DNA of 64,000 nt from Prauserella alba (GTDB lineage: Bacteria; Actinomycetota; Actinomycetes; Mycobacteriales; Pseudonocardiaceae): positions 1,364,001 to 1,428,000 of the forward strand of contig NZ_JAMTCH010000004.1 of NCBI RefSeq assembly GCF_024171735.1, read 5' to 3'. Under the pieces are notes generated by a model. That model was not told the DNA's origin and did not search any database. It saw only the letters and a program-made list of their open reading frames with translations. Shown here piece by piece: positions 1-64,000 of this stretch. A program made the position numbers and the translations under genes. Within the stretch, counting starts at the first letter, position 1. Every line of letters starts with the position of its first letter.

Positions 1-1
1 C

Positions 2-319
2 AAGATCCCGGCGCTGGTGCAGCGGCAGGCGCTGACGGTGGTGCTGCTCAGCGTCGCGGCAGTCATGCTGAGCACGCTGGCGCTGCTGGCGCTCACGCCG
101 TTCCGGCTGGAGCAGGTGCTGTTCGAGGTCGTGTCGGCGTTCGCGACGGTCGGACTGTCCACCGGCATCACAGCCGACGTGGGCACGGCAGGAGACCTCG
201 TGCTGTCACTGCTCATGTTCCTGGGACGCGTCGGCCCGATCACGCTGGCGTCGGCGCTGGCGCTGCGGGACCGTTCACGTCGGTACGAACTTCCGGAGGA
301 AAGGCCGATCGTTGGCTAG
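2..319 (+). CDS. Potassium uptake protein, TrkH/KtrB family, C-terminal part
   Basis: Only the last ~105 codons are in the window; the gene begins to the left. The visible part holds two hydrophobic segments and the motif ATVGLSTGIT, which matches the last pore-loop selectivity filter of TrkH/KtrB potassium translocators, followed by a membrane span ending FLGRVGPITLA. In this family the protein is the integral membrane pore. Its stop codon overlaps the start of the cytoplasmic TrkA-type regulator by 8 nt, the usual two-gene arrangement. The exact subfamily (TrkH or KtrB) cannot be told from this fragment. Confidence 0.88.
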   Translation, partial: KIPALVQRQALTVVLLSVAAVMLSTLALLALTPFRLEQVLFEVVSAFATVGLSTGITADVGTAGDLVLSLLMFLGRVGPITLASALALRDRSRRYELPEERPIVG

Positions 320-1019
320 GTGGTCGGACAGGAGCGCGGCGCGGACGTCGAAGGACGCCAGCCGGGTCGTCGTCATCGGGCTCGGCAGGTTCGGCGCCTC
401 GCTGGCGCTGGAACTGATCGCGAGCGGGTTCGAGGTGCTCGGACTGGATCGCGATCCGAAGCTCGTGCAGCACTTCGCCGACGAGTTGACCCACGCGGCC
501 GTCGCCGACACGACGGATCCGGACGCGCTGGTCCAGCTCGGCGTGCCGGACTTCGAACGCGCCGTCGTCAGCATCGGCGACGACATGGAGGCGAGCATCC
601 TGACGACGTCGGTGCTGGCCGACTTCGACATCCCCAGCATCTGGGCGAAGGCCACCAACCGGCGGCACCGGCGGATCCTCGAACGCGTCGGCGCGCACCA
701 CGTCGTCCTGCCCGAACACGACATGGGTGAACGCGTGGCGCACCTCGTGACGGGGCGGATGCTGGACTACATCGAGTTCGAGGACGACTACGCGCTCGTC
801 AAGACGACGGCGCCCGACGAGGTGCTGGGCGTGCCGCTGGGGCAGACGTCGATCCGCAAGCGATACGGCGTCACGGTCGTGGGCATCAAGCGACCCGGCG
901 AGAACTTCACGTACGCCACCCAGGAAAGCGTGGTCGAGCGCCACGACCTCCTCGTCGTGGCGGGCCGCAGGGACGACGTGGAGAGCTTCGCCAACCTCAC
1001 GTCGACACCCCCACGCTGA
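312..1019 (+). CDS. TrkA/KtrA-family potassium uptake regulatory subunit (RCK domain)
   Basis: 235 residues. The N-terminal half is a Rossmann RCK-N domain: VVVIGLGRFGASLALEL at about residues 18-34, then an acidic LGLDRD end of beta-2 that binds the nucleotide ribose. The C-terminal part (about 150-225) resembles an RCK-C domain. It is a cytoplasmic ring protein that gates the membrane pore encoded just upstream in response to nucleotides. The start is TTG at 312, inside the previous gene, with the purine-rich stretch ACTTCCGGAGGAAAGG ahead of it. Length is typical for KtrA-like proteins. A short GC hairpin (about 1025-1038) follows and may end the transcript. Confidence 0.93.
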   Translation: MARWSDRSAARTSKDASRVVVIGLGRFGASLALELIASGFEVLGLDRDPKLVQHFADELTHAAVADTTDPDALVQLGVPDFERAVVSIGDDMEASILTTSVLADFDIPSIWAKATNRRHRRILERVGAHHVVLPEHDMGERVAHLVTGRMLDYIEFEDDYALVKTTAPDEVLGVPLGQTSIRKRYGVTVVGIKRPGENFTYATQESVVERHDLLVVAGRRDDVESFANLTSTPPR

Positions 1020-1044
1020 GTAACCGCCCCGCGGGGCCGTGAAT

Positions 1045-1177
1045 GCCCCCAAGGGCACCTTGGTTGCGTTGAGTGCGACAGAACTTCCCCTCGCGCATGG
1101 CGTTGGACGGCTTTCCGCAGCAGCAAGATCAGGGGAAGAATGGTCGCGTTGAGTGCAACCAAAGTGCCCTTGGGGGC
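1045..1177. repeat. Long palindromic intergenic element, copy 1
   Basis: The ends are inverted copies of about 23 bp (GCCCCCAAGGGCACCTTGG on the left; the right end differs at one position). Both arms are followed internally by the same-direction word GCGTTGAGTGC. A second inner inverted pair CTTCCCCT/AGGGGAAG makes a long interrupted hairpin. It lies between trkA and a GNAT gene. The same arms recur at 21999 and 37935. No flanking target duplication is visible. Confidence 0.85.
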
Positions 1178-1259
1178 GCGCGGAGGACTCGTCCGCACGC
1201 GGGGTGGTCACGGTGCGTTTCCGGCGGAAAGCGGTCGACGGGGCGGCGATACTGGCGGC

Positions 1260-1916
1260 ATGCTGGCCGACCACTTCCCGCTCCTGGGGTTGCGCGTGCG
1301 CACCCCGCGGCTCGAACTGCGCTTACCGGACGACGACCAGCTGGCCGCGCTCGCCGAACTCGCCGCGGGTGGCATCCACGAGCCGGACACGATGCCGTTC
1401 CTGCATCCGTTCACGGATGCACCGCCCGATGTCGTCGCCCGCTCCGTCGTGCAGCACCACTACCGCGCCCGCGGCGAGCTCGGCCCTGACAAGTGGACAC
1501 TGCCGCTGACCGTGCTGTCCGGCGGCACCGTCGTCGGCACACAGGGGCTCAACGCCGCCGAGTTCTCCGTCACCCTCGAGGTCGGCAGCGGTTCCTGGCT
1601 CGGGCGTGACCACCAGGGCAAGGGCATCGGCACCGAGATGCGCGCCGCGGTGCTGCACCTGGCGTTCGCCGGACTGGGCGCCGAGATCGCACGTTCCGAG
1701 TCGTTCGACGGCAACCCCGCGTCGGCGGGCGTGTCCCGCAGGCTCGGCTACGCCGACGACGGCACCGCCCGCCACGCCGTCGGTGGCCGCTGCCGCACCG
1801 GCCACCGCTTCGTGCTGACCCGAGAGGCATGGGAGCGCCACCGGACCGTCGACGTCACCATCGACGGCCTGGAGCCGTGCCTGCCGCTGCTCGGCGCCGA
1901 CGGCCCACCCACATGA
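1260..1916 (+). CDS. GNAT family N-acetyltransferase
   Basis: 218 residues, RimJ/RimL-like. It opens LRVRTPRLELRLPDDDQLAAL, the usual first strand of this subgroup. The acetyl-CoA loop is at about residues 117-125 (LGRDHQGKGIGTEMR, matching R/Q-x-x-G-x-G/A). The segment ESFDGNPASAGVSRRLGY is the conserved asparagine/serine region before the last helix. The substrate is not predictable; relatives acetylate ribosomal N-termini, aminoglycosides or small amines. ATG at 1260 was chosen because homology starts there; the reading frame upstream runs through the palindromic repeat and is not protein-like. The gene stands alone. Confidence 0.85.
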   Translation: MLADHFPLLGLRVRTPRLELRLPDDDQLAALAELAAGGIHEPDTMPFLHPFTDAPPDVVARSVVQHHYRARGELGPDKWTLPLTVLSGGTVVGTQGLNAAEFSVTLEVGSGSWLGRDHQGKGIGTEMRAAVLHLAFAGLGAEIARSESFDGNPASAGVSRRLGYADDGTARHAVGGRCRTGHRFVLTREAWERHRTVDVTIDGLEPCLPLLGADGPPT

Positions 1917-2140
1917 CCACCCGACCGGCCTAACCGCCGACCACCCCCGACCGGCCGAAGCACCTGGTCCGATCGGCAGATCGGGCGGGCCGGCGAGACC
2001 GACGGCGAGGCCCCCGCCTCCGCCATCGCGCGCGCCATCACTGCCCCGCCACGGCCCCGCCACGGGTGGCACAGGAGTCGCAGTTGCCGCAGCTCAGACC
2101 CGCTATCAGCCGTCGCTCGCGGTCCTGTACCCTTTTCCGC

Positions 2141-2229
2141 GGAGGATTGGCCGAGCGGCCTAAGGCGCACGATTGGAAATCGTGTTGGGTTAATAGCCCT
2201 CACGGGTTCGAATCCCGTATCCTCCGCCA
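2141..2229 (+). tRNA. tRNA-Ser (anticodon GGA)
   Basis: Seven-base acceptor stem GGAGGAT/ATCCTCC, G discriminator and encoded CCA. The anticodon arm CACGA-TTGGAAA-TCGTG gives anticodon GGA. There is a long class II variable arm and a T-loop GGGTTCGAATCCC. It reads UCC/UCU serine codons. It is followed at once by a strong terminator hairpin. Confidence 0.97.
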
Positions 2230-2235
2230 ACCGCG

Positions 2236-2277
2236 AACGCCGGGCGGCCCCACTGGGGCTGCCCGGCGTTTTCGTTC
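2236..2277 (+). terminator. Rho-independent terminator of tRNA-Ser
   Basis: A 16-bp stem (AACGCCGGGC paired with GCCCGGCGTT, extended by GGCCCC/GGGGCT) with a three-base loop, followed by TTTCGTT. It lies 7 nt after the tRNA. Confidence 0.9.
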
Positions 2278-2313
2278 CCAGCCGTTCCCAGCCGTGCCCA
2301 GCCGTGCCCAGCC
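2274..2313. repeat. Four tandem 10-bp units
   Basis: Units GTTCCCAGCC, GTTCCCAGCC, GTGCCCAGCC, GTGCCCAGCC directly follow the tRNA terminator, with a degenerate fifth unit after them. They lie in the gap before the metH leader and have no evident function. Confidence 0.8.
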
Positions 2314-2467
2314 GTTTCCGCTCGTCGCCGGCCGTTCCCGACCATGCGGAACCGGCCCCGAGCGGCCGCACGTTCATGGCGAATCGAGCGGCCGAGGTCA
2401 ACCGAGCGGTGAGCTTCCTCGCAAAACGCTCGCGACCAACGGCCGGGCACGCTTTAAGCTGGGGTGT

Positions 2468-2558
2468 GCCGAGAGGCGTTGCAACGGGTCGGCCATCGCC
2501 AGGGGCCGTCCCGCCACGCTCGGCGTGAACCACCAAGGACGCCTTCCGACAAGGAAGG
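2468..2558 (+). promoter_or_regulatory. Probable S-adenosylhomocysteine (SAH) riboswitch and sequestering hairpin in the metH leader
   Basis: P1 is GCCGAG (2468-2473) with CTCGGC (2519-2524). It encloses AGGCGTTGCAACGG, close to the SAH-riboswitch core as I remember it (GAGCGYUGCRAC), an internal GGG-CGGCC/GGCCGTCCC helix and the CCACGCTCGG strand. Downstream, ACGCCT (2539-2544) can pair with AGGCGT (2474-2479) as the expected pseudoknot. CCTTCC (2542-2547) can instead pair with GGAAGG (2553-2558), the ribosome-binding site of metH. The two pairings share bases 2542-2544, so ligand-bound RNA would free the site (ON switch). The architecture is seen directly; the ligand is inferred from resemblance and from the metH context. 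Confidence 0.75.
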
Positions 2559-2564
2559 CAGGGC

Positions 2565-6293
<3,729 letters not shown>

Positions 6294-6320
6294 TCAGCGG
6301 CTCCGAACAGCCGAACGACG

Positions 6321-6364
6321 GTGAAACGCCGGGTGGGTCACGTTCGACCCACCCGGCGTTTCAC
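6321..6364. terminator. Strong bidirectional-type terminator hairpin after metH
   Basis: A perfect 19-bp stem starting GTGAAACGCC and ending GGCGTTTCAC, with a six-base loop (6340-6345). It lies 27 nt after the metH stop and between metH (+) and a convergent gene, so it can serve both strands. There is no long T run, as is usual in this GC range. Confidence 0.85.
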
Positions 6365-6431
6365 TGCCCGGGGTTCTCGACTGCGGTCGGCGTGCGCGAG
6401 GGCCGCCGCAGCGAGCCGCTCGCGCGGGCCG

Positions 6432-6833
6432 TCATTCCAGCAACGCCGACAGCTCGCGGGGGAGCTGGGCGATCGTGTCGTCGACCTGTTCGGCGGGCAC
6501 CCACGAACGCAGCACGGACAGCACCGCGGAGGCCTGGCGCTCCATGCTTTCCATGTCGACCGTGTGGGTCTCGCCGCCGATCTTGTTCAGGAAGTTCGTC
6601 TTGTCGAACCGCTCGGCGTGTCCGCTCTTGTCACCGAGTTCGGCTTCCAGTACGTCCGGCAGCCATTGCGCCAGCTGCTTGGCCTGCCCTCCGGAAACGG
6701 ACGTGCCCAGGGCCCGCACGGTCGCGCGGCACAGCTGATGGGCCTCGTCGTACGACTCCAGCCCTGCGCGCTGCTGCACCGCACGAACGAATTCTTCCAG
6801 CTCGGTACTGTCCTGGTGGGGAACGTCGGTCAT
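6432..6833 (-). CDS. DUF2267 domain small acidic protein
   Basis: 133 residues, all helical in appearance, with the features of DUF2267 proteins: LEEFVRAVQQRAG near the N-terminus, then an AHQLCRATVRALGTSVSGGQAKQLAQWLP block and a FLNKIGG motif. The function of the family is unknown; members often sit among general stress genes. The ATG at 6833 is preceded by GGGAGGA at 7-nt spacing; an upstream GTG in frame would place that site inside the protein. It is last in a run of four small minus-strand genes. Confidence 0.8.
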   Translation of the reverse strand: MTDVPHQDSTELEEFVRAVQQRAGLESYDEAHQLCRATVRALGTSVSGGQAKQLAQWLPDVLEAELGDKSGHAERFDKTNFLNKIGGETHTVDMESMERQASAVLSVLRSWVPAEQVDDTIAQLPRELSALLE

Positions 6834-6887
6834 CACTGGTTCCTCCCTTCTCACCCGTGGGCAGCGGCACGTTCCGACCCGGGGGGG

Positions 6888-7226
6888 TCACGGCCGGTCG
6901 CGGTCGGGAGTCTGACCCGCGACACCGTGCCGGAGCGGAGCGCCAGGACCGGCCGCACTGTCACGCGAGACGGGTGAGCCGTGCGGGGTGTCCGCCGGCT
7001 TTCCGGTCCCGTCCCATTGGTCGCCGCCGGACGGCTCGGCGCCCTCGGCGAGCTGCTGTTGCCGGGTCCGCAACAGCTCCAGCACGGGCGTGCGGTTGCC
7101 GTGCTGCTGTTCGTGTTCGATCAGGGTCTCGATGTCGTCGGACGACAGGGCGCGAATCTGGTGCTGCAGTTTCGCGATCGGCAACTCGTCGTAGTCGGGA
7201 AGAGGCAGGACGTTGTCGGACGTCAT
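6888..7226 (-). CDS. Hypothetical protein with actinobacterial LPDYDELP-type helical motif
   Basis: 112 residues. The N-terminal 55 residues (LPLPDYDELPIAKLQHQIRAL, then IETLIEHEQQHGNRTPVLELL) match a widespread but uncharacterised actinobacterial motif of two helices that often ends larger proteins. The C-terminal half is Gly/Pro-rich and looks disordered. The ATG at 7226 has CGAGGTG 7 nt upstream. Thirty-seven bases separate it from the DUF2795 gene, so the two may share a transcript. No catalytic residues are evident; no function is assigned. Confidence 0.7.
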   Translation of the reverse strand: MTSDNVLPLPDYDELPIAKLQHQIRALSSDDIETLIEHEQQHGNRTPVLELLRTRQQQLAEGAEPSGGDQWDGTGKPADTPHGSPVSRDSAAGPGAPLRHGVAGQTPDRDRP

Positions 7227-7263
7227 GGTGTGCACCTCGCGGGACGTGGAACGGTCGATGTGG

Positions 7264-7578
7264 TCAGCTTCCCCGGTTCTCGCCGAGTTCCTCGACGATC
7301 GGGTTCGACGGCACCTCGGTTTCGTGTTCGGCCAGCGACGACTCGTTGTTGTGGCGGGCCTGCTGCGCCTTGTCCGAGTCGGACCGGCTTTCCTCCAGTG
7401 ACACCGACTGGATGACCTCACCGATGTTGTCGTATTCGGCAGGCGGCATCGCACGCAGCGCCTGGGCCACGTCCGTCTGGCCGCTGTCGGCCTCTACATG
7501 GGACACCAACGTCTCTTTGCTGGCAGGAAAGTCGACCGAGGACAGCGCCGCCTTCAACGATTCGCGGTCCGTGCTCAT
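7264..7578 (-). CDS. DUF2795 domain protein
   Basis: 104 residues. The first 65 match DUF2795: ALSSVDFPASKETLVSHVEADSGQTDV, then ALRAMPPAEYDNIGEVIQSV. This small helical module is common in actinobacteria and of unknown role. The tail (SRSDSDKAQQARHNNESS onward) is hydrophilic and probably disordered. It is part of the minus-strand set of small, acidic, apparently soluble proteins at 6432-7929, consistent with, but not proof of, a general stress role. Confidence 0.8.
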   Translation of the reverse strand: MSTDRESLKAALSSVDFPASKETLVSHVEADSGQTDVAQALRAMPPAEYDNIGEVIQSVSLEESRSDSDKAQQARHNNESSLAEHETEVPSNPIVEELGENRGS

Positions 7579-7707
7579 CGATTGCCCCTTTCCGTTCCGG
7601 CCGAGCCGGGAACGCCTTCCGGCGACGCCCCGGCCGGGACGACATCACGATCGGTGCTGACTAACGGGGGAGAGACCGTCGAGCTCACGGTGACGGGGAC
7701 GCAACCC

Positions 7708-7929
7708 CTACTCCGCCGGCACGACGGGGGCGACCCATCCGTCGTCGACCTTGGCCCAGTCGGCGCTGCGGCTGAAACCGGCTGCGAGCAGTTCGCCGTC
7801 GATGTCGTGCTGGTTGTCGCCGCCCTGTGGCAGTTCGAGTTCGGTCACCGGGACACCACGGTCGTCCCGCACCGTGATCGCGGACGCGTGGTCCGTGTCC
7901 GCTGCGCGATAATGCGCCGTTCTCGCCAC
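7708..7929 (-). CDS. Small hypothetical protein, stress-type promoter upstream
   Basis: 73 residues, beginning at a GTG with GGGAG 7 nt upstream. The sequence is hydrophilic with a short strand-like centre (VPVTELELPQGGDNQHDIDGELLAAGF) and ends WVAPVVPAE. I recognise no characterised domain. Thirty bases upstream of the start is a good match to a sigma-B-type promoter (see 7952-7977), which suggests induction under osmotic or general stress. It is first of four similarly sized genes on this strand. Confidence 0.65.
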   Translation of the reverse strand: MARTAHYRAADTDHASAITVRDDRGVPVTELELPQGGDNQHDIDGELLAAGFSRSADWAKVDDGWVAPVVPAE

Positions 7930-7951
7930 GATGTCTCCCTTCTCGGTGGCC

Positions 7952-7977
7952 CTACCCGCTTCGCCGAGTCGGCAAAC
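7952..7977 (-). promoter_or_regulatory. Candidate sigma-B/sigma-H type stress promoter
   Basis: Read on the minus strand: GTTT (7977-7974), 16 nt, then GGGTAG (7957-7952), 22 nt before the GTG at 7929. This fits the Streptomyces SigB-type consensus GNNT-N14-16-GGGTAY except for the last base. Single-site matches in GC-rich DNA can be chance. Confidence 0.5.
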
Positions 7978-8052
7978 CCGCCGCGCGGCCGAGGGTCACC
8001 GCGGCAGGTTCGAACCTCCTCCCCGAGCAGGGACGCAACCGGGCATCCTCGC

Positions 8053-8919
8053 TCAGGCGCCGCCCTCGAGCTCCGCCATGTCGGCCTCGCTCAGGGCGAC
8101 GTCGGCGATCCGCATGTTCTCCTCCAGGTGCGCCACGCGTGACGTGCCGGGGATCAGCAGCACGTTGTCCCGGCGAGCGAGCAGCCAGGCCAGGCCGACC
8201 TGCGCGCGCGACGCGCCGGCACGCTCGGCCACCGCCCTGACCGCGGCGTTGTCGGTGACCTTCGGCATGCCCGGGAACGCCGAACCGAGCGGGAAGTAGG
8301 GCACGTAGGCGATGTTCGCGCCGTGACACAGGTCCAGCACGTCGGCGTCGGCCCTGTCGACGAGGCTGAACGCGTTCTGCACGCAGACGATGCCCGCCTG
8401 CTCGATGGCCTGCTGCACCTGGGCGTACGTGGCCGTCGAGATGCCGATCCCCGCGATCTTGCCCTCCGCACGCATCGCGACCATCTCCGCGAGCTGGTCC
8501 TCCAGGGGAATCAGCTGGTCCGCCGCCAGCTCGTGCTCGTCCATCCGGCGCAGGTTCACGACTTCGAGCCGGTCGACACCGAGGCTGCGCAGGTTCGCCT
8601 CGACGGCGGCCCGCAACTGCCCTGGGCGCTGCGCGGCGACGAATCCGCCCTGCTCGTCGCGGAGCGCGCCGACCTTGGACGCCAGCACGAGGCCCTCGGG
8701 ATACGGGTGCAGCGCCTCGCGGATCAGCTCGTTCGCGACGTCCGGTCCGTAGAACTGCGCGGTGTCGATGTGGTCGACACCGAGTTCGACGGCCCGGCGC
8801 AGCACGGCGACGGCCTCGTCGTGGTCACGCGGTGGTCCCATGACGCCGGGACCGGGAAGCTGCATCGCACCGAACCCGATGCGGTGCACGGGAAACTGGC
8901 CGAGAGGGTACGTATCCAT
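8053..8919 (-). CDS. Aldo/keto reductase family oxidoreductase
   Basis: 288 residues, NADPH-type TIM barrel. The catalytic tetrad is partly visible: Asp and Tyr in DHIDTAQFYGP (about 48-58) and Lys in VLASKVG (about 77). The usual catalytic His position reads NLRRMDE, so the His appears replaced, as in several actinobacterial YdbC/Tas-like members. The cofactor-binding end is PGTSRVAHLEENM. It reduces carbonyls; the substrate is unknown. The ATG at 8919 was chosen because the barrel begins there (MDTYPLGQFPVHRIGFGAM). Confidence 0.88.
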   Translation of the reverse strand: MDTYPLGQFPVHRIGFGAMQLPGPGVMGPPRDHDEAVAVLRRAVELGVDHIDTAQFYGPDVANELIREALHPYPEGLVLASKVGALRDEQGGFVAAQRPGQLRAAVEANLRSLGVDRLEVVNLRRMDEHELAADQLIPLEDQLAEMVAMRAEGKIAGIGISTATYAQVQQAIEQAGIVCVQNAFSLVDRADADVLDLCHGANIAYVPYFPLGSAFPGMPKVTDNAAVRAVAERAGASRAQVGLAWLLARRDNVLLIPGTSRVAHLEENMRIADVALSEADMAELEGGA

Positions 8920-9013
8920 GGTCGCGACGCTATCCGCGTCCCGTACCCGCCACAAACCGCGTTCAACTGGTGGTAGGCGTGCGCGACGCGGCATGCGCGA
9001 CACTGCGAACGAT

Positions 9014-9164
9014 CGCATGTCCTGCCCTCAGGCCCGCGTGTCCTGCACTCGGCACCGCGTGTCCTGCACTCGAACCGCGAAGGAGGCCGTCGTGGCCCGG
9101 AGTCAAGCCGACCACTCCCTTGCGCATGTCCTGCGTTCGGCACCGCGTGTTCCGCATTCGGACA
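9014..9164. repeat. 21-bp intergenic repeat cluster A (CGTGTCCTGCACTCGG type)
   Basis: Three contiguous 21-bp units (9014, 9035, 9056) carry CGTGTCCTGCACTCGG or close variants. Two more units start at 9123 and 9144. The first group lies between divergent genes; the second group is inside the first codons of the next gene. Confidence 0.85.
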
Positions 9165-9766
9165 CCCGGGAGTTGCGGCAACGCCTGCAGGACTACGCCG
9201 ACGCCCGCGGTTGGGTCGTGTCGCTCATGTCCGGCACCGATGCCGAACAGCTCGCCGGTCCGACGCCCTGCGCCGAGCTCGACGTCCGCACGCTGATGGC
9301 ACACCTGATCGGCACCGCCCACCGCGGTCTCGGCACCGCCCTCGGCACGCCGGCCCGGGACATTCCGTTCGCGGTCACCGACGTTCCCGACGCCGACCTC
9401 GCGACGACCTACGCGCGGTTGTCGGACGAGATCGCCGCAGCGTGGGCGACGCTTGAGCCGGACGAGGAGGTGCGCGCACCGTGGGGTGCGTGCACGGCCT
9501 CCGCCGCGGCGGGCGGGTTCACCGTCGAGACCGTGACACACGGCTGGGACCTGGCCGTCGCGACCGGCAGGCCGACGGCGTTCGCCGACCCCGTCGCGGA
9601 ACGCTGCCTCGGCCTCGGCGCCCCGATCGTGCCCCGACGTCTGCGCGGGGTGATGTACGACGAGCCCATCACCCCAGCCGAGGAGGCCACCCCGATCGAA
9701 CGCCTCGCCGCTCTCCTCGGCCGCAGGCCCGCGATTCGAGCCACGACCCGACACGGCACGCGCTGA
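9092..9766 (+). CDS. TIGR03086/maleylpyruvate-isomerase-like (DinB fold) protein
   Basis: 224 residues. From about residue 30 it follows the mycothiol-dependent maleylpyruvate isomerase/TIGR03086 pattern: LAGPTPCAELDVRTLMAHLIGTAH (with the metal-binding His) and ETVTHGWDLAVATG (second His). These proteins are thought to bind a divalent metal and mycothiol. The GTG start at 9092 has a perfect AGGAGG 5 nt upstream. Residues about 12-25 (HVLRSAPRVPHSD) are translated from two units of the dispersed 21-bp repeat, so the N-terminus is either repeat-derived or the true start lies further in; no better start is visible. Confidence 0.8.
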   Translation: MARSQADHSLAHVLRSAPRVPHSDTRELRQRLQDYADARGWVVSLMSGTDAEQLAGPTPCAELDVRTLMAHLIGTAHRGLGTALGTPARDIPFAVTDVPDADLATTYARLSDEIAAAWATLEPDEEVRAPWGACTASAAAGGFTVETVTHGWDLAVATGRPTAFADPVAERCLGLGAPIVPRRLRGVMYDEPITPAEEATPIERLAALLGRRPAIRATTRHGTR

Positions 9767-9844
9767 CAGGGCCGCAGCTCGGTGTGGCGGGTGGAGCGCA
9801 CCCGCCGACGGCGCCCGAACGTCGAGGACACGCCCGCAGCTCGG

Positions 9845-10423
9845 TCACCGCGTGCGGTCGGCCCGCCCGGCCTGCGACGCCTGCGACTCCTCGTCCGCGC
9901 GGCGCTGCGCAGCCCGTACCGCCCCGACGACGGCCCGCGCGGCGACGCCCACGACGACGAGCCCCACCGCCATCTGGATCATCGTCAGTATCCGGGCACC
10001 CTCGGTTTCCGGGACGATGTCGCCGAAGCCGACCGTGGCGAACACCGTGAGTGTGAAGTACAGCGCATCGGTGCGGCCCAGATCCTCGCTGAAGCTTCCC
10101 GGTTGCGCACGGTCCAGCCCGGCGTAGGCGGAGGCGAAGAGCACGACCAACAGCGGAACGCCGACGGCGATCAGCTGCGTGGCTTTCAGTCTCGGCGTGT
10201 CCGAGACCGCGATGACCCGGAGCTGCCAGGTGACCGCCACCCCGAACCCCACCAGGGCGATGCCGAACCGCAGCCACGGACCGGTTTCGAACGGTCGGTC
10301 CAGTGGCAGGAGGTAGTAGACGGTGATCACGAGCCCTGCGCTGAGCAGTGTCCGCAGCAGCACCCCGGCCACGATGCGTCTTCGCTCACCGGTGGACAGC
10401 TCCTCGAATCGCCGTCGTCCCAC
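9845..10423 (-). CDS. Potassium channel family protein
   Basis: 192 residues with four hydrophobic segments (about 20-40, 50-70, 85-101, 146-168). Between the last two lies the selectivity filter ATVGFGDI (T130-D135), preceded by a pore helix DALYFTLTVF. It is a small two-pore-helix potassium channel with an extra N-terminal membrane pair, in the plasma membrane. The GYG filter is GFG, a tolerated variant. A basic N-terminus and an Arg/Glu-rich tail are cytoplasmic. The gene is on its own. Confidence 0.88.
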   Translation of the reverse strand: MGRRRFEELSTGERRRIVAGVLLRTLLSAGLVITVYYLLPLDRPFETGPWLRFGIALVGFGVAVTWQLRVIAVSDTPRLKATQLIAVGVPLLVVLFASAYAGLDRAQPGSFSEDLGRTDALYFTLTVFATVGFGDIVPETEGARILTMIQMAVGLVVVGVAARAVVGAVRAAQRRADEESQASQAGRADRTR

Positions 10424-10499
10424 GGTCCGACCTCCGCGCCGCGAACGTGCACATCACGGATACGGATACCCCGGCAGGTGCGGCCGACACGTGGGCGGG

Positions 10500-10577
10500 C
10501 CGCAACGGGCACGGACCCCGGAGAGCGCCACACGGCCCCCTGGATCCGCAACACGGGCCCCTGAGGGCGCAACACGC
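10500..10577. repeat. 21-bp intergenic repeat cluster B
   Basis: Three units in reverse orientation (pattern GGATCCGCAACACGG, GGGCGCAACACGCGG), the first degenerate. They lie between the potassium channel start and the NTF2-like gene end. Confidence 0.75.
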
Positions 10578-10584
10578 GGGTCGG

Positions 10585-11145
10585 TCAGGGGAGGTAGTCC
10601 TTCAGCCAGGTGGGCGGGCGGCCCTTGGTGAGCAGTTCCGGCCAGTCCCCGGGCCGCTCGTCGCCGTAGGCGCGCACACGCAACTCCTTGCCGAGCACGT
10701 TCGCGTACTCGGTGACCTCGGTGTAGTACATGTACGACATGAGCCGGTCGGCGAACCGCCAGCCGGTCGAGGTGCGCCGGTACACGTCCTGGTACCGGAG
10801 CGCGACCACCATGGCCTTGCCGTCACGGACGACCTCGGCGTGACTGGCGAGCTGGCCGTGAGCGACGTCCGGGTCGTTGTCGTCGAAACGCACCACGTGG
10901 CCGTGCGTGAAGTGGTTCGTCGGGCCGAGGGCCTTGAACCGTCCGAGGTAGGTCGTCACGATCTCATCGATGCCGTTCGCGGCGAACACTCCGTCGGCCG
11001 ACCGCAACGTCCCGCCCTCGCAGAAGAGCTTGCGAATGCCGTCCTCGTCGCGTTCGTCCATGATGTAGCCGTAGAGCACGGCCAGGTCCTGGATCGCGGT
11101 CCTGTCCTCGATCCGCTGGATGCGCTGTTCGAGCGTTTCCGTCAT
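10585..11145 (-). CDS. NTF2/SnoaL-like protein
   Basis: 186 residues with the layout of SnoaL-like proteins of steroid and aromatic catabolism: first helix RIQRIEDRTAIQDLAVLYGYIMDERD, then LFCEGGTLRSADG and THFTHGHVVRFD-like strands. The function is probably hydration, isomerisation or binding of a hydrophobic substrate; the substrate is unknown. The ATG at 11145 has GGGAGGCAGG upstream. Its start overlaps the stop of the broken FAD dehydrogenase (ATGA), so the two were once an operon and this gene has lost its partner. Confidence 0.85.
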   Translation of the reverse strand: MTETLEQRIQRIEDRTAIQDLAVLYGYIMDERDEDGIRKLFCEGGTLRSADGVFAANGIDEIVTTYLGRFKALGPTNHFTHGHVVRFDDNDPDVAHGQLASHAEVVRDGKAMVVALRYQDVYRRTSTGWRFADRLMSYMYYTEVTEYANVLGKELRVRAYGDERPGDWPELLTKGRPPTWLKDYLP

Positions 11146-11477
11146 CGCCTGCCTCCCGAAGCCGCCGCGCGCCCGGCGCGGTTTCCGAACACGAGCGCGG
11201 GACCGAGTGTGCCGCCCGCCCCCGCCGTCCACCATTCCGGTGGGCCCTGCCATGGCGTTTCCCGCGGCGAAGAGCGGTGCGACCGACTCTCCATCCACAG
11301 TGCACACCGATCCGTCCACATCGTCCTGTGGACCGCCTGAGACGGCCGAGGGTGCTGATGCGGAGCGCCACGTCGTCGTGCGGACCGTCCGGCGGTAGCT
11401 CCGGCCTCGACCACCGACAGGGCCGCGGCCGGCCCCGCGGCCCCGGTGCCCCGCACCACGGCGTCGAACTCGCCCAT
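11142..11477 (-). pseudogene. Remnant of an FAD-dependent dehydrogenase (ketosteroid dehydrogenase-like), internally deleted
   Basis: The first ~28 codons encode GEFDAVVRGTGAAGPAAALS, the FAD-binding start of the fumarate reductase/3-ketosteroid-dehydrogenase group. The last part encodes VAPLFAAGNAMAGPTG (one frame) and GGTLGPALVFGNRAGRAAA (another frame), which is that family's C-terminal FAD site. About 430-500 residues normally lie between these ends; here only about 45 codons do, with two frame changes. So it is a deletion remnant. Its TGA overlaps the ATG of the NTF2-like gene, the original coupling. The family call rests on motifs I recognise. Confidence 0.82.
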
Positions 11478-11709
11478 GGGTTCTCCCATCAATCAAGGAT
11501 AACCATGCTAAGTGATTTCACGATTGAGTCAACGGAGTGAACGCGACCCGTCCCGCGGTTCGCACGTCGCGCGTGCACGCGAAGGAGATTCGCAAGAGCT
11601 GACGAACACTCAGCGTCATCGGATTCGACCGACCTCCACACTCCTGCCGAGGTGTGGTCACGCTAAGTTGGTGTGCGACACACACCGAACATGTCTAGGA
11701 GCCCGCCCC

Positions 11710-11970
11710 ATGGCCGGAGTGGAAGAGATCCGCGCGGGGATCGCCGCCGCGAACGAGAAGGCTTCCGCCAGCATCGCCGCACTTCAACAGGCCGCGCAGA
11801 CCCTGGAGGAGGCGCAGCAGACCCTCGCGATGGCGACCGAGGGCAGTGCGCAGGAGGACGTCAGCCAGGCACACGGACTCATGGCCGAGGCGATCCAGGG
11901 CATCACGGGCACGCAGAGCACCATCCAGGCGTGCATCTCGTCGGCCGAAGGCTACGCGGCCCGCCTCTGA
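11710..11970 (+). CDS. Small helical protein of an FtsK-associated cassette (first)
   Basis: 86 residues, Ala/Gln/Glu-rich, predicted as two helices separated by a glycine-serine turn (ATEGSAQEDV at about 46-55). Size and helical-hairpin character recall WXG100 secreted proteins, but the W-x-G motif and the YxxxD/E signal are absent. It ends GYAARL. AGGAG lies 8 nt before the ATG. It is followed after 22 nt by a protein of the same size that ends QYEARL, and then by an FtsK-type ATPase. No characterised family is recognised; a partner or substrate role for the ATPase is inference. Confidence 0.75.
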   Translation: MAGVEEIRAGIAAANEKASASIAALQQAAQTLEEAQQTLAMATEGSAQEDVSQAHGLMAEAIQGITGTQSTIQACISSAEGYAARL

Positions 11971-11992
11971 GCGGGCCGCACCACAGCACGCG

Positions 11993-12256
11993 ATGTCACT
12001 ACACGAACTCCGCGCCTCGCTGGGCCTCGTCCGATCCGGCGTCACCGACACCGCCGCACAGGCCGCGCACGCCAGAGAACTGCTCGAGGAGTACCGGAAA
12101 GCGCTACTGAGCGTGCAGAGCGGCACGGGCTCGGCTGCGTCGGGTGAACCGTGGCTACCGCCGCCGCTGGCCCGCGCGTTCGACCAGGTGGACGAGCACA
12201 TCGCCCAGCTGGGCAACGTCGAATCGGCCCTGAATCAATACGAAGCAAGGTTGTAA
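11993..12256 (+). CDS. Small helical protein of an FtsK-associated cassette (second)
   Basis: 87 residues; helix LHELRASLGLVRSGVTDT, a central helix with AHARELLEEYRKALLSV, a Pro-rich turn (GEPWLPPPLARAF) and a final helix ending LNQYEARL. It shares length and a Y-x-A-R-L terminus with the preceding gene, suggesting a related pair or heterodimer, although overall identity is low. No Shine-Dalgarno sequence is obvious; translation may be coupled to the upstream gene. It is 7 nt from the FtsK-type ATPase. Function unknown. Confidence 0.75.
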   Translation: MSLHELRASLGLVRSGVTDTAAQAAHARELLEEYRKALLSVQSGTGSAASGEPWLPPPLARAFDQVDEHIAQLGNVESALNQYEARL

Positions 12257-12263
12257 CAGGCGA

Positions 12264-14996
12264 ATGGGCAGGAAGAAGAGCGAGCAGCGCGCTCGGGTCG
12301 TGACCGCTCTCGACCAGCTCCGCCACCAGATCGGCCTCGCACTCGGTGCCGCGCGCAACGCCCGCGCGGCCGCCGAGCAGGAACTCGCCCGGCGCAGACT
12401 CGAACAGGAGGTCGTGCGCGTCGGGCTGGAGCGGGCGGCCGCCGACCCGGAACTCGCCGCGCGCATGACCACGCCGGCCATGGCGGGTGTCGTGGAGCAG
12501 CTCGCGACGGTCCGGGACCGGTTCTACGCCGAGTGGGCCGACGGCCCCCGGCGGCTCCGCGAGCTGGTCACCACGGCCGCACCCGGGCCTGCGGGGGCGC
12601 CACCCGGCGAATGGCTCGGCCGCGTCGGCGCCGATCCCGGCCTGTCCTCCCCGGAGCTGTGGCGGATCGGCGAATCCACAGTGGACGTCGGGGGCAGGCA
12701 GACGTTCGACGTCGCCGTGCCGCTGCTCGACGCCTCCCACCTGTCGATCACGTCGGCGCCGAACACCCGGCCCACCGTGGACGCGCTCGTCGAATCGCTG
12801 CTGATGCGCGTGCTGTCGGCGTTCGAACCGGGCGGGGTGAAGATCCACCTGTGGGACATCGGACAGCTGACCGGTGTGCTGCCGAACTTCTACGCGCTCA
12901 CTCGCACGAGCGCCGTCACGGTGCACGATCCGACCCGGCTGGTCGATCTGCTCGACGACTTCGCGGGCCACATCCGCCGCATCCACGGCGTCGCGATGCA
13001 GGCGGGACACGTGTCGTTGCGGGCCATGCGGTCGGCGACCGGCAAACGCCTCGAACCGTGGCGGATCGGCGTGCTCTACGGCAACGGTGAGGATCTGCAG
13101 CCGGAGCAGATCCGCGACATCAAGCGGGTCGCCAGCGGGGCGCTCGAAGCCGGCATGGCGCTGATCCTCGTGGACGTGCCGACGATGCTCGACGGTGCCG
13201 TGGAGAACGTCCACGTGACGGCCGACCGCACCGCGGTGACGAGCATGAACGGCCCCGACCTGGCGGTCCGGCTCGACCCGCCGCTGCCCGCGAGCCAGGT
13301 GACGGCCGCCGCAGGCAGGCTCGCCGAGGCGCTCGTCGCCAAGCAGGGCGGCCCGCGCACGTTCGAGGATCTGCTTCCGACCGAGTTCGGCACCGAGTCG
13401 TCGGCGGTCGAGCTGCGCGCCCCGGTCGGCTTCCACGAGGGTGAGCCGGTCGACGTCGTCATCGGAGACGCCACACCGCACGCGCTGATCGGCGGCCCGA
13501 GCGGTTCCGGAAAGACGAACTTCCTGTACGCGCTGCTGGGGTCGTTGTGTGCGCGGTACTCGCCGGACGAGCTGTCGCTGTACCTGTTGGACTTCAAGGA
13601 AGGTGTGTCGTTCGCGGGGCTGGCGCCCGGCCGCAAGGAGGAGAGCTGGCTGCCGCACGCGCGGCTGGTCGGGGTGAACGTCAACACCGACCGCGAGTTC
13701 GGCCTGGCACTGCTGCGGTTCCTCACCGACGAGCTGCGCCGCCGTTCGGCCGCCGCGAAGGAGCACGAGGTCACGACCCTGTCGGAGCTGCGGCAGCAGG
13801 ATCCCGGCGGGCATTGGCCGCGGATCGTGGCGGTCGTCGACGAGTTCCAGTACCTGTTCGGCGAGCGCGATTCGGTGACGGCGCTGGCCACGGCGCTGCT
13901 CGAGGACGTCGCGCGCCGTGGGCGGTCGCAGGGCATCCACCTGATCCTGGCCAGCCAGGACATCGCCGGTATCGAGGCGTTCTGGGGCAAGCCCGCGGTG
14001 TTCGAGCAGTGCACGCTGCGGATCGCGATGCCCAAGGCACGGCGCGTGCTCGCCGAGGGCAATCAGGCGGCGGTGGCCGCACCGCGCTGGCACGCGGTGG
14101 TCAACCACGACTCGGGAATCGGTCACGGTAACGGCCTCGCCCACGTCCCCGACGCGAGTTCCGGCGGCGTTTTCCCTGCACTGCAACGACAGCTGTGGCA
14201 GCGCTACGGTGCGACGAGCGTCCCGCGACTCTTCGACGGCGCCCACGCACCCGTGCTCACCGAGTCGACCGCCTACACGGCATTGTCGCGTTCGGACCGG
14301 CCACAGGCGATCGTCGGCCAGTCGATCGACGTCGCCGACACCGCGCATTCCGTCGAACTGTCGGCCGCACCGGGTCGAAATCTCGCGGTACTCGGCACCG
14401 GACAGCGCGACGCGGTGTCCATTCTGGATTCTGCGGTGCGGTCGACGGCTCGGCAGTGCGCTCCCGGGGATGTCGAGTTCGCGCTGGCGTGCCTGGTCGA
14501 GCGATGCACACCCGCGGTGACGGATCTTGCCGAGGAACTGTCCTCAGGCGGGCACAAGGCCGAGGTCGTCACCACGGACACGCTCACCGATCTCGTGTCC
14601 GTATGGGCCGGGCAGGAGTCGTCCGAGCGGCGGATCCTGGTGGCTTACGGCGTCGACGCGGCACTGCCGACGTTGGAGGCGAAGGAGCCCGGCAAGTCCA
14701 GCGGCCTCGACCACCTGCGGGCGTTGCTCAAACACGGCCCGGCCCGCGGGGTGCACGTGCTCGGCTGGTGGCGCAGCGTGGCGCGGCTCAAGGACACACT
14801 GGGGTTCGGCGGCACCGACGACATCGGCGCGTGGGCAGCGCTGGACGTGCAGGGCAACGAACTGTCGACGTTGGCGGCCGGGCAGGTCGTGCACTGGTCG
14901 CCCCGGCCGGACCGTGCGCTGTTCTTCGACCGGACGACGCTGTCGGCCCCGGAGATCGTCGTCCCGTTCCGGCGTGAGGAGGACACGGATGACTGA
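12264..14996 (+). CDS. FtsK/SpoIIIE-domain ATPase, soluble, unassigned system
   Basis: 910 residues. The first ~90 are a charged coiled coil (ALGAARNARAAAEQELARRRLEQEV). Residues ~130-400 form a mixed domain I do not recognise. The FtsK/HerA-type motor has Walker A GGPSGSGKT (G410-T418), Walker B IVAVVDEF (D526, E527) and SQGIHLILASQD, the sensor strand that in FtsK/EccC reads LVLATQRP. A second, degenerate nucleotide-fold half follows (~690-880: GRNLAVLGTGQRDAVS, then GVHVLGWW) with no intact Walker A, like the inactive repeat domains of EccC. No membrane segments are seen, unlike FtsK or EccC. It should pump DNA or protein; which is unknown. Four genes (11710-15408) form one unit. Confidence 0.85.
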   Translation: MGRKKSEQRARVVTALDQLRHQIGLALGAARNARAAAEQELARRRLEQEVVRVGLERAAADPELAARMTTPAMAGVVEQLATVRDRFYAEWADGPRRLRELVTTAAPGPAGAPPGEWLGRVGADPGLSSPELWRIGESTVDVGGRQTFDVAVPLLDASHLSITSAPNTRPTVDALVESLLMRVLSAFEPGGVKIHLWDIGQLTGVLPNFYALTRTSAVTVHDPTRLVDLLDDFAGHIRRIHGVAMQAGHVSLRAMRSATGKRLEPWRIGVLYGNGEDLQPEQIRDIKRVASGALEAGMALILVDVPTMLDGAVENVHVTADRTAVTSMNGPDLAVRLDPPLPASQVTAAAGRLAEALVAKQGGPRTFEDLLPTEFGTESSAVELRAPVGFHEGEPVDVVIGDATPHALIGGPSGSGKTNFLYALLGSLCARYSPDELSLYLLDFKEGVSFAGLAPGRKEESWLPHARLVGVNVNTDREFGLALLRFLTDELRRRSAAAKEHEVTTLSELRQQDPGGHWPRIVAVVDEFQYLFGERDSVTALATALLEDVARRGRSQGIHLILASQDIAGIEAFWGKPAVFEQCTLRIAMPKARRVLAEGNQAAVAAPRWHAVVNHDSGIGHGNGLAHVPDASSGGVFPALQRQLWQRYGATSVPRLFDGAHAPVLTESTAYTALSRSDRPQAIVGQSIDVADTAHSVELSAAPGRNLAVLGTGQRDAVSILDSAVRSTARQCAPGDVEFALACLVERCTPAVTDLAEELSSGGHKAEVVTTDTLTDLVSVWAGQESSERRILVAYGVDAALPTLEAKEPGKSSGLDHLRALLKHGPARGVHVLGWWRSVARLKDTLGFGGTDDIGAWAALDVQGNELSTLAAGQVVHWSPRPDRALFFDRTTLSAPEIVVPFRREEDTDD

Positions 14997-15408
14997 CGCC
15001 CAAGGCGCGGGCGGTGCCGGTACTGCCGGCGGTGCTGGTTCCGTTGGCGGTTCGACGTCGGCGGCGGCGCGGTACAAGGAGATCATCGGGCTGGCGCGCA
15101 CGGCGGCCGAGGAGCTGCGCGCGTGGGAGCAGGCGCGAGAGCGGCAGCTGTACGCCGAGATCCAGGCGGCGGAGGAGAGCGTGACGGCGGCGGCCGAGGC
15201 CGAGGAGGCGATGGCCGACCGCGCTCGCCGGTGGTGGTCGATGGCGCGGGACAACGTGGCACGGCTGTCGTGGCTCGACGTGGGCACCGACCCGGAGCCG
15301 GTGCCGACCGCGCGGGGCGAACAGGCCGCCCGCTACGCCGACGACATCCGCCCCGCCTACCACGAACTCACCCAGTCGGTCCTGAAGCTGAGCTGGCGAG
15401 CCCGCTGA
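14989..15408 (+). CDS. Coiled-coil protein of the FtsK-associated cassette
   Basis: 139 residues. The N-terminal ~22 residues are a Gly/Ala linker (GAGGAGTAGGAGSVGG), followed by a long helix (YKEIIGLARTAAEELRAWEQARERQLYAEIQAAEESVTAAA broken by few helix formers) and RRWWSMARDNVARLSWLDVG. The ATG overlaps the ATPase stop by 8 nt and has GAGGAGG upstream, so the two are co-translated. A C-terminal helix follows. No known domain is recognised; it may be a structural partner of the ATPase. Confidence 0.75.
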   Translation: MTDAQGAGGAGTAGGAGSVGGSTSAAARYKEIIGLARTAAEELRAWEQARERQLYAEIQAAEESVTAAAEAEEAMADRARRWWSMARDNVARLSWLDVGTDPEPVPTARGEQAARYADDIRPAYHELTQSVLKLSWRAR

Positions 15409-15608
15409 AACCGGACACGGGCACGACGACCCGCGAGCACCCCGGCCGGCGCCTGTCCGACAACCGCGACTACGTCCGGTACTGGTTCGCGAAGCTGCTG
15501 TCGGCACACAGGCCGGGCACGACACCGATTCGGCCGGGAACAAGACCCCCGGCTGGGTACTGCACCAGTCGGACTTCCACCTGCGCGGCACCGAGGCGTC
15601 ACCCCACA
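15409..15608 (+). other. Gap with possible decayed coding sequence
   Basis: Two short plausible peptides occur in different frames: DNRDYVRYWFAKLLSAHRP (about 15457-15516) and GWVLHQSDFHLRGTEA (about 15552-15600). Neither has a start with a ribosome site. It may be a frameshifted remnant; I do not recognise it. Confidence 0.25.
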
Positions 15609-15715
15609 ACGAGCCCCCGAGAACGCAATGCAGGCCCCGGAAAGCGCAACACTGGCCCCCGCGGGTGCAACACGGCGGCTGGCAGGTGCGGCGCCGGGGT
15701 TGGAGAATGCGACAC
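15609..15715. repeat. 21-bp intergenic repeat cluster C
   Basis: Three to four reverse-orientation units ending GCAATGC, GCAACAC, GCAACAC and, degenerate, GCGACAC, each preceded by a C-run and GG. They lie between the FtsK cassette and the RibD/DHFR-like gene. Confidence 0.75.
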
Positions 15716-15834
15716 AGCAGGCCGACAGCGTCGGGGCCTGCTGCGTTGGTCGGCAGCGTTGGTCGGCTGCGTTGGTCGGCAGCTTCGGGGTCGGCGCCAT
15801 CGGGTCGGGCAGGAGTGCGCGGGAAGGGACGGCG

Positions 15835-16446
15835 ATGGGCAAGATCGTGCTCTACATGTGGATGTCCCTCGACGGTTTCATCACGGGGCCGGGCGACGGC
15901 CCCGGCCGCGGCCTCGGGATCGGCGGCGAGCGGCTGCACCGGACTCTCTCCCTCGACGACGGCGATCCGAGCACCGCCCGTTCCACCGACGAGGTCGGCA
16001 GCCGAATCCTGGCCGAGGCGAACGCCACCGGCGCAGTCCTCACCGGCAGGCGCACCTTCGACCACGCGGACCACTGGAACGGCGACCACCACGACGGCGT
16101 CCCCATCTTCGTGCTCACCCGATCCGCCCCCGAACAGCCCGCGTCAGGCCACGCCCGCTACGTCACCGACGTCCACGAAGCAGCAGCGCAGGCCAAACAG
16201 GCCGCAGGCGACCGCGATGTGCTGCTGCACGGCGCGTCCGCCGCCCGCGCGTTCCTCGACGCCGGCGAGCTCGACGAGCTGTCCCTGCAGATCATGCCCG
16301 TACTGCTCGGGCAGGGCCGTCGGCTGTTCGACGACATGCCGGCCGAACACGTCGAACTCGAACTGATCCGCACCCTCGACAGCCCCGAGATGCTGCACAC
16401 CCGCTACCGGGTCGGCCCGGCAGAGCGGCACCGGAACCCGGCGTAG
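15835..16446 (+). CDS. Dihydrofolate reductase/RibD C-terminal family protein
   Basis: 203 residues with the RibD_C/DHFR-like fold: KIVLYMWMSLDGFITGPGD at the N-terminus, GAVLTGRRTFD for the NADPH-phosphate loop, and a C-terminal LDELSLQIMPVLLGQGRRLFD that typifies the YyaP/YwjB-like group. It is probably an NADPH-dependent reductase of unknown substrate; it is not the essential folA. ATG at 15835 with GGGAAGGG upstream. The upstream frame has no homology. Confidence 0.88.
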   Translation: MGKIVLYMWMSLDGFITGPGDGPGRGLGIGGERLHRTLSLDDGDPSTARSTDEVGSRILAEANATGAVLTGRRTFDHADHWNGDHHDGVPIFVLTRSAPEQPASGHARYVTDVHEAAAQAKQAAGDRDVLLHGASAARAFLDAGELDELSLQIMPVLLGQGRRLFDDMPAEHVELELIRTLDSPEMLHTRYRVGPAERHRNPA

Positions 16447-16537
16447 CGCGTCAACGCGTGCTCGATCGCCCGGCGGCCCCTTCCCTGCCGGGCCCCCGAG
16501 CCACACCCGTTGACCGCCGTACGCCCATCGAACTCGG

Positions 16538-16631
16538 CCGCACGCCAGCGCGTCGATGAGGGGTGGCGGCCGGGCGACCGCTGGGCGCAGCCGCACGCCA
16601 GCGCGTCGATGAGGGGTGGCGGCCGGGCGAC
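16538..16631. repeat. 41-bp direct repeat, two copies
   Basis: Two identical 41-bp copies (16538-16578 and 16591-16631), starting CCGCACGCCAGCGCG and ending GGCCGGGCGAC, 53 bp apart start to start. They sit in the 366-base gap between the DHFR-like gene (+) and the endonuclease gene (-). No gene is seen here. Confidence 0.9.
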
Positions 16632-16639
16632 GGGTGGGC

Positions 16640-16735
16640 GCAACGTCCTGAGCGCAGAACACGACGTCCCGAATGCAGTACACGCGCCCCGGAAGCTGCA
16701 ACACGCGCGCCCCGGAAGCTGCAACACGGTCAGGC
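16640..16735. repeat. 21-bp intergenic repeat cluster D
   Basis: Four units in reverse orientation, the last two nearly identical (CCCCGGAAGCTGCAACACG). They follow the 41-bp direct repeat and precede the 3' end of the convergent endonuclease gene. Confidence 0.85.
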
Positions 16736-16812
16736 ACGACGACGGCCGGCCGCCCCGCGGAGGGCGACCGGCCGGGTCACAAGCCTTGCGGCGCCGCCAC
16801 GCCGCAGGACGC

Positions 16813-18726
16813 TCACCTGCCGAAGCGCGACCAGAACCAGTCCCAGTAGTCGAGGAAGTGGCCCGCCGACGGCGTGAACCGGACGATCTGCGGGTCGTGG
16901 TCACTCGCCTGCTCTGCGAACTCGGCGTTGATGTGCACCACGTCGTAGTCGACGCGGCGCAGCGAGTCCGACACGAGGATGTGGTCCAGCACCTGCGAGT
17001 TGCCCTCGTAGACGTAGCTGTACTGCTCGCCGGGCGGCAGCGTGTCGATCAGCGACGTCAACGCGCCGCCCTCGGTGAGCGTGCCCAGTGTCTCGGAGAA
17101 CTGGAAGTCGTTCAGATCCCCGGCGACGACCACGTTGGCGTTCGGCTGCACCCGCTGCACGTCGTCGACGAAGCCCCGCACGACCTCGGCCTGTTTGTGA
17201 CGCTGTTCCTCGGACGAGCGCGTCGGCGGCTGGAACCGGCCGTGGGTCGGCTCGTCGCCGCCCTTCGACGCGAAGTGGTTGGCCACGACGAACACCGTCC
17301 GCCCGCGGAACTCGAACTCTCCGACGAGCGGCTTGCGACTGTCGTCCCACGCCTCGTGCTGCGGGTCGATCCGGCCCGGCGACACGGACAGTTTCGCCGT
17401 GCCGCGCCGCGTCTTCTCCACGTCCACCGCAGTCGTCGCGTCGCCGCCCTCACGGTCCACGAACGACACCCGCTCCGGGTTGAACAGGAATCCCACGCGG
17501 ATGTTGCCGCCCGGCTGGCCACCGTCGGTCAGGTCCTGCGGGTCGATCTGCCGGTATTCGTACGTCGGACCGCCGGCCGCCTCGATCGCCTCGACGAACC
17601 TGTCGAGGGTCTCATCGGCCGCCACGACGCCGTCCCCGTTGCCGTCGGCGCCGTTGTTGTCCTGGATCTCCTCCAGCGTCACGATGTCCGGAGACCGCAG
17701 CCGGTCCACGATCCCACCGGCGAGGTCGTCGAACTTGGCCTGCTCGTCGACGCCGGACAGGTTCTCCACGTTGTACGTCGCGACCGACAGCTCGCTCGGG
17801 TGCTGCTTGCGCGTCGTCTCGCGTTCGAGCCCGCCGCTCTCGACCTCGCCCAGCTCGGTGGCCTGCAACGTGTACCCGCCGAACCGGTCGTACTCGAGCG
17901 GCCCCGCGGTCGTGCCGGTGAGCGTGTCACCGACGTTCGCCGTCGGGAACGGGCGCTCGGAGAACGGGATCAGCGACTCGATCTTCAGCCTGCCCGTGTT
18001 GCCCTCGTCGTAGCCGCCGTATACGACCCCGCCGCGCGGCGTGCGGTTCTGCCCTGGCTTGGTCGTCACGTACAGCTCGTTGTAGTCCGTGCTGCGGCTG
18101 ACCAACGGGGCGTCGGCGACGGAGATGCGCTCGCCCTCGTGAGACTCCCAGAAGTCCAGCGCGTACTTGTCGGGCCGGAGTTCCAGCTCGTCGAGGTTTC
18201 CCTCCTCCGGCGCGAGCGTCTCCGGCACGGTGTCCGGGGTCAGCTCGACCGCCTCCGGCAGTTCGTTGCCCGACGAGTCGACCGTCCACTCCGCACCGGT
18301 CAGCTGCGTCGACGACTGGTAGGCCGAATCCTGCCCCTGTGGCCGGTACTCGCCCACCTCGCCGGTCACGGACACCTCGTCGCCGACGGCCACGTCCGGC
18401 GTCTCGTCGCCGTTGTAGACGAACAGCGCCTCGCTGGTGCGCGGGTCGTCGTCCGGCCGCGGGTCCTGCACCCAGAAGCCGCGAACACTGCCGAACTGGC
18501 GTTTCGCGGTCACGACGCCCGGCACGGTGACGGTCTCGCCGTCCATCGGGGAGAGCCGGCCGGTGCCCTGCACGTCATGGATGCGCGTGTCGTCGGCGGC
18601 CTGCGGGGTCGACTGGGGCTCTGCGCTGGCTGGAGTGCCGAGCGCGAGCGAACCGGCCACCGCTGTCGCGGAGAGTGCCGAGACGACCCGCGTCGCACGT
18701 CTGGAGAATGCGGTCACGGCACGCAT
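16813..18726 (-). CDS. Secreted endonuclease/exonuclease/phosphatase-family nuclease (ExeM/NucH-like)
   Basis: 637 residues. The signal peptide is MRAVTAFSRRATRVVSALS with a hydrophobic core, cleaved near ASAEP. Residues ~45-160 look like an OB-type domain (RIHDVQGTGRLSPMDG, then VPGVVTA). The EEP nuclease domain spans ~320-625: SVATYNVENL, LEEIQD, NHFASKGGDEP, VAGDLNDFQ and the final SDHDPQI, which together hold the metal and catalytic His/Asp residues. It probably degrades extracellular DNA or nucleotides for phosphate. Length fits ExeM-like enzymes. The ATG at 18726 has no clear SD (GGGTAAAG directly before it), so translation may be leaderless or weak. Confidence 0.9.
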   Translation of the reverse strand: MRAVTAFSRRATRVVSALSATAVAGSLALGTPASAEPQSTPQAADDTRIHDVQGTGRLSPMDGETVTVPGVVTAKRQFGSVRGFWVQDPRPDDDPRTSEALFVYNGDETPDVAVGDEVSVTGEVGEYRPQGQDSAYQSSTQLTGAEWTVDSSGNELPEAVELTPDTVPETLAPEEGNLDELELRPDKYALDFWESHEGERISVADAPLVSRSTDYNELYVTTKPGQNRTPRGGVVYGGYDEGNTGRLKIESLIPFSERPFPTANVGDTLTGTTAGPLEYDRFGGYTLQATELGEVESGGLERETTRKQHPSELSVATYNVENLSGVDEQAKFDDLAGGIVDRLRSPDIVTLEEIQDNNGADGNGDGVVAADETLDRFVEAIEAAGGPTYEYRQIDPQDLTDGGQPGGNIRVGFLFNPERVSFVDREGGDATTAVDVEKTRRGTAKLSVSPGRIDPQHEAWDDSRKPLVGEFEFRGRTVFVVANHFASKGGDEPTHGRFQPPTRSSEEQRHKQAEVVRGFVDDVQRVQPNANVVVAGDLNDFQFSETLGTLTEGGALTSLIDTLPPGEQYSYVYEGNSQVLDHILVSDSLRRVDYDVVHINAEFAEQASDHDPQIVRFTPSAGHFLDYWDWFWSRFGR

Positions 18727-18818
18727 CTTTACCCATTCGGGTTATTCCCGAAAGGAGAATGGCCAATGTGGAGGGGTCCGTTCGTCGGTTGTTCATCCGC
18801 GCGAGGCGCTGGTGACGA

Positions 18819-19289
18819 TCACCGCTGGGCTGAACGTCCCGACCTGGTTCGGACCGCCTTCGCCAGCGCGCGCACCCCGCCGCGCGCACTCGCCGCGAGC
18901 ACGGTGGTCCAGTCGAAATAGTCCCGCCACAGCACGATCTCGCCATCGGAGACCTCGAACGTGCCGCACACCCAGAACTCGGCCCGCCACGGGCCGGCGG
19001 CGAGCACGTCGGTGCGTTCGGTGAGCACGACCGGCCCGTCGGCGGCGATGCGGTGCACGCGCGCCTCGAACCCGCTGCCGTAGCGCGCCAGGAACCGCAT
19101 CTGCTTCTCGAACGCCGCCTTGCCACGCGCGGGCGGCAGCGGCACGTTCTGGTACACGATGTCGTCGGCCGCATAGCCGAGCGCAGCGTCGATGTCGAGC
19201 CGTTCCAGGGCCGACAGGAACGCGCGGACGACGGCTGCGGGGTCGGTGGACCGGGCCGCTTCGGCCTCGGCGGCGGGCTGGTCGGACAT
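18819..19289 (-). CDS. Limonene-1,2-epoxide hydrolase-like NTF2 protein
   Basis: 156 residues. After a disordered start, VVRAFLSALERLDIDAALGYAADDIVYQNVPLPPARGKAAFEKQ fits the limonene-epoxide-hydrolase/SnoaL fold, followed by FEARVHRIAADGPVVLTERTD and WVCGTFEVSDGEIVLWRDYFDW, whose Asp/Arg positions resemble the LEH catalytic pair. It may hydrate an epoxide; the substrate is unknown. The ATG at 19289 has GAGGAG upstream; an earlier in-frame start lacks a ribosome site. Confidence 0.85.
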   Translation of the reverse strand: MSDQPAAEAEAARSTDPAAVVRAFLSALERLDIDAALGYAADDIVYQNVPLPPARGKAAFEKQMRFLARYGSGFEARVHRIAADGPVVLTERTDVLAAGPWRAEFWVCGTFEVSDGEIVLWRDYFDWTTVLAASARGGVRALAKAVRTRSGRSAQR

Positions 19290-19452
19290 CGACGTCTCCT
19301 CGGCTCGCGTACGGATCCCAGACGTTACTCCGCAGTAGCAATCACGGGAAGACACGGGAAGCCGATGCTCGTCACGATCACCCGTGCGGACCGTGGGAAC
19401 ACCGGTCGACCAAGGGGAAGGCGGGACCGCTCATGGACGCCGACCGAACGCA

Positions 19453-19491
19453 AAACGGGGCGGGTACTCGCAATGAGTACCCGCCCCGTTT
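19453..19491. terminator. Perfect 17-bp hairpin terminator beyond tRNA-Ser(CGA)
   Basis: AAACGGGGCGGGTACTC pairs exactly with its inverse (19475-19491) around a five-base loop. On the minus strand it ends in CGTTTTGCG, just 3' of the minus-strand tRNA, so it is that tRNA's terminator. Confidence 0.9.
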
Positions 19492-19497
19492 CAAGCG

Positions 19498-19582
19498 CGG
19501 TAGCGGTGGGATTCGAACCCACGGAGGCTCTCACCTCACGCGATTTCGAGTCGCGCTCCTTAGGCCGCTCGGACACGCTACC
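19498..19582 (-). tRNA. tRNA-Ser (anticodon CGA)
   Basis: Minus strand: acceptor GGTAGCG/CGCTACC with G discriminator, anticodon arm CGCGA-CTCGAAA-TCGCG giving anticodon CGA, class II variable arm, T-loop GGGTTCGAATCCC. CCA is not encoded. It reads UCG, a frequent serine codon at this GC content. Confidence 0.96.
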
Positions 19583-19642
19583 GCTAAATAGGTTACGGCA
19601 AGGCCGACCGCCGATGACACGGGGGTGGGTCTCCCACGCGGC

Positions 19643-20140
19643 TCAACCGGCGTCGCCCCGATGCGCTGCGAAGAACTCGTCGAGCAGCGCCGAGCACTCG
19701 GTTTCGAGCACTCCGCCGATCACCTCGGGGCGGTGGTTCAACCTCCGGTCCCGGACGACGTCCCACAGCGACCCGGCCGCACCGGTGCGCGGTTCCCACG
19801 CGCCGAACACGACCCGGTCGACGCGCGCGAGCACGAGCGCACCCGCGCACATCGTGCACGGCTCGACCGTCACGGCCAGGGTGCAGCCCGTGAGCCGCCA
19901 GCCGTCCCCGTGCTCGGCCGCCGCCGCGCGCAGCGCGAGCACCTCGGCGTGCGCGGTCGGATCGCCCAGCGCCTCCCGCGCGTTGCGGGCACCCGCGAGC
20001 AACCTGCCGTCGGCGTCGAACACGGCCGCCCCGATCGGAACGTCGGCGTCCGACGGGTGGGCGTCACCGGCCCCGGAACCGCGGTGCGCGAACCGCAGCG
20101 CCTCGCGCACCGCGGACTCGTCGTCCTGCGACGGGTTCAC
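19643..20140 (-). CDS. tadA: tRNA(Arg) adenosine-34 deaminase
   Basis: 165 residues, cytidine/deoxycytidylate deaminase fold. The zinc and catalytic residues are plain: H64-A-E66 (E66 is the proton shuttle) and P94-C95-T-M-C98. It converts adenosine to inosine at the wobble position of tRNA-Arg(ACG), an essential step. The C-terminal helix has the usual LDEFFAAHR. GTG start at 20140; the four-base GTGA overlap with the upstream partner gene shows translational coupling. Confidence 0.96.
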   Translation of the reverse strand: MNPSQDDESAVREALRFAHRGSGAGDAHPSDADVPIGAAVFDADGRLLAGARNAREALGDPTAHAEVLALRAAAAEHGDGWRLTGCTLAVTVEPCTMCAGALVLARVDRVVFGAWEPRTGAAGSLWDVVRDRRLNHRPEVIGGVLETECSALLDEFFAAHRGDAG

Positions 20141-20619
20141 AACTCGTCGAGAGCCTTGTTGAACTCGTCGCCGAACCCGCAGCGCTGCGCGATCATGCCC
20201 AGCTGCTCGTCCGGATACAGCTCGGTCTCGCCCGCGATCACCTCGAGCTCGGGCGCCGGCATTCCCAGATCGGCCAGCACCTCGAGGTCACCCTCGGGCC
20301 AGATCGTGTCGTCGTCCTCGTCGGGCGGTTCGGCGCGCAGCAGGTCCAGCACGTCGGCGGCGATGTCGTAGTCCAGCGCCGCGGCCGCGTCCGACACCAT
20401 CAGCTGAGCGCCACTCGGCGTGGGGCGGACGATCACGAAGAACTCGTCGTCCACCGCCAGCAGCCCGAACACCGCGCCCGTCGACCGCAGTTTGCGCAGT
20501 TCGGTGATGGCAGCGTCGAGTTCGGCGAGAGCGGCCTGGTCCAGCGCGCTGCACTGCCACCGGCCGTCCTCGCGCACGACGGCCACCGCGAATCCCGTGA
20601 TCGGCTCCTCCACCGGCAT
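20137..20619 (-). CDS. tRNA adenosine deaminase-associated protein
   Basis: 160 residues, acidic. It matches the actinobacterial family always found beside tadA (TIGR03941 as I know it): GFAVAVVREDGRWQCSAL, LRKLRSTGAVFGLLAVDDEFFVIVRP, LDYDIAADVLDLLRAE and the C-terminal LYPDEQLGMIAQRCGFGDEFNKALDEL. The biochemical role is unknown; it is assumed to bind or help TadA. The ATG at 20619 is preceded by a short spacer from the divergent amidohydrolase promoter region. Confidence 0.92.
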   Translation of the reverse strand: MPVEEPITGFAVAVVREDGRWQCSALDQAALAELDAAITELRKLRSTGAVFGLLAVDDEFFVIVRPTPSGAQLMVSDAAAALDYDIAADVLDLLRAEPPDEDDDTIWPEGDLEVLADLGMPAPELEVIAGETELYPDEQLGMIAQRCGFGDEFNKALDEL

Positions 20620-20737
20620 GGGCCTACCGTATACCCGCGTGACGTTCGGTGACGGCTCGAAAGCCTCCCGGCCTGTTCACAGGCCGATCCGAACCGGTGA
20701 CCACGGCCCTCGCGCCGCTCGTGCCAGGATCGGCCGT

Positions 20738-21967
20738 ATGACCGGACCCGAACAGCTCCCCACTCTCCCCGACCTGGTGCTCCCGCGACTACTCGACGAG
20801 GCGCGGGAGCTGCAACCGGACACCGTCGCGCTGCGCAGGCGGCTCCACGCCCACCCCGAGATCGGTCTCCAGCTGCCGAACACGCAGCAGCAGATCCTCG
20901 ACGCGCTCGACGGGCTGCCGCTGGAGATCACCACCGGGAAGACGTCGACGTCGGTCACCGCCGTGCTGCGCGGCGCGAAACCCGGGCCCGCGGTGCTGCT
21001 GCGCGGCGACATGGACGCACTGCCCCTGCAGGAGGAGTCGGGCCTCGACTTCCCCTCCGAGATCGACGGCGTCATGCACGCCTGCGGGCACGACACGCAC
21101 GTCGCGATGCTGGTCTCCGCGGCGCGGCTGCTGTCCCGGCACGCCGACGAGCTCGCGGGCTCGGTGGTGTTCATGTTCCAGCCCGGCGAGGAGGGTCAGC
21201 ACGGCGCGCGGCACATGATCCACGAAGGGGTGCTGGACGCGGCGGGCGAGCGGGTCGAGCGGGCTTTCGGCGTGCACATCTATCCGACGTTGCCGAGCGG
21301 CCGGGTGCACACGCGCCCCGGTCCACTGATGGCGGCCGTCGACGACTTCCACGTGCGCGTCCTCGGCAAGGGCGGGCACGGCTCGGTCCCGGAGGCGGCC
21401 GTCGATCCGATCCCGGCGGCCGCGGCGCTCGTCGGCGCGCTGCACACGATGTCGAGCCGCCGGTTCGCCGCGACCGAACCCGCCGTGCTGTCGGTGACGC
21501 ACCTCGATGCGGGCACGACCACGAACATCATCCCCGAGACCGCGTTCGTCGAGGGCACGATGCGCACGCTGTCCGACGCCGCGCGGGCCACGATGCGCGC
21601 CGAGGTGGAGAAGGTGTGCGAGGGCATCGCCGCGGCGTACGGCTGCCGGGTGCAGGTGGACCTCACGCCGGGGTATCCGGTGACCGCCAACGACCCGGAC
21701 GAGGCGGCCCGCGTGCTGGACCTCGCGTCGACGGTTCTCGGGCCGGAGAACGCAGCGCCGCTGCCGGATCCGATCATGGGCGGTGAGGACTTCTCGTACG
21801 TACTGCAGCGCGTGCCCGGCGCGTTCGCCCTGCTCGGCGGCTGCCCACCGGACGTCGACCCGGCGGAGGCGCCCGCCAACCACTCGAACCGCGTCCGCCA
21901 CCACGAGGACGCCATGACCCACGGCGTCGCGCTGCACGCCGCCTACGCCCTGTCGACGTTGCGGTGA
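20738..21967 (+). CDS. M20-family amidohydrolase/metallopeptidase
   Basis: 409 residues, full length. Metal and catalytic motifs of M20D enzymes: RGDMDALPLQEESG (~88-101), MHACGHDTHVAML (~111-123), FQPGEEGQHGARHM with the catalytic Glu pair (~146), the dimerisation lid from ~185 to 300, and PIMGGEDFSYVLQRVPGAF (~345-365). It hydrolyses N-acyl or aminobenzoyl amino acids (hippurate/IAA-amino-acid type); the substrate is unknown. The ATG at 20738 begins the homologous sequence; the long frame upstream is on the opposite side of the divergent tadA partner and is not protein-like. Confidence 0.92.
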   Translation: MTGPEQLPTLPDLVLPRLLDEARELQPDTVALRRRLHAHPEIGLQLPNTQQQILDALDGLPLEITTGKTSTSVTAVLRGAKPGPAVLLRGDMDALPLQEESGLDFPSEIDGVMHACGHDTHVAMLVSAARLLSRHADELAGSVVFMFQPGEEGQHGARHMIHEGVLDAAGERVERAFGVHIYPTLPSGRVHTRPGPLMAAVDDFHVRVLGKGGHGSVPEAAVDPIPAAAALVGALHTMSSRRFAATEPAVLSVTHLDAGTTTNIIPETAFVEGTMRTLSDAARATMRAEVEKVCEGIAAAYGCRVQVDLTPGYPVTANDPDEAARVLDLASTVLGPENAAPLPDPIMGGEDFSYVLQRVPGAFALLGGCPPDVDPAEAPANHSNRVRHHEDAMTHGVALHAAYALSTLR

Positions 21968-21998
21968 GTGGTGTCTTCACCCTCAAGGACACCATTGC

Positions 21999-22152
21999 GC
22001 CCCCAAGGGCACCTTAGTGGCGTTGAACGCGCCAAAACTTCCCCTCGTACACGACGTCTCCCCGCGCGCACGGTAGTTGAACAGCGCTCTGGCACGGCCA
22101 TGATCAAGGGAAGAATAGTGGCGTTGAGTGCCCCCAAAGTGCCCTTGGGGGC
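21999..22152. repeat. Long palindromic intergenic element, copy 2
   Basis: Starts GCCCCCAAGGGCACCTTAG and ends with the inverse GTGCCCTTGGGGGC. It holds the same internal words as copy 1: GCGTTGA on both arms and CTTCCCCT against AAGGGAAG. It is 154 bp, between the M20 gene and tyrA. A small hairpin (GGTGTC/GACACC, about 21970-21993) precedes it. Confidence 0.85.
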
Positions 22153-22221
22153 ACTCTGTGGCACTCGAATGTTCGGTGAGGGGCGGGCGGGGAGCCACGG
22201 TCGTGTGTCAGGATCTGCACC

Positions 22222-23211
22222 GTGCGTGACGTGTGCGTGATCGGGCTGGGGCTCATCGGCGGGTCGGTGTTGCGGGCGGCCGCGGCCGCGGGACGCACGT
22301 GTTGGGGGGTCTCCGACTCGCAGACCGACGTCGACTCCGCCGTCGCGGACGGCTACGACGCGGCCACCGACCTCGCCCACGCGCTCGACCGCGCGGCGGA
22401 GGCGGACGCACTGGTCGTGCTCGCCGTGCCGCTCACCGCGGTCGACGAGGTCCTCCGTGCCGTCGGTGAACACGCACCGAACTGCCTGCTCACCGACGTC
22501 ACGAGCGTCAAGGCCCCGGTCCGCGACGCCGTCGCCCGCCTCACGCCGCACACGCGCTACGCGGGCGGCCACCCGATGGCGGGAACCGCCGAGTCCGGTT
22601 GGAAGTCCGCGACGGCATCGCTGTTCGACGGCGCGACCTGGGTGGTCTGTGCCGAGGAGCCCGCGGGTGACGACGAGCCCGGTACGGACCTCATAGCGTG
22701 GCGGGAGGCCGCGGCGCTGGCGTTCGATGCGGGCGCGCACGTCATCGCACTGCCCGCACTCGCGCACGACGGCACGGTCGCCAGGACATCGCATCTGCCG
22801 CATCTGCTCGCCGCGGTGCTGGCGAACGTCGCGGCGGGCGGTGGCCCGCTCGCCGCGGCACTCGCGGCGGGGTCGCTGCGGGACGGCACCCGCGTCGCAG
22901 GCAGTCGCCCTGAACTGGTGCGCGCCATGACCGAGGGCAACCGCGGCGCACTGCTCCCCGTGCTCGACGAGGCGCTGGGGCTGCTCGGAGCCGCTCGCGG
23001 ATCGCTGGCCTCGACGGGCGGTCTCGCCGCCACGATCGACGCGGGGCACGACGCCGTCACGACACTCACGCGACAGCAGGAGGCACCGCGCACGCCGGTC
23101 AAGCTGGACCTGCGCGCACCGGACGCGCTCGACGGGCTGTTGTCACTGGGCGAACGCGGCGGCTGGTTCACCGCGATCGACGGCGACGTACTCACCGGCG
23201 AGGTCGCCTGA
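22222..23211 (+). CDS. tyrA: Prephenate dehydrogenase
   Basis: 329 residues. The NAD-binding Rossmann fold opens VCVIGLGLIGGSVLRAA (residues 4-20). The catalytic segment is LTDVTSVKAPV, then GGHPMAGTAESG with the substrate/catalytic His and the next Gly-rich loop, and later LPALAHDGTVARTSHLPHL, the helical dimerisation domain with the second His. It makes hydroxyphenylpyruvate for tyrosine. GTG start. The tadA-tyrA neighbourhood is conserved in actinomycetes. Confidence 0.95.
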   Translation: MRDVCVIGLGLIGGSVLRAAAAAGRTCWGVSDSQTDVDSAVADGYDAATDLAHALDRAAEADALVVLAVPLTAVDEVLRAVGEHAPNCLLTDVTSVKAPVRDAVARLTPHTRYAGGHPMAGTAESGWKSATASLFDGATWVVCAEEPAGDDEPGTDLIAWREAAALAFDAGAHVIALPALAHDGTVARTSHLPHLLAAVLANVAAGGGPLAAALAAGSLRDGTRVAGSRPELVRAMTEGNRGALLPVLDEALGLLGAARGSLASTGGLAATIDAGHDAVTTLTRQQEAPRTPVKLDLRAPDALDGLLSLGERGGWFTAIDGDVLTGEVA

Positions 23212-23403
23212 CCCCGCATCGACCTCGCGCCGAGGGGCGCGGTCACTGACCGGGAGCACGGCCGGTCACGCCGACCGCGCAACGGCCGGACCCGGCGCCC
23301 GGCGTCGATTCATCGGCGCGGAGTGCGCCGACGGGCCGACCTCGTCCGAGCCGGCACCGCAGCGCCGGCCTCGTTCGGCCTGGCCTCGTTCGATCCGGCG
23401 TGG

Positions 23404-23428
23404 TCCGGTCCGGCCTCACCGGACCGGA
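23404..23428. terminator. Hairpin terminator between tyrA and the small antitoxin-like gene
   Basis: TCCGGTCCGG and its exact inverse CCGGACCGGA around CCTCA. It lies 7 bases beyond the stop of the minus-strand gene and can serve both convergent genes. No T tract. Confidence 0.6.
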
Positions 23429-23434
23429 CACGAC

Positions 23435-23686
23435 TCACTGTCCGGTCGGACCCGACGGCCCCGGCTGCTGGCCGCCCTGGCCACCACCCTGGTCGCCCTC
23501 GTCGCCTGTCTGCTTGTGCAGCGCGTCCTTCGCCTTCTGCGTCGCGTTGTCGATCTTGTCGGCCTTGTCGCCGAACTTCGACTTGGCAAACCCGCTCGCC
23601 TTGTCCAAGCCCTGCTCGACCTTGTCACTGTTCTTGCTCAGGGCGTCCTGAGCCTTCTTCTTGATTTCGCCGAAGTTGATGCCCAT
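23435..23686 (-). CDS. Small antitoxin-like protein (Rv0909/MT0933 type)
   Basis: 83 residues, Lys/Asp-rich amphipathic helix GEIKKKAQDALSKNSDKVEQ, then LDKASGFAKSKFGDKADKIDNATQKAKD and a Gly/Gln-rich tail. This matches the small MT0933-type antitoxin family of actinomycetes. No toxin gene lies next to it, and many members may not be true antitoxins. ATG at 23686 with GGTGG upstream. The only neighbours are tyrA (convergent) and a 313-base gap. Confidence 0.75.
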   Translation of the reverse strand: MGINFGEIKKKAQDALSKNSDKVEQGLDKASGFAKSKFGDKADKIDNATQKAKDALHKQTGDEGDQGGGQGGQQPGPSGPTGQ

Positions 23687-23999
23687 GTACCCAATCCACC
23701 AGCATTGACGGCCCGAGCGCAAACGCTGGCCGGGGTGTCGCACGAAAAGACCCGAGCGTGTCATCTCCGAAAGCCGCGGACTCCGTGCTTCCGGCCCACC
23801 TCAGCCCTCGAATACGCGACAATTCGCCCGAAACGCCGACGAAACCCGCAGCAATCGGACTAACCGTATGAATCACCCGGACGGAGCGATGCGCGAGTGC
23901 CCGGCAGAGTGGCGAGCTCGTCGACGTGGTGCTCCCACGGCCGAGCCGGGGCGCCGGAACGAACCGCGGCGGCACGCCCCGAAACGCCGCGGGGCCGCC
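23687..23999. other. Intergenic gap, no gene seen
   Basis: 313 bases between the antitoxin-like gene start and the FUSC gene end. The first part should carry the promoter of the small gene. A GC-rich inverted patch (CGCCCCGAAACGCCGCGGGG, about 23976-23995) lies just beyond the FUSC gene stop and may be its terminator. No convincing reading frame. Confidence 0.5.
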
Positions 24000-25982
24000 T
24001 CACCGGCGCCGGAACCGGAATCGCGGCCGCATCGGATCCGGGCCACCGGCGGCGTCGAACGCGGCTGACAGCTGATCCGCCACGCCCGCGAGCTGCTCGG
24101 TCGCAGGCAACTCGACGTCGCCTGGATCGCGCGCCTCGCGCACGGCGGATGCCAGCTCGCCGAGCGCGGCCGTCATGAGGCGGACGTCGGACTCCGCAGG
24201 CCGCTCGGCGCCGTGCGAGATCGTCACGACGACGGCCGTGACGGCATCGGTGACCTGTTCGAGCGCCACGATCGCGGGCCACCACGCCGCGGCCTGCCTG
24301 CCCGCGGGCGAGGGCTCGACGACGAGTTGCTGGAACGCCGTGCGCAGGTCGGAAAGCCCGCGGTAGGCACGCCGCCTGCAGCGGGACTGCTCCGCCCGGT
24401 CCTCGCCGGGCGGTCCGAGGCTGACCTCGACGTACCGGGCGACGGTGTCGGCGACGTCCGCGAGCCGCCCGCCCACGCGCGGGCGCAGGCTGCCCGGCCA
24501 CAGCAGGTAGCCGAAGACCAGTACGATGACGCAGCCCGCGGCGGTGTCGGCGAGCCGGGCGACCACGACGCCCCAGTCGCCACCGATCGTGAGGTCCATC
24601 TGCAGGATGATCAGCGGCGTCACGAACGCGCTGAGGATTCCGTAGTTGCGGACCTTGCCGATGGCCACTCCGGCGCCCATGACCGCGACGAGCAGCACCA
24701 GCACGACGCCGTGGGAATCGGCACCGAGGCCGAGGATCGCCGCCCCGATGCCCACGCCGACGATCGTACCCACACCGCGCAGCACCGCCCTGCCGAACAC
24801 CGACCCGAAGTCCGGTTTGAGCACGAGCCCGACGGTGAGCGTGATCCAGTACGAGTTGTCCAGCGGCACGATCAGACGTGCCAGCTCGGCGAGCGCCACG
24901 CACAGTGTCAGCCTCGCCGCGGCCACCCACGTGAGCGGGCCCGAGGTGAGCGAGTCGACCCACTCGCCCAGCCTCCGACGCCAGGACACGGGGTCACGCC
25001 TGCGGCGTTCCCGGTCGGTGCTGATCCTCGTCAGCGCGTGGTACAGCGCCGCGGCAGGCGAATCGGCGGGCTCGCCGCGGCCGGCGGTCCGCGACTCCGG
25101 GTCGGGCGGCTCCGGCAGCGGCAGGTCGGCCAGCACTGCCGTGGCCAGGTCGGTGAAGTGAGCGATGACGTCCTTCGGCGCTCGCTGCCCCGCGTTGACC
25201 ATCGCGACCGACGCCTCGACGGCGGGCGTCGTGGCCGACAGCAGGTTCAGCAGCCTGCGGTAGGTCGCGTCCCGGCCCGACAACCACGACCGCGCGGTGA
25301 GCAGCCGGTCGTAGGCGGTGTTCATCGCGGTCGTGAGCTGTGTGCGCGCGGTGAGTGACGTCGCGTCGTCGGGCGCCGAGTGCATGGCGGCCAGCTCGAT
25401 GTAGACCTGGGCGACGGCGGTGCGCTCCGGCGACGTCCCGCGCACCGGCCAGCCGGACAGCGCGACGAGCAGCCCCCACACACCGCCGGTCACGACGCAC
25501 AGCAACGCCACGCCGACGTCCGTGCCCGCCTCGGCCTGGCCCGTGCCGAGCGTGACGAACACCAGCAGCTGCAGCGCGGCGAACGAGGCGTTGTTGCCGC
25601 CTGCGCTGATCAGCGCCGACACGGCCGCGACGGCCACGACCGTCGGGTGCGACAGCCACGGGTCGGCGCCGGTGACGAGGCCGACCCCGAACCCGGCGAT
25701 CGCGGCGAGCACCGTGCCGCCGAGCCGCCGCGCGCGGTACCGGTACGGGCCGGCCACGTCGCCCGTGACGACCGGCAGCACACCCGCCGACACCAGCGCT
25801 CCCGTCGCGGGCGCGCCGAGCAGGTAGCCGACGGCGATCGGCACGGAGAAGGTCACGGCCGCTCGCGCCGCGCCGCTCCACGGCACCGGCGCCGGGTTGG
25901 TCCGCAACAGGTGCGCGAGCCAGCGCGGCGCGGGCAGGTCGGCACGGGGCGGGCGCACGCCACCATCTTGACCCAGCACCAC
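24000..25982 (-). CDS. FUSC-family membrane protein (aromatic acid exporter-like)
   Basis: 660 residues with two similar membrane blocks, each about six segments: residues ~35-190 (SVPIAVGYLLGAPATGALV onward) and ~350-510 (TLCVALAELARLIVP to VFGYLLWPGS). They are joined by a soluble helical region and followed by a C-terminal soluble domain. The second block has the FUSC signature YWITLTVGLVLKPDFGSVFGRAVLRG. Such proteins pump aromatic acids or related toxic compounds, possibly with partners. The GTG at 25982 is the first start; GTG at 25958 is possible. An SD is not clear for either. Confidence 0.9.
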   Translation of the reverse strand: MVLGQDGGVRPPRADLPAPRWLAHLLRTNPAPVPWSGAARAAVTFSVPIAVGYLLGAPATGALVSAGVLPVVTGDVAGPYRYRARRLGGTVLAAIAGFGVGLVTGADPWLSHPTVVAVAAVSALISAGGNNASFAALQLLVFVTLGTGQAEAGTDVGVALLCVVTGGVWGLLVALSGWPVRGTSPERTAVAQVYIELAAMHSAPDDATSLTARTQLTTAMNTAYDRLLTARSWLSGRDATYRRLLNLLSATTPAVEASVAMVNAGQRAPKDVIAHFTDLATAVLADLPLPEPPDPESRTAGRGEPADSPAAALYHALTRISTDRERRRRDPVSWRRRLGEWVDSLTSGPLTWVAAARLTLCVALAELARLIVPLDNSYWITLTVGLVLKPDFGSVFGRAVLRGVGTIVGVGIGAAILGLGADSHGVVLVLLVAVMGAGVAIGKVRNYGILSAFVTPLIILQMDLTIGGDWGVVVARLADTAAGCVIVLVFGYLLWPGSLRPRVGGRLADVADTVARYVEVSLGPPGEDRAEQSRCRRRAYRGLSDLRTAFQQLVVEPSPAGRQAAAWWPAIVALEQVTDAVTAVVVTISHGAERPAESDVRLMTAALGELASAVREARDPGDVELPATEQLAGVADQLSAAFDAAGGPDPMRPRFRFRRR

Positions 25983-26441
25983 CTTTGCCGAGTAGCGGCC
26001 ACCGGGACGAGATGATCAAGCCGACACCCGTGCGGCCGAGACGGCAGTGGCGCGAGCCGGGACGGCGGTCACGCGAGTCGCTTCACCAGGTGCGCCGGAG
26101 CCGCTTTACCGGGAGCCGGCGCCGTACGGCGGTCGGCGGTCGGACCGGTGCGGATGGCGCCGCTGCGCCGCGAGCTCCGCGGGCCATGTCCGGCACGCGC
26201 GAAGCGGTACGGCTGCCCTCCCGGCGAACCGCACCCGCCTCGCGCCCGCTGGTCCGGACCTGCACCGCGGCGCACCCGGACCGATTCCCGCACCTGTTGC
26301 GGATGGCCGACACCCCCACTGCGTGTCGCCTGACAGCCGGCCAGCCATACCCGATTACGGGGAACACTGCCTCCGACCGCCTGCACCGCCCGCTGGTTCC
26401 GTCCGGCGGACAACGGATGTCACGAACTCACGTGCCGCCGC
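25983..26441. other. Intergenic gap, no gene seen
   Basis: 459 bases between the FUSC gene start and the GbsR/MarR gene end. Frames open by chance because of high GC but show no domain, SD or codon bias. It should contain the FUSC promoter; no operator-like palindrome was found. Confidence 0.5.
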
Positions 26442-26957
26442 TCACCGGTCGGCGTTCAGGGACTCCCAGCGGGCGAACAGCTTCGGGATCTCGACGACCA
26501 GGTAGTCGAGGAAATCGGCCATGTTGGACAGGCGCACCCCGGCGGGCGTGTCGGGACCGACGGCCTCCACACCCTCCCGCGTCGCGTCGCGCCACATCTC
26601 GAGCATGCGCTCGCGCTTGAGCATCGAGGCGAACCAGAAGTCGTCGAACACGCGGTAGTGATCGCGGCGCGCTCCCGGCGCCCGCTCCCTGGCGATGAGC
26701 CCGGTCTGTTCGAGGTACTTGACCGCGCCCGAGACGGCGGCGGGGCTGACCGACAGCGCCTCCGCGATCTCGGCCGCCGTCATCTCCCCGCTGTCCGATG
26801 TGGTCAGCGCGGCGAACACCCGGGCTGGCATGCGCGGGAGGCCGATGTTGTTGAGCGTCAGTCCCAGACTCTCGACGTACTTGGCGACGGCCTCCTCGTC
26901 ACGGGTGTTCTCGTCACGGACACGGGCGTCCTGCTGTCCGGTTGACTCGTCGACCAC
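26442..26957 (-). CDS. GbsR/MarR-family transcriptional regulator
   Basis: 171 residues. The winged helix reads LPRMPARVFAALTTSDSGEMTAAEIAEALSVSPAAVSGAVKYLEQTGLIARERAPGARRDHYRV in pieces: the recognition helix is SVSPAAVSGAVKYLEQ, the wing is REREPGARRDHY-like. A C-terminal helical dimer or effector domain follows. It is divergent from, and very likely represses, the ABC exporter at 27074; a palindromic operator lies between them. The GTG at 26957 is spaced 8 nt from GGAGG; an upstream GTG at 26975 overlaps that site. Confidence 0.9.
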   Translation of the reverse strand: MVDESTGQQDARVRDENTRDEEAVAKYVESLGLTLNNIGLPRMPARVFAALTTSDSGEMTAAEIAEALSVSPAAVSGAVKYLEQTGLIARERAPGARRDHYRVFDDFWFASMLKRERMLEMWRDATREGVEAVGPDTPAGVRLSNMADFLDYLVVEIPKLFARWESLNADR

Positions 26958-27037
26958 GGGCACATCCTCCCTCACGTCGATCAGGGAACCACACGGCGCG
27001 CGTTCCGAAGTTCATACCGATCATCAATTTTTCGTAG

Positions 27038-27053
27038 TTCACAACTTTGTGAA
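27038..27053. promoter_or_regulatory. Operator palindrome in the regulator/ABC exporter divergent promoter
   Basis: TTCACAA-CT-TTGTGAA, a perfect 7-bp inverted repeat in the only AT-rich patch of the area, 20 bases before the ABC ATPase ATG and 80 before the regulator start. Typical size for a MarR-type dimer site. It would block both promoters. Confidence 0.8.
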
Positions 27054-27073
27054 ACAAGTGTACCTTCGAACGC

Positions 27074-28048
27074 ATGACAGACAACGCCGCGAGCACCACC
27101 ACGAGCGGCACGACCGCCCACGAGGCGATCGGCGTCGCCGGGCTGCGCAAGACATTCGGCCGCACCACCGCCCTCGACGGGCTCGATCTGCACGTCGAGA
27201 CCGGGGAGGTGCACGGCTTCCTGGGCCCCAACGGCTCCGGGAAATCGACCACCATCCGGGTACTGCTCGGCCTGCTGCACGCCGACAGCGGCGACGTGCA
27301 CCTGCTCCACGGCGATCCGTGGCGGCAGGCGGCCACGCTGCACCGCAGGCTCGCCTACGTTCCGGGCGACGTGAACCTGTGGCCCAACCTCTCCGGCGGG
27401 GAGGTCATCGACCTGCTCGGCAGGCTGCGCGGCGGGCTGGACAAGCGCAGGCGTGCCGAGCTGATCGAGCGGTTCGAACTGGACCCGACCAAGAAGGGCC
27501 GCACCTACTCGAAGGGCAACCGGCAGAAGGTCGCGCTCGTGGCCGCGCTGGCCTCGGACGTCGAACTGCTGGTCCTCGACGAACCGACGTCGGGTCTCGA
27601 CCCGCTCATGGAGGCCGCGTTCCAGGAGACGATCCGCGAAGTCCGCGGCCAGGGCAGGACGGTACTGCTGTCCAGCCACATCCTCGCCGAGGTGGAGGCA
27701 CTGTGTGATCGCGTGAGCATCATCCGCGCGGGCCGCACCGTCGAGACGGGCACGCTGGACGACCTGCGCCACCTCACGCGGACGTCCATCTCCGCCGAGC
27801 TCGCGGGCCACCCGAACGGCCTGGCGAACCTGCCCCATGTTCACGACCTGCGCGTCGACGGCAACACCGTCCACTTCGACGTGGACACCGACGCACTCGA
27901 CGAGGCATTGCGACGGCTCACCGACGTCGGCGTACGCAGCCTGACGAGCACGCCACCGACCCTCGAGGAACTGTTCCTGCGGCACTACACCGACGAACTG
28001 CCCGGCACCGAGGCAGAACGCGCGGAGAAGGCGAGGACGGCGCCATGA
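27074..28048 (+). CDS. ABC transporter ATP-binding protein (drug-exporter type)
   Basis: 324 residues. Walker A is GPNGSGKST (~53-61). The signature-type sequence is [19 protein letters not shown], where the C-loop is SKGNRQ instead of LSGGQ, as in DrrA-like exporters. Walker B is [14 protein letters not shown] and the switch His is in LLSSHIL. A C-terminal extension of ~95 residues ends the protein. It powers the permease encoded next (four-base ATGA overlap). Probably exports an antibiotic or other toxic hydrophobic compound. Controlled by the divergent GbsR/MarR protein. Confidence 0.93.
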
Positions 28049-29691
28049 CCGCGAACGTCACCCACGCCCCCGCCGCCCGCGAACGGCAGCCGGCCGCGGC
28101 GGGTTCGCTCGCGGGCACTGGCCAGCTGATTCGCCTGGCGCTGCGCCGCGACCGGATCGTGCTGCCCGTGTGGGCTCTGGTGATCGCCTTCCTCGCCTCG
28201 TCAGGCGCGAGCGCGTACGAGGCGCTCTATCCCGACCCGGCGGACCGCGCCGGACTGACGGCCAGCGTGGCGGCCAATCCGTCGTTCGCGATCATGTTCG
28301 GTCCCGCCTACGACCTGGAGACCGCGGGCGGGTTCGCGGCCTGGCGGTTCGGCACGATCGCGGCGCTGCTGACGTCGTTGATCGCGGCGTTCACCGTGAC
28401 CCGCCACACCCGCCAGGAGGAGGACACCGGGCGACAGGAGCTGCTGTCGTCGGCGGTCGTCGGCCGCTACGCACCGCTGACCGCGGGCGTGATCACGGCC
28501 GGCCTGTTCAGCGCGGCGACCGGGGCGCTGCTCGCCGCGATGATCGCCGGGGTCGGCGCGGACGCCACGGGTTCGGTGGCGTTCGGCGCGGCCGTCGCAC
28601 TGTGTGGCCTCGTCTTCACGGGCGTCGCGGCCGTGACCGCCCAGCTGGCGGAGTATTCGCGAACCGCCAACACGCTCGCGGGCTCCACGTTCGGCGTGCT
28701 GTTCCTGCTGCGCGCCGCGGGCGACACGTCCGAGGCCGAATGGCTGTCGTGGCTGTCGCCGGTGGGGTGGGTGCACCGGGTGCGCGCATTCGCCGAGAAC
28801 GAATGGTGGGTGCTGGCGCTGCCCGCCGCGACAACACTCGCGTTGTGCGCGGTGGCGTACGCACTGCTCCCGAAACGCGACGTCGGGATGAGCCTCATCG
28901 CAGGCAGGCCGGGACGCGCGGCGGCCAAACCAGGACTGCGGACGTCGCTGGCACTGTCGTGGCGGCTGCACCGCGGCGCGCTCATCGGCTGGCTCGTCGG
29001 ATTCGCCGTGATGGGAATGCTGTTCGGCACGCTCGCCTCCGGCGTCGGCGACATCGTGGGCGACAGTGCCGAGATGAAGCAGATGCTGCAGCAGATGGGC
29101 GGCGCCCGCGGCATCGAGGACGCGTTCCTGAGCTCGATCACCGGCATGGTCGCCATGATCGGATCCATGTACGCGGTGCAGGCGACCCTGCGGATGCGCT
29201 ACGAGGAAACGGCCCTGCGCGTCGAACCGCTGCTCACGACCGGTGTCGGACGGCTGCGCTGGCTCGGCGGGCACCTGCTGTTCGTGCTGGCGGGCACGGC
29301 CGCGGTGCTCACGGTGTGCGCCGCGCTGCTCGGCCTCGGCTACGGGCTCAGTTCCGGCGACGTCGGCGGCGAGTGGCCACGCGTGTTCGGCGCGACCCTC
29401 GCTCAACTGCCGGCGATGTGGGTGGTGGCCGGCGCCGCGGTGCTGCTGTTCGGGCTCGTGCCGCGCGCGACGGTGGCGGCGTGGGCACTGGCGGCGGCGT
29501 TCGTGCTGATCTCCATGTTCGGCCCCATCCTCGAGCTGCCCCAGGCGGTGCTGAACGTCTCGCCGTTCACGCACGTGCCGCAGCTGCCGCACGCCGAGTT
29601 CACCGCCACCCCGCTGCTGTGGCTGACGGCCACGGCCGCGGTCCTCGTCGCCGTGGGCATGACCGCGCTGCGCAGGCGCGACATCGGCTGA
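28045..29691 (+). CDS. ABC transporter permease (exporter of polyketide antibiotics type)
   Basis: 548 residues, about 12 membrane segments in two similar halves of six (~30-280 and ~310-545). This is the layout of the large tetronasin-resistance TnrB3-like permeases annotated as exporters of polyketide antibiotics. The first half has [22 protein letters not shown] and the second [23 protein letters not shown], the paired cytoplasmic loops that contact the ATPase. The start overlaps the ATPase stop by four bases. The substrate is unknown. Confidence 0.92.
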
Positions 29692-29774
29692 CCGGGTCCG
29701 GCGAGGCCGGCGCGGCCGGTGGGTTCCGAGGGGAGGTCGGCGCCGAAAGAAGGTGGGCGCCGAGGGGAGGTGGG

Positions 29775-29801
29775 CCGGTCCGGTCTCGGGGGCCGGACCG
29801 G
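29775..29801. terminator. Hairpin between convergent ABC permease and lipoprotein genes
   Basis: CCGGTCCGG and its exact inverse CCGGACCGG around a nine-base loop, between stops at 29691 (+) and 29818 (-). It can terminate both. No T tract. Confidence 0.6.
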
Positions 29802-29817
29802 TCACACCACCGGACCG

Positions 29818-30222
29818 TCAGTCCGGCCGTACGGTTCCGTTCCGGTCGACCGTGATCGACGCGGCGGGCCCACCGGCGGGGCATTCCTCACCGTTCGGCC
29901 AGGTCGGCTCGGGTGTCACGGTCACGGGGCCCAGCCGTCGCCCTTCGGCGACGAGCGTGACACGCACGGGCTCCGCGGGCAGCTCCCGGATCTCGGCGAA
30001 CCCGTGCTGCCGGTCGGATGACCAGCGGCGGACGTCGTGCTCCCGGCAGTCCCCGTTCCAGCACGCCTCGAGCACCGCGTCGCCGAGCAGCGCGTCGGGA
30101 ACCCCCGGGCCATCGATGCTGATTCCGGGAGGCGAGCCGATCGCCGTACAGGTCTGCCCGTCCGCACCGCACCCGCCGAGGACGGCGAGAACCGACAACC
30201 CCGACATCCACATCCACCGCAT
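29818..30222 (-). CDS. Putative lipoprotein of unknown function
   Basis: 134 residues. MRWMWMSGLSVLAVLGGCGAD is a lipoprotein signal with lipobox LGGC; the mature protein would be lipid-anchored at the outer face of the membrane. The remainder has few features: ALLGDAVLEACWNGDCREHDV has two further Cys, possibly a disulfide, and strand-like segments RVTLVAEGRRLGPVTVTP follow. ATG at 30222 starts the signal; in-frame sequence before it is Gly/Arg-rich and not signal-like. No family recognised. Confidence 0.7.
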   Translation of the reverse strand: MRWMWMSGLSVLAVLGGCGADGQTCTAIGSPPGISIDGPGVPDALLGDAVLEACWNGDCREHDVRRWSSDRQHGFAEIRELPAEPVRVTLVAEGRRLGPVTVTPEPTWPNGEECPAGGPAASITVDRNGTVRPD

Positions 30223-30445
30223 GCCCACTGGGACGCACCCGGCGGCCGTTCCGGTTGCACGGCCCGCCCCGCCAGGTCGAACCGCCCCGCCAGGTCGAAC
30301 CGGGGCGCCGGCGACGCTCCCGCCGCGCCCGGTTACCCCGCTGCCGAATCGCACGTTCGATCAGGTGCCCTGCGGCGACTAGGGCTGCGCGACGACTCCC
30401 GGTCCGTAACATGAGGTTCCGACGAGTCGGGTGCGGAGGAACGGG

Positions 30446-30694
30446 ATGGACAGCGATCGACGCGCGGAATGGTCGCCGGCCGAACGGGCCGCGTACCGGC
30501 AGTTCGTGCGGGATCACCATCCCGACGCGGGCGGAGACCCGGAGGTGTTCGCTGCCGGGCTGCGCAGGTTCCGCCAACGCCCTCGGCCGGAGGCCGAACC
30601 CGTCGTGTTCGTCGCCCGCAGACGTGGCCTGCCGCGACTGTGGGCCGCGCTGTCGGCGCGCCGCCGTCGCAAGAGGAAGCCACGGGTGCGCTAG
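30446..30694 (+). CDS. Small basic protein with J-domain-like HPDAGGD motif
   Basis: 82 residues. WSPAERAAYRQFVRDHHPDAGGDPEVFAAGLRRFRQ resembles the helix II-HPD-helix III part of DnaJ, but helix I is short and the C-terminus is strongly basic (RRRRKRKPRVR). Small proteins of this kind are common in actinomycetes and uncharacterised. The ATG at 30446 has GCGGAGGA upstream. It lies alone, 144 bases before the ECF sigma factor gene, and may not be part of that operon. Confidence 0.7.
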   Translation: MDSDRRAEWSPAERAAYRQFVRDHHPDAGGDPEVFAAGLRRFRQRPRPEAEPVVFVARRRGLPRLWAALSARRRRKRKPRVR

Positions 30695-30838
30695 TACCGG
30701 AACCGGGCGGCCGGCCGGGCACAACGACCGACGCCGGTGACGGCGAACCGAACGTCCGCGTGGTGACGGTCACCCGGGCGCGCGCGTGACGACGGTGCGA
30801 TTCCGGTGTCCTACGAGGTGAACAGGAGGGATGTCGCC

Positions 30839-31393
30839 ATGACGGTCACCGGGACGCAGCTGGACGACGTCACGCTCGTCGCCAGAGCCCGGGACGGGGA
30901 CGCCCACGCCTACGAGCAACTGGTGACTCGGTACGAGGGGCCGATCTATCGGCTCGCGCTGCGGATGCTCGCCAACGCGGCCGACGCCGAGGACGTCACC
31001 CAGGACGCGTTCCTCACCGCGTGGCGACAGCTCGGACAATTGCAGGAGGACGCCGCGTTCGTCGGCTGGCTGTACCGCAGCGCCACGAACCGGTGCCTGA
31101 ACGTCATCCGATCACGCAAGCCACTGGTCGACGGCACGCCCGAGGAACACGCCGCACCGGGCCCCGACGGTAAACCGGAGCAACAGGCCGAGACCAGCGC
31201 CCAGCTCGCCGCGCTGTCAGCGGCGATGGCCCGGCTCACTCCCGAGAAGCGAGCCTGCTGGCTGCTGCGCGAGGTGCACGGCCGGTCCTACGACGAGATC
31301 GCGGCGACATTGGCCGTCTCCGCCACGACCGTGCGCGGGCGGATCGCACGCGCACGAGCAGAACTGGCTGAGGTGATGTCACCATGGCGCTGA
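30839..31393 (+). CDS. ECF-type RNA polymerase sigma factor
   Basis: 184 residues. Region 2 is YEGPIYRLALRMLANAADAEDVTQDAFLTAWRQL in pieces (core binding and -10 recognition); region 4 is LLREVHGRSYDEIAATLAVSATTVRGRIARARAEL, the helix-turn-helix for -35. The linker is short and Gly/Pro/Ala-rich. The ATG at 30839 is 8 nt from AGGAGGG. It overlaps the next gene, a zinc anti-sigma-like protein, by 10 bases, so the two are coupled. It heads the Asp23 operon and probably transcribes it. Confidence 0.93.
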   Translation: MTVTGTQLDDVTLVARARDGDAHAYEQLVTRYEGPIYRLALRMLANAADAEDVTQDAFLTAWRQLGQLQEDAAFVGWLYRSATNRCLNVIRSRKPLVDGTPEEHAAPGPDGKPEQQAETSAQLAALSAAMARLTPEKRACWLLREVHGRSYDEIAATLAVSATTVRGRIARARAELAEVMSPWR

Positions 31394-31923
31394 GCCCTGG
31401 TACGGACGAATACCGGCTGCCCTGTGGCCGGGACGTCGAAAGCCTGTGGGAGGAACTCGACGCACCCGACGAGCACGGGACCAGCTGCCAGCACTGTCAG
31501 GCATCCCGAGCCAGTCTTCAGCTGTTGCGCGAGACGACGGCGGAGCTGGTCGCCGACGACACCGAACCGCCCCCTGGGCTGACGGCCCGCATCATGGCCG
31601 CGGTGCGTGCCGACGTTCGGCGCCGCGACCTTCTCGAGCTGCCGACGACCGAGGCCGGTGCCGCGCGCATCAGCGCGCAGGCCGCTGCGACGATCCTGCG
31701 ATTCGCCGCCGACACCGTCGACGGCGTGCGGGCACGGCACTGCAGGGTGGAGCTGGACGCGACGGGCGCGGTCGTCGAACTGAACATCGCCGTCGACGGC
31801 CGCACCTTCTCCCACCCTGCACTCGAGCAGGTTCGGCAGCGGGTCGAGACGGCCGCCGGCAGCCGCATCGGCTGGCCGACGGTCACCCTGCATCTCACAA
31901 TGACGGACATCTTCGAAGCGTGA
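31384..31923 (+). CDS. Zinc anti-sigma-like domain fused to an Asp23-like domain
   Basis: 179 residues. The N-terminus has H31-x3-C35-x2-C38 (EHGTSCQHC), the zinc site of ZAS anti-sigma factors, in a helical setting (DVESLWEELDAPDE, LQLLRETTAEL). Residues ~80-178 end in an Asp23/Gls24-like domain: ISAQAAATILRFAADTVDGVRARHCRVELDATGAVVELNI broken into strands, then HPALEQVRQRVETAAG and VTLHLTMTDIF. The likely role is inhibition of the sigma factor encoded just upstream, with the Asp23-like part linking it to envelope state. There is no transmembrane segment. The functional link is inference. Confidence 0.8.
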   Translation: MALSPGTDEYRLPCGRDVESLWEELDAPDEHGTSCQHCQASRASLQLLRETTAELVADDTEPPPGLTARIMAAVRADVRRRDLLELPTTEAGAARISAQAAATILRFAADTVDGVRARHCRVELDATGAVVELNIAVDGRTFSHPALEQVRQRVETAAGSRIGWPTVTLHLTMTDIFEA

Positions 31924-31984
31924 TCGTGCTCCGCAAACGCGACGAAAGGACGACGACAGCCGTGCCGACCGTGGACATCGACAA

Positions 31985-32371
31985 GTGACCGGCCAGGAAC
32001 GCGAACCGGAGTGGGAGGTCGAACCGCCCGTACTCGCCGCGATCGCGGCACGAGCGGCCTCCCGCGTGTCCGGGGTGCGACGCCTGCAGGGCGGCATCGT
32101 CGGGCTCACCGGAGCCGCCATACGCGCGGTCCGGCAACGGATCGCCGATGTGGAACCCGCCCCCACCGAAGGGGTCCGGACCAGTGTCGACGGCGCCACC
32201 GGCAGCGTCGATCTCGAGATCGACCTGACGATCTCGGACTTCGACCAGGCGGCGGCCGTGGCGCGGGCGGTGCAGCGCGCGGTACGCCGGACCGTCACCG
32301 ACGCCACCGGGATCGCCCCGAGGAACGTGTCGGTGAACGTCCTCGACGCCGACCCTCGGACAGCCGCGTGA
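31985..32371 (+). CDS. Asp23/Gls24-family envelope stress protein (first copy)
   Basis: 128 residues. EVEPPVLAAIAARAASRVSGVRRLQGG is the Asp23 opening (helix then VxGV turn), followed by VRTSVDGATGSVDLEIDLTISDF, AVARAVQRAVRRTVTDATGI and VSVNVLDAD, the usual beta-alpha-beta order. These soluble proteins coat or contact the membrane through AmaP in Gram-positives. GTG start; stop overlaps the next gene by four bases. A short gap (31924-31984) separates it from the anti-sigma gene. Confidence 0.85.
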   Translation: MTGQEREPEWEVEPPVLAAIAARAASRVSGVRRLQGGIVGLTGAAIRAVRQRIADVEPAPTEGVRTSVDGATGSVDLEIDLTISDFDQAAAVARAVQRAVRRTVTDATGIAPRNVSVNVLDADPRTAA

Positions 32372-32706
32372 TCACCGACAGAACCGAACTCACGCGGGAG
32401 CTGCTCACCGTGCTCCGCGAGCTCTCCGGATTGCGTCCAGCCACCCCGGTGACCCGGTCCTGGGTTCCCTGGGACGCCGATGTGATGGCCGTGGACATCG
32501 ACGACCACGCGGTTGAGATCCGGGTCGTCGCACTGACCCTGCCGCTCGAACCCGTGCTGCGCGACGCCGCTTCGGCGCTGGCACCGTCCTTGAACGACAG
32601 TTCCTGGAGGGACACACGGCTCCGGCTCGTCGTGACCGACGTGGATCGCGGTGCGCTGGACTCACTGCACGTGCCGGGAGATGCAGACCACACGAACGGG
32701 TCGTGA
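32368..32706 (+). CDS. Hypothetical protein of the Asp23 operon
   Basis: 112 residues, GTG start overlapping the preceding stop by four bases. ELTRELLTVLRELSGLRPATPV, then VDIDDHAVEIRVVALTLPLEPVL and RLRLVVTDVDRGAL suggest a degenerate Asp23-like beta-alpha-beta core, with strands containing alternating Val/Ile and a helix between. I cannot name a family with confidence. Its position between two Asp23 genes supports a role in the same envelope complex. Confidence 0.65.
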   Translation: MITDRTELTRELLTVLRELSGLRPATPVTRSWVPWDADVMAVDIDDHAVEIRVVALTLPLEPVLRDAASALAPSLNDSSWRDTRLRLVVTDVDRGALDSLHVPGDADHTNGS

Positions 32707-32761
32707 CGTTCTCCCGTCCGTGGGGTCTTTCCTGTGTAGGCATCCGACGAAGGAGGACGAC

Positions 32762-33253
32762 ATGACCGACACCGGCAAGAGCACCACGCAGAGTCCGGAA
32801 TCCAGGACGACCACTCAGGCTTCGGGTGGCGAAGTGGAGAAGTCCGGGAACAGTGCGCTGGTGACCAAGGACGGCACCACCACCATCGCCGACACCGTGG
32901 TGCAGAAGATCGCCGCGCTGGCCACCCGCGAGGTGTCCGGGGTCCACGACGTCGGCGGCGGCGCCACGCGGGCGTTCAACGCGATCCGCGAGCGCATCCC
33001 CGGCGCCTCGGCTTCGAGCGGCCAGGGCGTCACGGTCGAGGTCGGCGAGAAGCAGGCCGCGATCGACCTGCAGATCCTCGTCGAGTACGGCGTCTCGATC
33101 GCCGACCTGTCGCGGTCGGTACGGCGCAATGTCATCACCGCGGTCGAGCAGATGACGGCGCTGGAGGTCGTGGAGGTGAACATCCACGTCGGCGACGTGC
33201 ACCTGCCCGGAGACGACAACGACGAGCAGGCCGACAGCAGTCGCGTGCAGTGA
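32762..33253 (+). CDS. Asp23/Gls24-family envelope stress protein (second copy, canonical)
   Basis: 163 residues. After a ~30-residue Ser/Thr/Gln-rich N-terminus comes the classic core: GTTTIADTVVQKIAALATREVSGVHDVGGG, VTVEVGEKQAAIDLQILVEYGVSIADLS and RSVRRNVITAVEQMTALEVVEVNIHVGDVHLP in pieces, ending in an acidic tail. The best Asp23 match in the operon. ATG at 32762 with AAGGAGGA 5 nt upstream, the strongest ribosome site of the cluster, so probably the most abundant product. Stop overlaps the next gene by four bases. Confidence 0.93.
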   Translation: MTDTGKSTTQSPESRTTTQASGGEVEKSGNSALVTKDGTTTIADTVVQKIAALATREVSGVHDVGGGATRAFNAIRERIPGASASSGQGVTVEVGEKQAAIDLQILVEYGVSIADLSRSVRRNVITAVEQMTALEVVEVNIHVGDVHLPGDDNDEQADSSRVQ

Positions 33254-33576
33254 CCGGCGACCGGCTCCGGACCGACCGGATCGCCGCCGTGCGGTCCACT
33301 CCCCGCGTCGCCGGATACGGCGGCACCTCCCGGATCACACCGCCGCTGCGGGATCCGGCGACGTCACCGGATGCCGGGGAATACCGGTTCCCGCAGCGGC
33401 CGGCCCGTCGGTTGGCGGGCCGGGCCGACCGGCTGCTGCGCGCGGCGGCGCCGGACCAGGTCGGCGACGATGTGCGGGAGGTTGTCGCGGCATCACCGGG
33501 GACGGCGGCAGGACCGGTCCACGGCGTCGGCATTCGCACCGATTCTGACGGCTCGCCTGAAGGGACACTGTCATGA
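33250..33576 (+). CDS. Hypothetical protein of the Asp23 operon
   Basis: 108 residues, rich in Arg, Ala, Gly and Pro, with no clear secondary structure apart from ARRLAGRADRLLRAAAPDQVGDDVREVV. No domain recognised. Its place is defined by GTGA overlap with the canonical Asp23 gene upstream and a four-base overlap with the 58-residue membrane protein downstream. It could be a spacer protein or a partly decayed Asp23-operon member. Confidence 0.55.
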   Translation: MTGDRLRTDRIAAVRSTPRVAGYGGTSRITPPLRDPATSPDAGEYRFPQRPARRLAGRADRLLRAAAPDQVGDDVREVVAASPGTAAGPVHGVGIRTDSDGSPEGTLS

Positions 33577-33749
33577 GTATGACCCAGATCGGGTTGCTTA
33601 CCGGGCTCGTGCTGGGCCTCGCCGGGGCCTTCGGCGGGTTCGGCGCATTCGTGTTCGTCCTCGTGTTCGGAGGACTGGGACTCTTGGTCGGCCGCTATCT
33701 GGACGGCAAGCTCGACCTGTCCCAGTTCTCCGGGCGGGACCGGAGCTGA
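33573..33749 (+). CDS. 58-residue membrane protein, DUF2273-like, of the Asp23 operon
   Basis: ATG at 33573 overlaps the preceding stop (ATGA). The translation MTQIGLLTGLVLGLAGAFGG, then AFVFVLVFGGLGLLVGRYLDG and a short hydrophilic end, gives two tightly spaced hydrophobic stretches with glycine repeats. It has the size and pattern of the small DUF2273 membrane proteins that accompany Asp23 genes in Gram-positives. It could help hold Asp23 at the membrane. Confidence 0.85.
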   Translation: MSMTQIGLLTGLVLGLAGAFGGFGAFVFVLVFGGLGLLVGRYLDGKLDLSQFSGRDRS

Positions 33750-33756
33750 GGCACAC

Positions 33757-34131
33757 ATGACCGCCACCAGCATCGAGGAACGCGGGCAGACCACGATCGC
33801 CACGCGCACCGTCGAACGGATCGCCACCGCGGCGCTGGCCGAAGTGGACGACGTCGGCGGCAGCGTCCGGCGTGTGCTCAACATCGCCGTGGGTAGTGCG
33901 GATTCCGCCCACCACGACGCACAGGTCACCGCGCAGATCCAGGGGAATGAGGCCACGCTCGGCGTGCGCCTGTCGGTCACCTATCCGACGCCGGTGTCGG
34001 TGGCCACCGAAGCGGCCAGGAGCCACCTGATCCGCCGGGTGACCGAGTTGACCGGCCTTGCCGTGCCGCGCGTGGACATCACGGTCACCGCGCTGCATGC
34101 GCCGGCCCGCGATCACAGGAGGGTGTTGTGA
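33757..34131 (+). CDS. Asp23/Gls24-family envelope stress protein (third copy)
   Basis: 124 residues: GQTTIATRTVERIATAALAEVDDVGGSVRR opens the core, followed by VTAQIQGNEATLGVRLSVTYPTPVSVATEAARSHLIRRVTELTGLAVPRVDITVTAL in consecutive strand-helix-strand. Shorter than the second copy, without extended tails. ATG at 33757, 7 nt after the small membrane protein gene; four-base GTGA overlap with the following membrane protein. Confidence 0.9.
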   Translation: MTATSIEERGQTTIATRTVERIATAALAEVDDVGGSVRRVLNIAVGSADSAHHDAQVTAQIQGNEATLGVRLSVTYPTPVSVATEAARSHLIRRVTELTGLAVPRVDITVTALHAPARDHRRVL

Positions 34132-34661
34132 AGCGCCGTCCCCGCAGGAGCCTGCCGGCCTCGTTGGTAGCGCTCGTCACGATGGCCGCGGGAGCGCTGG
34201 CCGCGGTCACCGCGGTGCAGTTGCTCCTCGGCGAACCACCGTGGATCAGCTACGACGCAGTGGCGCGTGCCCTGCACGGCCTTCGCTGGACCGATACCGC
34301 AGTGCTTCTCATCGGCATCGGCACGGCGCTGGTGGGGTTGCTCCTGCTGCTGTGCGCGTTCGTGCCCGGCGCGCGGACGGTACTTCCGTTGGCACCCGGC
34401 GACGGCAGTGTGGACTGCGGTGCCGCCCAGCGCAGCTACCGCAACGCGCTGCACAGCGCAGCCGCCCGGGTCGACGGCGTCAGGGACGTGAAGGTGAAGG
34501 CGCGCGGCCGATCCGTCAGGGCCGTCGTGCGCACCGATCGCACGAACACCACGGGCCTGGCCGAGGCGGTGGAACGAGCCGTGACCCAGCGGATCGACCA
34601 GCTCGGACCCGAACGCAGGCCGACGGTGACAAGCAAACTCAAGGCCGCTAGGAGCAAGTGA
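34128..34661 (+). CDS. DUF6286-type membrane protein of the Asp23 operon
   Basis: 177 residues, GTG start. Two membrane segments (~11-32 and ~58-83) with WISYDAVARALHGLRW between them on the outer face, then a soluble domain ~100-172 with AQRSYRNALHSAAARVDGVRDVKVKARGRSVRAVVRTDR, which looks like an Asp23-type strand-helix-strand unit. It matches the DUF6286 proteins I know from actinobacterial Asp23 operons. Likely a membrane anchor for the Asp23 proteins. Confidence 0.8.
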   Translation: MKRRPRRSLPASLVALVTMAAGALAAVTAVQLLLGEPPWISYDAVARALHGLRWTDTAVLLIGIGTALVGLLLLLCAFVPGARTVLPLAPGDGSVDCGAAQRSYRNALHSAAARVDGVRDVKVKARGRSVRAVVRTDRTNTTGLAEAVERAVTQRIDQLGPERRPTVTSKLKAARSK

Positions 34662-35233
34662 TGCCCAGCCTCAATCGTCCCGCGAGGCTCAACCGCAGCC
34701 TGCTCGCGCTGTTCGGATTGGTGCTGGTCGCGGCAGGCGGGTTCGCGGTCGCGACCCATGTCGGCTGGCTGACCGTGCTCGGTGCGGACACACGCGTGGT
34801 CCCCGGCACCGCGCGACCGCCGACCTGGGCGCTGTACGTCACCGCGGCCGCGGGCGTCGTCGTCGCGCTGCTCGCGCTGACGTGGCTGCTCGCGCAGCTG
34901 GCCCGAAAGCCGGCGACCACCACATGGCGATTCGAGCGGGAACCGGCAGCAGGCACCACCGAGCTGGCCGCGAGCACCGCCGTCGAACCGCTACTGGCCG
35001 AGCTCGAGTCCTACGACGGTGTGGCCTCGGCGCGGGGAACGCTCGGCGGACCGCAGCGTTCCCCGGTCCTCACTCTCGTGATCACGGCGGAGTCGGACGG
35101 CGATCCGGCCGAGATTCGCCGGCGTCTCACGTCGGAAGGAATCCCCAGGCTTTGCACGGCCCTCGAGCTCGACTCCCTGCCCACGCGAGCCGAGTTCCGT
35201 TTCAGCACCAAGACGAACAGCCACGTCCGCTGA
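34661..35233 (+). CDS. AmaP-like alkaline-shock membrane anchor protein
   Basis: 190 residues. Two hydrophobic segments (~14-36 and ~57-83) separated by an exported ~20-residue loop, then a soluble Asp23-like domain (VEPLLAELESYDGVASARGTLGG onward). This is the AmaP arrangement: a membrane hairpin plus Asp23-binding domain. The stop-start overlap is TGATG; a GTG three bases earlier is equally possible. Last gene of the operon; 112 bases of apparently empty sequence follow. Confidence 0.82.
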   Translation: MPSLNRPARLNRSLLALFGLVLVAAGGFAVATHVGWLTVLGADTRVVPGTARPPTWALYVTAAAGVVVALLALTWLLAQLARKPATTTWRFEREPAAGTTELAASTAVEPLLAELESYDGVASARGTLGGPQRSPVLTLVITAESDGDPAEIRRRLTSEGIPRLCTALELDSLPTRAEFRFSTKTNSHVR

Positions 35234-35344
35234 TCTCCGGCGCACCGGACGTCGCACCGCAGGCCACCGGCACGGCATCGAGGCATGCGGCCCAGCGCGG
35301 GAACGCATTCACCGGCGCGACCCGGCATGCCGTCGCGGCCGCGC

Positions 35345-36592
35345 TCACTCCGGGTCGGCCCGCGCTTCGGTCACCTCGGCCAGTGCGGCTTCGGCCTCGC
35401 TCACCCGGCGGTCGGCGGCGTCGAACGCCTTTCGGGCCGCGATGGTGCGGCGGCGAGCCTCGGCCTCGGCGGCCTCCGCCTCCCTGAGTTCGGTGACGAC
35501 AGCACCGAACGCGGCCCTGGCCTCGGCGAGTTCGGCACTGCGCCGGCGGCGCAGCTCCCGCCGCTCCCTGAGCCACTGTTCCCGGCGTTCCTGTTCCTTG
35601 CGCTCCTGATCCCGTTCCTTGCGTTCCTGGTCCCGGCGTTCCCGTTCCCGTTCCTTTTCCCGGCGTTCCTGATCGCTGGGCTCCTGCTCGCGCCGCCGCT
35701 GTGCGCCGTCCTCGTGCTGGGCCCGCTGTTCCCGGATCCGATCCTCGGCCGGTTGCGGTTCGCGCCGTTGCCGGTCCCGGCGGTTCCGTTCACGACGTTG
35801 CCGCTGATCGTCGCGATGTTCCCGGTCCTGCATCCCGGCCTGCGCCCGCCGCGCAGAATCGCCCGAGCTCTCCACAGGGCGGTGACTCTCGAGGCCGTGA
35901 CTCTCGGGGCTGTGACTCTCGAGGCCGGGACTTTCTAGGCCGTGACTTTCGGGGCGCAGATCTTCGCTGCGCAGACCGTGGGGCCGGGCAGTCGCGGCAG
36001 CCCGGGGGCCACGGCCGGCCACATCGGGCGAGGGCCAGCCCGCGGCGAACACATCCCCCGGCTGCAACGTCGCGGCGAGGCAACCGCGCGCCACGGCCTC
36101 GCCCGCGCCGGCGTCGGTCACCGCCGCGTCGAACGTGTCGTGCACCTCGCGTGACACGTCCAGGTCCGCGTCCGCGGCCTCCAGTTCGGACAGCTCACGG
36201 ACCAGGTCCGACCGCCGCTGCGACAGCTCCCTGATGCGGTCGCCGTCCAGCTCACCGTGTGCGGCACGCAGCTCGTCGCCGAGCCCGCGGAGTTGCCCGA
36301 CGCGACCGGGGTTCCGGCGCGCGAACCGGTTCACCCGCGCGGCCGCGACGGTCGGTTTGCGCAGCTTGCGGATCCGGGCCGCGAGGTCACGGTCGCCCGC
36401 GGAACGCGCACGTTGATCGCGCGTCCGCGTGAACTCCGCGCGATCGAGGGCGTACAGCTCGTCGGCGACGTCCCGCAGCGCGGCGTCCGCCGCCGCGGCC
36501 GCCTCCCGTGGGGAATCCCCCGGTGACTGCCGCTCGCGTGCGGCGTGCTCGTCCCCGTCCGCACCGGTGCCGATCCGCGCACCATCGTCCAT
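35345..36592 (-). CDS. Large coiled-coil hypothetical protein with HGLES-type and charged repeats
   Basis: 415 residues, function unknown. Residues ~55-160 are helical with RDLAARIRKLRKPTVAAARVNRFARRN, a patch conserved in actinomycetes. A ~30-residue low-complexity stretch of GLESH/GLESP-type pentapeptides follows (DNA unit GTGACTCTCGAGGCC, ~35878-35945). Then comes a ~110-residue highly charged coiled coil (ERREKERERERRDQERKE) and a final helix (EARRRTIAARKAFDAADRRV). No signal or membrane segment. The ATG at 36592 was chosen as the first start of the charged domain; an upstream in-frame start adds an unlikely leader. Confidence 0.75.
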   Translation of the reverse strand: MDDGARIGTGADGDEHAARERQSPGDSPREAAAAADAALRDVADELYALDRAEFTRTRDQRARSAGDRDLAARIRKLRKPTVAAARVNRFARRNPGRVGQLRGLGDELRAAHGELDGDRIRELSQRRSDLVRELSELEAADADLDVSREVHDTFDAAVTDAGAGEAVARGCLAATLQPGDVFAAGWPSPDVAGRGPRAAATARPHGLRSEDLRPESHGLESPGLESHSPESHGLESHRPVESSGDSARRAQAGMQDREHRDDQRQRRERNRRDRQRREPQPAEDRIREQRAQHEDGAQRRREQEPSDQERREKERERERRDQERKERDQERKEQERREQWLRERRELRRRRSAELAEARAAFGAVVTELREAEAAEAEARRRTIAARKAFDAADRRVSEAEAALAEVTEARADPE

Positions 36593-36732
36593 GCCGTTCA
36601 GCGTGCCGCAACTCCGCGCCCCCGCGAAGGCCTCCGAACGCCCGCCTACCGGCAACCGAGATCGACATCCCGGTCACGCAGCAGTACCCCGCCCGGCACG
36701 CGGACACGGCGACCCGGCGCCGTGATCCCGCG

Positions 36733-37539
36733 TCACGTAGCCGGAAGCTGCTCCCCGTCTTCCAGCAGAGTCTTCAGATCGGCCACGAGTTCGGGCCAGC
36801 CCTGGGACACCATCTGCCGCATCGTGCTGCCGTCGGGGAACCCGTCGTGGGTGACGGTGAGCCGCACCTTCTCGCCGCGGCCGTCGGGGTCACCGCGGCT
36901 CTCGATCTCGAATGTCACGGTCGACCGCGATTCGGCGGCCAGCTCGGCGCGTACGTCCTCACCGACCCCCACCGAGGCCGCCCACTCCGGGGTGGGCGTG
37001 TGCCACGTGTACGACAGCCTGCGATACGGCTCGGACTCGACGACCTGCTGCGCCGGATCCTCGGTGCGGTTGCCGCCTTCCCGCCACACCATCGGCGACC
37101 CGGGCTTCCAGTCGGTCTCGAACTCGACGCCCCAGTAGCGGCGGGTGAACGCGGGATCGGTCAGCGCCTGCCACAGTTTCTCCGGCGTGGTCCTGATGTA
37201 CGTCGTGTACACGAATGCGGGCTCGCCCATCGGTTCCTGCTCCAATGCCTGTTTGAGGTCGGCGAGCGCTTCGACCCGCCTGCGGTCGTAGGTGTGGATC
37301 CAGCGATCCGAGATCGCGTGGATCGGCGCGGCGTTGAGGTAGTGCAGCTTCTCCCTGCCCCGGCGAATCGTGGTCACGAGATTCGCCTCCTCCAGCACGG
37401 CCAGGTGTTTGCTCACCGACTGGCGCGTCATGTCCAGCTCCGCGCACAGTTCCCGCAACGCCTGCCCGTTGCGGGCGTTGAGGCTGTCCAGCAACCGGCG
37501 ACGGCCGGGGTCGGCCAGCGCCTTGAAGACCTCGTCCAT
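36733..37539 (-). CDS. ArsR-type winged helix fused to an SRPBCC (AHSA1) domain
   Basis: 268 residues. The winged helix spans residues 1-95: VFKALADPGRRRLLDSLNAR, then LCAELDMTRQSVSKHLAVLEEANLV (recognition helix MTRQSVSKHLAVLE) and the wing RRGREKLHYLN. The SRPBCC domain runs ~110-262: YIRTTPEKLWQALTDPAFTRRYWG, the usual AHSA1 start, and WPELVADLKTLLEDG at the end. The metal-binding CxC of ArsR sensors is absent, so the likely ligand is hydrophobic and bound by the SRPBCC cavity. Two palindromic sites precede the start, so it is probably self-regulated. Confidence 0.92.
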   Translation of the reverse strand: MDEVFKALADPGRRRLLDSLNARNGQALRELCAELDMTRQSVSKHLAVLEEANLVTTIRRGREKLHYLNAAPIHAISDRWIHTYDRRRVEALADLKQALEQEPMGEPAFVYTTYIRTTPEKLWQALTDPAFTRRYWGVEFETDWKPGSPMVWREGGNRTEDPAQQVVESEPYRRLSYTWHTPTPEWAASVGVGEDVRAELAAESRSTVTFEIESRGDPDGRGEKVRLTVTHDGFPDGSTMRQMVSQGWPELVADLKTLLEDGEQLPAT

Positions 37540-37553
37540 CCGCTCCCGCTTCC

Positions 37554-37607
37554 GACATGCAGCCGATCGGCTGCCCTTTCAACATAGGCAGCTGTCCGGC
37601 TGCATGT
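37554..37607. promoter_or_regulatory. Paired palindromic operators upstream of the ArsR-SRPBCC gene
   Basis: GCAGCCGATCGGCTGC (37559-37574) is a perfect 16-bp palindrome; GCAGCTGTCCGGCTGC (37588-37603) is its near copy, 29 bp centre to centre. Both lie inside a larger inverted repeat with GACATGCAGCC/GGCTGCATGTC ends. On the minus strand a TATGTT -10-like word sits between them. Confidence 0.8.
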
Positions 37608-37663
37608 CAAGCTGCGTCACATCGCACACCGGACGGCCGGAGGTGCGACGTACGGTCGGAACC

Positions 37664-37930
37664 GTGGCGATTGACGAGATCGAGTTCTACTGGCGACCCG
37701 GCTGCCCGTTCTGCATGATGCTCGAGGCACAGCTGGATGCGACCGACCTGCCCGTCCTGAAGATCAACATCTGGGAGGAGCAGGGCGCGGCCGAACGCGT
37801 GCGCGCGGCCGCCGGCGGCAACGAGACCGTGCCCACGGTGTACGTCGGGGAACACTCCCTGGTGAATCCGAGCATCGCCCAGCTGGAAGAGCTCGTCCGC
37901 ACCGAAGCACCCCAGCTCCTCGGCCGCTGA
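37664..37930 (+). CDS. Glutaredoxin/mycoredoxin-like protein
   Basis: 88 residues, thioredoxin fold. [15 protein letters not shown] carries the active C14-x-x-C17; the cis-Pro is in ETVPTVYVG. Mycoredoxins use mycothiol in place of glutathione and reduce mixed disulfides; many carry CxYC, here CPFC. GTG at 37664 is favoured because residue 2 starts the fold; no good SD is present. It is divergent from the ArsR-SRPBCC gene and shares its operator region. Confidence 0.88.
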
Positions 37931-37934
37931 CCCC

Positions 37935-37991
37935 GCGCCCCCAGGGGCACTTTGGTTGCATTCAGTGCAACCAAAGTGCCCCTGGGGGCGC
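37935..37991. repeat. Long palindromic intergenic element, copy 3 (compact perfect hairpin)
   Basis: A perfect 26-bp inverted repeat: left arm GCGCCCCCAGGGGCACTTTG continuing to GTTGCA, loop TTCAG, right arm the exact inverse. The same arm sequence as the ends of copies 1 and 2, but with the interior lost. It lies 4 bases after the mycoredoxin stop and 55 before the fur start and could act as terminator. Confidence 0.9.
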
Positions 37992-38046
37992 CCGCCGCTG
38001 CGACACGGCGGTTTGACCGCATCCAGTTCGGGTAGCCCGGCAGGTG

Positions 38047-38523
38047 ATGGATGCAGGTTCACCGCCGGACATCGCAGAACTGCTGCGCTCGGCCGGATTG
38101 CGCGTCACGGGGCCACGCAGGCGCGTACTGCGCTGGCTCGAACACCACCCGCACTCGACCGCGGACGCCGTATGGGCGGGCGTGCGCGGACAACCGGCTT
38201 CCGTGTCACGGCAGGCCATCTACGACGTCCTGCGCGCCTGCGAGGAAGCCGGTCTGGTCCGTTCCGTACAGCCCGCCGGCCACGCGGCTCGTTACGAACG
38301 CCGCGTGCACGACAACCATCACCACCTCGTCTGCCAGTCATGTGGGCGGACGGAAGACGTCGACTGCGCCGTCGGCGCGTCGCCGTGCCTCATCCCGAGC
38401 GATTACCGCGGGTTCGACATCTCCCAGGCCGAGGTCATGTTCTGGGGCCTGTGTCCTGCGTGCCTGCAGCGACGACGGTCCGAGTCCACGGCCGCACAGG
38501 CTCCCGCTCCCCACGGCGGCTGA
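38047..38523 (+). CDS. Fur-family transcriptional regulator (peroxide/catalase type)
   Basis: 158 residues. Winged helix: [36 protein letters not shown], recognition helix [19 protein letters not shown]. The dimer/metal domain has [20 protein letters not shown] (HHHxxCxxC: regulatory and structural metal ligands) and CPACLQRRR near the end. FurA/CatR-type proteins repress the adjacent catalase and themselves and are inactivated by peroxide. ATG at 38047; GTG at 38044 directly before is also possible. Ninety-eight bases upstream of the catalase ATG. Confidence 0.93.
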
Positions 38524-38621
38524 CCCGGCAGCGGGGCCACGGCCCCGCACGGAGGACCGCGGAGATTCCCGGCACCGGCACGCCGGCGTGCCGACGACGC
38601 AACGAGGAGGAACCGAACGAC

Positions 38622-40145
38622 ATGGCCGCACCCACCGATCGCCCCGCCACCACCACCGACGCAGGCGTCCCCGTCGAGAGCGACGAACACTCGCTCACCG
38701 TCGGCCCGGGCGGGCCGATCCTGCTGCAGGACGCTTATCTCATCGAGCAGATGGCCCAGTTCAACCGCGAACGCATCCCGGAGCGGCAGCCGCACGCCAA
38801 GGGCAGCGGCGCGTTCGGGCGCTTCGAGGTGACGGCGGACGTCAGCCAGTACACGAAGGCGGCGCTGTTCCAGCCGGGCGCGAAAACGGAGATGGTCGCA
38901 CGCTTCTCGACGGTCGCGGGCGAACGCGGCAGCCCCGACACGTGGCGTGACCCCCGCGGTTTTGCGCTGAAGTTCTACACCTCGCAGGGAAACTACGACA
39001 TGGTCGGCAACAACACGCCGGTCTTCTTCATCAAGGATCCGATGAAGTTCCAGCACTTCATCCGGTCGCAGAAGCGCCGCGCGGACAACAACCTGCGCGA
39101 CCACGACATGCAGTGGGATTTCTGGACGCTCTCGCCCGAGTCCGCGCACCAGGTGACGTGGCTGATGGGCGACCGCGGCGTTCCGCGTTCATGGCGGCAC
39201 ATGAACGGCTACACGTCCCACACCTACATGTGGATCAACGAGAAGGGCCAGCAGTTCTGGGTCAAGTACCACTTCAAGACCGACCAGGGCATCGAGTGCT
39301 TCACCCAGCACGAGGCCGACCAGATGGCCGCCGCCGACACCGATTACCACACGCGTGACCTGTTCGAGCACATCGCGGCGGGCGACTATCCGAGTTGGAC
39401 ACTGTACGTGCAGATCATGCCGTACGAGGACGCGAAGACATACCGGTTCAACCCGTTCGATCTGACCAAGGTGTGGCCGCACGGCGACTACCCGCTCATC
39501 GAGGTCGGCAGGATGACGCTGGACCGCAACCCGACCGACAACCACGCGGAGATCGAACAGGCCGCGTTCCAGCCGAACAACCTGGTGCCCGGTATCGGAC
39601 CCAGTCCGGACCGGATGCTGCTGGGCAGGCTCTTCTCGTACGCCGACGCCCACCGCGCCCGCATCGGCGTCAACTACCAGCAGCTGCCGGTGAACGCCCC
39701 GGTCTCGGCCGTGCAGTCGTACTCGAAGGACGGCGTGATGGCATACCGGAAGGTGACCGATCCCGTCTACGCGCCGAACTCGAAGGGCGGCCCCGCCGCC
39801 GACAGCGAGACCCACAGGCCGCCGACCTGGCAGGCCGACGGCGACATCACGCGGGCCGCCTACGTCTCACACGCAGAGGACGACGACTGGACCCAGCCGG
39901 GCACGCTGGTACGGGAGGTCATGGACGACGGCGCCCGCGACCGGCTGGTCGACAACGTCGTCGGGCACCTTCTGAACGGCGTCACCGAACCCGTGCTGGA
40001 GCGGGCGTTCGAGTACTGGAAGAACATCGACTCGACGGTCGGCAAGCGCATCGAGGCAGGCGTCCGGTCGAAGCAGGCCGAGAAGGACCCGAAGGCCCGC
40101 GATCAGGCCAACCCGGCTCGCAGCACCATGCAGCAGAAGGCCTGA
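38622..40145 (+). CDS. katA: Monofunctional haem catalase (clade 3)
   Basis: 507 residues. Distal His58 in [14 protein letters not shown]; the distal Asn segment is [18 protein letters not shown]; the proximal haem-ligand Tyr is in [14 protein letters not shown] (R-x3-Y). NADPH-type residues are retained in [14 protein letters not shown]. It breaks down hydrogen peroxide in the cytoplasm. GAGGAGGAA lies ~9 nt before the ATG at 38622. The pairing with the fur gene upstream implies peroxide-induced co-transcription. A strong hairpin follows the stop. Confidence 0.97.
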
Positions 40146-40167
40146 GCGGCAACGACGTGTCACCGAG

Positions 40168-40197
40168 CGGCCCGGATCCCGCGTGGGATCCGGGCCG
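40168..40197. terminator. Terminator between catalase and the convergent isomerase gene
   Basis: CGGCCCGGATCCC pairs with GGGATCCGGGCCG around GCGT (13-bp perfect stem), followed by TTCCC. It sits 22 nt after the catalase stop and 54 before the catC stop. Confidence 0.8.
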
Positions 40198-40250
40198 TTC
40201 CCGTGCTCGGCCCCGGCCGTGCCGGGCCGAGCTGTCCCCTCGCCCGCGCA

Positions 40251-40526
40251 TCAGATGGCGGACGGGTGCTGCGTCAGAGCCTTGACCTGGATGTCCATGT
40301 ACGGGAACAGCGGCAGGTTGGACAGGATGTCGTGCAGCTCGTCACCGGACGGCACGTCGAAGATCGAGACGTTCGAATAGTGGCCCACGACGCGCCACAG
40401 GTGCCGCCACGTGCCGGCTCGCTGCAGCTCCTGCGCCATGGCCTTCTCATCGGCCTTGATTGCGGCGGCCTTCTCCGGGTCCATGTCGGGCGGCAGGTTC
40501 ACCTGCATTTCGACGTGGAACAGCAT
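40251..40526 (-). CDS. catC: Muconolactone delta-isomerase
   Basis: 91 residues, the whole family length. MLFHVEMQVNLPPDMDPEKA, the RAGTWRHLWRVVGHYSNVSIFDV core and LPLFPYMDIQVKALTQHPSAI at the end are typical CatC. It isomerises muconolactone to 3-oxoadipate enol-lactone in the catechol branch of the beta-ketoadipate pathway and forms a decamer. RBS CAGGAGGG at 6-nt spacing. It stands without catA or catB; the divergent IclR regulator at 40692 is the likely controller. Confidence 0.95.
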   Translation of the reverse strand: MLFHVEMQVNLPPDMDPEKAAAIKADEKAMAQELQRAGTWRHLWRVVGHYSNVSIFDVPSGDELHDILSNLPLFPYMDIQVKALTQHPSAI

Positions 40527-40691
40527 CGGCTTCCCTCCTGCTCGGGCCGGCCGCGATCCGCCGGCGGGGTGGCTCAGCGCAACCGAACTTGACACGTCCG
40601 GCAGGCCACCGCACAGTACCGAGTAGTCGGATAGCGAACAACTCATACGCATTGCGTCCGCGCTCTGCGTTCAGCGCGAGGGGATCGGGCC

Positions 40692-41477
40692 GTGGTGAAG
40701 GCTCCGGAGGACAAGGACTACGTGCAGTCCCTCGAACGTGGGCTCGCGGTCATCCACGCGTTCACCGATCGCGGACCGCGCCTCACACTGGCCCAGCTCG
40801 CCCAGGCCACCGGCCTGTCGAGGCCGACGGTGCGACGCGTCGTACTGACCCTGGAACGCCTCGGCTATCTGCGCACCGACGACCGCGAGTTCTCCCTCAC
40901 CCCGCGCGTGCTGACACTCGGGGAGGCCTACCTGTCGTCGTTGAAGCTGACCGAGGTCGCCCAGCCGCACATGGAGAACGTCACGAAGGTCACCGGGCAC
41001 ACGTGTTCGCTGGCCGTACTGGACGGCGACGACGCCGTGTTCGTCACCCGCGTGCCTGCCCGACCCGTCATGCGGCACACGTTCACCACGGGAACGCGAC
41101 TGCCCGCGTACGCCACGTCGATGGGCCGCGTGCTTCTCGCCGAACTCCCCGACCACGAGCTGGCCACGTACCTCGCCGGCGCACCGTTCACCCGACTGAC
41201 CGCGAGCACGAAGGTGACGGCCGACGAGTTGACGTCGGCGCTCGCCGCGACCCGCACCCGCGGGTGGGCCCTCGTCGACCAGGAATTCGAGGAGGGCGTG
41301 CGATCGTTCTCCGCGCCGGTGCGGGACGCCCACTCCTTGACGATCGCATCGCTGAGCATGTCGGTGCGCGCCGACGAACTGAGTGTGGACGAGATCCGCC
41401 ACGAGCTCCTGCCCGTGGTCATGGAGGCCGCGGCCGAGATCAGCAAACAGCTCGGCGCCGACACCCCGCGCATCTGA
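40692..41477 (+). CDS. IclR-family regulator, PcaR/PobR type
   Basis: 261 residues. The opening DYVQSLERGLAVIHAF and winged helix LTLAQLAQATGLSRPTVRRVVLTLERLGYL are those of the Pca/Cat/Pob regulators of aromatic-acid degradation. The C-terminal effector domain has TCSLAVLDGDDAVFVTRVP, LPAYATSMGRVLLAEL and VDQEFEEGVRSFSAPVRDA. It probably senses a beta-ketoadipate pathway intermediate. Divergent from catC, with a 165-base shared promoter region in which I found no strong palindrome. GTG start (40692 or 40695). Confidence 0.93.
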   Translation: MVKAPEDKDYVQSLERGLAVIHAFTDRGPRLTLAQLAQATGLSRPTVRRVVLTLERLGYLRTDDREFSLTPRVLTLGEAYLSSLKLTEVAQPHMENVTKVTGHTCSLAVLDGDDAVFVTRVPARPVMRHTFTTGTRLPAYATSMGRVLLAELPDHELATYLAGAPFTRLTASTKVTADELTSALAATRTRGWALVDQEFEEGVRSFSAPVRDAHSLTIASLSMSVRADELSVDEIRHELLPVVMEAAAEISKQLGADTPRI

Positions 41478-41483
41478 CCCACG

Positions 41484-41640
41484 TGTCCTGCACTCAGACA
41501 CGCGTGTTCTGCGTTCGGCACCGCGTGTCCTGCACCCGTGCCCGCCCCTGCGCCGTGTTGCGGATTCCGGGGCCCGTGTTGCGGATTCCAGGGCCCGTGT
41601 TGCAGGTTCCGGGGCCCGTGTTGCGGATTCCAGGGGGAGC
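41484..41640. repeat. 21-bp intergenic repeat cluster E (both unit types)
   Basis: Three CGTGTCCTGCACTC-type units are followed by four CCGTGTTGCGGATTCCGGGG-type units, the latter nearly identical and exactly 21 bp apart. They fill the gap between the convergent IclR and TetR genes. Confidence 0.9.
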
Positions 41641-42342
41641 TCAGGCGAGGCCGGCGGTGCGTAACTGCAACTCGACGGCGCGCGCGAAGTAGGCGTCGGC
41701 CGGATCGAGGGTGTTGGCGAACTGGCCGGTGAACTCCAGCGCCACGGTGCCGAACAGCTGCGTCCACGCATCGACGGCCCGGAGGATGACCACCTCGGGC
41801 AGGCCGGAGAGGTCGAGTGCCGTCGCGATGGTGCGCGCCTGGGTTCGCAACGTGTCGTCCGGTTCGGCGCCGTTGACGGGAAGGTCGCCCGCGTGCCAGG
41901 CATCGCGCGCGATCCACAGGAACGCCCCGGGGACGCGGCCAGCAGGCACGATGGTGTCGTCCGGCGCGCGGTATCCGGGAACGGGGGTTCCGTAGAGCAG
42001 GGCGTACTCGTGCGGGTGAGTGCGAGCCCAGCTGCGCAACGCGTGCGCGGCCGCGCGCCACCGGTCGGCCGGGCTGCCACCGGACGCCGACGCCGACGCC
42101 GACGCCGTGTCGAGGGTGTCGCCGAGCGCGTTGTACGCGTCGACGATGAGTGCGGTCAGCAACTCGTCACGACTGGGGAAGTAGCGGTACAGCGCGGACG
42201 AGACCATGCCGAGCTCACGCGCGACCGCTCTCAGCGACAGCCCGTTCGCGCCGCTGTCGGCGAGCTGCCTGCGGGCCTCGTCCTTGATCTCGGCCGTGAG
42301 CTCGGCGCGGGCGCGTTCGCGTGCAGTTCGATGGGCTGGCAT
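41641..42342 (-). CDS. TetR-family transcriptional regulator
   Basis: 233 residues. N-terminal helix-turn-helix: IKDEARRQLADSGANGLSLRAVARELGMVSSALYRYFPSRDELLTALI. The ligand domain has a Ser/Ala tandem (TASASASASG) between helices 4 and 5, then RSWARTHPHEYALLYGTPVPGY and the TetR_C_13-like region WTQLFGTVALEFTGQF. It is divergent from a deazaflavin-type nitroreductase, and two near-identical palindromes lie between them; it probably represses both. Confidence 0.92.
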   Translation of the reverse strand: MPAHRTARERARAELTAEIKDEARRQLADSGANGLSLRAVARELGMVSSALYRYFPSRDELLTALIVDAYNALGDTLDTASASASASGGSPADRWRAAAHALRSWARTHPHEYALLYGTPVPGYRAPDDTIVPAGRVPGAFLWIARDAWHAGDLPVNGAEPDDTLRTQARTIATALDLSGLPEVVILRAVDAWTQLFGTVALEFTGQFANTLDPADAYFARAVELQLRTAGLA

Positions 42343-42381
42343 GGCGTGATTCTCGCATTTCAGTGATCAGCGCACCACATC

Positions 42382-42445
42382 GAGATCAGTGCTCTTGATT
42401 TCTGGGCTACTGACGAGGATGCTCGAAAGTGAGAGCAGTGCTCTC
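42382..42445. promoter_or_regulatory. Two TetR operator half-palindromes
   Basis: GAGAGCA-G-TGCTCTC (42431-42445) is a perfect 7-bp inverted repeat; GAGATCA-G-TGCTCTT (42382-42396) is its variant, 49 bp away. Both are in the gap between the TetR gene and the nitroreductase gene, the latter 31 bases before its ATG. Confidence 0.8.
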
Positions 42446-42475
42446 GATTGCGACAGGTGATCTCGAGGAGTGGTG

Positions 42476-42934
42476 ATGACCGAGAACGTGCGCTACTTGG
42501 AGCCCACACGGCCGGCCGTGGTGTTCAACGCCGTCGTGGCGCGACTGACCCGGCTGGGCGTCAGCCTGTGGGGCAGCAGAGTGCTGTCGGTGCGCGGACG
42601 GAAAACCGGCGAATGGCGATCAGTGCCCGTCAACGTGCTGAGCATCGACGGGGTGCGGTACCTGGTTGCGGCTCGCGGGCACACGCAGTGGGTCCGGAAC
42701 CTGCGGGCGACGGGCGAGGGCACACTCCGCGTCGGGCGCAGGGTCGAGTGGTTCGAGGCGGTCGAGCTCGACGACGAACAGAAGCCGTCGATCCTCCGCG
42801 CCTACCTCAAACGCTGGGGCTGGGAGGTCGGCGCGTTCTTCGACGGGATCGATGCGAAGTCGTCGGACGACGACCTGCTCGCGGCCGCACCGGGCGTCCC
42901 CGTGCTCCGCATTTCACCCCGACACGACGGCTGA
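42476..42934 (+). CDS. Nitroreductase/deazaflavin-dependent oxidoreductase (DDN family)
   Basis: 152 residues, split beta-barrel. SVRGRKTGEWRSVPVNVLSIDGVRYLVAARGHTQWVRNLRATGEG contains the F420 phosphate-binding pattern of the DDN/Rv3547 family (GRKTG and HTQWVRNLRA). These enzymes use reduced F420 to reduce quinones or nitro compounds. The ATG at 42476 has GAGGAG at 5-nt spacing. It is probably repressed by the divergent TetR protein, as with many xenobiotic-induced reductases. Confidence 0.92.
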   Translation: MTENVRYLEPTRPAVVFNAVVARLTRLGVSLWGSRVLSVRGRKTGEWRSVPVNVLSIDGVRYLVAARGHTQWVRNLRATGEGTLRVGRRVEWFEAVELDDEQKPSILRAYLKRWGWEVGAFFDGIDAKSSDDDLLAAAPGVPVLRISPRHDG

Positions 42935-43013
42935 CTCATCGACCGGCGGCGGTGCCGATCGCCGCCTGTCGACGTCGGCGGTGCAGCGCTGCGGGGACAC
43001 CAACGCGCGCAGG

Positions 43014-43082
43014 CAGCGTCCCGGAACCCGCAACACGGCCCCCGGAATCCGCAACACGGCGAACCCGAGTGCAGGACACGCG
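43014..43082. repeat. 21-bp intergenic repeat cluster F (both unit types)
   Basis: Two GGAATCCGCAACACGG-type units and one GAGTGCAGGACACGCG-type unit, all reverse oriented, between the convergent nitroreductase and lutC genes. Confidence 0.85.
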
Positions 43083-43099
43083 CACCAGGGTAAGGCGTG

Positions 43100-43702
43100 T
43101 CAGCCGACGAGCAGGACTTCCAGGGTGCGCGGGCCGTGGACACCCTCGACCCGGTCGAGTTCGATGTCGCTGGTCGCGGACGGTCCGCTGATGAACGTCA
43201 GCGGACCCTTGGGATCCAGCCGTTCGACCGCCTCCGGCACGCTCACCACGACCTGGTCCGCGTGCACGACGCACAGGTGGTAGTCGGGCAGCAGCGTCAG
43301 CACCCGCCTGCCCTGGGCGTGGCCCGCGTCGAGCACGATGGTTCCGGTCTCGGCGATCGCGAGCGCACAGCCGCTGAGCACCCCGTCGGCCGCCTCCAGA
43401 TCGGACACACCGAGCGGAGGGTCGTCGGGCAACCACGACACACCGGGAACCCGCCATTCCCACGGCACGCCCGGCGGCACGGCGATACGGCCCCGCCCGT
43501 CGAGCCGTTCGGCGATCCGGTACGGCAGCTCTCGCGCCGCGGCACGGTGCACCGTCGCCCGGTAATCGGCGACGCGTTCGGCCAGCAACCCGACGGGGTC
43601 GTCGGCCCGGCGAACCCGTTCGTACTCGCGTGGCACCGCGGGCGTCGCCTGCCGATCGACGGCGCGGATCCGGCCGAGGATCTCCTCTCGCGCGCTAGCC
43701 AC
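43100..43702 (-). CDS. lutC: Lactate utilisation protein C (LUD domain)
   Basis: 200 residues. An N-terminal helical cap (SAREEILGRIRAVD) precedes a LUD-domain core: ADGVLSGCALAIAETGTIVLDAG, then TLLPDYHLCVVHADQVVVSVPEA and PLTFISGPSATSDIELDRVEGVHGP, whose SATSDIE is diagnostic. It acts with LutA and LutB in L-lactate oxidation to pyruvate. GTG start overlapping the lutB stop by 8 nt. Last gene of the lutABC operon. Confidence 0.94.
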   Translation of the reverse strand: MASAREEILGRIRAVDRQATPAVPREYERVRRADDPVGLLAERVADYRATVHRAAARELPYRIAERLDGRGRIAVPPGVPWEWRVPGVSWLPDDPPLGVSDLEAADGVLSGCALAIAETGTIVLDAGHAQGRRVLTLLPDYHLCVVHADQVVVSVPEAVERLDPKGPLTFISGPSATSDIELDRVEGVHGPRTLEVLLVG

Positions 43703-45101
43703 GGTTGCGCCTCCACCACGAGCGGAACGATTCCTTCGGCACCACGGGTGCATCGCGGGTGTCCGTCCACTTGGAACCGGGCCACGGCAGCGACGACAGT
43801 GTGCCGTCGCGTGCCAGGAACCGCGTGAGCGAACCCGCCCTCTGCGCCGCCTCGTACCGCCGGCGATCACCGAACACCCACGCGGCCGCCGACATGGCCA
43901 TCGCCTCGGGCGTCCGTTTCCCCTTCGCCTCCACCACTTCGGCGCGCAGGTGCGTCAGCACCTCCGGAATGTTGATCCGCACGGGACATACCTCGTAGCA
44001 CGCTCCGCACAACGACGACGCGTACGGCAGGGAGGCCGCCTGCTCGTCGTGGAGGTCACCGGCGAGCTGCGGCGCGAGGATCGCTCCGATCGGCCCCGGG
44101 TACACCGACCCGTACGCCTGGCCGCCGGTGCGTTCGTACACCGGGCAGACGTTCAGGCACGCCGAACACCGGATGCACCGCAGCGCCTGCCGTCCGACCT
44201 CGTCGGCCAGTGTCGACGTCCGGCCGTTGTCGAGCAGCACGAGGTGGAACTTCTGCGGCCCGTCGCCGGGAGTCACACCGGACCAGATCGAGGTGTACGG
44301 GTTCATCCGTTCCGCTGTGGACGATCGAGGCAGCAGCTGGAGGAACACTTCGAGGTCCTGCCATCGCGGCAGCACCTTCTCGATCCCCATCACGGTGATC
44401 AGCGTTTCCGGCAGGGTCAGGCACATTCGGCCGTTCCCCTCGGATTCGACGACGACGATCGAACCGGTTTCGGCAACGCCGAAGTTGGCCCCGGAGATCG
44501 CCACCTTGGACGAGAGGAACTTGCGCCGCAGGTACTTCCGGGCCGCCTCGGCGAGCGCACGGGGGTCGTCGGAGTCCGGCGGTTCGGGCATCTGCGCGAA
44601 GATCTCCTTGATCTCCGCGCGGTTGCGATGGATCGCGGGGACGAGAATGTGCGACGGCCTGTCGTTTCCCAATTGGACGATCACCTCGGCGAGGTCGGTC
44701 TCGATCGCGTCGACCCCGCCGTCGGCGAGCGCCTCGTTGAGACCGATCTCGGCGGTCGCCATGGACTTGACCTTGACGACCCCGTCGGCGCCCTCCTGCC
44801 GCGCCAGGTCGAGCACGATGCGATTCGCCTCGTCGGCGTCGCGGGCCCAGTGCACCACTCCGCCGCGTTCGGTGACGGCGGCTTCGAGGCGTTCCAGGTA
44901 CGTGTCGAGGTTCGTCAGCACGTCGTCCTTAATGGACTCACCGGCCCTGCGCAGTTCCTCCCAGTCGTCGAGCTCGCTCACGACCGACTCGCGCTTACCA
45001 CGGATCGTGGTGGTGGCCTTGCGGAGATTGCCGCGCAGCTGCGTGTCGTCGAGGGCGCGGCGTGCGGCGTCGGGGAATGCCGGGCTGCCCAGCCATGTCA
45101 C
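43695..45101 (-). CDS. lutB: Lactate utilisation iron-sulfur protein B
   Basis: 468 residues. The N-terminal LUD domain is followed by a ferredoxin region with two 4Fe-4S motifs CIRCSACLNVCPVYE and LCGACYEVCPVRINIPE (about 305-390). AISGANFGVAETGSIVVVESEGN and MGIEKVLPRWQDLEVFLQLLPRSSTAERMNPYTS are typical of LutB/YkgF. It carries electrons in L-lactate oxidation. The GTG at 45101 overlaps the lutA stop (GTGA); sequence upstream in frame is the shadow of lutA. Confidence 0.95.
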   Translation of the reverse strand: MTWLGSPAFPDAARRALDDTQLRGNLRKATTTIRGKRESVVSELDDWEELRRAGESIKDDVLTNLDTYLERLEAAVTERGGVVHWARDADEANRIVLDLARQEGADGVVKVKSMATAEIGLNEALADGGVDAIETDLAEVIVQLGNDRPSHILVPAIHRNRAEIKEIFAQMPEPPDSDDPRALAEAARKYLRRKFLSSKVAISGANFGVAETGSIVVVESEGNGRMCLTLPETLITVMGIEKVLPRWQDLEVFLQLLPRSSTAERMNPYTSIWSGVTPGDGPQKFHLVLLDNGRTSTLADEVGRQALRCIRCSACLNVCPVYERTGGQAYGSVYPGPIGAILAPQLAGDLHDEQAASLPYASSLCGACYEVCPVRINIPEVLTHLRAEVVEAKGKRTPEAMAMSAAAWVFGDRRRYEAAQRAGSLTRFLARDGTLSSLPWPGSKWTDTRDAPVVPKESFRSWWRRNRG

Positions 45102-45829
45102 GGGGTTGCGACCCACGGCTCCTCCTGTGTGCTCGCCAGAATCTCGGCCAGGTGCACCGGACGCACCCCCGCCCGCAACCGGGAAAGGCCGCCGCCGATC
45201 TGCATCAGACACGAATTGTCGCCGGCCGTCACGACCTGCGCACCGGTGTCCTGGACACACCGCATCTTGTCGGCGAGCATCGCGGTGGAGGTCTCGGCGT
45301 TCTTCAGCGCGAACGTTCCGCCGAATCCGCAGCACTGCTCGGCCTGCGGCAGCGGAATCAGTTCCAGTCCCGACACCGCGCGCAACAGGCGCAGGGGTTT
45401 GTCACCGACACCGAGCATGCGCAGCGAGTGGCACGTCGGGTGGTAGGTGACCCGGTGCGGGAAGTGGGCGCCCACGTCGACGACACCGAGCACGTCCACC
45501 AGGAACTCGCTCAGCTCATACGTGCGCAGGGCCGCGGACGAGGAATCGCACAGGTTCGGGTGGATCTCCCGCACCATGCCCGCACACGAACCCGAGGGTG
45601 CCACGATGTGGTCGTAGCCGTCGAACACGTCGGCGAAGGCGCGGGCCATCGGCCGCGCGTGGTCGGCGTACCCGGTGTTGAAGTGCATCTGGCCGCAGCA
45701 CGTCTGGTCCAGCGGGAACTCGACGTCGCAACCGAGGCGTTCGAGCAGGCGCACCATGGCCTTGGCCGTCTCGGGGAACGCCGTGTCGGTGAGGCAGGTG
45801 GGGAACAGTGCGACACGCGGTCCGTTCAT
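45098..45829 (-). CDS. lutA: Lactate utilisation protein A (CCG-domain Fe-S oxidoreductase)
   Basis: 243 residues with two cysteine-rich CCG repeats: VALFPTCLTD and LDQTCCGQMHFNTGY in the first, VTYHPTCHSLRMLG and AEQCCGFGGTFALKN in the second. These bind iron-sulfur clusters, as in GlpC and heterodisulfide reductase. First gene of the lutABC operon (order lutA-lutB-lutC on the minus strand). The ATG at 45829 begins the fold. No dedicated regulator is adjacent. Confidence 0.95.
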   Translation of the reverse strand: MNGPRVALFPTCLTDTAFPETAKAMVRLLERLGCDVEFPLDQTCCGQMHFNTGYADHARPMARAFADVFDGYDHIVAPSGSCAGMVREIHPNLCDSSSAALRTYELSEFLVDVLGVVDVGAHFPHRVTYHPTCHSLRMLGVGDKPLRLLRAVSGLELIPLPQAEQCCGFGGTFALKNAETSTAMLADKMRCVQDTGAQVVTAGDNSCLMQIGGGLSRLRAGVRPVHLAEILASTQEEPWVATP

Positions 45830-46073
45830 GCGCCGGCCGCCCCGTCCTCAGTGGACACCAGACCGCTCGCTCCGTCGCCGTTGTGCACACCCCGAGCGTA
45901 CGACCTGCGCCGCTCTCACGCGAGGCATTGCGCGCCGTGTGGCGCTTCCGTTACGGTCCTGCTTCGTGACTGCCGGGTCGGCCATGCGTGGCCACGCACG
46001 AGAGAGGTTCCCGGCCACCGCGTGATCGCGCGGTGGGCCCGGAGCCGTTCACGAGCACGGGGCCCGCCAGGAA

Positions 46074-46123
46074 GCACTGCTTTTCGACGGTTCGAATCCC
46101 CACCCTCACTCCGAAAGCAGTGC
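46074..46123 (+). other. Hairpin with a tRNA T-loop-like word, just before the nitroreductase-hemerythrin start
   Basis: GCACTGCTTT (46074-46083) pairs perfectly with AAAGCAGTGC (46114-46123). The 30-base loop holds GGTTCGAATCC, the T-loop word of tRNAs, but T-stem and acceptor pairing are missing. The hairpin ends 4 bases before the ATG at 46128, in place of a ribosome site. Confidence 0.55.
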
Positions 46124-46127
46124 GTAC

Positions 46128-46946
46128 ATGAACGATGTCAACAGACCGATCATCGATGAGTTCCGTGCCACGGGCGGCCGAGTCGGCGGTATGTTCGCCG
46201 ACGCCAGACTGTTGCTGCTCACCAGCACCGGCGCGAAGAGCGGCCTGCGGCACACCACTCCGCTGGGCTATTTCCCGGACGGCGAGCGCGTGCTGGTCGT
46301 CGCGTCCGCCGCGGGCTCCGACCGGCACCCGGACTGGTTCCACAACATCAGCGCCGACCCGCGCGTGACCGTCGAGGACGGCGCATTCACCTACGATGCG
46401 CTCGCCGAGATACTCGACGGCGAGGAGCGCGACACCGTGTTCGCCCGCGTCGTCGAGGCCGCGCCGGGGTTCGGCGACTACCAGCACAAGACCGCACGGG
46501 TGCTGCCGGTGGTCGCGCTCTCGCCCGCCTCCGACGGCCCACCCGGCGGCGGTTCGCTCGCGGACATGCTGGTGGGCATCCACGACGCGTTCCGGCGCGA
46601 GCTCGCGCTGATCCGGAAGGAACTGGCGGGCTCTGGGCCGTGGCTGGGGGTTCAGCTGCGCATCAACTGCGTGACGCTGTGCCAGGGACTGCACAATCAC
46701 CACGTCGGCGAGGACGCGGGCCTGTTCGAGGCCATCGGTGCGAAACATCCGGAACTGACCGACACCCTCACCCGGTTGCGCAGCGAGCACGACACGATCG
46801 CCGACCTCACCGCCGCGATGCAGACCGCCGTGCACGACGAGTCACGCGACGCCGCTCGCGTCGAGGTCGAACGGCTCGCCTGCGAACTCGAACGGCACCT
46901 GGACCACGAGGAGGAGCAGCTCCTGCCCGCACTCAGGGCGATGTGA
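46128..46946 (+). CDS. Nitroreductase (DDN-like) domain fused to a hemerythrin-like domain
   Basis: 272 residues. Residues 1-~130 are a deazaflavin-dependent nitroreductase-type barrel: LLLLTSTGAKSGLRHTTPLGYFPDGERVLVVAS and HPDWFHNISADPRVTVE. Residues ~145-270 form a hemerythrin-like four-helix bundle with the iron ligands H189-N-H191-H192 ... E, RLRSEHDTIADL and RHLDHEEEQLLP. Such a fusion links F420-type redox chemistry to a di-iron oxygen or nitric-oxide sensor. No SD sequence; a hairpin directly precedes the ATG. It stands alone between lutA and a methyltransferase. Confidence 0.88.
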   Translation: MNDVNRPIIDEFRATGGRVGGMFADARLLLLTSTGAKSGLRHTTPLGYFPDGERVLVVASAAGSDRHPDWFHNISADPRVTVEDGAFTYDALAEILDGEERDTVFARVVEAAPGFGDYQHKTARVLPVVALSPASDGPPGGGSLADMLVGIHDAFRRELALIRKELAGSGPWLGVQLRINCVTLCQGLHNHHVGEDAGLFEAIGAKHPELTDTLTRLRSEHDTIADLTAAMQTAVHDESRDAARVEVERLACELERHLDHEEEQLLPALRAM

Positions 46947-47077
46947 CGCCGGCGGCGCGGCGGATGTCCGCGGGCGCAGCGTGGCGGCGCTGCAGCGTGT
47001 GACGGGGCTCGGCGGGCGCAGCGCCGCGATGCCGCGGAGTGGAGCCGCCGGTGTCGCGGAGCGGGCCCACCCTGCTC

Positions 47078-47725
47078 CTACGGTGAGCCGGGCTCCGGCG
47101 GTTGCGCCGCTCCCGCCGTGGCCACGAGCCGCTCGACGAGCCCCGCCTTGAACCGCTCGCGCTCGACGACGTCGAAACCGTGCCCTGCGAGCAGGTCGAA
47201 CGGCCTGCGCAGAAAGTGCTCACCGGCCTGGCGGACGGTGACGGTTTCCAGCAGCCGCTGCAGCAACCGGACGACACGGGAGCTGCCCGCGACGTGGTCG
47301 ACGAGGATCAGCCGACCACCGGGCCGCAGCACCCGCGCCATCTCACCGAGCGCCGCGTCGTGGTCGGGAATCGCGCACAGCCCGAGAGTGCAGACCACCG
47401 TGTCGAACGACGCGTCCGGCGACGGCAGGTCCTCGGCACCGGCCTGGCGGAGCGTCACGTCGAGGCCGTGCTGCCCGGCACGGGTGCGGGCGTGCTCGAG
47501 CATGCGCGGGGAGATGTCGACGCCGGTGATGCGCACGTCGCCCGGGTACAGCGGCAGGTTGAGGCCGGTGCCCACGGCCACATCGAGTACGTCACCCCGC
47601 GCCCGCGACGCGGCCCACCTGCGGGAATCGCCGAACAGCTTGCGTTCCCACCTGGTCATCTGCCGGTCGTAGTCGCCTGCGTGCTGGTCCCAGTACCGCT
47701 GCCAACGTGCGCTGTCGGTCGCCAC
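47078..47725 (-). CDS. Class I SAM-dependent methyltransferase
   Basis: 215 residues. WQRYWDQHAGDYDRQMTRWERKLFG leads into the Rossmann fold: motif I VLDVAVGTGLNLPLYP, acidic GVDISPRMLEHA, motif II SFDTVVCTLGLCAIPDHDAALGEMARVLRPGGRLILVDH (post-I to III). It resembles the phosphatidylethanolamine N-methyltransferase/UbiE-like group; substrate unknown. GTG start at 47725. It is read in the same direction as nhaA but a strong terminator lies between them. Confidence 0.9.
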   Translation of the reverse strand: MATDSARWQRYWDQHAGDYDRQMTRWERKLFGDSRRWAASRARGDVLDVAVGTGLNLPLYPGDVRITGVDISPRMLEHARTRAGQHGLDVTLRQAGAEDLPSPDASFDTVVCTLGLCAIPDHDAALGEMARVLRPGGRLILVDHVAGSSRVVRLLQRLLETVTVRQAGEHFLRRPFDLLAGHGFDVVERERFKAGLVERLVATAGAAQPPEPGSP

Positions 47726-47850
47726 CCGCGCGAGTCTGCCGGATTCGTCCCGGAACGGCGAGCCCCACAGCGACCGGAACGGCGATCACGCACGAAGCGG
47801 CAACGAACGCAGGGGCACGACAACACCGGGGCGGCCGTGCCGGACACGAC

Positions 47851-47888
47851 GCGGCCCCGGACACCCGCCACGGGGTGTCCGGGGCCGC
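47851..47888 (-). terminator. Terminator after nhaA
   Basis: A 16-bp perfect stem GCGGCCCCGGACACCC with its inverse around a six-base loop, 10 bases after the nhaA stop on the minus strand. Confidence 0.8.
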
Positions 47889-47897
47889 GGTGGACGG

Positions 47898-49214
47898 TCA
47901 CTTCGACGAGTCGTCGCTTCCTGTCTGGTAGACGTCCGGCACGCCGTCCGCGTCCTCGTCACGGTTCTCGAACTCGTGGATCCGCTTGTACACGCGGTTG
48001 CGGGCGCGGAGCACGATCGTGCCGAGCACGGCGGCGATGACCGACCCGGAGAGGATCGCGATGCGGACGTGGTCGTCCTCCGGTGTGCCGACGCCGAACG
48101 CGAGTTCGCCGATGAGCAGGCTCACCGTGAAGCCGATACCGCCGAGCAACGCCAGCCCGACGGCGTCGATCCAGTTGAGCCCTTCGGCCATGCGTCCGCC
48201 GGTGAGTTTCGTGGCGAGCCACGTGCCGCCGACGATGCCGATGGTCTTACCGAGCACGAGGCCGACCATGACGCCGAGCGAGACCGGCTCCTGCCAGGAC
48301 TCGATCAGGCCCGAGAACCCGCCGATCGGGACACCGGCCGCCATGAAGGCGAAGATCGGCACGGCGACGCCGGCCGAGAGCGGGCGGAACCGGTGCTCGA
48401 AGTGCTCGGCGAGGCCGGGACCGGCATTCGGCCCACCGGCCCGCTCGCTCCGCAGCACGGGCACGACCATGCCGAGCGCGACACCCGCGATGGTCGCGTG
48501 CACACCGGAGGCGTGGACGAGCGCCCAGGTCACGATGGCCAGGGGCAACAGCAGGTACCACGAGCGCACCCGCTTCTGCACCAGGAACGTGAAGATGCCC
48601 AGCGGAACCAGCGCGAGCAGCAGTGGGCCGATCGCCAGGTCGTCGGTGAAGAAGATCGCGATGATCAGGATCGCGATGAGGTCGTCGACGACCGCGAGCG
48701 TCAGCAGGAACATCCGCAGCGCGGCGGGCAGGAACGGCCCGGCGACCGCGAGGATCGCCACGGCGAACGCGATGTCGGTGGCCGTCGGGATGGCCCAGCC
48801 CTGCATGGCGCCGCCGAAGTTGAAGGCGACGTAGATCAGGGCCGGAGCGATGACACCGCCGACCGCGGCGACGACGGGAACGATCGCCTTGCGGATGTCC
48901 CGTAGGTCGCCCGCGACGAACTCGCGTTTGAGCTCGAGGCCGACGACGAAGAAGAAGATCGCCAGCAGGCCGTCGGCGGCCCAGTGGGAGATCGTCAGGT
49001 CCAGGTGCAGCGATTCGGGGCCGATCTTGTACGACACCATGGACTGATACGCCTCTGACCAGGGCGAGTTGGCCCAGATCAGCGCGACCACGGCACCGAT
49101 GATCAGCAGCGCGCCGCCGACGGTCTCCTTACGCAGGATGTCACCGATACGGCGGGTCTCCGACCACGATCCGCGACCGAACGTGTCGTAGTCGTGGGAA
49201 GACGATTGCGACAT
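47898..49214 (-). CDS. nhaA: Na+/H+ antiporter NhaA
   Basis: 438 residues, about 11-12 membrane segments. [15 protein letters not shown] and [17 protein letters not shown] hold the unwound-helix Thr/Asp region and the twin Asp pair that correspond to Asp133 and Asp163/164 of E. coli NhaA. The N-terminal helix [20 protein letters not shown] and C-terminal [22 protein letters not shown] also match. It expels sodium for protons at alkaline pH. The ATG at 49214 begins a ~25-residue hydrophilic tail. Upstream 130 bases contain no clear operator. Confidence 0.96.
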
Positions 49215-49732
49215 TCACACTCCAGGGAAGGCAGCGGTCAAGACCATTGCCGACCAGACTTCCCGGCGCACCTGGCCGCCAGGATAGTGGCCGCACACAG
49301 GAACACTAGCCCCTTCGCGCCGCCTCGGCCGAGTACGAACACTGCTGACTTGACACGGTGACCAGGCGTTTTCGTGGACGCTCAAGGATACTCCGGCGAT
49401 CTGGTGACACACTGTGACATGTACCTCGAATGCAGTCGCTTCGCAGCAGCACCGACCGACGGCGACGCCGCCGTCACCCTGTGAACACCTCCCGCGATCG
49501 GCCGGAGACTCGCGCAACCGGGACTCGATCCGAGCGCGGACGGACCTCGCGCGAAGGGGAGCAGGCGGGACAGAGAGGTGAGGGGGCGCCGGCCCTTGCT
49601 GGGGGTCCAAGGGCCGGCGCCGGCGCGACCCCCTGGGGGAGGGAGGGTGCGCACGTGGGGAGAGCGGCCTCGCGCCCCGCCATGACGCACACCCACGAAA
49701 CTCACCCATTCGGGTGAGCGCCCGCCCTCCCG
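49215..49732. other. Long intergenic region with a strong hairpin, no gene seen
   Basis: Upstream region of nhaA. The first ~200 bases are less GC-rich and should hold the nhaA promoter. At 49585-49621 a perfect 14-bp stem GGCGCCGGCCCTTG and its inverse flank a nine-base loop, extended outward by AGGGGG/CCCCCT (49581-49634). A smaller hairpin CTCACCC-ATTC-GGGTGAG lies at 49701-49718. Open frames here have no homology or ribosome sites. Confidence 0.6.
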
Positions 49733-49802
49733 GCGCTCGTGTTGCGGTCTCCGGGGACCGTGTTGCGGTCTCCGGGGCTCGTGTTGCGGATCCCGGGGGC
49801 GG
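49733..49802. repeat. 21-bp intergenic repeat cluster G
   Basis: Three forward units of the CGTGTTGCGGTCTCCGGGG/CGTGTTGCGGATCCCGGGG type in exact 21-bp spacing, between nhaA and a VOC gene. Confidence 0.9.
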
Positions 49803-49867
49803 CGGCCGTCCGCTGCCCCTCATCGGTGCACCGCCGCGGGGTCGTGCCCGCGGTCCGTGTCGCCGGT

Positions 49868-50266
49868 TCAGGACGCGGCGACGAGCTCGACCTCGAAGCC
49901 TTCGCCGTTCTCGAGAAACGCGGCGTAGTGGTCGGGGCCGCCCGCGTACGGGTGCCGGTCTGCGAACAGCAGTCGCCAGCCGTGGGCGGGCGCCGCGGCG
50001 GCGAACCGGTCGACGTCACCGCGCCCGCCTGCCCAGAAGGCCACGTGGTTCATGCCCGCCCGCAGCCGGTCGTGCGACCCGGAGCGGTCCGGGCCCGCCT
50101 CCAGCACGACGTACCCGCCGGTGCCGTGCCGCCAGCTCTGCCCGCCTCGCCAGCGGTCGGCACACGCGTAGCCGAGCTCGCCCAGCAGCCAACCCCACTC
50201 GCGTTCGGCCGCTGCCAGGTCGTCGACCCACAGCTCCAGGTGATGCAGCGCTCCCGTGCCGGTCAT
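49868..50266 (-). CDS. VOC-family (glyoxalase-like) protein
   Basis: 132 residues, a single vicinal-oxygen-chelate unit: LHHLELWVDDLAAAEREWGWLLGELGY opens the first beta-alpha-beta-beta-beta module, and MNHVAFWAGGRGDVDRFAAAA, then DHYAAFLENGEGFEVELVA the second. The metal positions His and Glu (HHLEL, FEVEL) are retained. Role unknown: lyase, dioxygenase or resistance protein. ATGA overlap with the DinB gene just upstream implies one transcript. Confidence 0.88.
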   Translation of the reverse strand: MTGTGALHHLELWVDDLAAAEREWGWLLGELGYACADRWRGGQSWRHGTGGYVVLEAGPDRSGSHDRLRAGMNHVAFWAGGRGDVDRFAAAAPAHGWRLLFADRHPYAGGPDHYAAFLENGEGFEVELVAAS

Positions 50267-50808
50267 TCGCCGGTCTCCCCGTCGATGGATTCGCGCAACA
50301 GGTCGGCATGGCCGTTGTGGCGGGCGTACTCCTCGATCATGTGGAGCAGGATCCACCGCAGGTTGGGCGCGCGGCCGTCCGGCCAGGGCGTGTCAGCGAG
50401 CCCGTCGAACCCGCCGTCGGCGATCGCCTCCGCGGCAAGCCTGCGCGAGGTGTCCACAGTGTCCTTCCACAGGCCGAACAGCTGCTCCGGGGTGTCGGAC
50501 GCGGCGCTGCACCATTCCCAGTCGGGGTTCCGGCTCCAATCGACCTCGTCCCACGGCGGCTCGGCTGGCAGCCCGTGCAGGCTGCGCGCGAACCAGTGGT
50601 TCTCGACGAAGGCCATGTGCTTGAGCAGTCCGCCGAGGGTCATCGCGGAGGCCGACGTGGTCCGCCGCAGCGCGTCCGCTCCCAGTCCCGAGCACTTCCA
50701 TTCGAGCGTCTGCCGCTGGTAGTCGAGGAAGCCGAGGAGCTGGTCCTCCTCACCGCCTTCGAGCGGCGGCTCGGTCCTGCCCTGCGCGTCTACGTCTACT
50801 TCGGACAT
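50263..50808 (-). CDS. DinB-family (DUF664) protein
   Basis: 181 residues: LLGFLDYQRQTLEWKCSGLGADALRRTTSASAMTLGGLLKHMAFVENHWFARSLHGLP in pieces is the first two helices of a DinB four-helix bundle with the metal-binding His of KHMAFVE. NLRWILLHMIEEYARHNGHADLLRESIDG has the C-terminal metal-binding His pair. In actinomycetes these proteins may be mycothiol-dependent transferases. ATG at 50808. First of a two-gene unit with the VOC protein. Confidence 0.9.
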   Translation of the reverse strand: MSEVDVDAQGRTEPPLEGGEEDQLLGFLDYQRQTLEWKCSGLGADALRRTTSASAMTLGGLLKHMAFVENHWFARSLHGLPAEPPWDEVDWSRNPDWEWCSAASDTPEQLFGLWKDTVDTSRRLAAEAIADGGFDGLADTPWPDGRAPNLRWILLHMIEEYARHNGHADLLRESIDGETGE

Positions 50809-50941
50809 CGTCGTCTCCTCACCCGTACTCGACGTGACCAGCGACCCTAGCCCGGCATCGGCGTGTCCGATACGGTTCGACGCAGTTCACGACGCCGTGC
50901 CCACCGGAAGCCGCCACCGGAAGCCTGGAGTGCCCGCAGCC

Positions 50942-51733
50942 ATGCTCGAACCGACCGTGGAACCCACGGCCGAAGCCGCCAGGGCCGCTGCACAACAGTT
51001 CATCGACCTCGCGTTGTCGGTTCTCGACCCGGCCGTCCCGGTCCCCGCCACTCCACCGTGGACGATCGCCGACGTCTTCGGCCACGTCGCGATGGAGCCG
51101 CGCCGCTACCGCGACCTCGCCCGCGGGCAGGGCACGTGGCCGTCGCGCGCAGCCGACCTGCCCGAGTTCAACGAACAGCAGATCGCCTCGCTGCCCGCGG
51201 ACGACCTCGGGACCCTGGCCGGTCTACTGCGCGCCGACCTCGACGACTTTCTCGCCACGATCGACGAGCTCGGCCCGGAGGCACGCATGATGTTCGACGG
51301 CGACCAGGAGATCCGCGTCGACCGTGCCCTCGGCACGCTACTCGGGGAGTTCGTCGTGCACGGCCACGACATCGCGGCCGCACTGGGCCGGTCGTGGCCG
51401 ATAGACCCCGAGCACGTACCGATGGTGCTGACCGGCATGCACCAGATCATGCCCGGCTGGATCGACCGCGACGCAGCGGCCGGCCACACGGCGACCTACC
51501 ACGTGCGGCTGCGCGGCGGGCCCATGCAGATCTACTCCTTCCGTGACGGCGCGCTGACCATCGGGGAGAGCGGCCGGCCGCACGTGCGTATCTCCGCAGA
51601 CCCGGCCACGTGGCTGTTGCTCGTCTACGGCCGCGGAAACCCCACGCGCGCGGCGCTCACCGGAAAGGTCGTGGCCTACGGCCGCAAGCCGTGGCTGGCC
51701 CCGGGCCTGGCGAAGCGGTTCCTGCCGCCGTGA
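50942..51733 (+). CDS. Maleylpyruvate isomerase-family, mycothiol-dependent type protein
   Basis: 263 residues. The DinB-like N-terminal domain has WTIADVFGHVAMEPRRYRDLARG and LLGEFVVHGHDIAAALG with the metal-binding His residues; the C-terminal ~90 residues (TYHVRLRGGPMQIYSFRDGALTIGESGRPHVRISADPATWLLLVYGRG) are the SCP2-like domain often attached. It may transfer or isomerise through mycothiol; substrate unknown. The ATG at 50942 begins the homologous segment; an SD-like GGAG lies 11 nt upstream. Confidence 0.85.
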   Translation: MLEPTVEPTAEAARAAAQQFIDLALSVLDPAVPVPATPPWTIADVFGHVAMEPRRYRDLARGQGTWPSRAADLPEFNEQQIASLPADDLGTLAGLLRADLDDFLATIDELGPEARMMFDGDQEIRVDRALGTLLGEFVVHGHDIAAALGRSWPIDPEHVPMVLTGMHQIMPGWIDRDAAAGHTATYHVRLRGGPMQIYSFRDGALTIGESGRPHVRISADPATWLLLVYGRGNPTRAALTGKVVAYGRKPWLAPGLAKRFLPP

Positions 51734-51746
51734 CTGCCGGCGGCAC

Positions 51747-52721
51747 TCACCACCGCGCCCATGCATCCGGACTGGTGCCGTCGACGTCGGTGACTCCGTA
51801 CTCGCGTGCGAGGTCGCCCGCGGTGACCGAACGCTGGTTCCAGCGTGCGTGGTCCGGATCGGCGGCCAGCGCGGCGATGCCGCGCCCGACGAACCGCGGA
51901 GTTTCGGACTCCGAGAAGTCCGCGGGCGCGACCGGCCCGTCGGCGCGTTCGGGGTTCAGCGCATCACGCCAGGTGGCCTCGGTGACGCCGAAGTGCTCCA
52001 GCATCATCTCCGAGCGCATCCAGCCCGGCGTGACCGCGACGGCGCTCGCCCCGTGCGGTGCGAGCTCGTGACCCTGCGAGAAGGCCAGCCGGTTCACGGA
52101 CTCCTTCGCCAGGTCGTAGAACACCGAGATCCGGTACGAGGACGCGTTGATCTCGGTGGTGCCGTCGGTGACCTCCACGAGCAGGCCGCCAGGGCGTTCG
52201 ATGAGCAGCGGCAGCAGGAAGTGCGAAGTGACCAGGTGCGTTTCGACGGCGAGACGCAGAATGCGCAGGCCGGTGTCGAGGTCGTGCCGCCAGATCGGGG
52301 TGTTCCACTCGGCTGGTCCGCCCTTCAGTTCCTCGCCGCCCCAGATGTCGTTGACCAACACGTCGAGGTGACCGAATTCGCCACGGACCCGGTCGGCGAG
52401 GGCGCGCACCCTGTCGTGTTCGAGGTGATCGACCTGGACGGGAATGCCGGTACCGCCCAGTGACGTCACCAGCTCGGCCGTCCCCTCGATCGTCTCGGGA
52501 CGGTCGTAGTCCGACGTGGCGTTGCCGGCACGCGAGCTGCGGCCGGTGCAGATCACGGTCGCCCCCGCCTCGCCGAGTGCCGCGGCGATCCCGCGCCCCG
52601 CGCCACGCGTCGCCCCGGCCACCAGGGCCACCTTGCCACGCAGATTCCCGTCCCCGGCTCTGTGTCGGTCCCCGTCCACGTTCCCTTCCGCGTTCCCCGC
52701 CGTGTTCCCGTCGTCCGGCAT
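51747..52721 (-). CDS. Short-chain dehydrogenase/reductase
   Basis: 324 residues. After a ~30-residue low-complexity leader (NTAGNAEGNVDGDRHRAGDGN, from a tandem GGGAACG-type DNA stretch at ~52660-52720) comes the SDR core: VALVAGATRGAGRGIAAALGEAG (TGxxxGxG-type), DVLVNDIWGG in place of the usual NNAG, and the catalytic Y-x3-K in FYDLAKESVNRLAF. The C-terminal tail is long. It matches the actinobacterial group of GAGRGIA SDRs of unknown substrate. The ATG at 52721 has GGAGGAGGG upstream. Confidence 0.9.
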   Translation of the reverse strand: MPDDGNTAGNAEGNVDGDRHRAGDGNLRGKVALVAGATRGAGRGIAAALGEAGATVICTGRSSRAGNATSDYDRPETIEGTAELVTSLGGTGIPVQVDHLEHDRVRALADRVRGEFGHLDVLVNDIWGGEELKGGPAEWNTPIWRHDLDTGLRILRLAVETHLVTSHFLLPLLIERPGGLLVEVTDGTTEINASSYRISVFYDLAKESVNRLAFSQGHELAPHGASAVAVTPGWMRSEMMLEHFGVTEATWRDALNPERADGPVAPADFSESETPRFVGRGIAALAADPDHARWNQRSVTAGDLAREYGVTDVDGTSPDAWARW

Positions 52722-52808
52722 GACAGCCCTCCTCCGCTCCACTGCCGTTGGTGGCAGCCGACGCTACTCGCGACGTCCGACAGTTCCGGTGCGGCGAGAA
52801 TGCCCGCC

Positions 52809-53267
52809 ATGGACGATGTGACGATCCGCGCGGCGCGCGACGACGAGCTGCCGTTGCTGGCGGACATGCGCTGGCGCTGGGTGATCGACCGCGGCGACGA
52901 ACCGGCCACGACGCGGGACGAGTTCGTGGCCGCGTTCGTGACGTGGGCGCGGGCTCACGCCGACGCACACCATGCGCTGATCATGCTGCGGGATGGTGCG
53001 GCCGTCGGCATGGCGTGGCTGGCGCTGCAACCGCGGGTCCCGTCACCGCGGTCGACCGACCGGGTGGCAGGCGATCTGCAATGCGTCTACGTCGCGCCGG
53101 AGCACCGGTCGGCTGGCCACGGAGACCGGCTCATCGAGGCGGCACTGGCCCGCGCCCGCGAACTGGACCTCGAATGGGTGACGGTGCATTCGAGCGAACG
53201 GGCCGTCACGGCGTACGAACGCCGGGGCTTCGCCGTGTCGCCGCGGCTGCTGCAGGTGAAGCCCTGA
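52809..53267 (+). CDS. GNAT family N-acetyltransferase
   Basis: 152 residues: VTIRAARDDELPLLADMRWRW, QCVYVAPEHRSAGHGDRLIEAALARARELDLEWVTVHSS and AVTAYERRGFAVSPRLLQ, the classical motifs A and B. The acetyl-CoA loop is RSAGHG (R/Q-x-x-G-x-G). Substrate unknown. Divergent from the SDR gene, 87 bases between them. ATG at 52809. Confidence 0.9.
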   Translation: MDDVTIRAARDDELPLLADMRWRWVIDRGDEPATTRDEFVAAFVTWARAHADAHHALIMLRDGAAVGMAWLALQPRVPSPRSTDRVAGDLQCVYVAPEHRSAGHGDRLIEAALARARELDLEWVTVHSSERAVTAYERRGFAVSPRLLQVKP

Positions 53268-53393
53268 CCCGGCCCGCACGGTCCAACCCGCGAAGTCCGG
53301 CCCGCGCGACGGACACCCGCCACGATGCACCCGTGGCGGTGAACCCGGCGCGGGTGCACTCAACCCGCGCCCCGTGCCACGCGTCCACCGCAC

Positions 53394-54125
53394 ATGACCA
53401 ACGGCGTTGCATGCGACAGGAGCCTCACCTGGGACGGCTGCGTGAACGTCCGTGACCTGGGCGGGCTGGGCCACGTGGCACCCGGTGCCGTCGTCCGGAT
53501 GGAGGAGCCGGCGACCCTCACGGAGGCCGGATGGGCGGCAGTGTGGGCACACGGCGTTCGCACGTTCGTGGATCTGCGTGATCCGTGCGAACACACCGCG
53601 GACCAGGCGCCCCGCCCCGAAGGGGTCACGACGGTGCACGCGCCGTTGGATCCCGTCGGCACCCCGTTCTACGATCGCTGGCAACGAATCGACAAGCTCG
53701 GATCACCGCTGCACTACCCGGCCATGCTCGAAGAGCACCCGCATCCGGTCGTCGCCGCGGTGCGCGCGATCGCCACGGCAGCACCCGGTGGGGTGGCGGT
53801 CCACTGCGCGGGCGGCAAGGACAGGACGGGCCTCGTCTCGCTGGTGCTGCTGGCCTTCGCCGGCGCGACAGTCGACGAGATCTGCGCCGATTACCTGCTG
53901 AGCTACCCGCGCATGCAGCCGCGCTTCGATGCGATGGGCGCAGGCGACCAGCTCACCGTCGTCACCGGGCTACTCGCCGACCACAGCACCACGATCGAGG
54001 ATTCGATCGCCGCCACCGTCGCCCACCTGAACATGCCCGACTTCCTGCTCGACGGCGGCCTGTCGAAGTCGGATCTCGCCGCGCTGCGCACGCGTCTGAC
54101 GGGAGGCACGCGCCTGCCGGCCTGA
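53394..54125 (+). CDS. Tyrosine-protein phosphatase (PTP/DSP type)
   Basis: 243 residues. WDGCVNVRDLGGLGHVAPGAVVRMEEPATLTEAG is the opening of the tyrosine-phosphatase family related to MptpB and LipA. The active site is V-H137-C138-AGGKD-R144-TG (CX5R) with the general-acid region near DLRDPCEH. It may act on phosphotyrosine or phosphoinositide-like substrates; MptpB relatives are secreted but no signal peptide is visible here. ATG at 53394, preceded by a GC-rich 126-base gap. Confidence 0.92.
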   Translation: MTNGVACDRSLTWDGCVNVRDLGGLGHVAPGAVVRMEEPATLTEAGWAAVWAHGVRTFVDLRDPCEHTADQAPRPEGVTTVHAPLDPVGTPFYDRWQRIDKLGSPLHYPAMLEEHPHPVVAAVRAIATAAPGGVAVHCAGGKDRTGLVSLVLLAFAGATVDEICADYLLSYPRMQPRFDAMGAGDQLTVVTGLLADHSTTIEDSIAATVAHLNMPDFLLDGGLSKSDLAALRTRLTGGTRLPA

Positions 54126-54130
54126 GCCCG

Positions 54131-54778
54131 TCAGGCCGAGCGCACCATCGTGAGCTGGTGCACCGGCTTGCCGCGGTAGCGAACACCGGGCACCGGCACG
54201 GGTTCGCCGTGCGGCGTGAACCCCATCCGCAGGAAGAACCGGACGGCGCGTTCGTTCTCCTCGACCGTCTGCAGGTGGCAACCCGGCACGTCCTGCTCCT
54301 TCAGCTGGGACAGGAAGTGCCGCACCAGGCCTTCCGCCGCACCGCTGCCCCGCGCGTTCTCGGCGACGTTGAGGTGCAGGTGGGCGGGCCAACGTTCGTC
54401 GTGCAGTTCCCCCGCCGTGCGACGGCCACGGAGCTTGGCGACGGCCATGTCGCGCACGGCGCGCGCGAAGAAGCGCCGCGCGGCGGGGTTCCTGAGCAGG
54501 CGATGCTGCCGGATCGCGGAGGCAAGCCTCGCGTCCTCGCCCGGCAGCAGGTCGGGGGAAGGGCAGCCGACGAGGTATCCGACGAGCCGGTCGTCGCGTT
54601 CGGCCAGCCACACCGAACCCGGCACGGCGTCCAGGTACGGGTCGAGATAGACGGCCGCCTCCGACGCGGGATCGCCCCACAGCGATTCCGTCGGTGATCC
54701 ACGGCCCGCGACCGCGAACAACTCGCGCAGTGCGGCCCGGTCACCGCTGCGATAGGTCCGAACGGTCAACATCGGCAT
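54131..54778 (-). CDS. GNAT family N-acetyltransferase
   Basis: 215 residues. LTVRTYRSGDRAALRELFAVAG starts the fold; LHLNVAENARGSGAAEGLVRHFLSQLKEQDVPGCHLQTVEENERAVRFFLRMGF holds motif A (RGSGAA) and motif B. Extra helices between ~75 and 120 (RNPAARRFFARAVRDMAVAKLRG) enlarge it. Related to the mycobacterial-type acetyltransferases of unknown substrate. Three starts (GTG 54781, ATG 54778, ATG 54772) are possible; the last is best spaced from GCGAGG. Convergent with the phosphatase gene, five bases apart. Confidence 0.88.
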   Translation of the reverse strand: MPMLTVRTYRSGDRAALRELFAVAGRGSPTESLWGDPASEAAVYLDPYLDAVPGSVWLAERDDRLVGYLVGCPSPDLLPGEDARLASAIRQHRLLRNPAARRFFARAVRDMAVAKLRGRRTAGELHDERWPAHLHLNVAENARGSGAAEGLVRHFLSQLKEQDVPGCHLQTVEENERAVRFFLRMGFTPHGEPVPVPGVRYRGKPVHQLTMVRSA

Positions 54779-54954
54779 CACCTCGCCTGCGGATCGCTGC
54801 GCGAGCGGTCACCGTCCGCTCCCGATGTCGGCCGATTCTCCCTCACACGGCGCAAAACCGCGGCAGAGCGACGACATCGGCGTCCACTGTCCAACCTTGA
54901 CACACGTTCACGCACGGCCGCACCATCAGCCGACGGCGGCGAAGGAGCTTCCCC

Positions 54955-55044
54955 ATGACCGACGCACCTGCGATGCGAGGCGTCCTCGGCCGGGACGCGC
55001 CCCACGAGGCCGGGTCCGCCGGCAGCCCGGTCGCCGCCGGCTGA
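54955..55044 (+). CDS. 29-residue upstream ORF coupled to the acyl-CoA ligase gene
   Basis: MTDAPAMRGVLGRDAPHEAG, then SAGSPVAAG; no domain, hydrophilic. The ATG has a strong AAGGAG at 7-8 nt. Its stop is four bases before the ligase ATG at 55049, which itself has no ribosome site, so ribosomes finishing this ORF could start the ligase. It may be a translated leader or an old N-terminus split off. Whether the peptide has any function is unknown. Confidence 0.6.
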   Translation: MTDAPAMRGVLGRDAPHEAGSAGSPVAAG

Positions 55045-55048
55045 CGCC

Positions 55049-56698
55049 ATGGGAATCTACGACCAGCGACCGTGGCTGAAGCTGTACCCGGACGGGCAGC
55101 CCGACGGGATCACGGTGGAGTTCGACAACGCGGTGGACATGTTCGCCGCCGCGGCCGCGCGCAGGCCGGACGCCGACACGATCCGCTACTTCGACGGCCG
55201 GATCAGCGCGCGCGAACTGGACGAGCTGTCGGACGCGTTCGCGGCGGGCCTCGTCGACACCGGGTTCACGACGGGCGAGCGGGTCGCGATCTACGCACAG
55301 AACGTGCCGCAGTTCGTCATCGCCCAGCTCGGCACGTGGAAGGCGGGCGGCATCGCGGTGCCGGTCAACCCGATGAACCGCGAACGTGAACTCGAGCTGA
55401 TCCTGACCGACTCCGGCGCGAGCGTGCTGGTGTGTCTCGAAGGGCTGTACCGCGACGTGGCGGCCGCAGTGCTGCCGCGCACCGGCGTGCGCACGGTCGT
55501 GACGACCTCCGAGCTCGAATACCAGTCTCGCGGCGACGAGCGGGTACTCGGCGGGATCGAGCGGATCGCCTGCGACGACACGATCGACATGTCGACAATG
55601 CTCGCGCGGTTCCGCGGCACCGCGCCTCCTCCGGTGCGGCTGCGGCCCGACGACGTGGCCCTGCTGACCTACACCTCGGGCACGACCGGTCCACCCAAGG
55701 GCGCGATGAACACCCACCGCAACGTGGTGTTCAACGCCCAGACCTTCCGCGAGTGGATCGGCATCGACCACGACGACGTCATCCTCGGCGTCGCTCCGCT
55801 GTTCCACATCACCGGGCTGATCGCCCACGTCGCACTGTCCCTGCTCACCGGGGCTCCGCTGGTGCTGCTGTACCGGTTCGACCCGGAGGTGACGATCGAA
55901 ACGATCCGGGACGAGCAGGTCACGTTCGCAGCCGGATCGATCACCGTGTTCATCGCGATGATGAACGCACCGAACGCCGAGAAGCCCGCACTGGCCAGCC
56001 TGACGAAGCTGTACTCCGGCGGTGCGCCGATCCCGCCGAGCACCGTGACGGCGTTCCGGGAGACGTTCGGCCACTACATCAACAACGTCTACGGCCTCAC
56101 CGAGACCACGTCCCCGTCCCACGGCGTGCCGAGGGGCGGGGACGCGCCGGTCGACCCCACGTCGGGTGCCCTGTCGGTGGGCGTTCCGGTGTTCGACACG
56201 GTGGTGCGTGTCGTGGGCGAGGACGGGCGCGACCTGCCGCCCGGTGAGATCGGCGAACTGGTCACGTCCGGACCACAGGTGGTGCCCGGCTACTGGAACA
56301 AGCCCGACGAGACCGCGAGGGCACTGCCCGGCGGCAGGCTGCACACCGGCGACGTCGGCTACATGGACTCCGACGGCTGGTTCTACCTCGTCGACCGCAA
56401 GAAGGACCAGATCAACGCAGGCGGCTACAAGGTGTGGCCGCGCGAGGTCGAGGACGTGCTGTACGAGCACGAAGCCGTGCGCGAGGCCGCGGTGGTCGGC
56501 GTGGCCGACGCGTACCGCGGCGAGACCGTGAAGGCGTTCGTCAGCCTGCGCCCGGGACGTTCCGCCGAACCCGACGAACTCGTCGCGTTCTGCAGGGAGC
56601 GCATGGCCGCCTACAAGTACCCGCGGAAGGTGGAGATCCGCGACGACCTGCCCAAGACCGTCACCGGCAAGCTCCTGCGACGCCAACTGCGCGACTGA
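55049..56698 (+). CDS. AMP-forming acyl-CoA synthetase
   Basis: 549 residues, full length. LLTYTSGTTGPPKGAMNTHRN (AMP-binding P-loop-like motif), VYGLTETT (A5), GDVGYMDSDGWFYLVDRKKDQINAGGYKVWPREVE (A8 with the hinge Asp/Arg and mobile Gly) and KTVTGKLLRRQLRD (A10 Lys). It is a fatty- or aromatic-acid CoA ligase; substrate unknown. Its ATG lacks an SD and follows a short ORF that probably couples to it. A repeat cluster follows directly after the stop. Confidence 0.93.
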   Translation: MGIYDQRPWLKLYPDGQPDGITVEFDNAVDMFAAAAARRPDADTIRYFDGRISARELDELSDAFAAGLVDTGFTTGERVAIYAQNVPQFVIAQLGTWKAGGIAVPVNPMNRERELELILTDSGASVLVCLEGLYRDVAAAVLPRTGVRTVVTTSELEYQSRGDERVLGGIERIACDDTIDMSTMLARFRGTAPPPVRLRPDDVALLTYTSGTTGPPKGAMNTHRNVVFNAQTFREWIGIDHDDVILGVAPLFHITGLIAHVALSLLTGAPLVLLYRFDPEVTIETIRDEQVTFAAGSITVFIAMMNAPNAEKPALASLTKLYSGGAPIPPSTVTAFRETFGHYINNVYGLTETTSPSHGVPRGGDAPVDPTSGALSVGVPVFDTVVRVVGEDGRDLPPGEIGELVTSGPQVVPGYWNKPDETARALPGGRLHTGDVGYMDSDGWFYLVDRKKDQINAGGYKVWPREVEDVLYEHEAVREAAVVGVADAYRGETVKAFVSLRPGRSAEPDELVAFCRERMAAYKYPRKVEIRDDLPKTVTGKLLRRQLRD

Positions 56699-56714
56699 AC
56701 CCGAGCCGACCGCC

Positions 56715-56800
56715 CGTGTTGCGGATCCCGGAGGCCGTGTTGCGTTCTCGGGGAGCCGTGTTGCGGGTTCCGGGGGCCGTGTTGCGGATTTCGGGCGAAA
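56715..56800. repeat. 21-bp intergenic repeat cluster H
   Basis: Four forward units of CCGTGTTGCGGATCCCGG, CCGTGTTGCGTTCTCGG, CCGTGTTGCGGGTTCCGG and CCGTGTTGCGGATTTCGG types, 21 bp apart, between the acyl-CoA ligase and the yqeY-like gene. Confidence 0.92.
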
Positions 56801-56842
56801 AAGGGGAGGCGGGTACCGAACCGGCGTTGTTACGTTGCCCCG

Positions 56843-57208
56843 GTGACGGAACGGGCGGCGGAGCTGCGCACCACCATGCGGGCGGCGTTGAAAGACGCCA
56901 TGAAGTCGAAGGACAAGGCAGCCACGTCGGCGTTGCGCTCGGCCCTCGGCGCGCTCGACAACGCCGAAGCCGTGCCGGCAGGAGCCGCACCGGACACCGG
57001 TTCGGACAACGTCGCGGGAGCCGTGCCCGGGGTCGGCACGGCCGACGTCGCACGTAAGGAGCTGACGGCCGACGATGTTACCGGCATCGTGCGCGCCGCC
57101 GTCGACGAGCGCAGGGCGAACGCGGCCGACTACGACCGGCTCGGACAGCACGACGCCGCCGAAACCGTGCGGTACGAGGCAACCGTCCTGGCCCGGTTCG
57201 TGGATTGA
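56843..57208 (+). CDS. GatB/YqeY-domain protein
   Basis: 121 residues: LRTTMRAALKDAMKSKDKAATSALRSALGALDNAEAV is the family start, with an Ala/Gly/Pro-rich insert, then ARKELTADDVTGIVRAAVDERRANAADYDRLGQHDAAETVRYEATVLARFV. YqeY resembles the tail of the tRNA amidotransferase GatB but is a separate protein of unknown role. Slightly shorter than the usual ~150 residues, the missing part being the final helices. GTG start at 56843; the SD is weak. The repeat cluster H lies just upstream. Confidence 0.88.
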   Translation: MTERAAELRTTMRAALKDAMKSKDKAATSALRSALGALDNAEAVPAGAAPDTGSDNVAGAVPGVGTADVARKELTADDVTGIVRAAVDERRANAADYDRLGQHDAAETVRYEATVLARFVD

Positions 57209-57374
57209 CCGCCGCCCGTGCCTGCGCACGGAGCGGCGTGAACCGGCCGAACACCAGGTCGCGCCCGAGCGGGGGTGCGCAAAACGCACGGAGCCGGCCG
57301 CAGGCGGAACGACGAGCTCGGTGACCGTGCGGCGGGGGTGCGGGACCGAGGAGGGCAGGCGACGACGGTCACCG

Positions 57375-57485
57375 GCACGCGGTCACCGGAATCCGCAACA
57401 CGGCCCCCGAGAAACGCAACACGGCGCCCCGGGAACGCAACACGCGCACCGGAACCCCGTGCAGGACACGCGGGCGCCCGCGTGT
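57375..57485. repeat. 21-bp intergenic repeat cluster I
   Basis: Three reverse units ending GCAACACGG or GCAACACGC, followed by one CGTGCAGGACACGCGG-type unit, in the gap between the yqeY-like gene and the convergent pirin gene. The preceding ~160 bases show nothing recognisable. Confidence 0.85.
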
Positions 57486-57488
57486 CGA

Positions 57489-58451
57489 CTAGCTCCGCGG
57501 GCGCAGGCGGGCGTTCGGCAGCTCGGGCGCGGGAATGGTCTGCTCCCACTCCGCCGGCATGCGGCCGAAGCGGCCCGGCTGCAGCGACGTGCGTTCGTGT
57601 TCCCACTCGCGGCGGTACTCGGCGATCTCGTCGTGTGAACGGCCGACGAAGTTCCACCACATGACGATCTGCTCGCCGAGCGGTTCGCCGCCGAGCAGCA
57701 GCACGCGGCTGTCGGACTCGGCGCGCAACGTCAGCGTGTCGGAACCGGTGGGCTGGTGGACGAGCATGCCCGCGGTGGCCGTCACCCCTGCCGTGACGAC
57801 CGCTCCCCGATCGACCAGCACGCCGTGTTCGAACGCCGGGTCGATGCTCAGCCGCAGCTCCCGCCCCGCGGGGACCGTGATCTCGGCTCCGAGCAGCGGG
57901 GTGAACGTGTGCACCGGCGAGACCTGCCCGGCGAGCGAGCCGAGGAAGACCAGCATCCGCGCACCGTCGACGTCGACCGCGGGCGGTGCGTAGTGGTCGA
58001 ACCCGGGCTCGGTGAACCGGTGGGCCTCGGGCAGCGCGAGCCACAGTTGCGCCCCGTGCAGCACATCGGTACCGGGCGTGGAGAACTCGGAGTGCGCGAT
58101 GCCGGCACCCGCGGTCATGAGGTTGAGCTCGCCGGGGCGGACATACGCGTGCACGCCGGTCGTGTCGCGGTGTTCGATCTCGCCGCGGAACAGCCACGAC
58201 ACCGTCTGCAACCCGGTGTGCGGATGGCCTGCCACGCGCATACCGCCGGTCGCCGCCACGTCGTCGGGGCCGTAATGGTCGACGAAGCACCACGCTCCGA
58301 TGAACGACTGCGCGCGCTGCGGCAGCGTTCGCCGCACCGACATCGCCCGCGGCCCGCCGAGCGGCACGCTGCGCGGTTCGAGCACCCTTCCGCGGCCGTT
58401 CGGTGCCGACGTGCAGGTCAGCTCCTCGGGTGCGGCTTCGAGATTGCTCAT
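57489..58451 (-). CDS. Pirin-family protein
   Basis: 320 residues, two cupin domains. The first has the iron-binding motif AGHPHTGLQTVSWLFRGEIEHRD (H-x-H) with LMTAGAGIAHSE for the remaining ligands; the second cupin (~185-290) lacks a metal set, as usual. Bacterial pirins have quercetinase or regulatory activity; the role here is unknown. ATG at 58451 with AGGAGG at good spacing. Convergent with the yqeY-like gene, separated by repeat cluster I. Confidence 0.93.
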   Translation of the reverse strand: MSNLEAAPEELTCTSAPNGRGRVLEPRSVPLGGPRAMSVRRTLPQRAQSFIGAWCFVDHYGPDDVAATGGMRVAGHPHTGLQTVSWLFRGEIEHRDTTGVHAYVRPGELNLMTAGAGIAHSEFSTPGTDVLHGAQLWLALPEAHRFTEPGFDHYAPPAVDVDGARMLVFLGSLAGQVSPVHTFTPLLGAEITVPAGRELRLSIDPAFEHGVLVDRGAVVTAGVTATAGMLVHQPTGSDTLTLRAESDSRVLLLGGEPLGEQIVMWWNFVGRSHDEIAEYRREWEHERTSLQPGRFGRMPAEWEQTIPAPELPNARLRPRS

Positions 58452-58574
58452 GTCCGCCTCCTGCTCGCCGGTCCACGCGAGATCCACTGTTCACCATGCC
58501 GGACGCGCCGTCACGGGGCATCGCCAGGGCCGGTGCGGATGCAACCGATCCTCGGTGGGCGGCGTCGAACCGCC

Positions 58575-60389
58575 ATGGCCGATGAACCGACCACGCCGAA
58601 CGACCCGGACGCCCGGGCCCCGGGCGCACCCGACGGGGATGCGCACGACGACGCGCCCGGCGACGACCGGTACACCGGCGCTTCCGGTTCGTCCGCCCAG
58701 GACACGCAGGTGACCGAGCCGGCGTCGTATCTGATCACGGTGCTGGTGACGGCCCAGCTCGCGCTCATGGTGCCTGCCGCCCTGTTCACGACGTGGGTGC
58801 TCGGCGGATTCGAGGCCGAGGAACTGCAGGTGTGGGCGTTGCTGTTCACCGGGTTCACCGCGCTGGGGTTGTTCGGGCTGTGGGGAGCGGGGCACGCGGA
58901 GTCGCGCACGGCGCTGCACTGGTTCGCCGGGCTCGCCGGGTTGTTCGCCGTCGGCACCGCGGTGACGGCCGTCGTCGGACTGCTGCCCGCGGACGAATGG
59001 CAGGGTCCCGCGCCGCTGTACGCGCTGCTGGCCGCACCGCTGTGGGCGGCCGTGGCGGCAGCGACGTGGTGGGAGATGCGGCTGCACGGGCGGCGCGCGA
59101 CCGGTTGGGCCGCGGGCGGTCTGATCACCGGCAGCTGCGTCGTGGTCGTGACGGCGATGGTCTTCGTGCTGGGCGGATTCGGCCCGGCGCTGTCCGACCG
59201 GTACCTGCTGTGGCGGCATTCCGACGTCGAATCGGGGCCCGGCCGGATCGAAACCGCGAAGCCTTCCGTCTTCGACGGCTCCGTGCGCTGGACCTTCGAG
59301 GTCGGGTCGCTCGGGCTGGTGCGTGACGTCGCGCCCACCCGGCACGGCATCGCGGTGACCTACGAGGATCGCGGCTTTCCGCGCGTCGCGCTCCTGTCGG
59401 CGCGGGACGGGGAGCCGGTGTGGATCCGATCGCTCGAAGGCGGCGACAGGCCGCGCCTCGTCGCCGCCGATGCGACCCGTCTCGTGGTGCACTGGAACAC
59501 GCACGGAACGGACGTGGACGGGACCGTGCTCGACACGCGGACGGGCGCCTCGACGTCGCTGTGGAACTACGGCGGCGACGATCACGCGCTCCACGCGGAG
59601 GTCGACGAGCCGTGGCCGACGGGTGACGACGACGTGCGATCGCGGTACACGCTGGTGACACGCGGCGATCGTCCGGAAGGCAGACTCGCCGCGGTGGGCA
59701 TCGACGGTGACGAGCTGTGGGAGCGCCGGTTCGACTGCATCAACGAGCACGTCGAGGCGGCCCACGACGACGTCGCCCTGCTCGGCTGCGACGGCGACGT
59801 TCTCGCGTTCGATGCCAGCACCGGCCGCCGGCTGTGGGAAGCGTCGAAGGAGGACGTGCTCGAGTCGAACGTCGCCTCCGACGTGACCGGGCGGCTGTAC
59901 GTCACCGCGAGCAGGGAGAGCGGCCGGATCACGGCGCGGCGGTTGTCCGACGGGAACGAAGCCTGGTCCACCGGCCTGCCGGCGGAAGGAACGCCGTGTG
60001 CGCGGTTCGCGGACGACGGCTGGTCCATGGAACGGGCTCTGCGGCTGGCCGCCGGCGAGGACACGCTGTACGTCTCCGGCTGCGGTTCGATGTCCGACGC
60101 CGACGTGCTGACGGCAATGTCGTCCGACGGTTCGGTCGCCTGGCACCACCGGTACGAGCGGCGGACGGTCACCGACGTACTGCCGATGTCCGGCGACCGT
60201 GCCGTGGTCGCGTCGGAGGGCCACGTCGGCGGGTGCGCCGTGGACCTGGTGAGCGCGTCGGGCAGCACCCGTCTCGTCGATTCGGAGTCGGATTCGCGCA
60301 TCGACTGCAGCTACGGTGGCCGGCTGGTGCGTTCCGGCGGTGTCCACTACCTGTACGACGCCCGCGGAACCGTCACCGCGATCGGCTGA
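58575..60389 (+). CDS. Membrane protein with PQQ-like beta-propeller domain
   Basis: 604 residues. A ~45-residue acidic N-terminus, then four membrane segments (~50-75, 80-105, 115-140, 180-205), then a large extracellular part of Trp-docking repeats typical of PQQ-binding-like propellers: VRWTFEVG, GEPVWIRSLEGG, GDELWERRFD, GRRLWEASKED, GNEAWSTGLPAEG, GSVAWHHRYERR. No catalytic PQQ residues are visible, so a binding or sensing role at the outer face is more likely. Cys pairs (FDCINEH, LLGCDGD, DCSYGG) could form disulfides. ATG at 58575. Confidence 0.85.
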   Translation: MADEPTTPNDPDARAPGAPDGDAHDDAPGDDRYTGASGSSAQDTQVTEPASYLITVLVTAQLALMVPAALFTTWVLGGFEAEELQVWALLFTGFTALGLFGLWGAGHAESRTALHWFAGLAGLFAVGTAVTAVVGLLPADEWQGPAPLYALLAAPLWAAVAAATWWEMRLHGRRATGWAAGGLITGSCVVVVTAMVFVLGGFGPALSDRYLLWRHSDVESGPGRIETAKPSVFDGSVRWTFEVGSLGLVRDVAPTRHGIAVTYEDRGFPRVALLSARDGEPVWIRSLEGGDRPRLVAADATRLVVHWNTHGTDVDGTVLDTRTGASTSLWNYGGDDHALHAEVDEPWPTGDDDVRSRYTLVTRGDRPEGRLAAVGIDGDELWERRFDCINEHVEAAHDDVALLGCDGDVLAFDASTGRRLWEASKEDVLESNVASDVTGRLYVTASRESGRITARRLSDGNEAWSTGLPAEGTPCARFADDGWSMERALRLAAGEDTLYVSGCGSMSDADVLTAMSSDGSVAWHHRYERRTVTDVLPMSGDRAVVASEGHVGGCAVDLVSASGSTRLVDSESDSRIDCSYGGRLVRSGGVHYLYDARGTVTAIG

Positions 60390-60566
60390 CCGGGTCCGTG
60401 GTGGGCGTCGCCCGGCCCGGACCCGGCACTGCGCCGGAACCCCGCGGTTCCCCGGAATGGAGCAGTACCGTCACCGCGACGCGCGACGCCGCTGCGCTTC
60501 GTGCCGCTGCCCGGTGGTGGTTCGCTGACGGGATCGTGCCACCGAAGTCCGGAGATCGCGAAGGCC

Positions 60567-60833
60567 ATGCGTACTTCCCGCATTCTCGCCACGCTCGCGG
60601 CGCTGTTCGTCGCGGTGGCGATGTCGCTGCTCACGACCGCACCACCGGCCCAGGCGCAGGCACCGCACCGAGTGGACGAGATCGGCGCCCTCTCGGTGAT
60701 CGCCGAGCCTTCCCGTACACCGGAGGCCACCGAGGGCCCGTCGACGCCGGTCGGCGCGCTGGTCGTGGTCTCCGGACTGGCGCTGCTGACGGGCCTGGTG
60801 GTCCGGTACATCGCCCACCGGCGCGAAGGCTGA
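60567..60833 (+). CDS. Small exported membrane-anchored protein
   Basis: 88 residues. MRTSRILATLAALFVAVAMS is a signal peptide cleaved near AQAQA; a Pro/Glu-rich linker follows and a C-terminal hydrophobic segment VGALVVVSGLALLTGLVVRY is followed by HRR. So it is a type I-like single-span protein with ~35 residues outside. No LPxTG motif. Function unknown. ATG at 60567 with AAGG close by. It sits between the propeller protein and a convergent secreted protein. Confidence 0.7.
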   Translation: MRTSRILATLAALFVAVAMSLLTTAPPAQAQAPHRVDEIGALSVIAEPSRTPEATEGPSTPVGALVVVSGLALLTGLVVRYIAHRREG

Positions 60834-60851
60834 CCGGGTTCGCCGTCCGCG

Positions 60852-61517
60852 TCACGCGGGGGCGCAGCTGGCCGGGTCGGCCTGCGCCACGGGTGCGTCC
60901 TCGGCGACGCCGTGGAACTCGGTCTGTCCACGTGGGACGACCGTGTCCCGTTCGACCTCGTAACGGGTGCGCACGCCGTAGAGTCCGCCGTCGGTACGTT
61001 CGGCCCGCACGGTGGTGAACGTCGCACCGTCGTCGCCGGGTTCGTGGCACGCGTACGACGCCAGCGATGTCGCACCGCCGCCGTCGTGAAAAGTCAGTGG
61101 CACGCCGTCGGTGCCTGTCACCCGCACCAGTCCCTGTTCGGGGATGTAGGTGAACGCGGCGAACGTCAGCGTGTTGGCGCCGGTCGCGGTGGTGACGAGC
61201 AGGTCTGCCGCACCGTCCCTGCCGAGGTCGGCGACCCTCGGGTCGAGGTGCAGCCGTCCCGCCGTGTCGGCGGCGAACGGGGATTCCACATAGGAATGGT
61301 CGGCGAAGCGTGCCGACACCACACGGTCGCCGGCCCGTTCGCGCACGGTGATCAGCTCCGGGCCACCGTCACCGTCGATGTCGGCCTGCACGGACGCCGA
61401 ATCCGGCAGGTCCCCGTCCACCTCGGCCGCAGCGGCGGCAGGCACCGCCAGCACACCGCCCAGCAGTGCGGCCATCGTCAACCCGGCGGTCCTCGACGCG
61501 CTCCTGACAGTTCTCAT
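60852..61517 (-). CDS. Secreted protein with FG-GAP/VCBS-like repeat
   Basis: 221 residues. Signal peptide MRTVRSASRTAGLTMAALLGG, cleaved near AAAAAE. ADIDGDGGPELITVRERAGDR and VADLGRDGAADLLVTT are FG-GAP/VCBS-type calcium-binding repeat units. The rest is strand-rich with Cys residues near 156 and 218, possibly a disulfide. No enzyme domain seen. Function unknown. ATG at 61517; the preceding 90 bases contain GAGGGGGC upstream. Confidence 0.75.
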   Translation of the reverse strand: MRTVRSASRTAGLTMAALLGGVLAVPAAAAAEVDGDLPDSASVQADIDGDGGPELITVRERAGDRVVSARFADHSYVESPFAADTAGRLHLDPRVADLGRDGAADLLVTTATGANTLTFAAFTYIPEQGLVRVTGTDGVPLTFHDGGGATSLASYACHEPGDDGATFTTVRAERTDGGLYGVRTRYEVERDTVVPRGQTEFHGVAEDAPVAQADPASCAPA

Positions 61518-61606
61518 CGCAGCCCCCTCGCGATGTCGACCCGCGCCGTTCGCGCGGACTCCCTGTCAGGACGGGACGAACGCCGCCGAGGGTTGCACGG
61601 GGGTGC

Positions 61607-62395
61607 TCACAGCGGCCGCACCGTGAGGATCTGCTGTGCGTGCCCCACGTGGCCGCGGGTGTCGTGGAGTGCGGTGCTCGTGATGCCCCTGCCGTCGGCG
61701 CCGAACGTGACGGTGGTGTCGAGACCGGTCCAGCCGGCCTCGGGAGTCCGATGAAGGTGAACGGTCAGGTCGACGTTCGGGAACATCCACTCGGTCGGCG
61801 GCCTGCGCACGGCGATGCCGTTGGCCGCGTCGACGTGGGTGACGAACGCCGCGAACGGGCCGACGCGTTCACCGGCGACGAGGTCGGTGTCGGACGAGAT
61901 CCAGACGGTGCCGCGGCCGGGCTCGGGTGTCGAGACGGGACGGGCGTCGAGCGAGGCGATGTAGCCACCGGACCACAGGTGCGACATCCGCCACGGCTCG
62001 ACCTCATCCGGAGGGGCGAGCCGCGCGTCCTCGCCACCTGCCACGGACGCCGTGTCGCCGGGGGCCAGCAGCCACGCCCGCGCGCGTACCGCCGTGCGGC
62101 CGCCGAGATCGGCGACGGCCTCGACCAGCTCGATCGTCCTGCCGGGACGGATCACCTCGACGCGGATGTCGCATTCGTCGAGGGCGAGTTTGCCGAGGAT
62201 GTCGAAACTGATGCGGGAGATCGCGAGCGCGCTGCCACGGTCGTCACGGTCGCGTTCGATGGCGTGCGTGATGAGACCGCCGAGAGGGCTGAAGTGCTGC
62301 TCGTCCGGGTTCCACGCGCCGCTCGTGTGGGCGGTCGGCTTGTACCGCCGATCGTCGATGCGCTCGTAGTAACTGCGCTCGTGGTCCGTGCTCAC
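61607..62395 (-). CDS. Acyl-CoA thioesterase-like protein (double hotdog)
   Basis: 262 residues with two hotdog-type halves: AWNPDEQHFSPLGGLITHAIERDRDDRGSALAISRISFDILGKLALDECDIRVEVIRPGRTIELVEAVADLGGRTAVRARAWLL in sequence, and VDAANGIAVRRPPTEWMFPNVDLTVHLHRTPEAGWTGLDTTVTFGADGRG. This is the thioesterase-family (TesB-like) group of actinomycetes acting on acyl-CoA; catalytic residues are not certain. ATG at 62395. A 125-base gap separates it from the IclR gene. Confidence 0.88.
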   Translation of the reverse strand: MSTDHERSYYERIDDRRYKPTAHTSGAWNPDEQHFSPLGGLITHAIERDRDDRGSALAISRISFDILGKLALDECDIRVEVIRPGRTIELVEAVADLGGRTAVRARAWLLAPGDTASVAGGEDARLAPPDEVEPWRMSHLWSGGYIASLDARPVSTPEPGRGTVWISSDTDLVAGERVGPFAAFVTHVDAANGIAVRRPPTEWMFPNVDLTVHLHRTPEAGWTGLDTTVTFGADGRGITSTALHDTRGHVGHAQQILTVRPL

Positions 62396-62520
62396 CAGGC
62401 GGCTCCCTCTCCCGTCGTCCTACCCGGTGAGGGTACTGGCACCGCCGTACCACAGTTGTGACCGGGAGCACGGGGTCCGCGGGGGCCGAAACCTCGGGAT
62501 ACCGCCCACCGGAGGCGACG

Positions 62521-63318
62521 TCACGCACCGCCCAACCGGGCCGTGATCGTGGCGGCTGCCTCGCGCACCATCTCGCCATAGGCGTCGAGCTGCTGCCGCG
62601 ACACCCGAAATCGCGGCGCCGATAGCAACACGGCCGCCGACTGCTTGCCGCGATGATCGTGCACCGCCGCGGCGATCCCCACCTCTTCCGCCGACGTCTC
62701 ACCGTAGTTGACGGCGTAGCCGAGCTCGCGCACCTCGCCCAGACGGGTGAGGTAGCGTTCCACGGCCCATTCGTCCGTTCCCGCGGCGCGCAGCGACCCC
62801 TGTTCCAGCAGGCCACGTACCCGGTTCTCGTCCACGGCTGCGCAGAACACCTGCACCGACGAGCTGGCGGCCGTGTTGTAGCGAGTGCCCAGTGGCGTGG
62901 TGTGCTTGACCTGCCGCCTGCTGGAGACCTCCTCCACGCAGACGGACTCGGGCTCGTTCCACACCATCAGCGCCGCGGTCTCACCGGTGCGAATACTGAG
63001 GTCCGACAGCACCGGGTACGCCGCGCGCCGGACGTCGAGATCCCCGAGCAGCGGTCCCGCGAGGGCGAGTACCCCCAGCCCGAGCCGGAACCGCCGGGAC
63101 AGCTCGTCCCGCTCGACCATGCCCGTCTGCTCCAGAGTCGCCAGGATTCGCGACACCGTGCTCTTGTGAAGCCCGACCTTGGCGGCGATCTCTGTAACCC
63201 CCAGCTGCGGCTCTTCGCTGCTGAAGGCGCCGAGCACGGCGATGCCGTTGAGCAGCACGGACATCCCCCGCCCATCGGAACCGGCCCGCTCACCCGCGTC
63301 CATGAAGTCGTTCACCAT
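62521..63318 (-). CDS. IclR-family transcriptional regulator
   Basis: 265 residues. Winged helix: NGIAVLGAFSSEEPQLGVTEIAAKVGLHKSTVSRILATLEQTGMVERDE. The effector domain has RTGETAALMVWNEPESVCVEEVSSRRQVKHTTPLGTRYNTAASSSVQVFCAAV and VNYGETSAEEVGIAAAVHDHRGKQSAAVLLSAPRFRV. It lies 124 bases from the creatinase gene, same strand, and probably controls it (creatine or creatinine degradation). The ATG at 63318 is one of several in-frame starts (63303 also possible). Confidence 0.92.
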   Translation of the reverse strand: MVNDFMDAGERAGSDGRGMSVLLNGIAVLGAFSSEEPQLGVTEIAAKVGLHKSTVSRILATLEQTGMVERDELSRRFRLGLGVLALAGPLLGDLDVRRAAYPVLSDLSIRTGETAALMVWNEPESVCVEEVSSRRQVKHTTPLGTRYNTAASSSVQVFCAAVDENRVRGLLEQGSLRAAGTDEWAVERYLTRLGEVRELGYAVNYGETSAEEVGIAAAVHDHRGKQSAAVLLSAPRFRVSRQQLDAYGEMVREAAATITARLGGA

Positions 63319-63442
63319 GGCATCATCATCTCGCCTCCCGTGCGGGCGCCCGTCGGCCTCACCGCGCTCCACGACTCGCCGTGCCGCGGTGCGATCCGTC
63401 CGGGTCGGCGGGCTCCTGCACGTCGACCCGGACGGGCGCCGG

Positions 63443-64000
63443 TCACCCGCGGATGACGTTGTGCTCGGGCCCGAACGGGAAACCTGTGATGTTCTCCGCA
63501 CCGTCCTCGGTGACGACCAGGATGTCGTGTTCACGGTAGCCACCCGCGCCGGGTTCACCCTCCGGAACCATGATCATCGGCTCCATCGATACGACCATGC
63601 CGGGTTCCAGCACCGTGTCGACATCCTCGCGCAGCTCCAGCCCGGCCTCACGGCCGTAGTAGTGGCTGAGCACGCCGAACGAGTGACCGTAACCGAATGT
63701 GCGGTTGGCGAGCAGGCCATGCTCGACGTAGAGCTCGTTGAGTGTGTGGGCGATCTCGCCGCAGCTGATCCCTGGACGAATCAGGGCCAGCCCTCGCCGA
63801 TGGGCCTCCACGTTGACGTTCCACAGCTCCAGCGACCGGGCGTCGGGCTCGCCGAGAAACATCGTCCGCTCGAGGGCGGTGTAATAGCCGGAGGTCATCG
63901 GGAAACAGTTGAGACTCAGGATGTCACCGTCCCGGAGCCTCCGCGTGGTGGGCCAGTTGTGCGCACCGTCGGTGTTGATGCCCGACTGGAACCACACCCA
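63443..64000 (-). CDS. Creatinase (creatine amidinohydrolase), C-terminal part
   Basis: The last 186 codons; the rest lies to the right of the window. WFQSGINTDGAHNWPTTRRL, GDILSLNCFPMTSGYYTALERTMFLGE, TFGYGHSFGVLSHYYGREAGLELREDVDTVLEPGMVVSMEPMIMVPEGEPGAGGYREHDILVV closely follow Pseudomonas creatinase as I know it, with the catalytic His of GYGHSFG. It splits creatine into sarcosine and urea. This pita-bread fold is M24-like but creatinases lack the full metal set. The IclR gene downstream on the same strand is the likely regulator. Confidence 0.93.
   Translation of the reverse strand, partial: WVWFQSGINTDGAHNWPTTRRLRDGDILSLNCFPMTSGYYTALERTMFLGEPDARSLELWNVNVEAHRRGLALIRPGISCGEIAHTLNELYVEHGLLANRTFGYGHSFGVLSHYYGREAGLELREDVDTVLEPGMVVSMEPMIMVPEGEPGAGGYREHDILVVTEDGAENITGFPFGPEHNVIRG

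Follow-up and report, generated by a model that had tools for sequence, protein, structure and literature searches.

The window, by which we mean the whole stretch of 64,000 nucleotides that was analyzed, carries a gene for the B12-dependent methionine synthase MetH on the forward strand, preceded by a short leader and, further upstream, by a tRNA-Ser gene (2141–2229). Two profiles identified the protein well above their cut-offs (NF007024: 2151 bits, cut-off 1497; TIGR02082: 1744 bits, cut-off 1011). Among the best 80 of 588 related metH loci the closest sequences belong to Prauserella isguenensis (96%), P. halophila (94%) and P. rugosa (92%; values for best segments). A second full-length metH was not found in the genome, where the protein search gave only a 28% stretch of 268 residues. 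The features of the leader and the gene are the following:

2455–2460, + strand: -10-like box TAAGCT (TAnnnT motif; transcription expected to begin a few bases upstream of P1)
2465–2551, + strand: SAH riboswitch aptamer as delimited by Rfam (RF01057; match of model R2, 2466–2546)
2468–2473, + strand: P1 5' strand GCCGAG (96.8% of helix cells paired, changes on both sides in 3 of 7 pairs)
2474–2479, + strand: pseudoknot 5' strand AGGCGT (99.5% of cells paired)
2480–2484, + strand: conserved core TGCAA (in the alignment the same as the Rfam consensus UGCAA)
2485–2488, + strand: P2 5' strand CGGG (94.0% of helix cells paired, changes on both sides in 4 of 6 pairs)
2510–2513, + strand: P2 3' strand CCCG (sequence and covariation)
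2514–2518, + strand: joining strand CCACG (Rfam consensus CCAGG; C at 2517)
2519–2524, + strand: P1 3' strand CTCGGC (sequence and covariation)
2539–2544, + strand: pseudoknot 3' strand ACGCCT (sequence and covariation)
2541–2547, + strand: hairpin left arm GCCTTCC (first four bases common to the pseudoknot strand)
2553–2559, + strand: hairpin right arm GGAAGGC (GGAAGG at 2553–2558, 6 nt upstream of the ATG, probably serves as the metH ribosome site)
2565–6293, + strand: metH, B12-dependent methionine synthase, 1242 aa, with its ATG at 2565

Upstream of P1, a TAnnnT box was found 13–18 nt ahead of the P1 motif [CT]CGAG in all 53 metH leaders examined, a range set after inspection, against a background of 0.013 per six-position range. 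By eye no good -35 box was seen upstream of TAAGCT. The position of the TAnnnT box ahead of P1 indicates that the transcript probably begins at the aptamer. Between the tRNA-Ser gene and the leader lies a 10-bp tandem repeat, CGTTCCCAGC, with 6.7 copies (2273–2339). Further repeats were noticed elsewhere in the window: 21-bp phased tandem repeats around GTGTTGCGGATTCCGGGGCCC are located at 41553–41636, 43020–43060, 49730–49798 and 56714–56789, and related arrays at 9014–9079, 16643–16691 and 57386–57454. The spaced pattern GTGTTGCGG-N12-GTGTTGCGG occurs as 82 adjacent pairs in the genome, and read backwards it gave no pair in the whole genome.

The first-pass annotation had recognized P1 GCCGAG/CTCGGC, a conserved core and the pseudoknot strand ACGCCT in the order typical of SAH riboswitches. 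All of these parts were found, with AGGCGTTGCAACGG at 2474–2487. The search against Rfam that it had proposed gave a covariance-model match to RF01057 at 2465–2551, which reached 37.3 bits and therefore just exceeded the gathering score of 37 (E 0.0026 for 64 kb and all families). The match ends 13 bases upstream of metH, and at gathering scores the window contains only one other Rfam match, the tRNA.

Since the Rfam score was borderline, we built two further models. R1 comprises 31 of 37 leaders, leaving out six near-copies from the genus of the window but including the genus itself, and R2 is made up of those 22 of the 31 R1 leaders that come from outside this genus. R2 scored the window element with 53.7 bits (E 4.8e-10 by a rough calibration), the runner-up in the window having 17.7 bits. 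On 21 chosen loci R2 recovered all 13 that R1 had marked (44–63 bits) and none of the 8 that R1 had left unmarked, where the next best score was 17.9. On the strength of this leave-genus-out model a chance match to RF01057 was rejected, and the first-pass observation of an SAH-riboswitch-like leader is confirmed. Other, weak matches to RF01057 in the genome (L003–L008, 15–21 bits) were dropped as they have no metH or ahcY downstream, and so was one match of 27 bits (L124) followed by neither gene.

Compensatory changes in relatives, which the same annotation had named as a way to check the element, were found in P1, P2, the pseudoknot and the ribosome-site hairpin. In an alignment of 31 distinct leaders (A2), 96.8% of the cells are paired compared with 26–44% in slid controls, and 9 of 19 pairs show changes on both sides: 3 in P1, 4 in P2 and 2 in the pseudoknot. 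Within the pseudoknot, C-G is replaced by U-A in 5 of the 31 leaders and G-C by A-U in 2; the leaders with U-A are the metH leaders of the window's own genus. When 93 distinct leaders were considered, four types of 5' pseudoknot strand were present and the two strands were complementary in 92 leaders, for one type by means of a G-U pair.

We then assessed how widely the element is distributed. In the family Pseudonocardiaceae R1 detected it in 288 of 390 genomes and 23 of 46 genera (E ≤ 0.001, genomes used in training counted in). Across the phylum only 5 of 296 evenly drawn genomes were positive (E ≤ 1e-4), namely the genome of the window and four of the same order. This indicates that the element is common in the family and patchy outside. 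Among the best 80 of 588 related metH loci in named genomes, 34 carry the element (46–68 bits; runner-up 19.4 bits), ending 17–98 nt before the aligned metH start. Three of these 34 belong to Prauserella and 22 to Mycobacterium or genera split from it, the remaining ones to Nocardioides, other Propionibacteriales and one actinobacterium. One of the 46 negative loci (L096) starts within metH.

Many of the actinobacterial SAH elements go unseen at the Rfam cut-off. At the gathering score no SAH element was reported in 15 metH loci, 8 of which are positive with R1 (L038, L039, L040, L042, L045, L046, L048 and L112; all 8 tested, in named genomes). In a survey of 100 genomes, including that of the window and 40 from outside the family, RF01057 matched 29 genomes at E ≤ 0.001, 14 of them over the cut-off. 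Of the 60 genomes from the family (G000–G059) the Rfam model matched 27 at E ≤ 0.001, with 13 over the cut-off, and R1 matched 31.

The 3' pseudoknot strand runs into a hairpin whose right arm contains the likely ribosome site. The overlap of pseudoknot strand and left arm had been predicted in the first-pass annotation and was found, although it covers four bases (2541–2544) instead of the three given there, and the hairpin has 7 bp including a closing G-C pair. A design in which pseudoknot and hairpin exclude each other, as had also been put forward, is borne out by the relatives: in each of the 53 metH leaders that were examined, the best hairpin following the pseudoknot takes up 3–6 bases of the 3' pseudoknot strand in its left arm and has the ribosome-site stretch preceding the start codon as its right arm. 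As the 53 leaders represent 33 distinct hairpins, we regard the either/or switch as a conserved design. In these 33 hairpins 217 of 228 cells pair (2000 shuffles: mean 88%, maximum 93%) and 20 cells are changed on both sides compared with a shuffle mean of 6.7, a test that overstates the significance because the hairpins were chosen by maximised pairing and the leaders are related. An extended set of 71 distinct metH leaders shows the overlap in every case, and in 70 of them the right arm contains a ribosome-site motif.

Constrained folding was used to estimate the accessibility of the ribosome site. The median probability of an unpaired site across the 53 leaders was 0.00 for the free RNA and 0.00 when only P1 and P2 were formed. 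It rose to 0.47 when the pseudoknot strands were occupied as well, with values above 0.5 in 25 of 53 leaders, an effect that is partly built in because the strand being blocked doubles as the hairpin arm. Occupying the pseudoknot 5' strand together with another six-base block as a control left the median at 0.00. For the window RNA the value increased from 0.00 to only 0.21, a modest release since three hairpin pairs and other pairings persist. Two leaders behaved differently: in L064 release by the control block (0.30) exceeded that by the pseudoknot (0.24), and in L051 the site opened to 0.38 with P1 and P2 alone.

From the observed parts, their covariation, the shared strand and the gene context we infer SAH as the ligand, the sign of the response and the translational level. 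Very probably, the 5' leader of metH is an SAH riboswitch that acts on translation and is ON with ligand, and translational control of metH, ON with SAH, is its most likely mode of action. Without SAH, the free end of the 3' pseudoknot strand and the bases next to it would pair with the ribosome site (GCCTTCC/GGAAGGC), keeping metH closed. With SAH bound, the aptamer consisting of P1, P2 and the pseudoknot would keep ACGCCT in the pseudoknot, which would cost the hairpin four of seven pairs and let the ribosome bind. MetH would be expected to go up as SAH accumulates and its hydrolysis supplies homocysteine, a response with which both the leader architecture and the constrained folding agree.

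The same aptamer could in principle have an output other than ribosome access, such as transcription (pausing or Rho), RNA decay or a response of opposite sign, which we regard as unlikely. In the same class of elements, an alternative hairpin overlaps the pseudoknot strand in all 20 ahcY leaders and in 4 of them precedes a T-run, resembling a terminator, so that one strand seems to serve either as an anti-ribosome-site arm or as a terminator arm. In contrast, a T-run 3' of the hairpin is present in none of the 71 distinct metH leaders, for which reason a transcription terminator for metH was rejected, and the ribosome-site motif of the right arm, found in 70 of the 71, lies in the leaders listed a few nucleotides upstream of the start codon. 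As to the sign, metabolic need alone leaves it unfixed, but with bases common to pseudoknot and hairpin the ribosome site should open when ligand is bound.

To characterize the regulon we collected 84 distinct elements: 37 of 41 that were listed in the survey of 100 genomes with the Rfam model or found again, 27 detected with R1 (30 given, three repeats removed) and 20 picked by hand among the matches listed; L124 and the matches of 15–21 bits are left out of this count. Downstream genes are metH in 57 cases, ahcY in 24, and once each metK, a methyltransferase gene and a MOSC-like gene. In the metK case (L026, G027) the riboswitch is located directly upstream of metK, which is followed by ahcY. 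The methyltransferase-domain gene (L035, G079) is accompanied by a gene for an F420-dependent LLM-class oxidoreductase. The third gene (L177, G155), which lies behind a riboswitch-like element, we take to be MOSC-like from its sequence type.

These targets also bear on the ligand. A relative of the SAH riboswitches with a shifted preference for SAM, for both compounds or for another adenosyl compound would be marked by the joining strand CCACG, in which C2517 is invariant in all 31 leaders of A2 where the Rfam consensus CCAGG has G, and the single copy preceding metK would fit such a shift. We consider it improbable, as 81 of the 84 elements precede metH or ahcY, both genes of SAH recycling, and agreement with Rfam extends to the UGCAA core and the other bases of the joining strand. 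Finally, a conserved leader hairpin that hides the ribosome site and resembles RF01057 by chance would explain the borderline Rfam score but is very unlikely in view of the 53.7 bits from the model lacking the genus, the two-sided covariation in all three aptamer helices and the specificity of R1, which matches 5 of 296 genomes drawn across the phylum (E ≤ 1e-4) and 288 of 390 family genomes (E ≤ 0.001).

While the SAH-responsive leader remains our preferred reading, the actinobacterial elements may in addition constitute a distinct subtype, an idea we put forward tentatively and consider possible though rather doubtful. Members of such a subtype would often score below the Rfam cut-off, carry CCACG, which might tune ligand preference, and use a minimal platform whose anti-ribosome-site or terminator arm is formed in part by the 3' pseudoknot strand itself. 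Their regulon would be that of the methyl cycle, with metH, ahcY and occasionally metK or a methyltransferase gene.

The genome of the window has a second SAH element upstream of ahcY, and just upstream of this riboswitch-ahcY unit (L002, G000:C4) we noticed a gene for a pfkB-family kinase, perhaps adenosine kinase. A search for adenosine deaminase gave two matches and no lead. In the same genome, a match to the N-terminal domain of metE starts about 155 bases after a cobalamin riboswitch (G000:C4:271347–272637). With metE located behind a cobalamin riboswitch and metH behind an SAH riboswitch, the two methionine synthases would answer different signals; judging from these positions, metE is probably shut by B12 and metH opened by SAH.

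Two types of metH are associated with the elements. The type of the window is shared with Mycobacterium and Nocardioides at roughly 70–77% (best 80 of 588 loci); the other type (53–57%, N-terminal part) follows the metH elements in the remaining genera of the family that were retrieved. The pseudoknot letters follow the metH type: AGGCGT/ACGCCT is present in 37 of 38 distinct leaders of the window's type, and AGGCGC/GCGCCT in 31 of 33 leaders of the other type as well as in 19 of 20 ahcY leaders. A capture of the metH riboswitch from the ahcY copy of the genus itself is therefore not favoured by the leader sequences. Genome G009 carries a metH with 91% identity to that of the window, in front of which neither R1 nor R2 finds an element (L155). 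It lies after a short fragment resembling, by eye, the other metH type and before a riboswitch-ahcY unit (L155 with L014), and the locus suggests, as far as the arrangement goes, that one metH type was replaced by the other. Further upstream in G009 are genes that look like metK and a pfkB kinase, again by eye only. In G002 (L029) a stretch similar to the C-terminal part of MetH (30% identity) is located upstream of riboswitch-ahcY.

The element belongs to an established riboswitch family of which few descriptions exist for this gene or this bacterial group. The leader would provide a clear regulatory logic for a core gene in Pseudonocardiaceae, some mycobacteria and Nocardioides. Reportedly, Wang et al. 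in 2008 placed the SAH riboswitch RF01057 upstream of ahcY with ON logic. The ahcY riboswitch and the window element share the order of P1, P2 and pseudoknot, the UGCAA core and a downstream gene of SAH recycling; the window element differs in preceding metH, in its pseudoknot AGGCGT/ACGCCT, in having CCACG for CCAGG and in barely reaching the Rfam cut-off.

Control of metH by SAH is less novel than it sounds because, according to the accessible parts of the respective papers, an SAH riboswitch on metH is a taxon-specific regulon member in Comamonadaceae (Leyn et al. 2014, PMC4239095) and the presence of SAH riboswitches is noted for Mycobacteriaceae (Sun et al. 2013, PMC3766115). The former share riboswitch family and target gene with the window element in a proteobacterial host, the latter share family and phylum. 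These parts describe no platform for the former and mention neither a target gene nor a platform for the latter. For Actinomycetota we found no report of SAH control of metH in the accessible portions of the open-access literature (including PMC10907184, PMC2864571 and PMC9495176), which is no proof of absence. The proteobacterial SAH regulon has ahcY and metF as its core, and metK is stated to be a non-target (PMC4239095). The platform described here is widely shared and its unusual targets are few, with metK, found once, departing from the published regulon. A pseudoknot coupled to the ribosome site is also described for the SAM/SAH riboswitch RF01727 (PMC7367207); there the ligand closes the ribosome site (OFF), whereas in the window element the ligand should open it.
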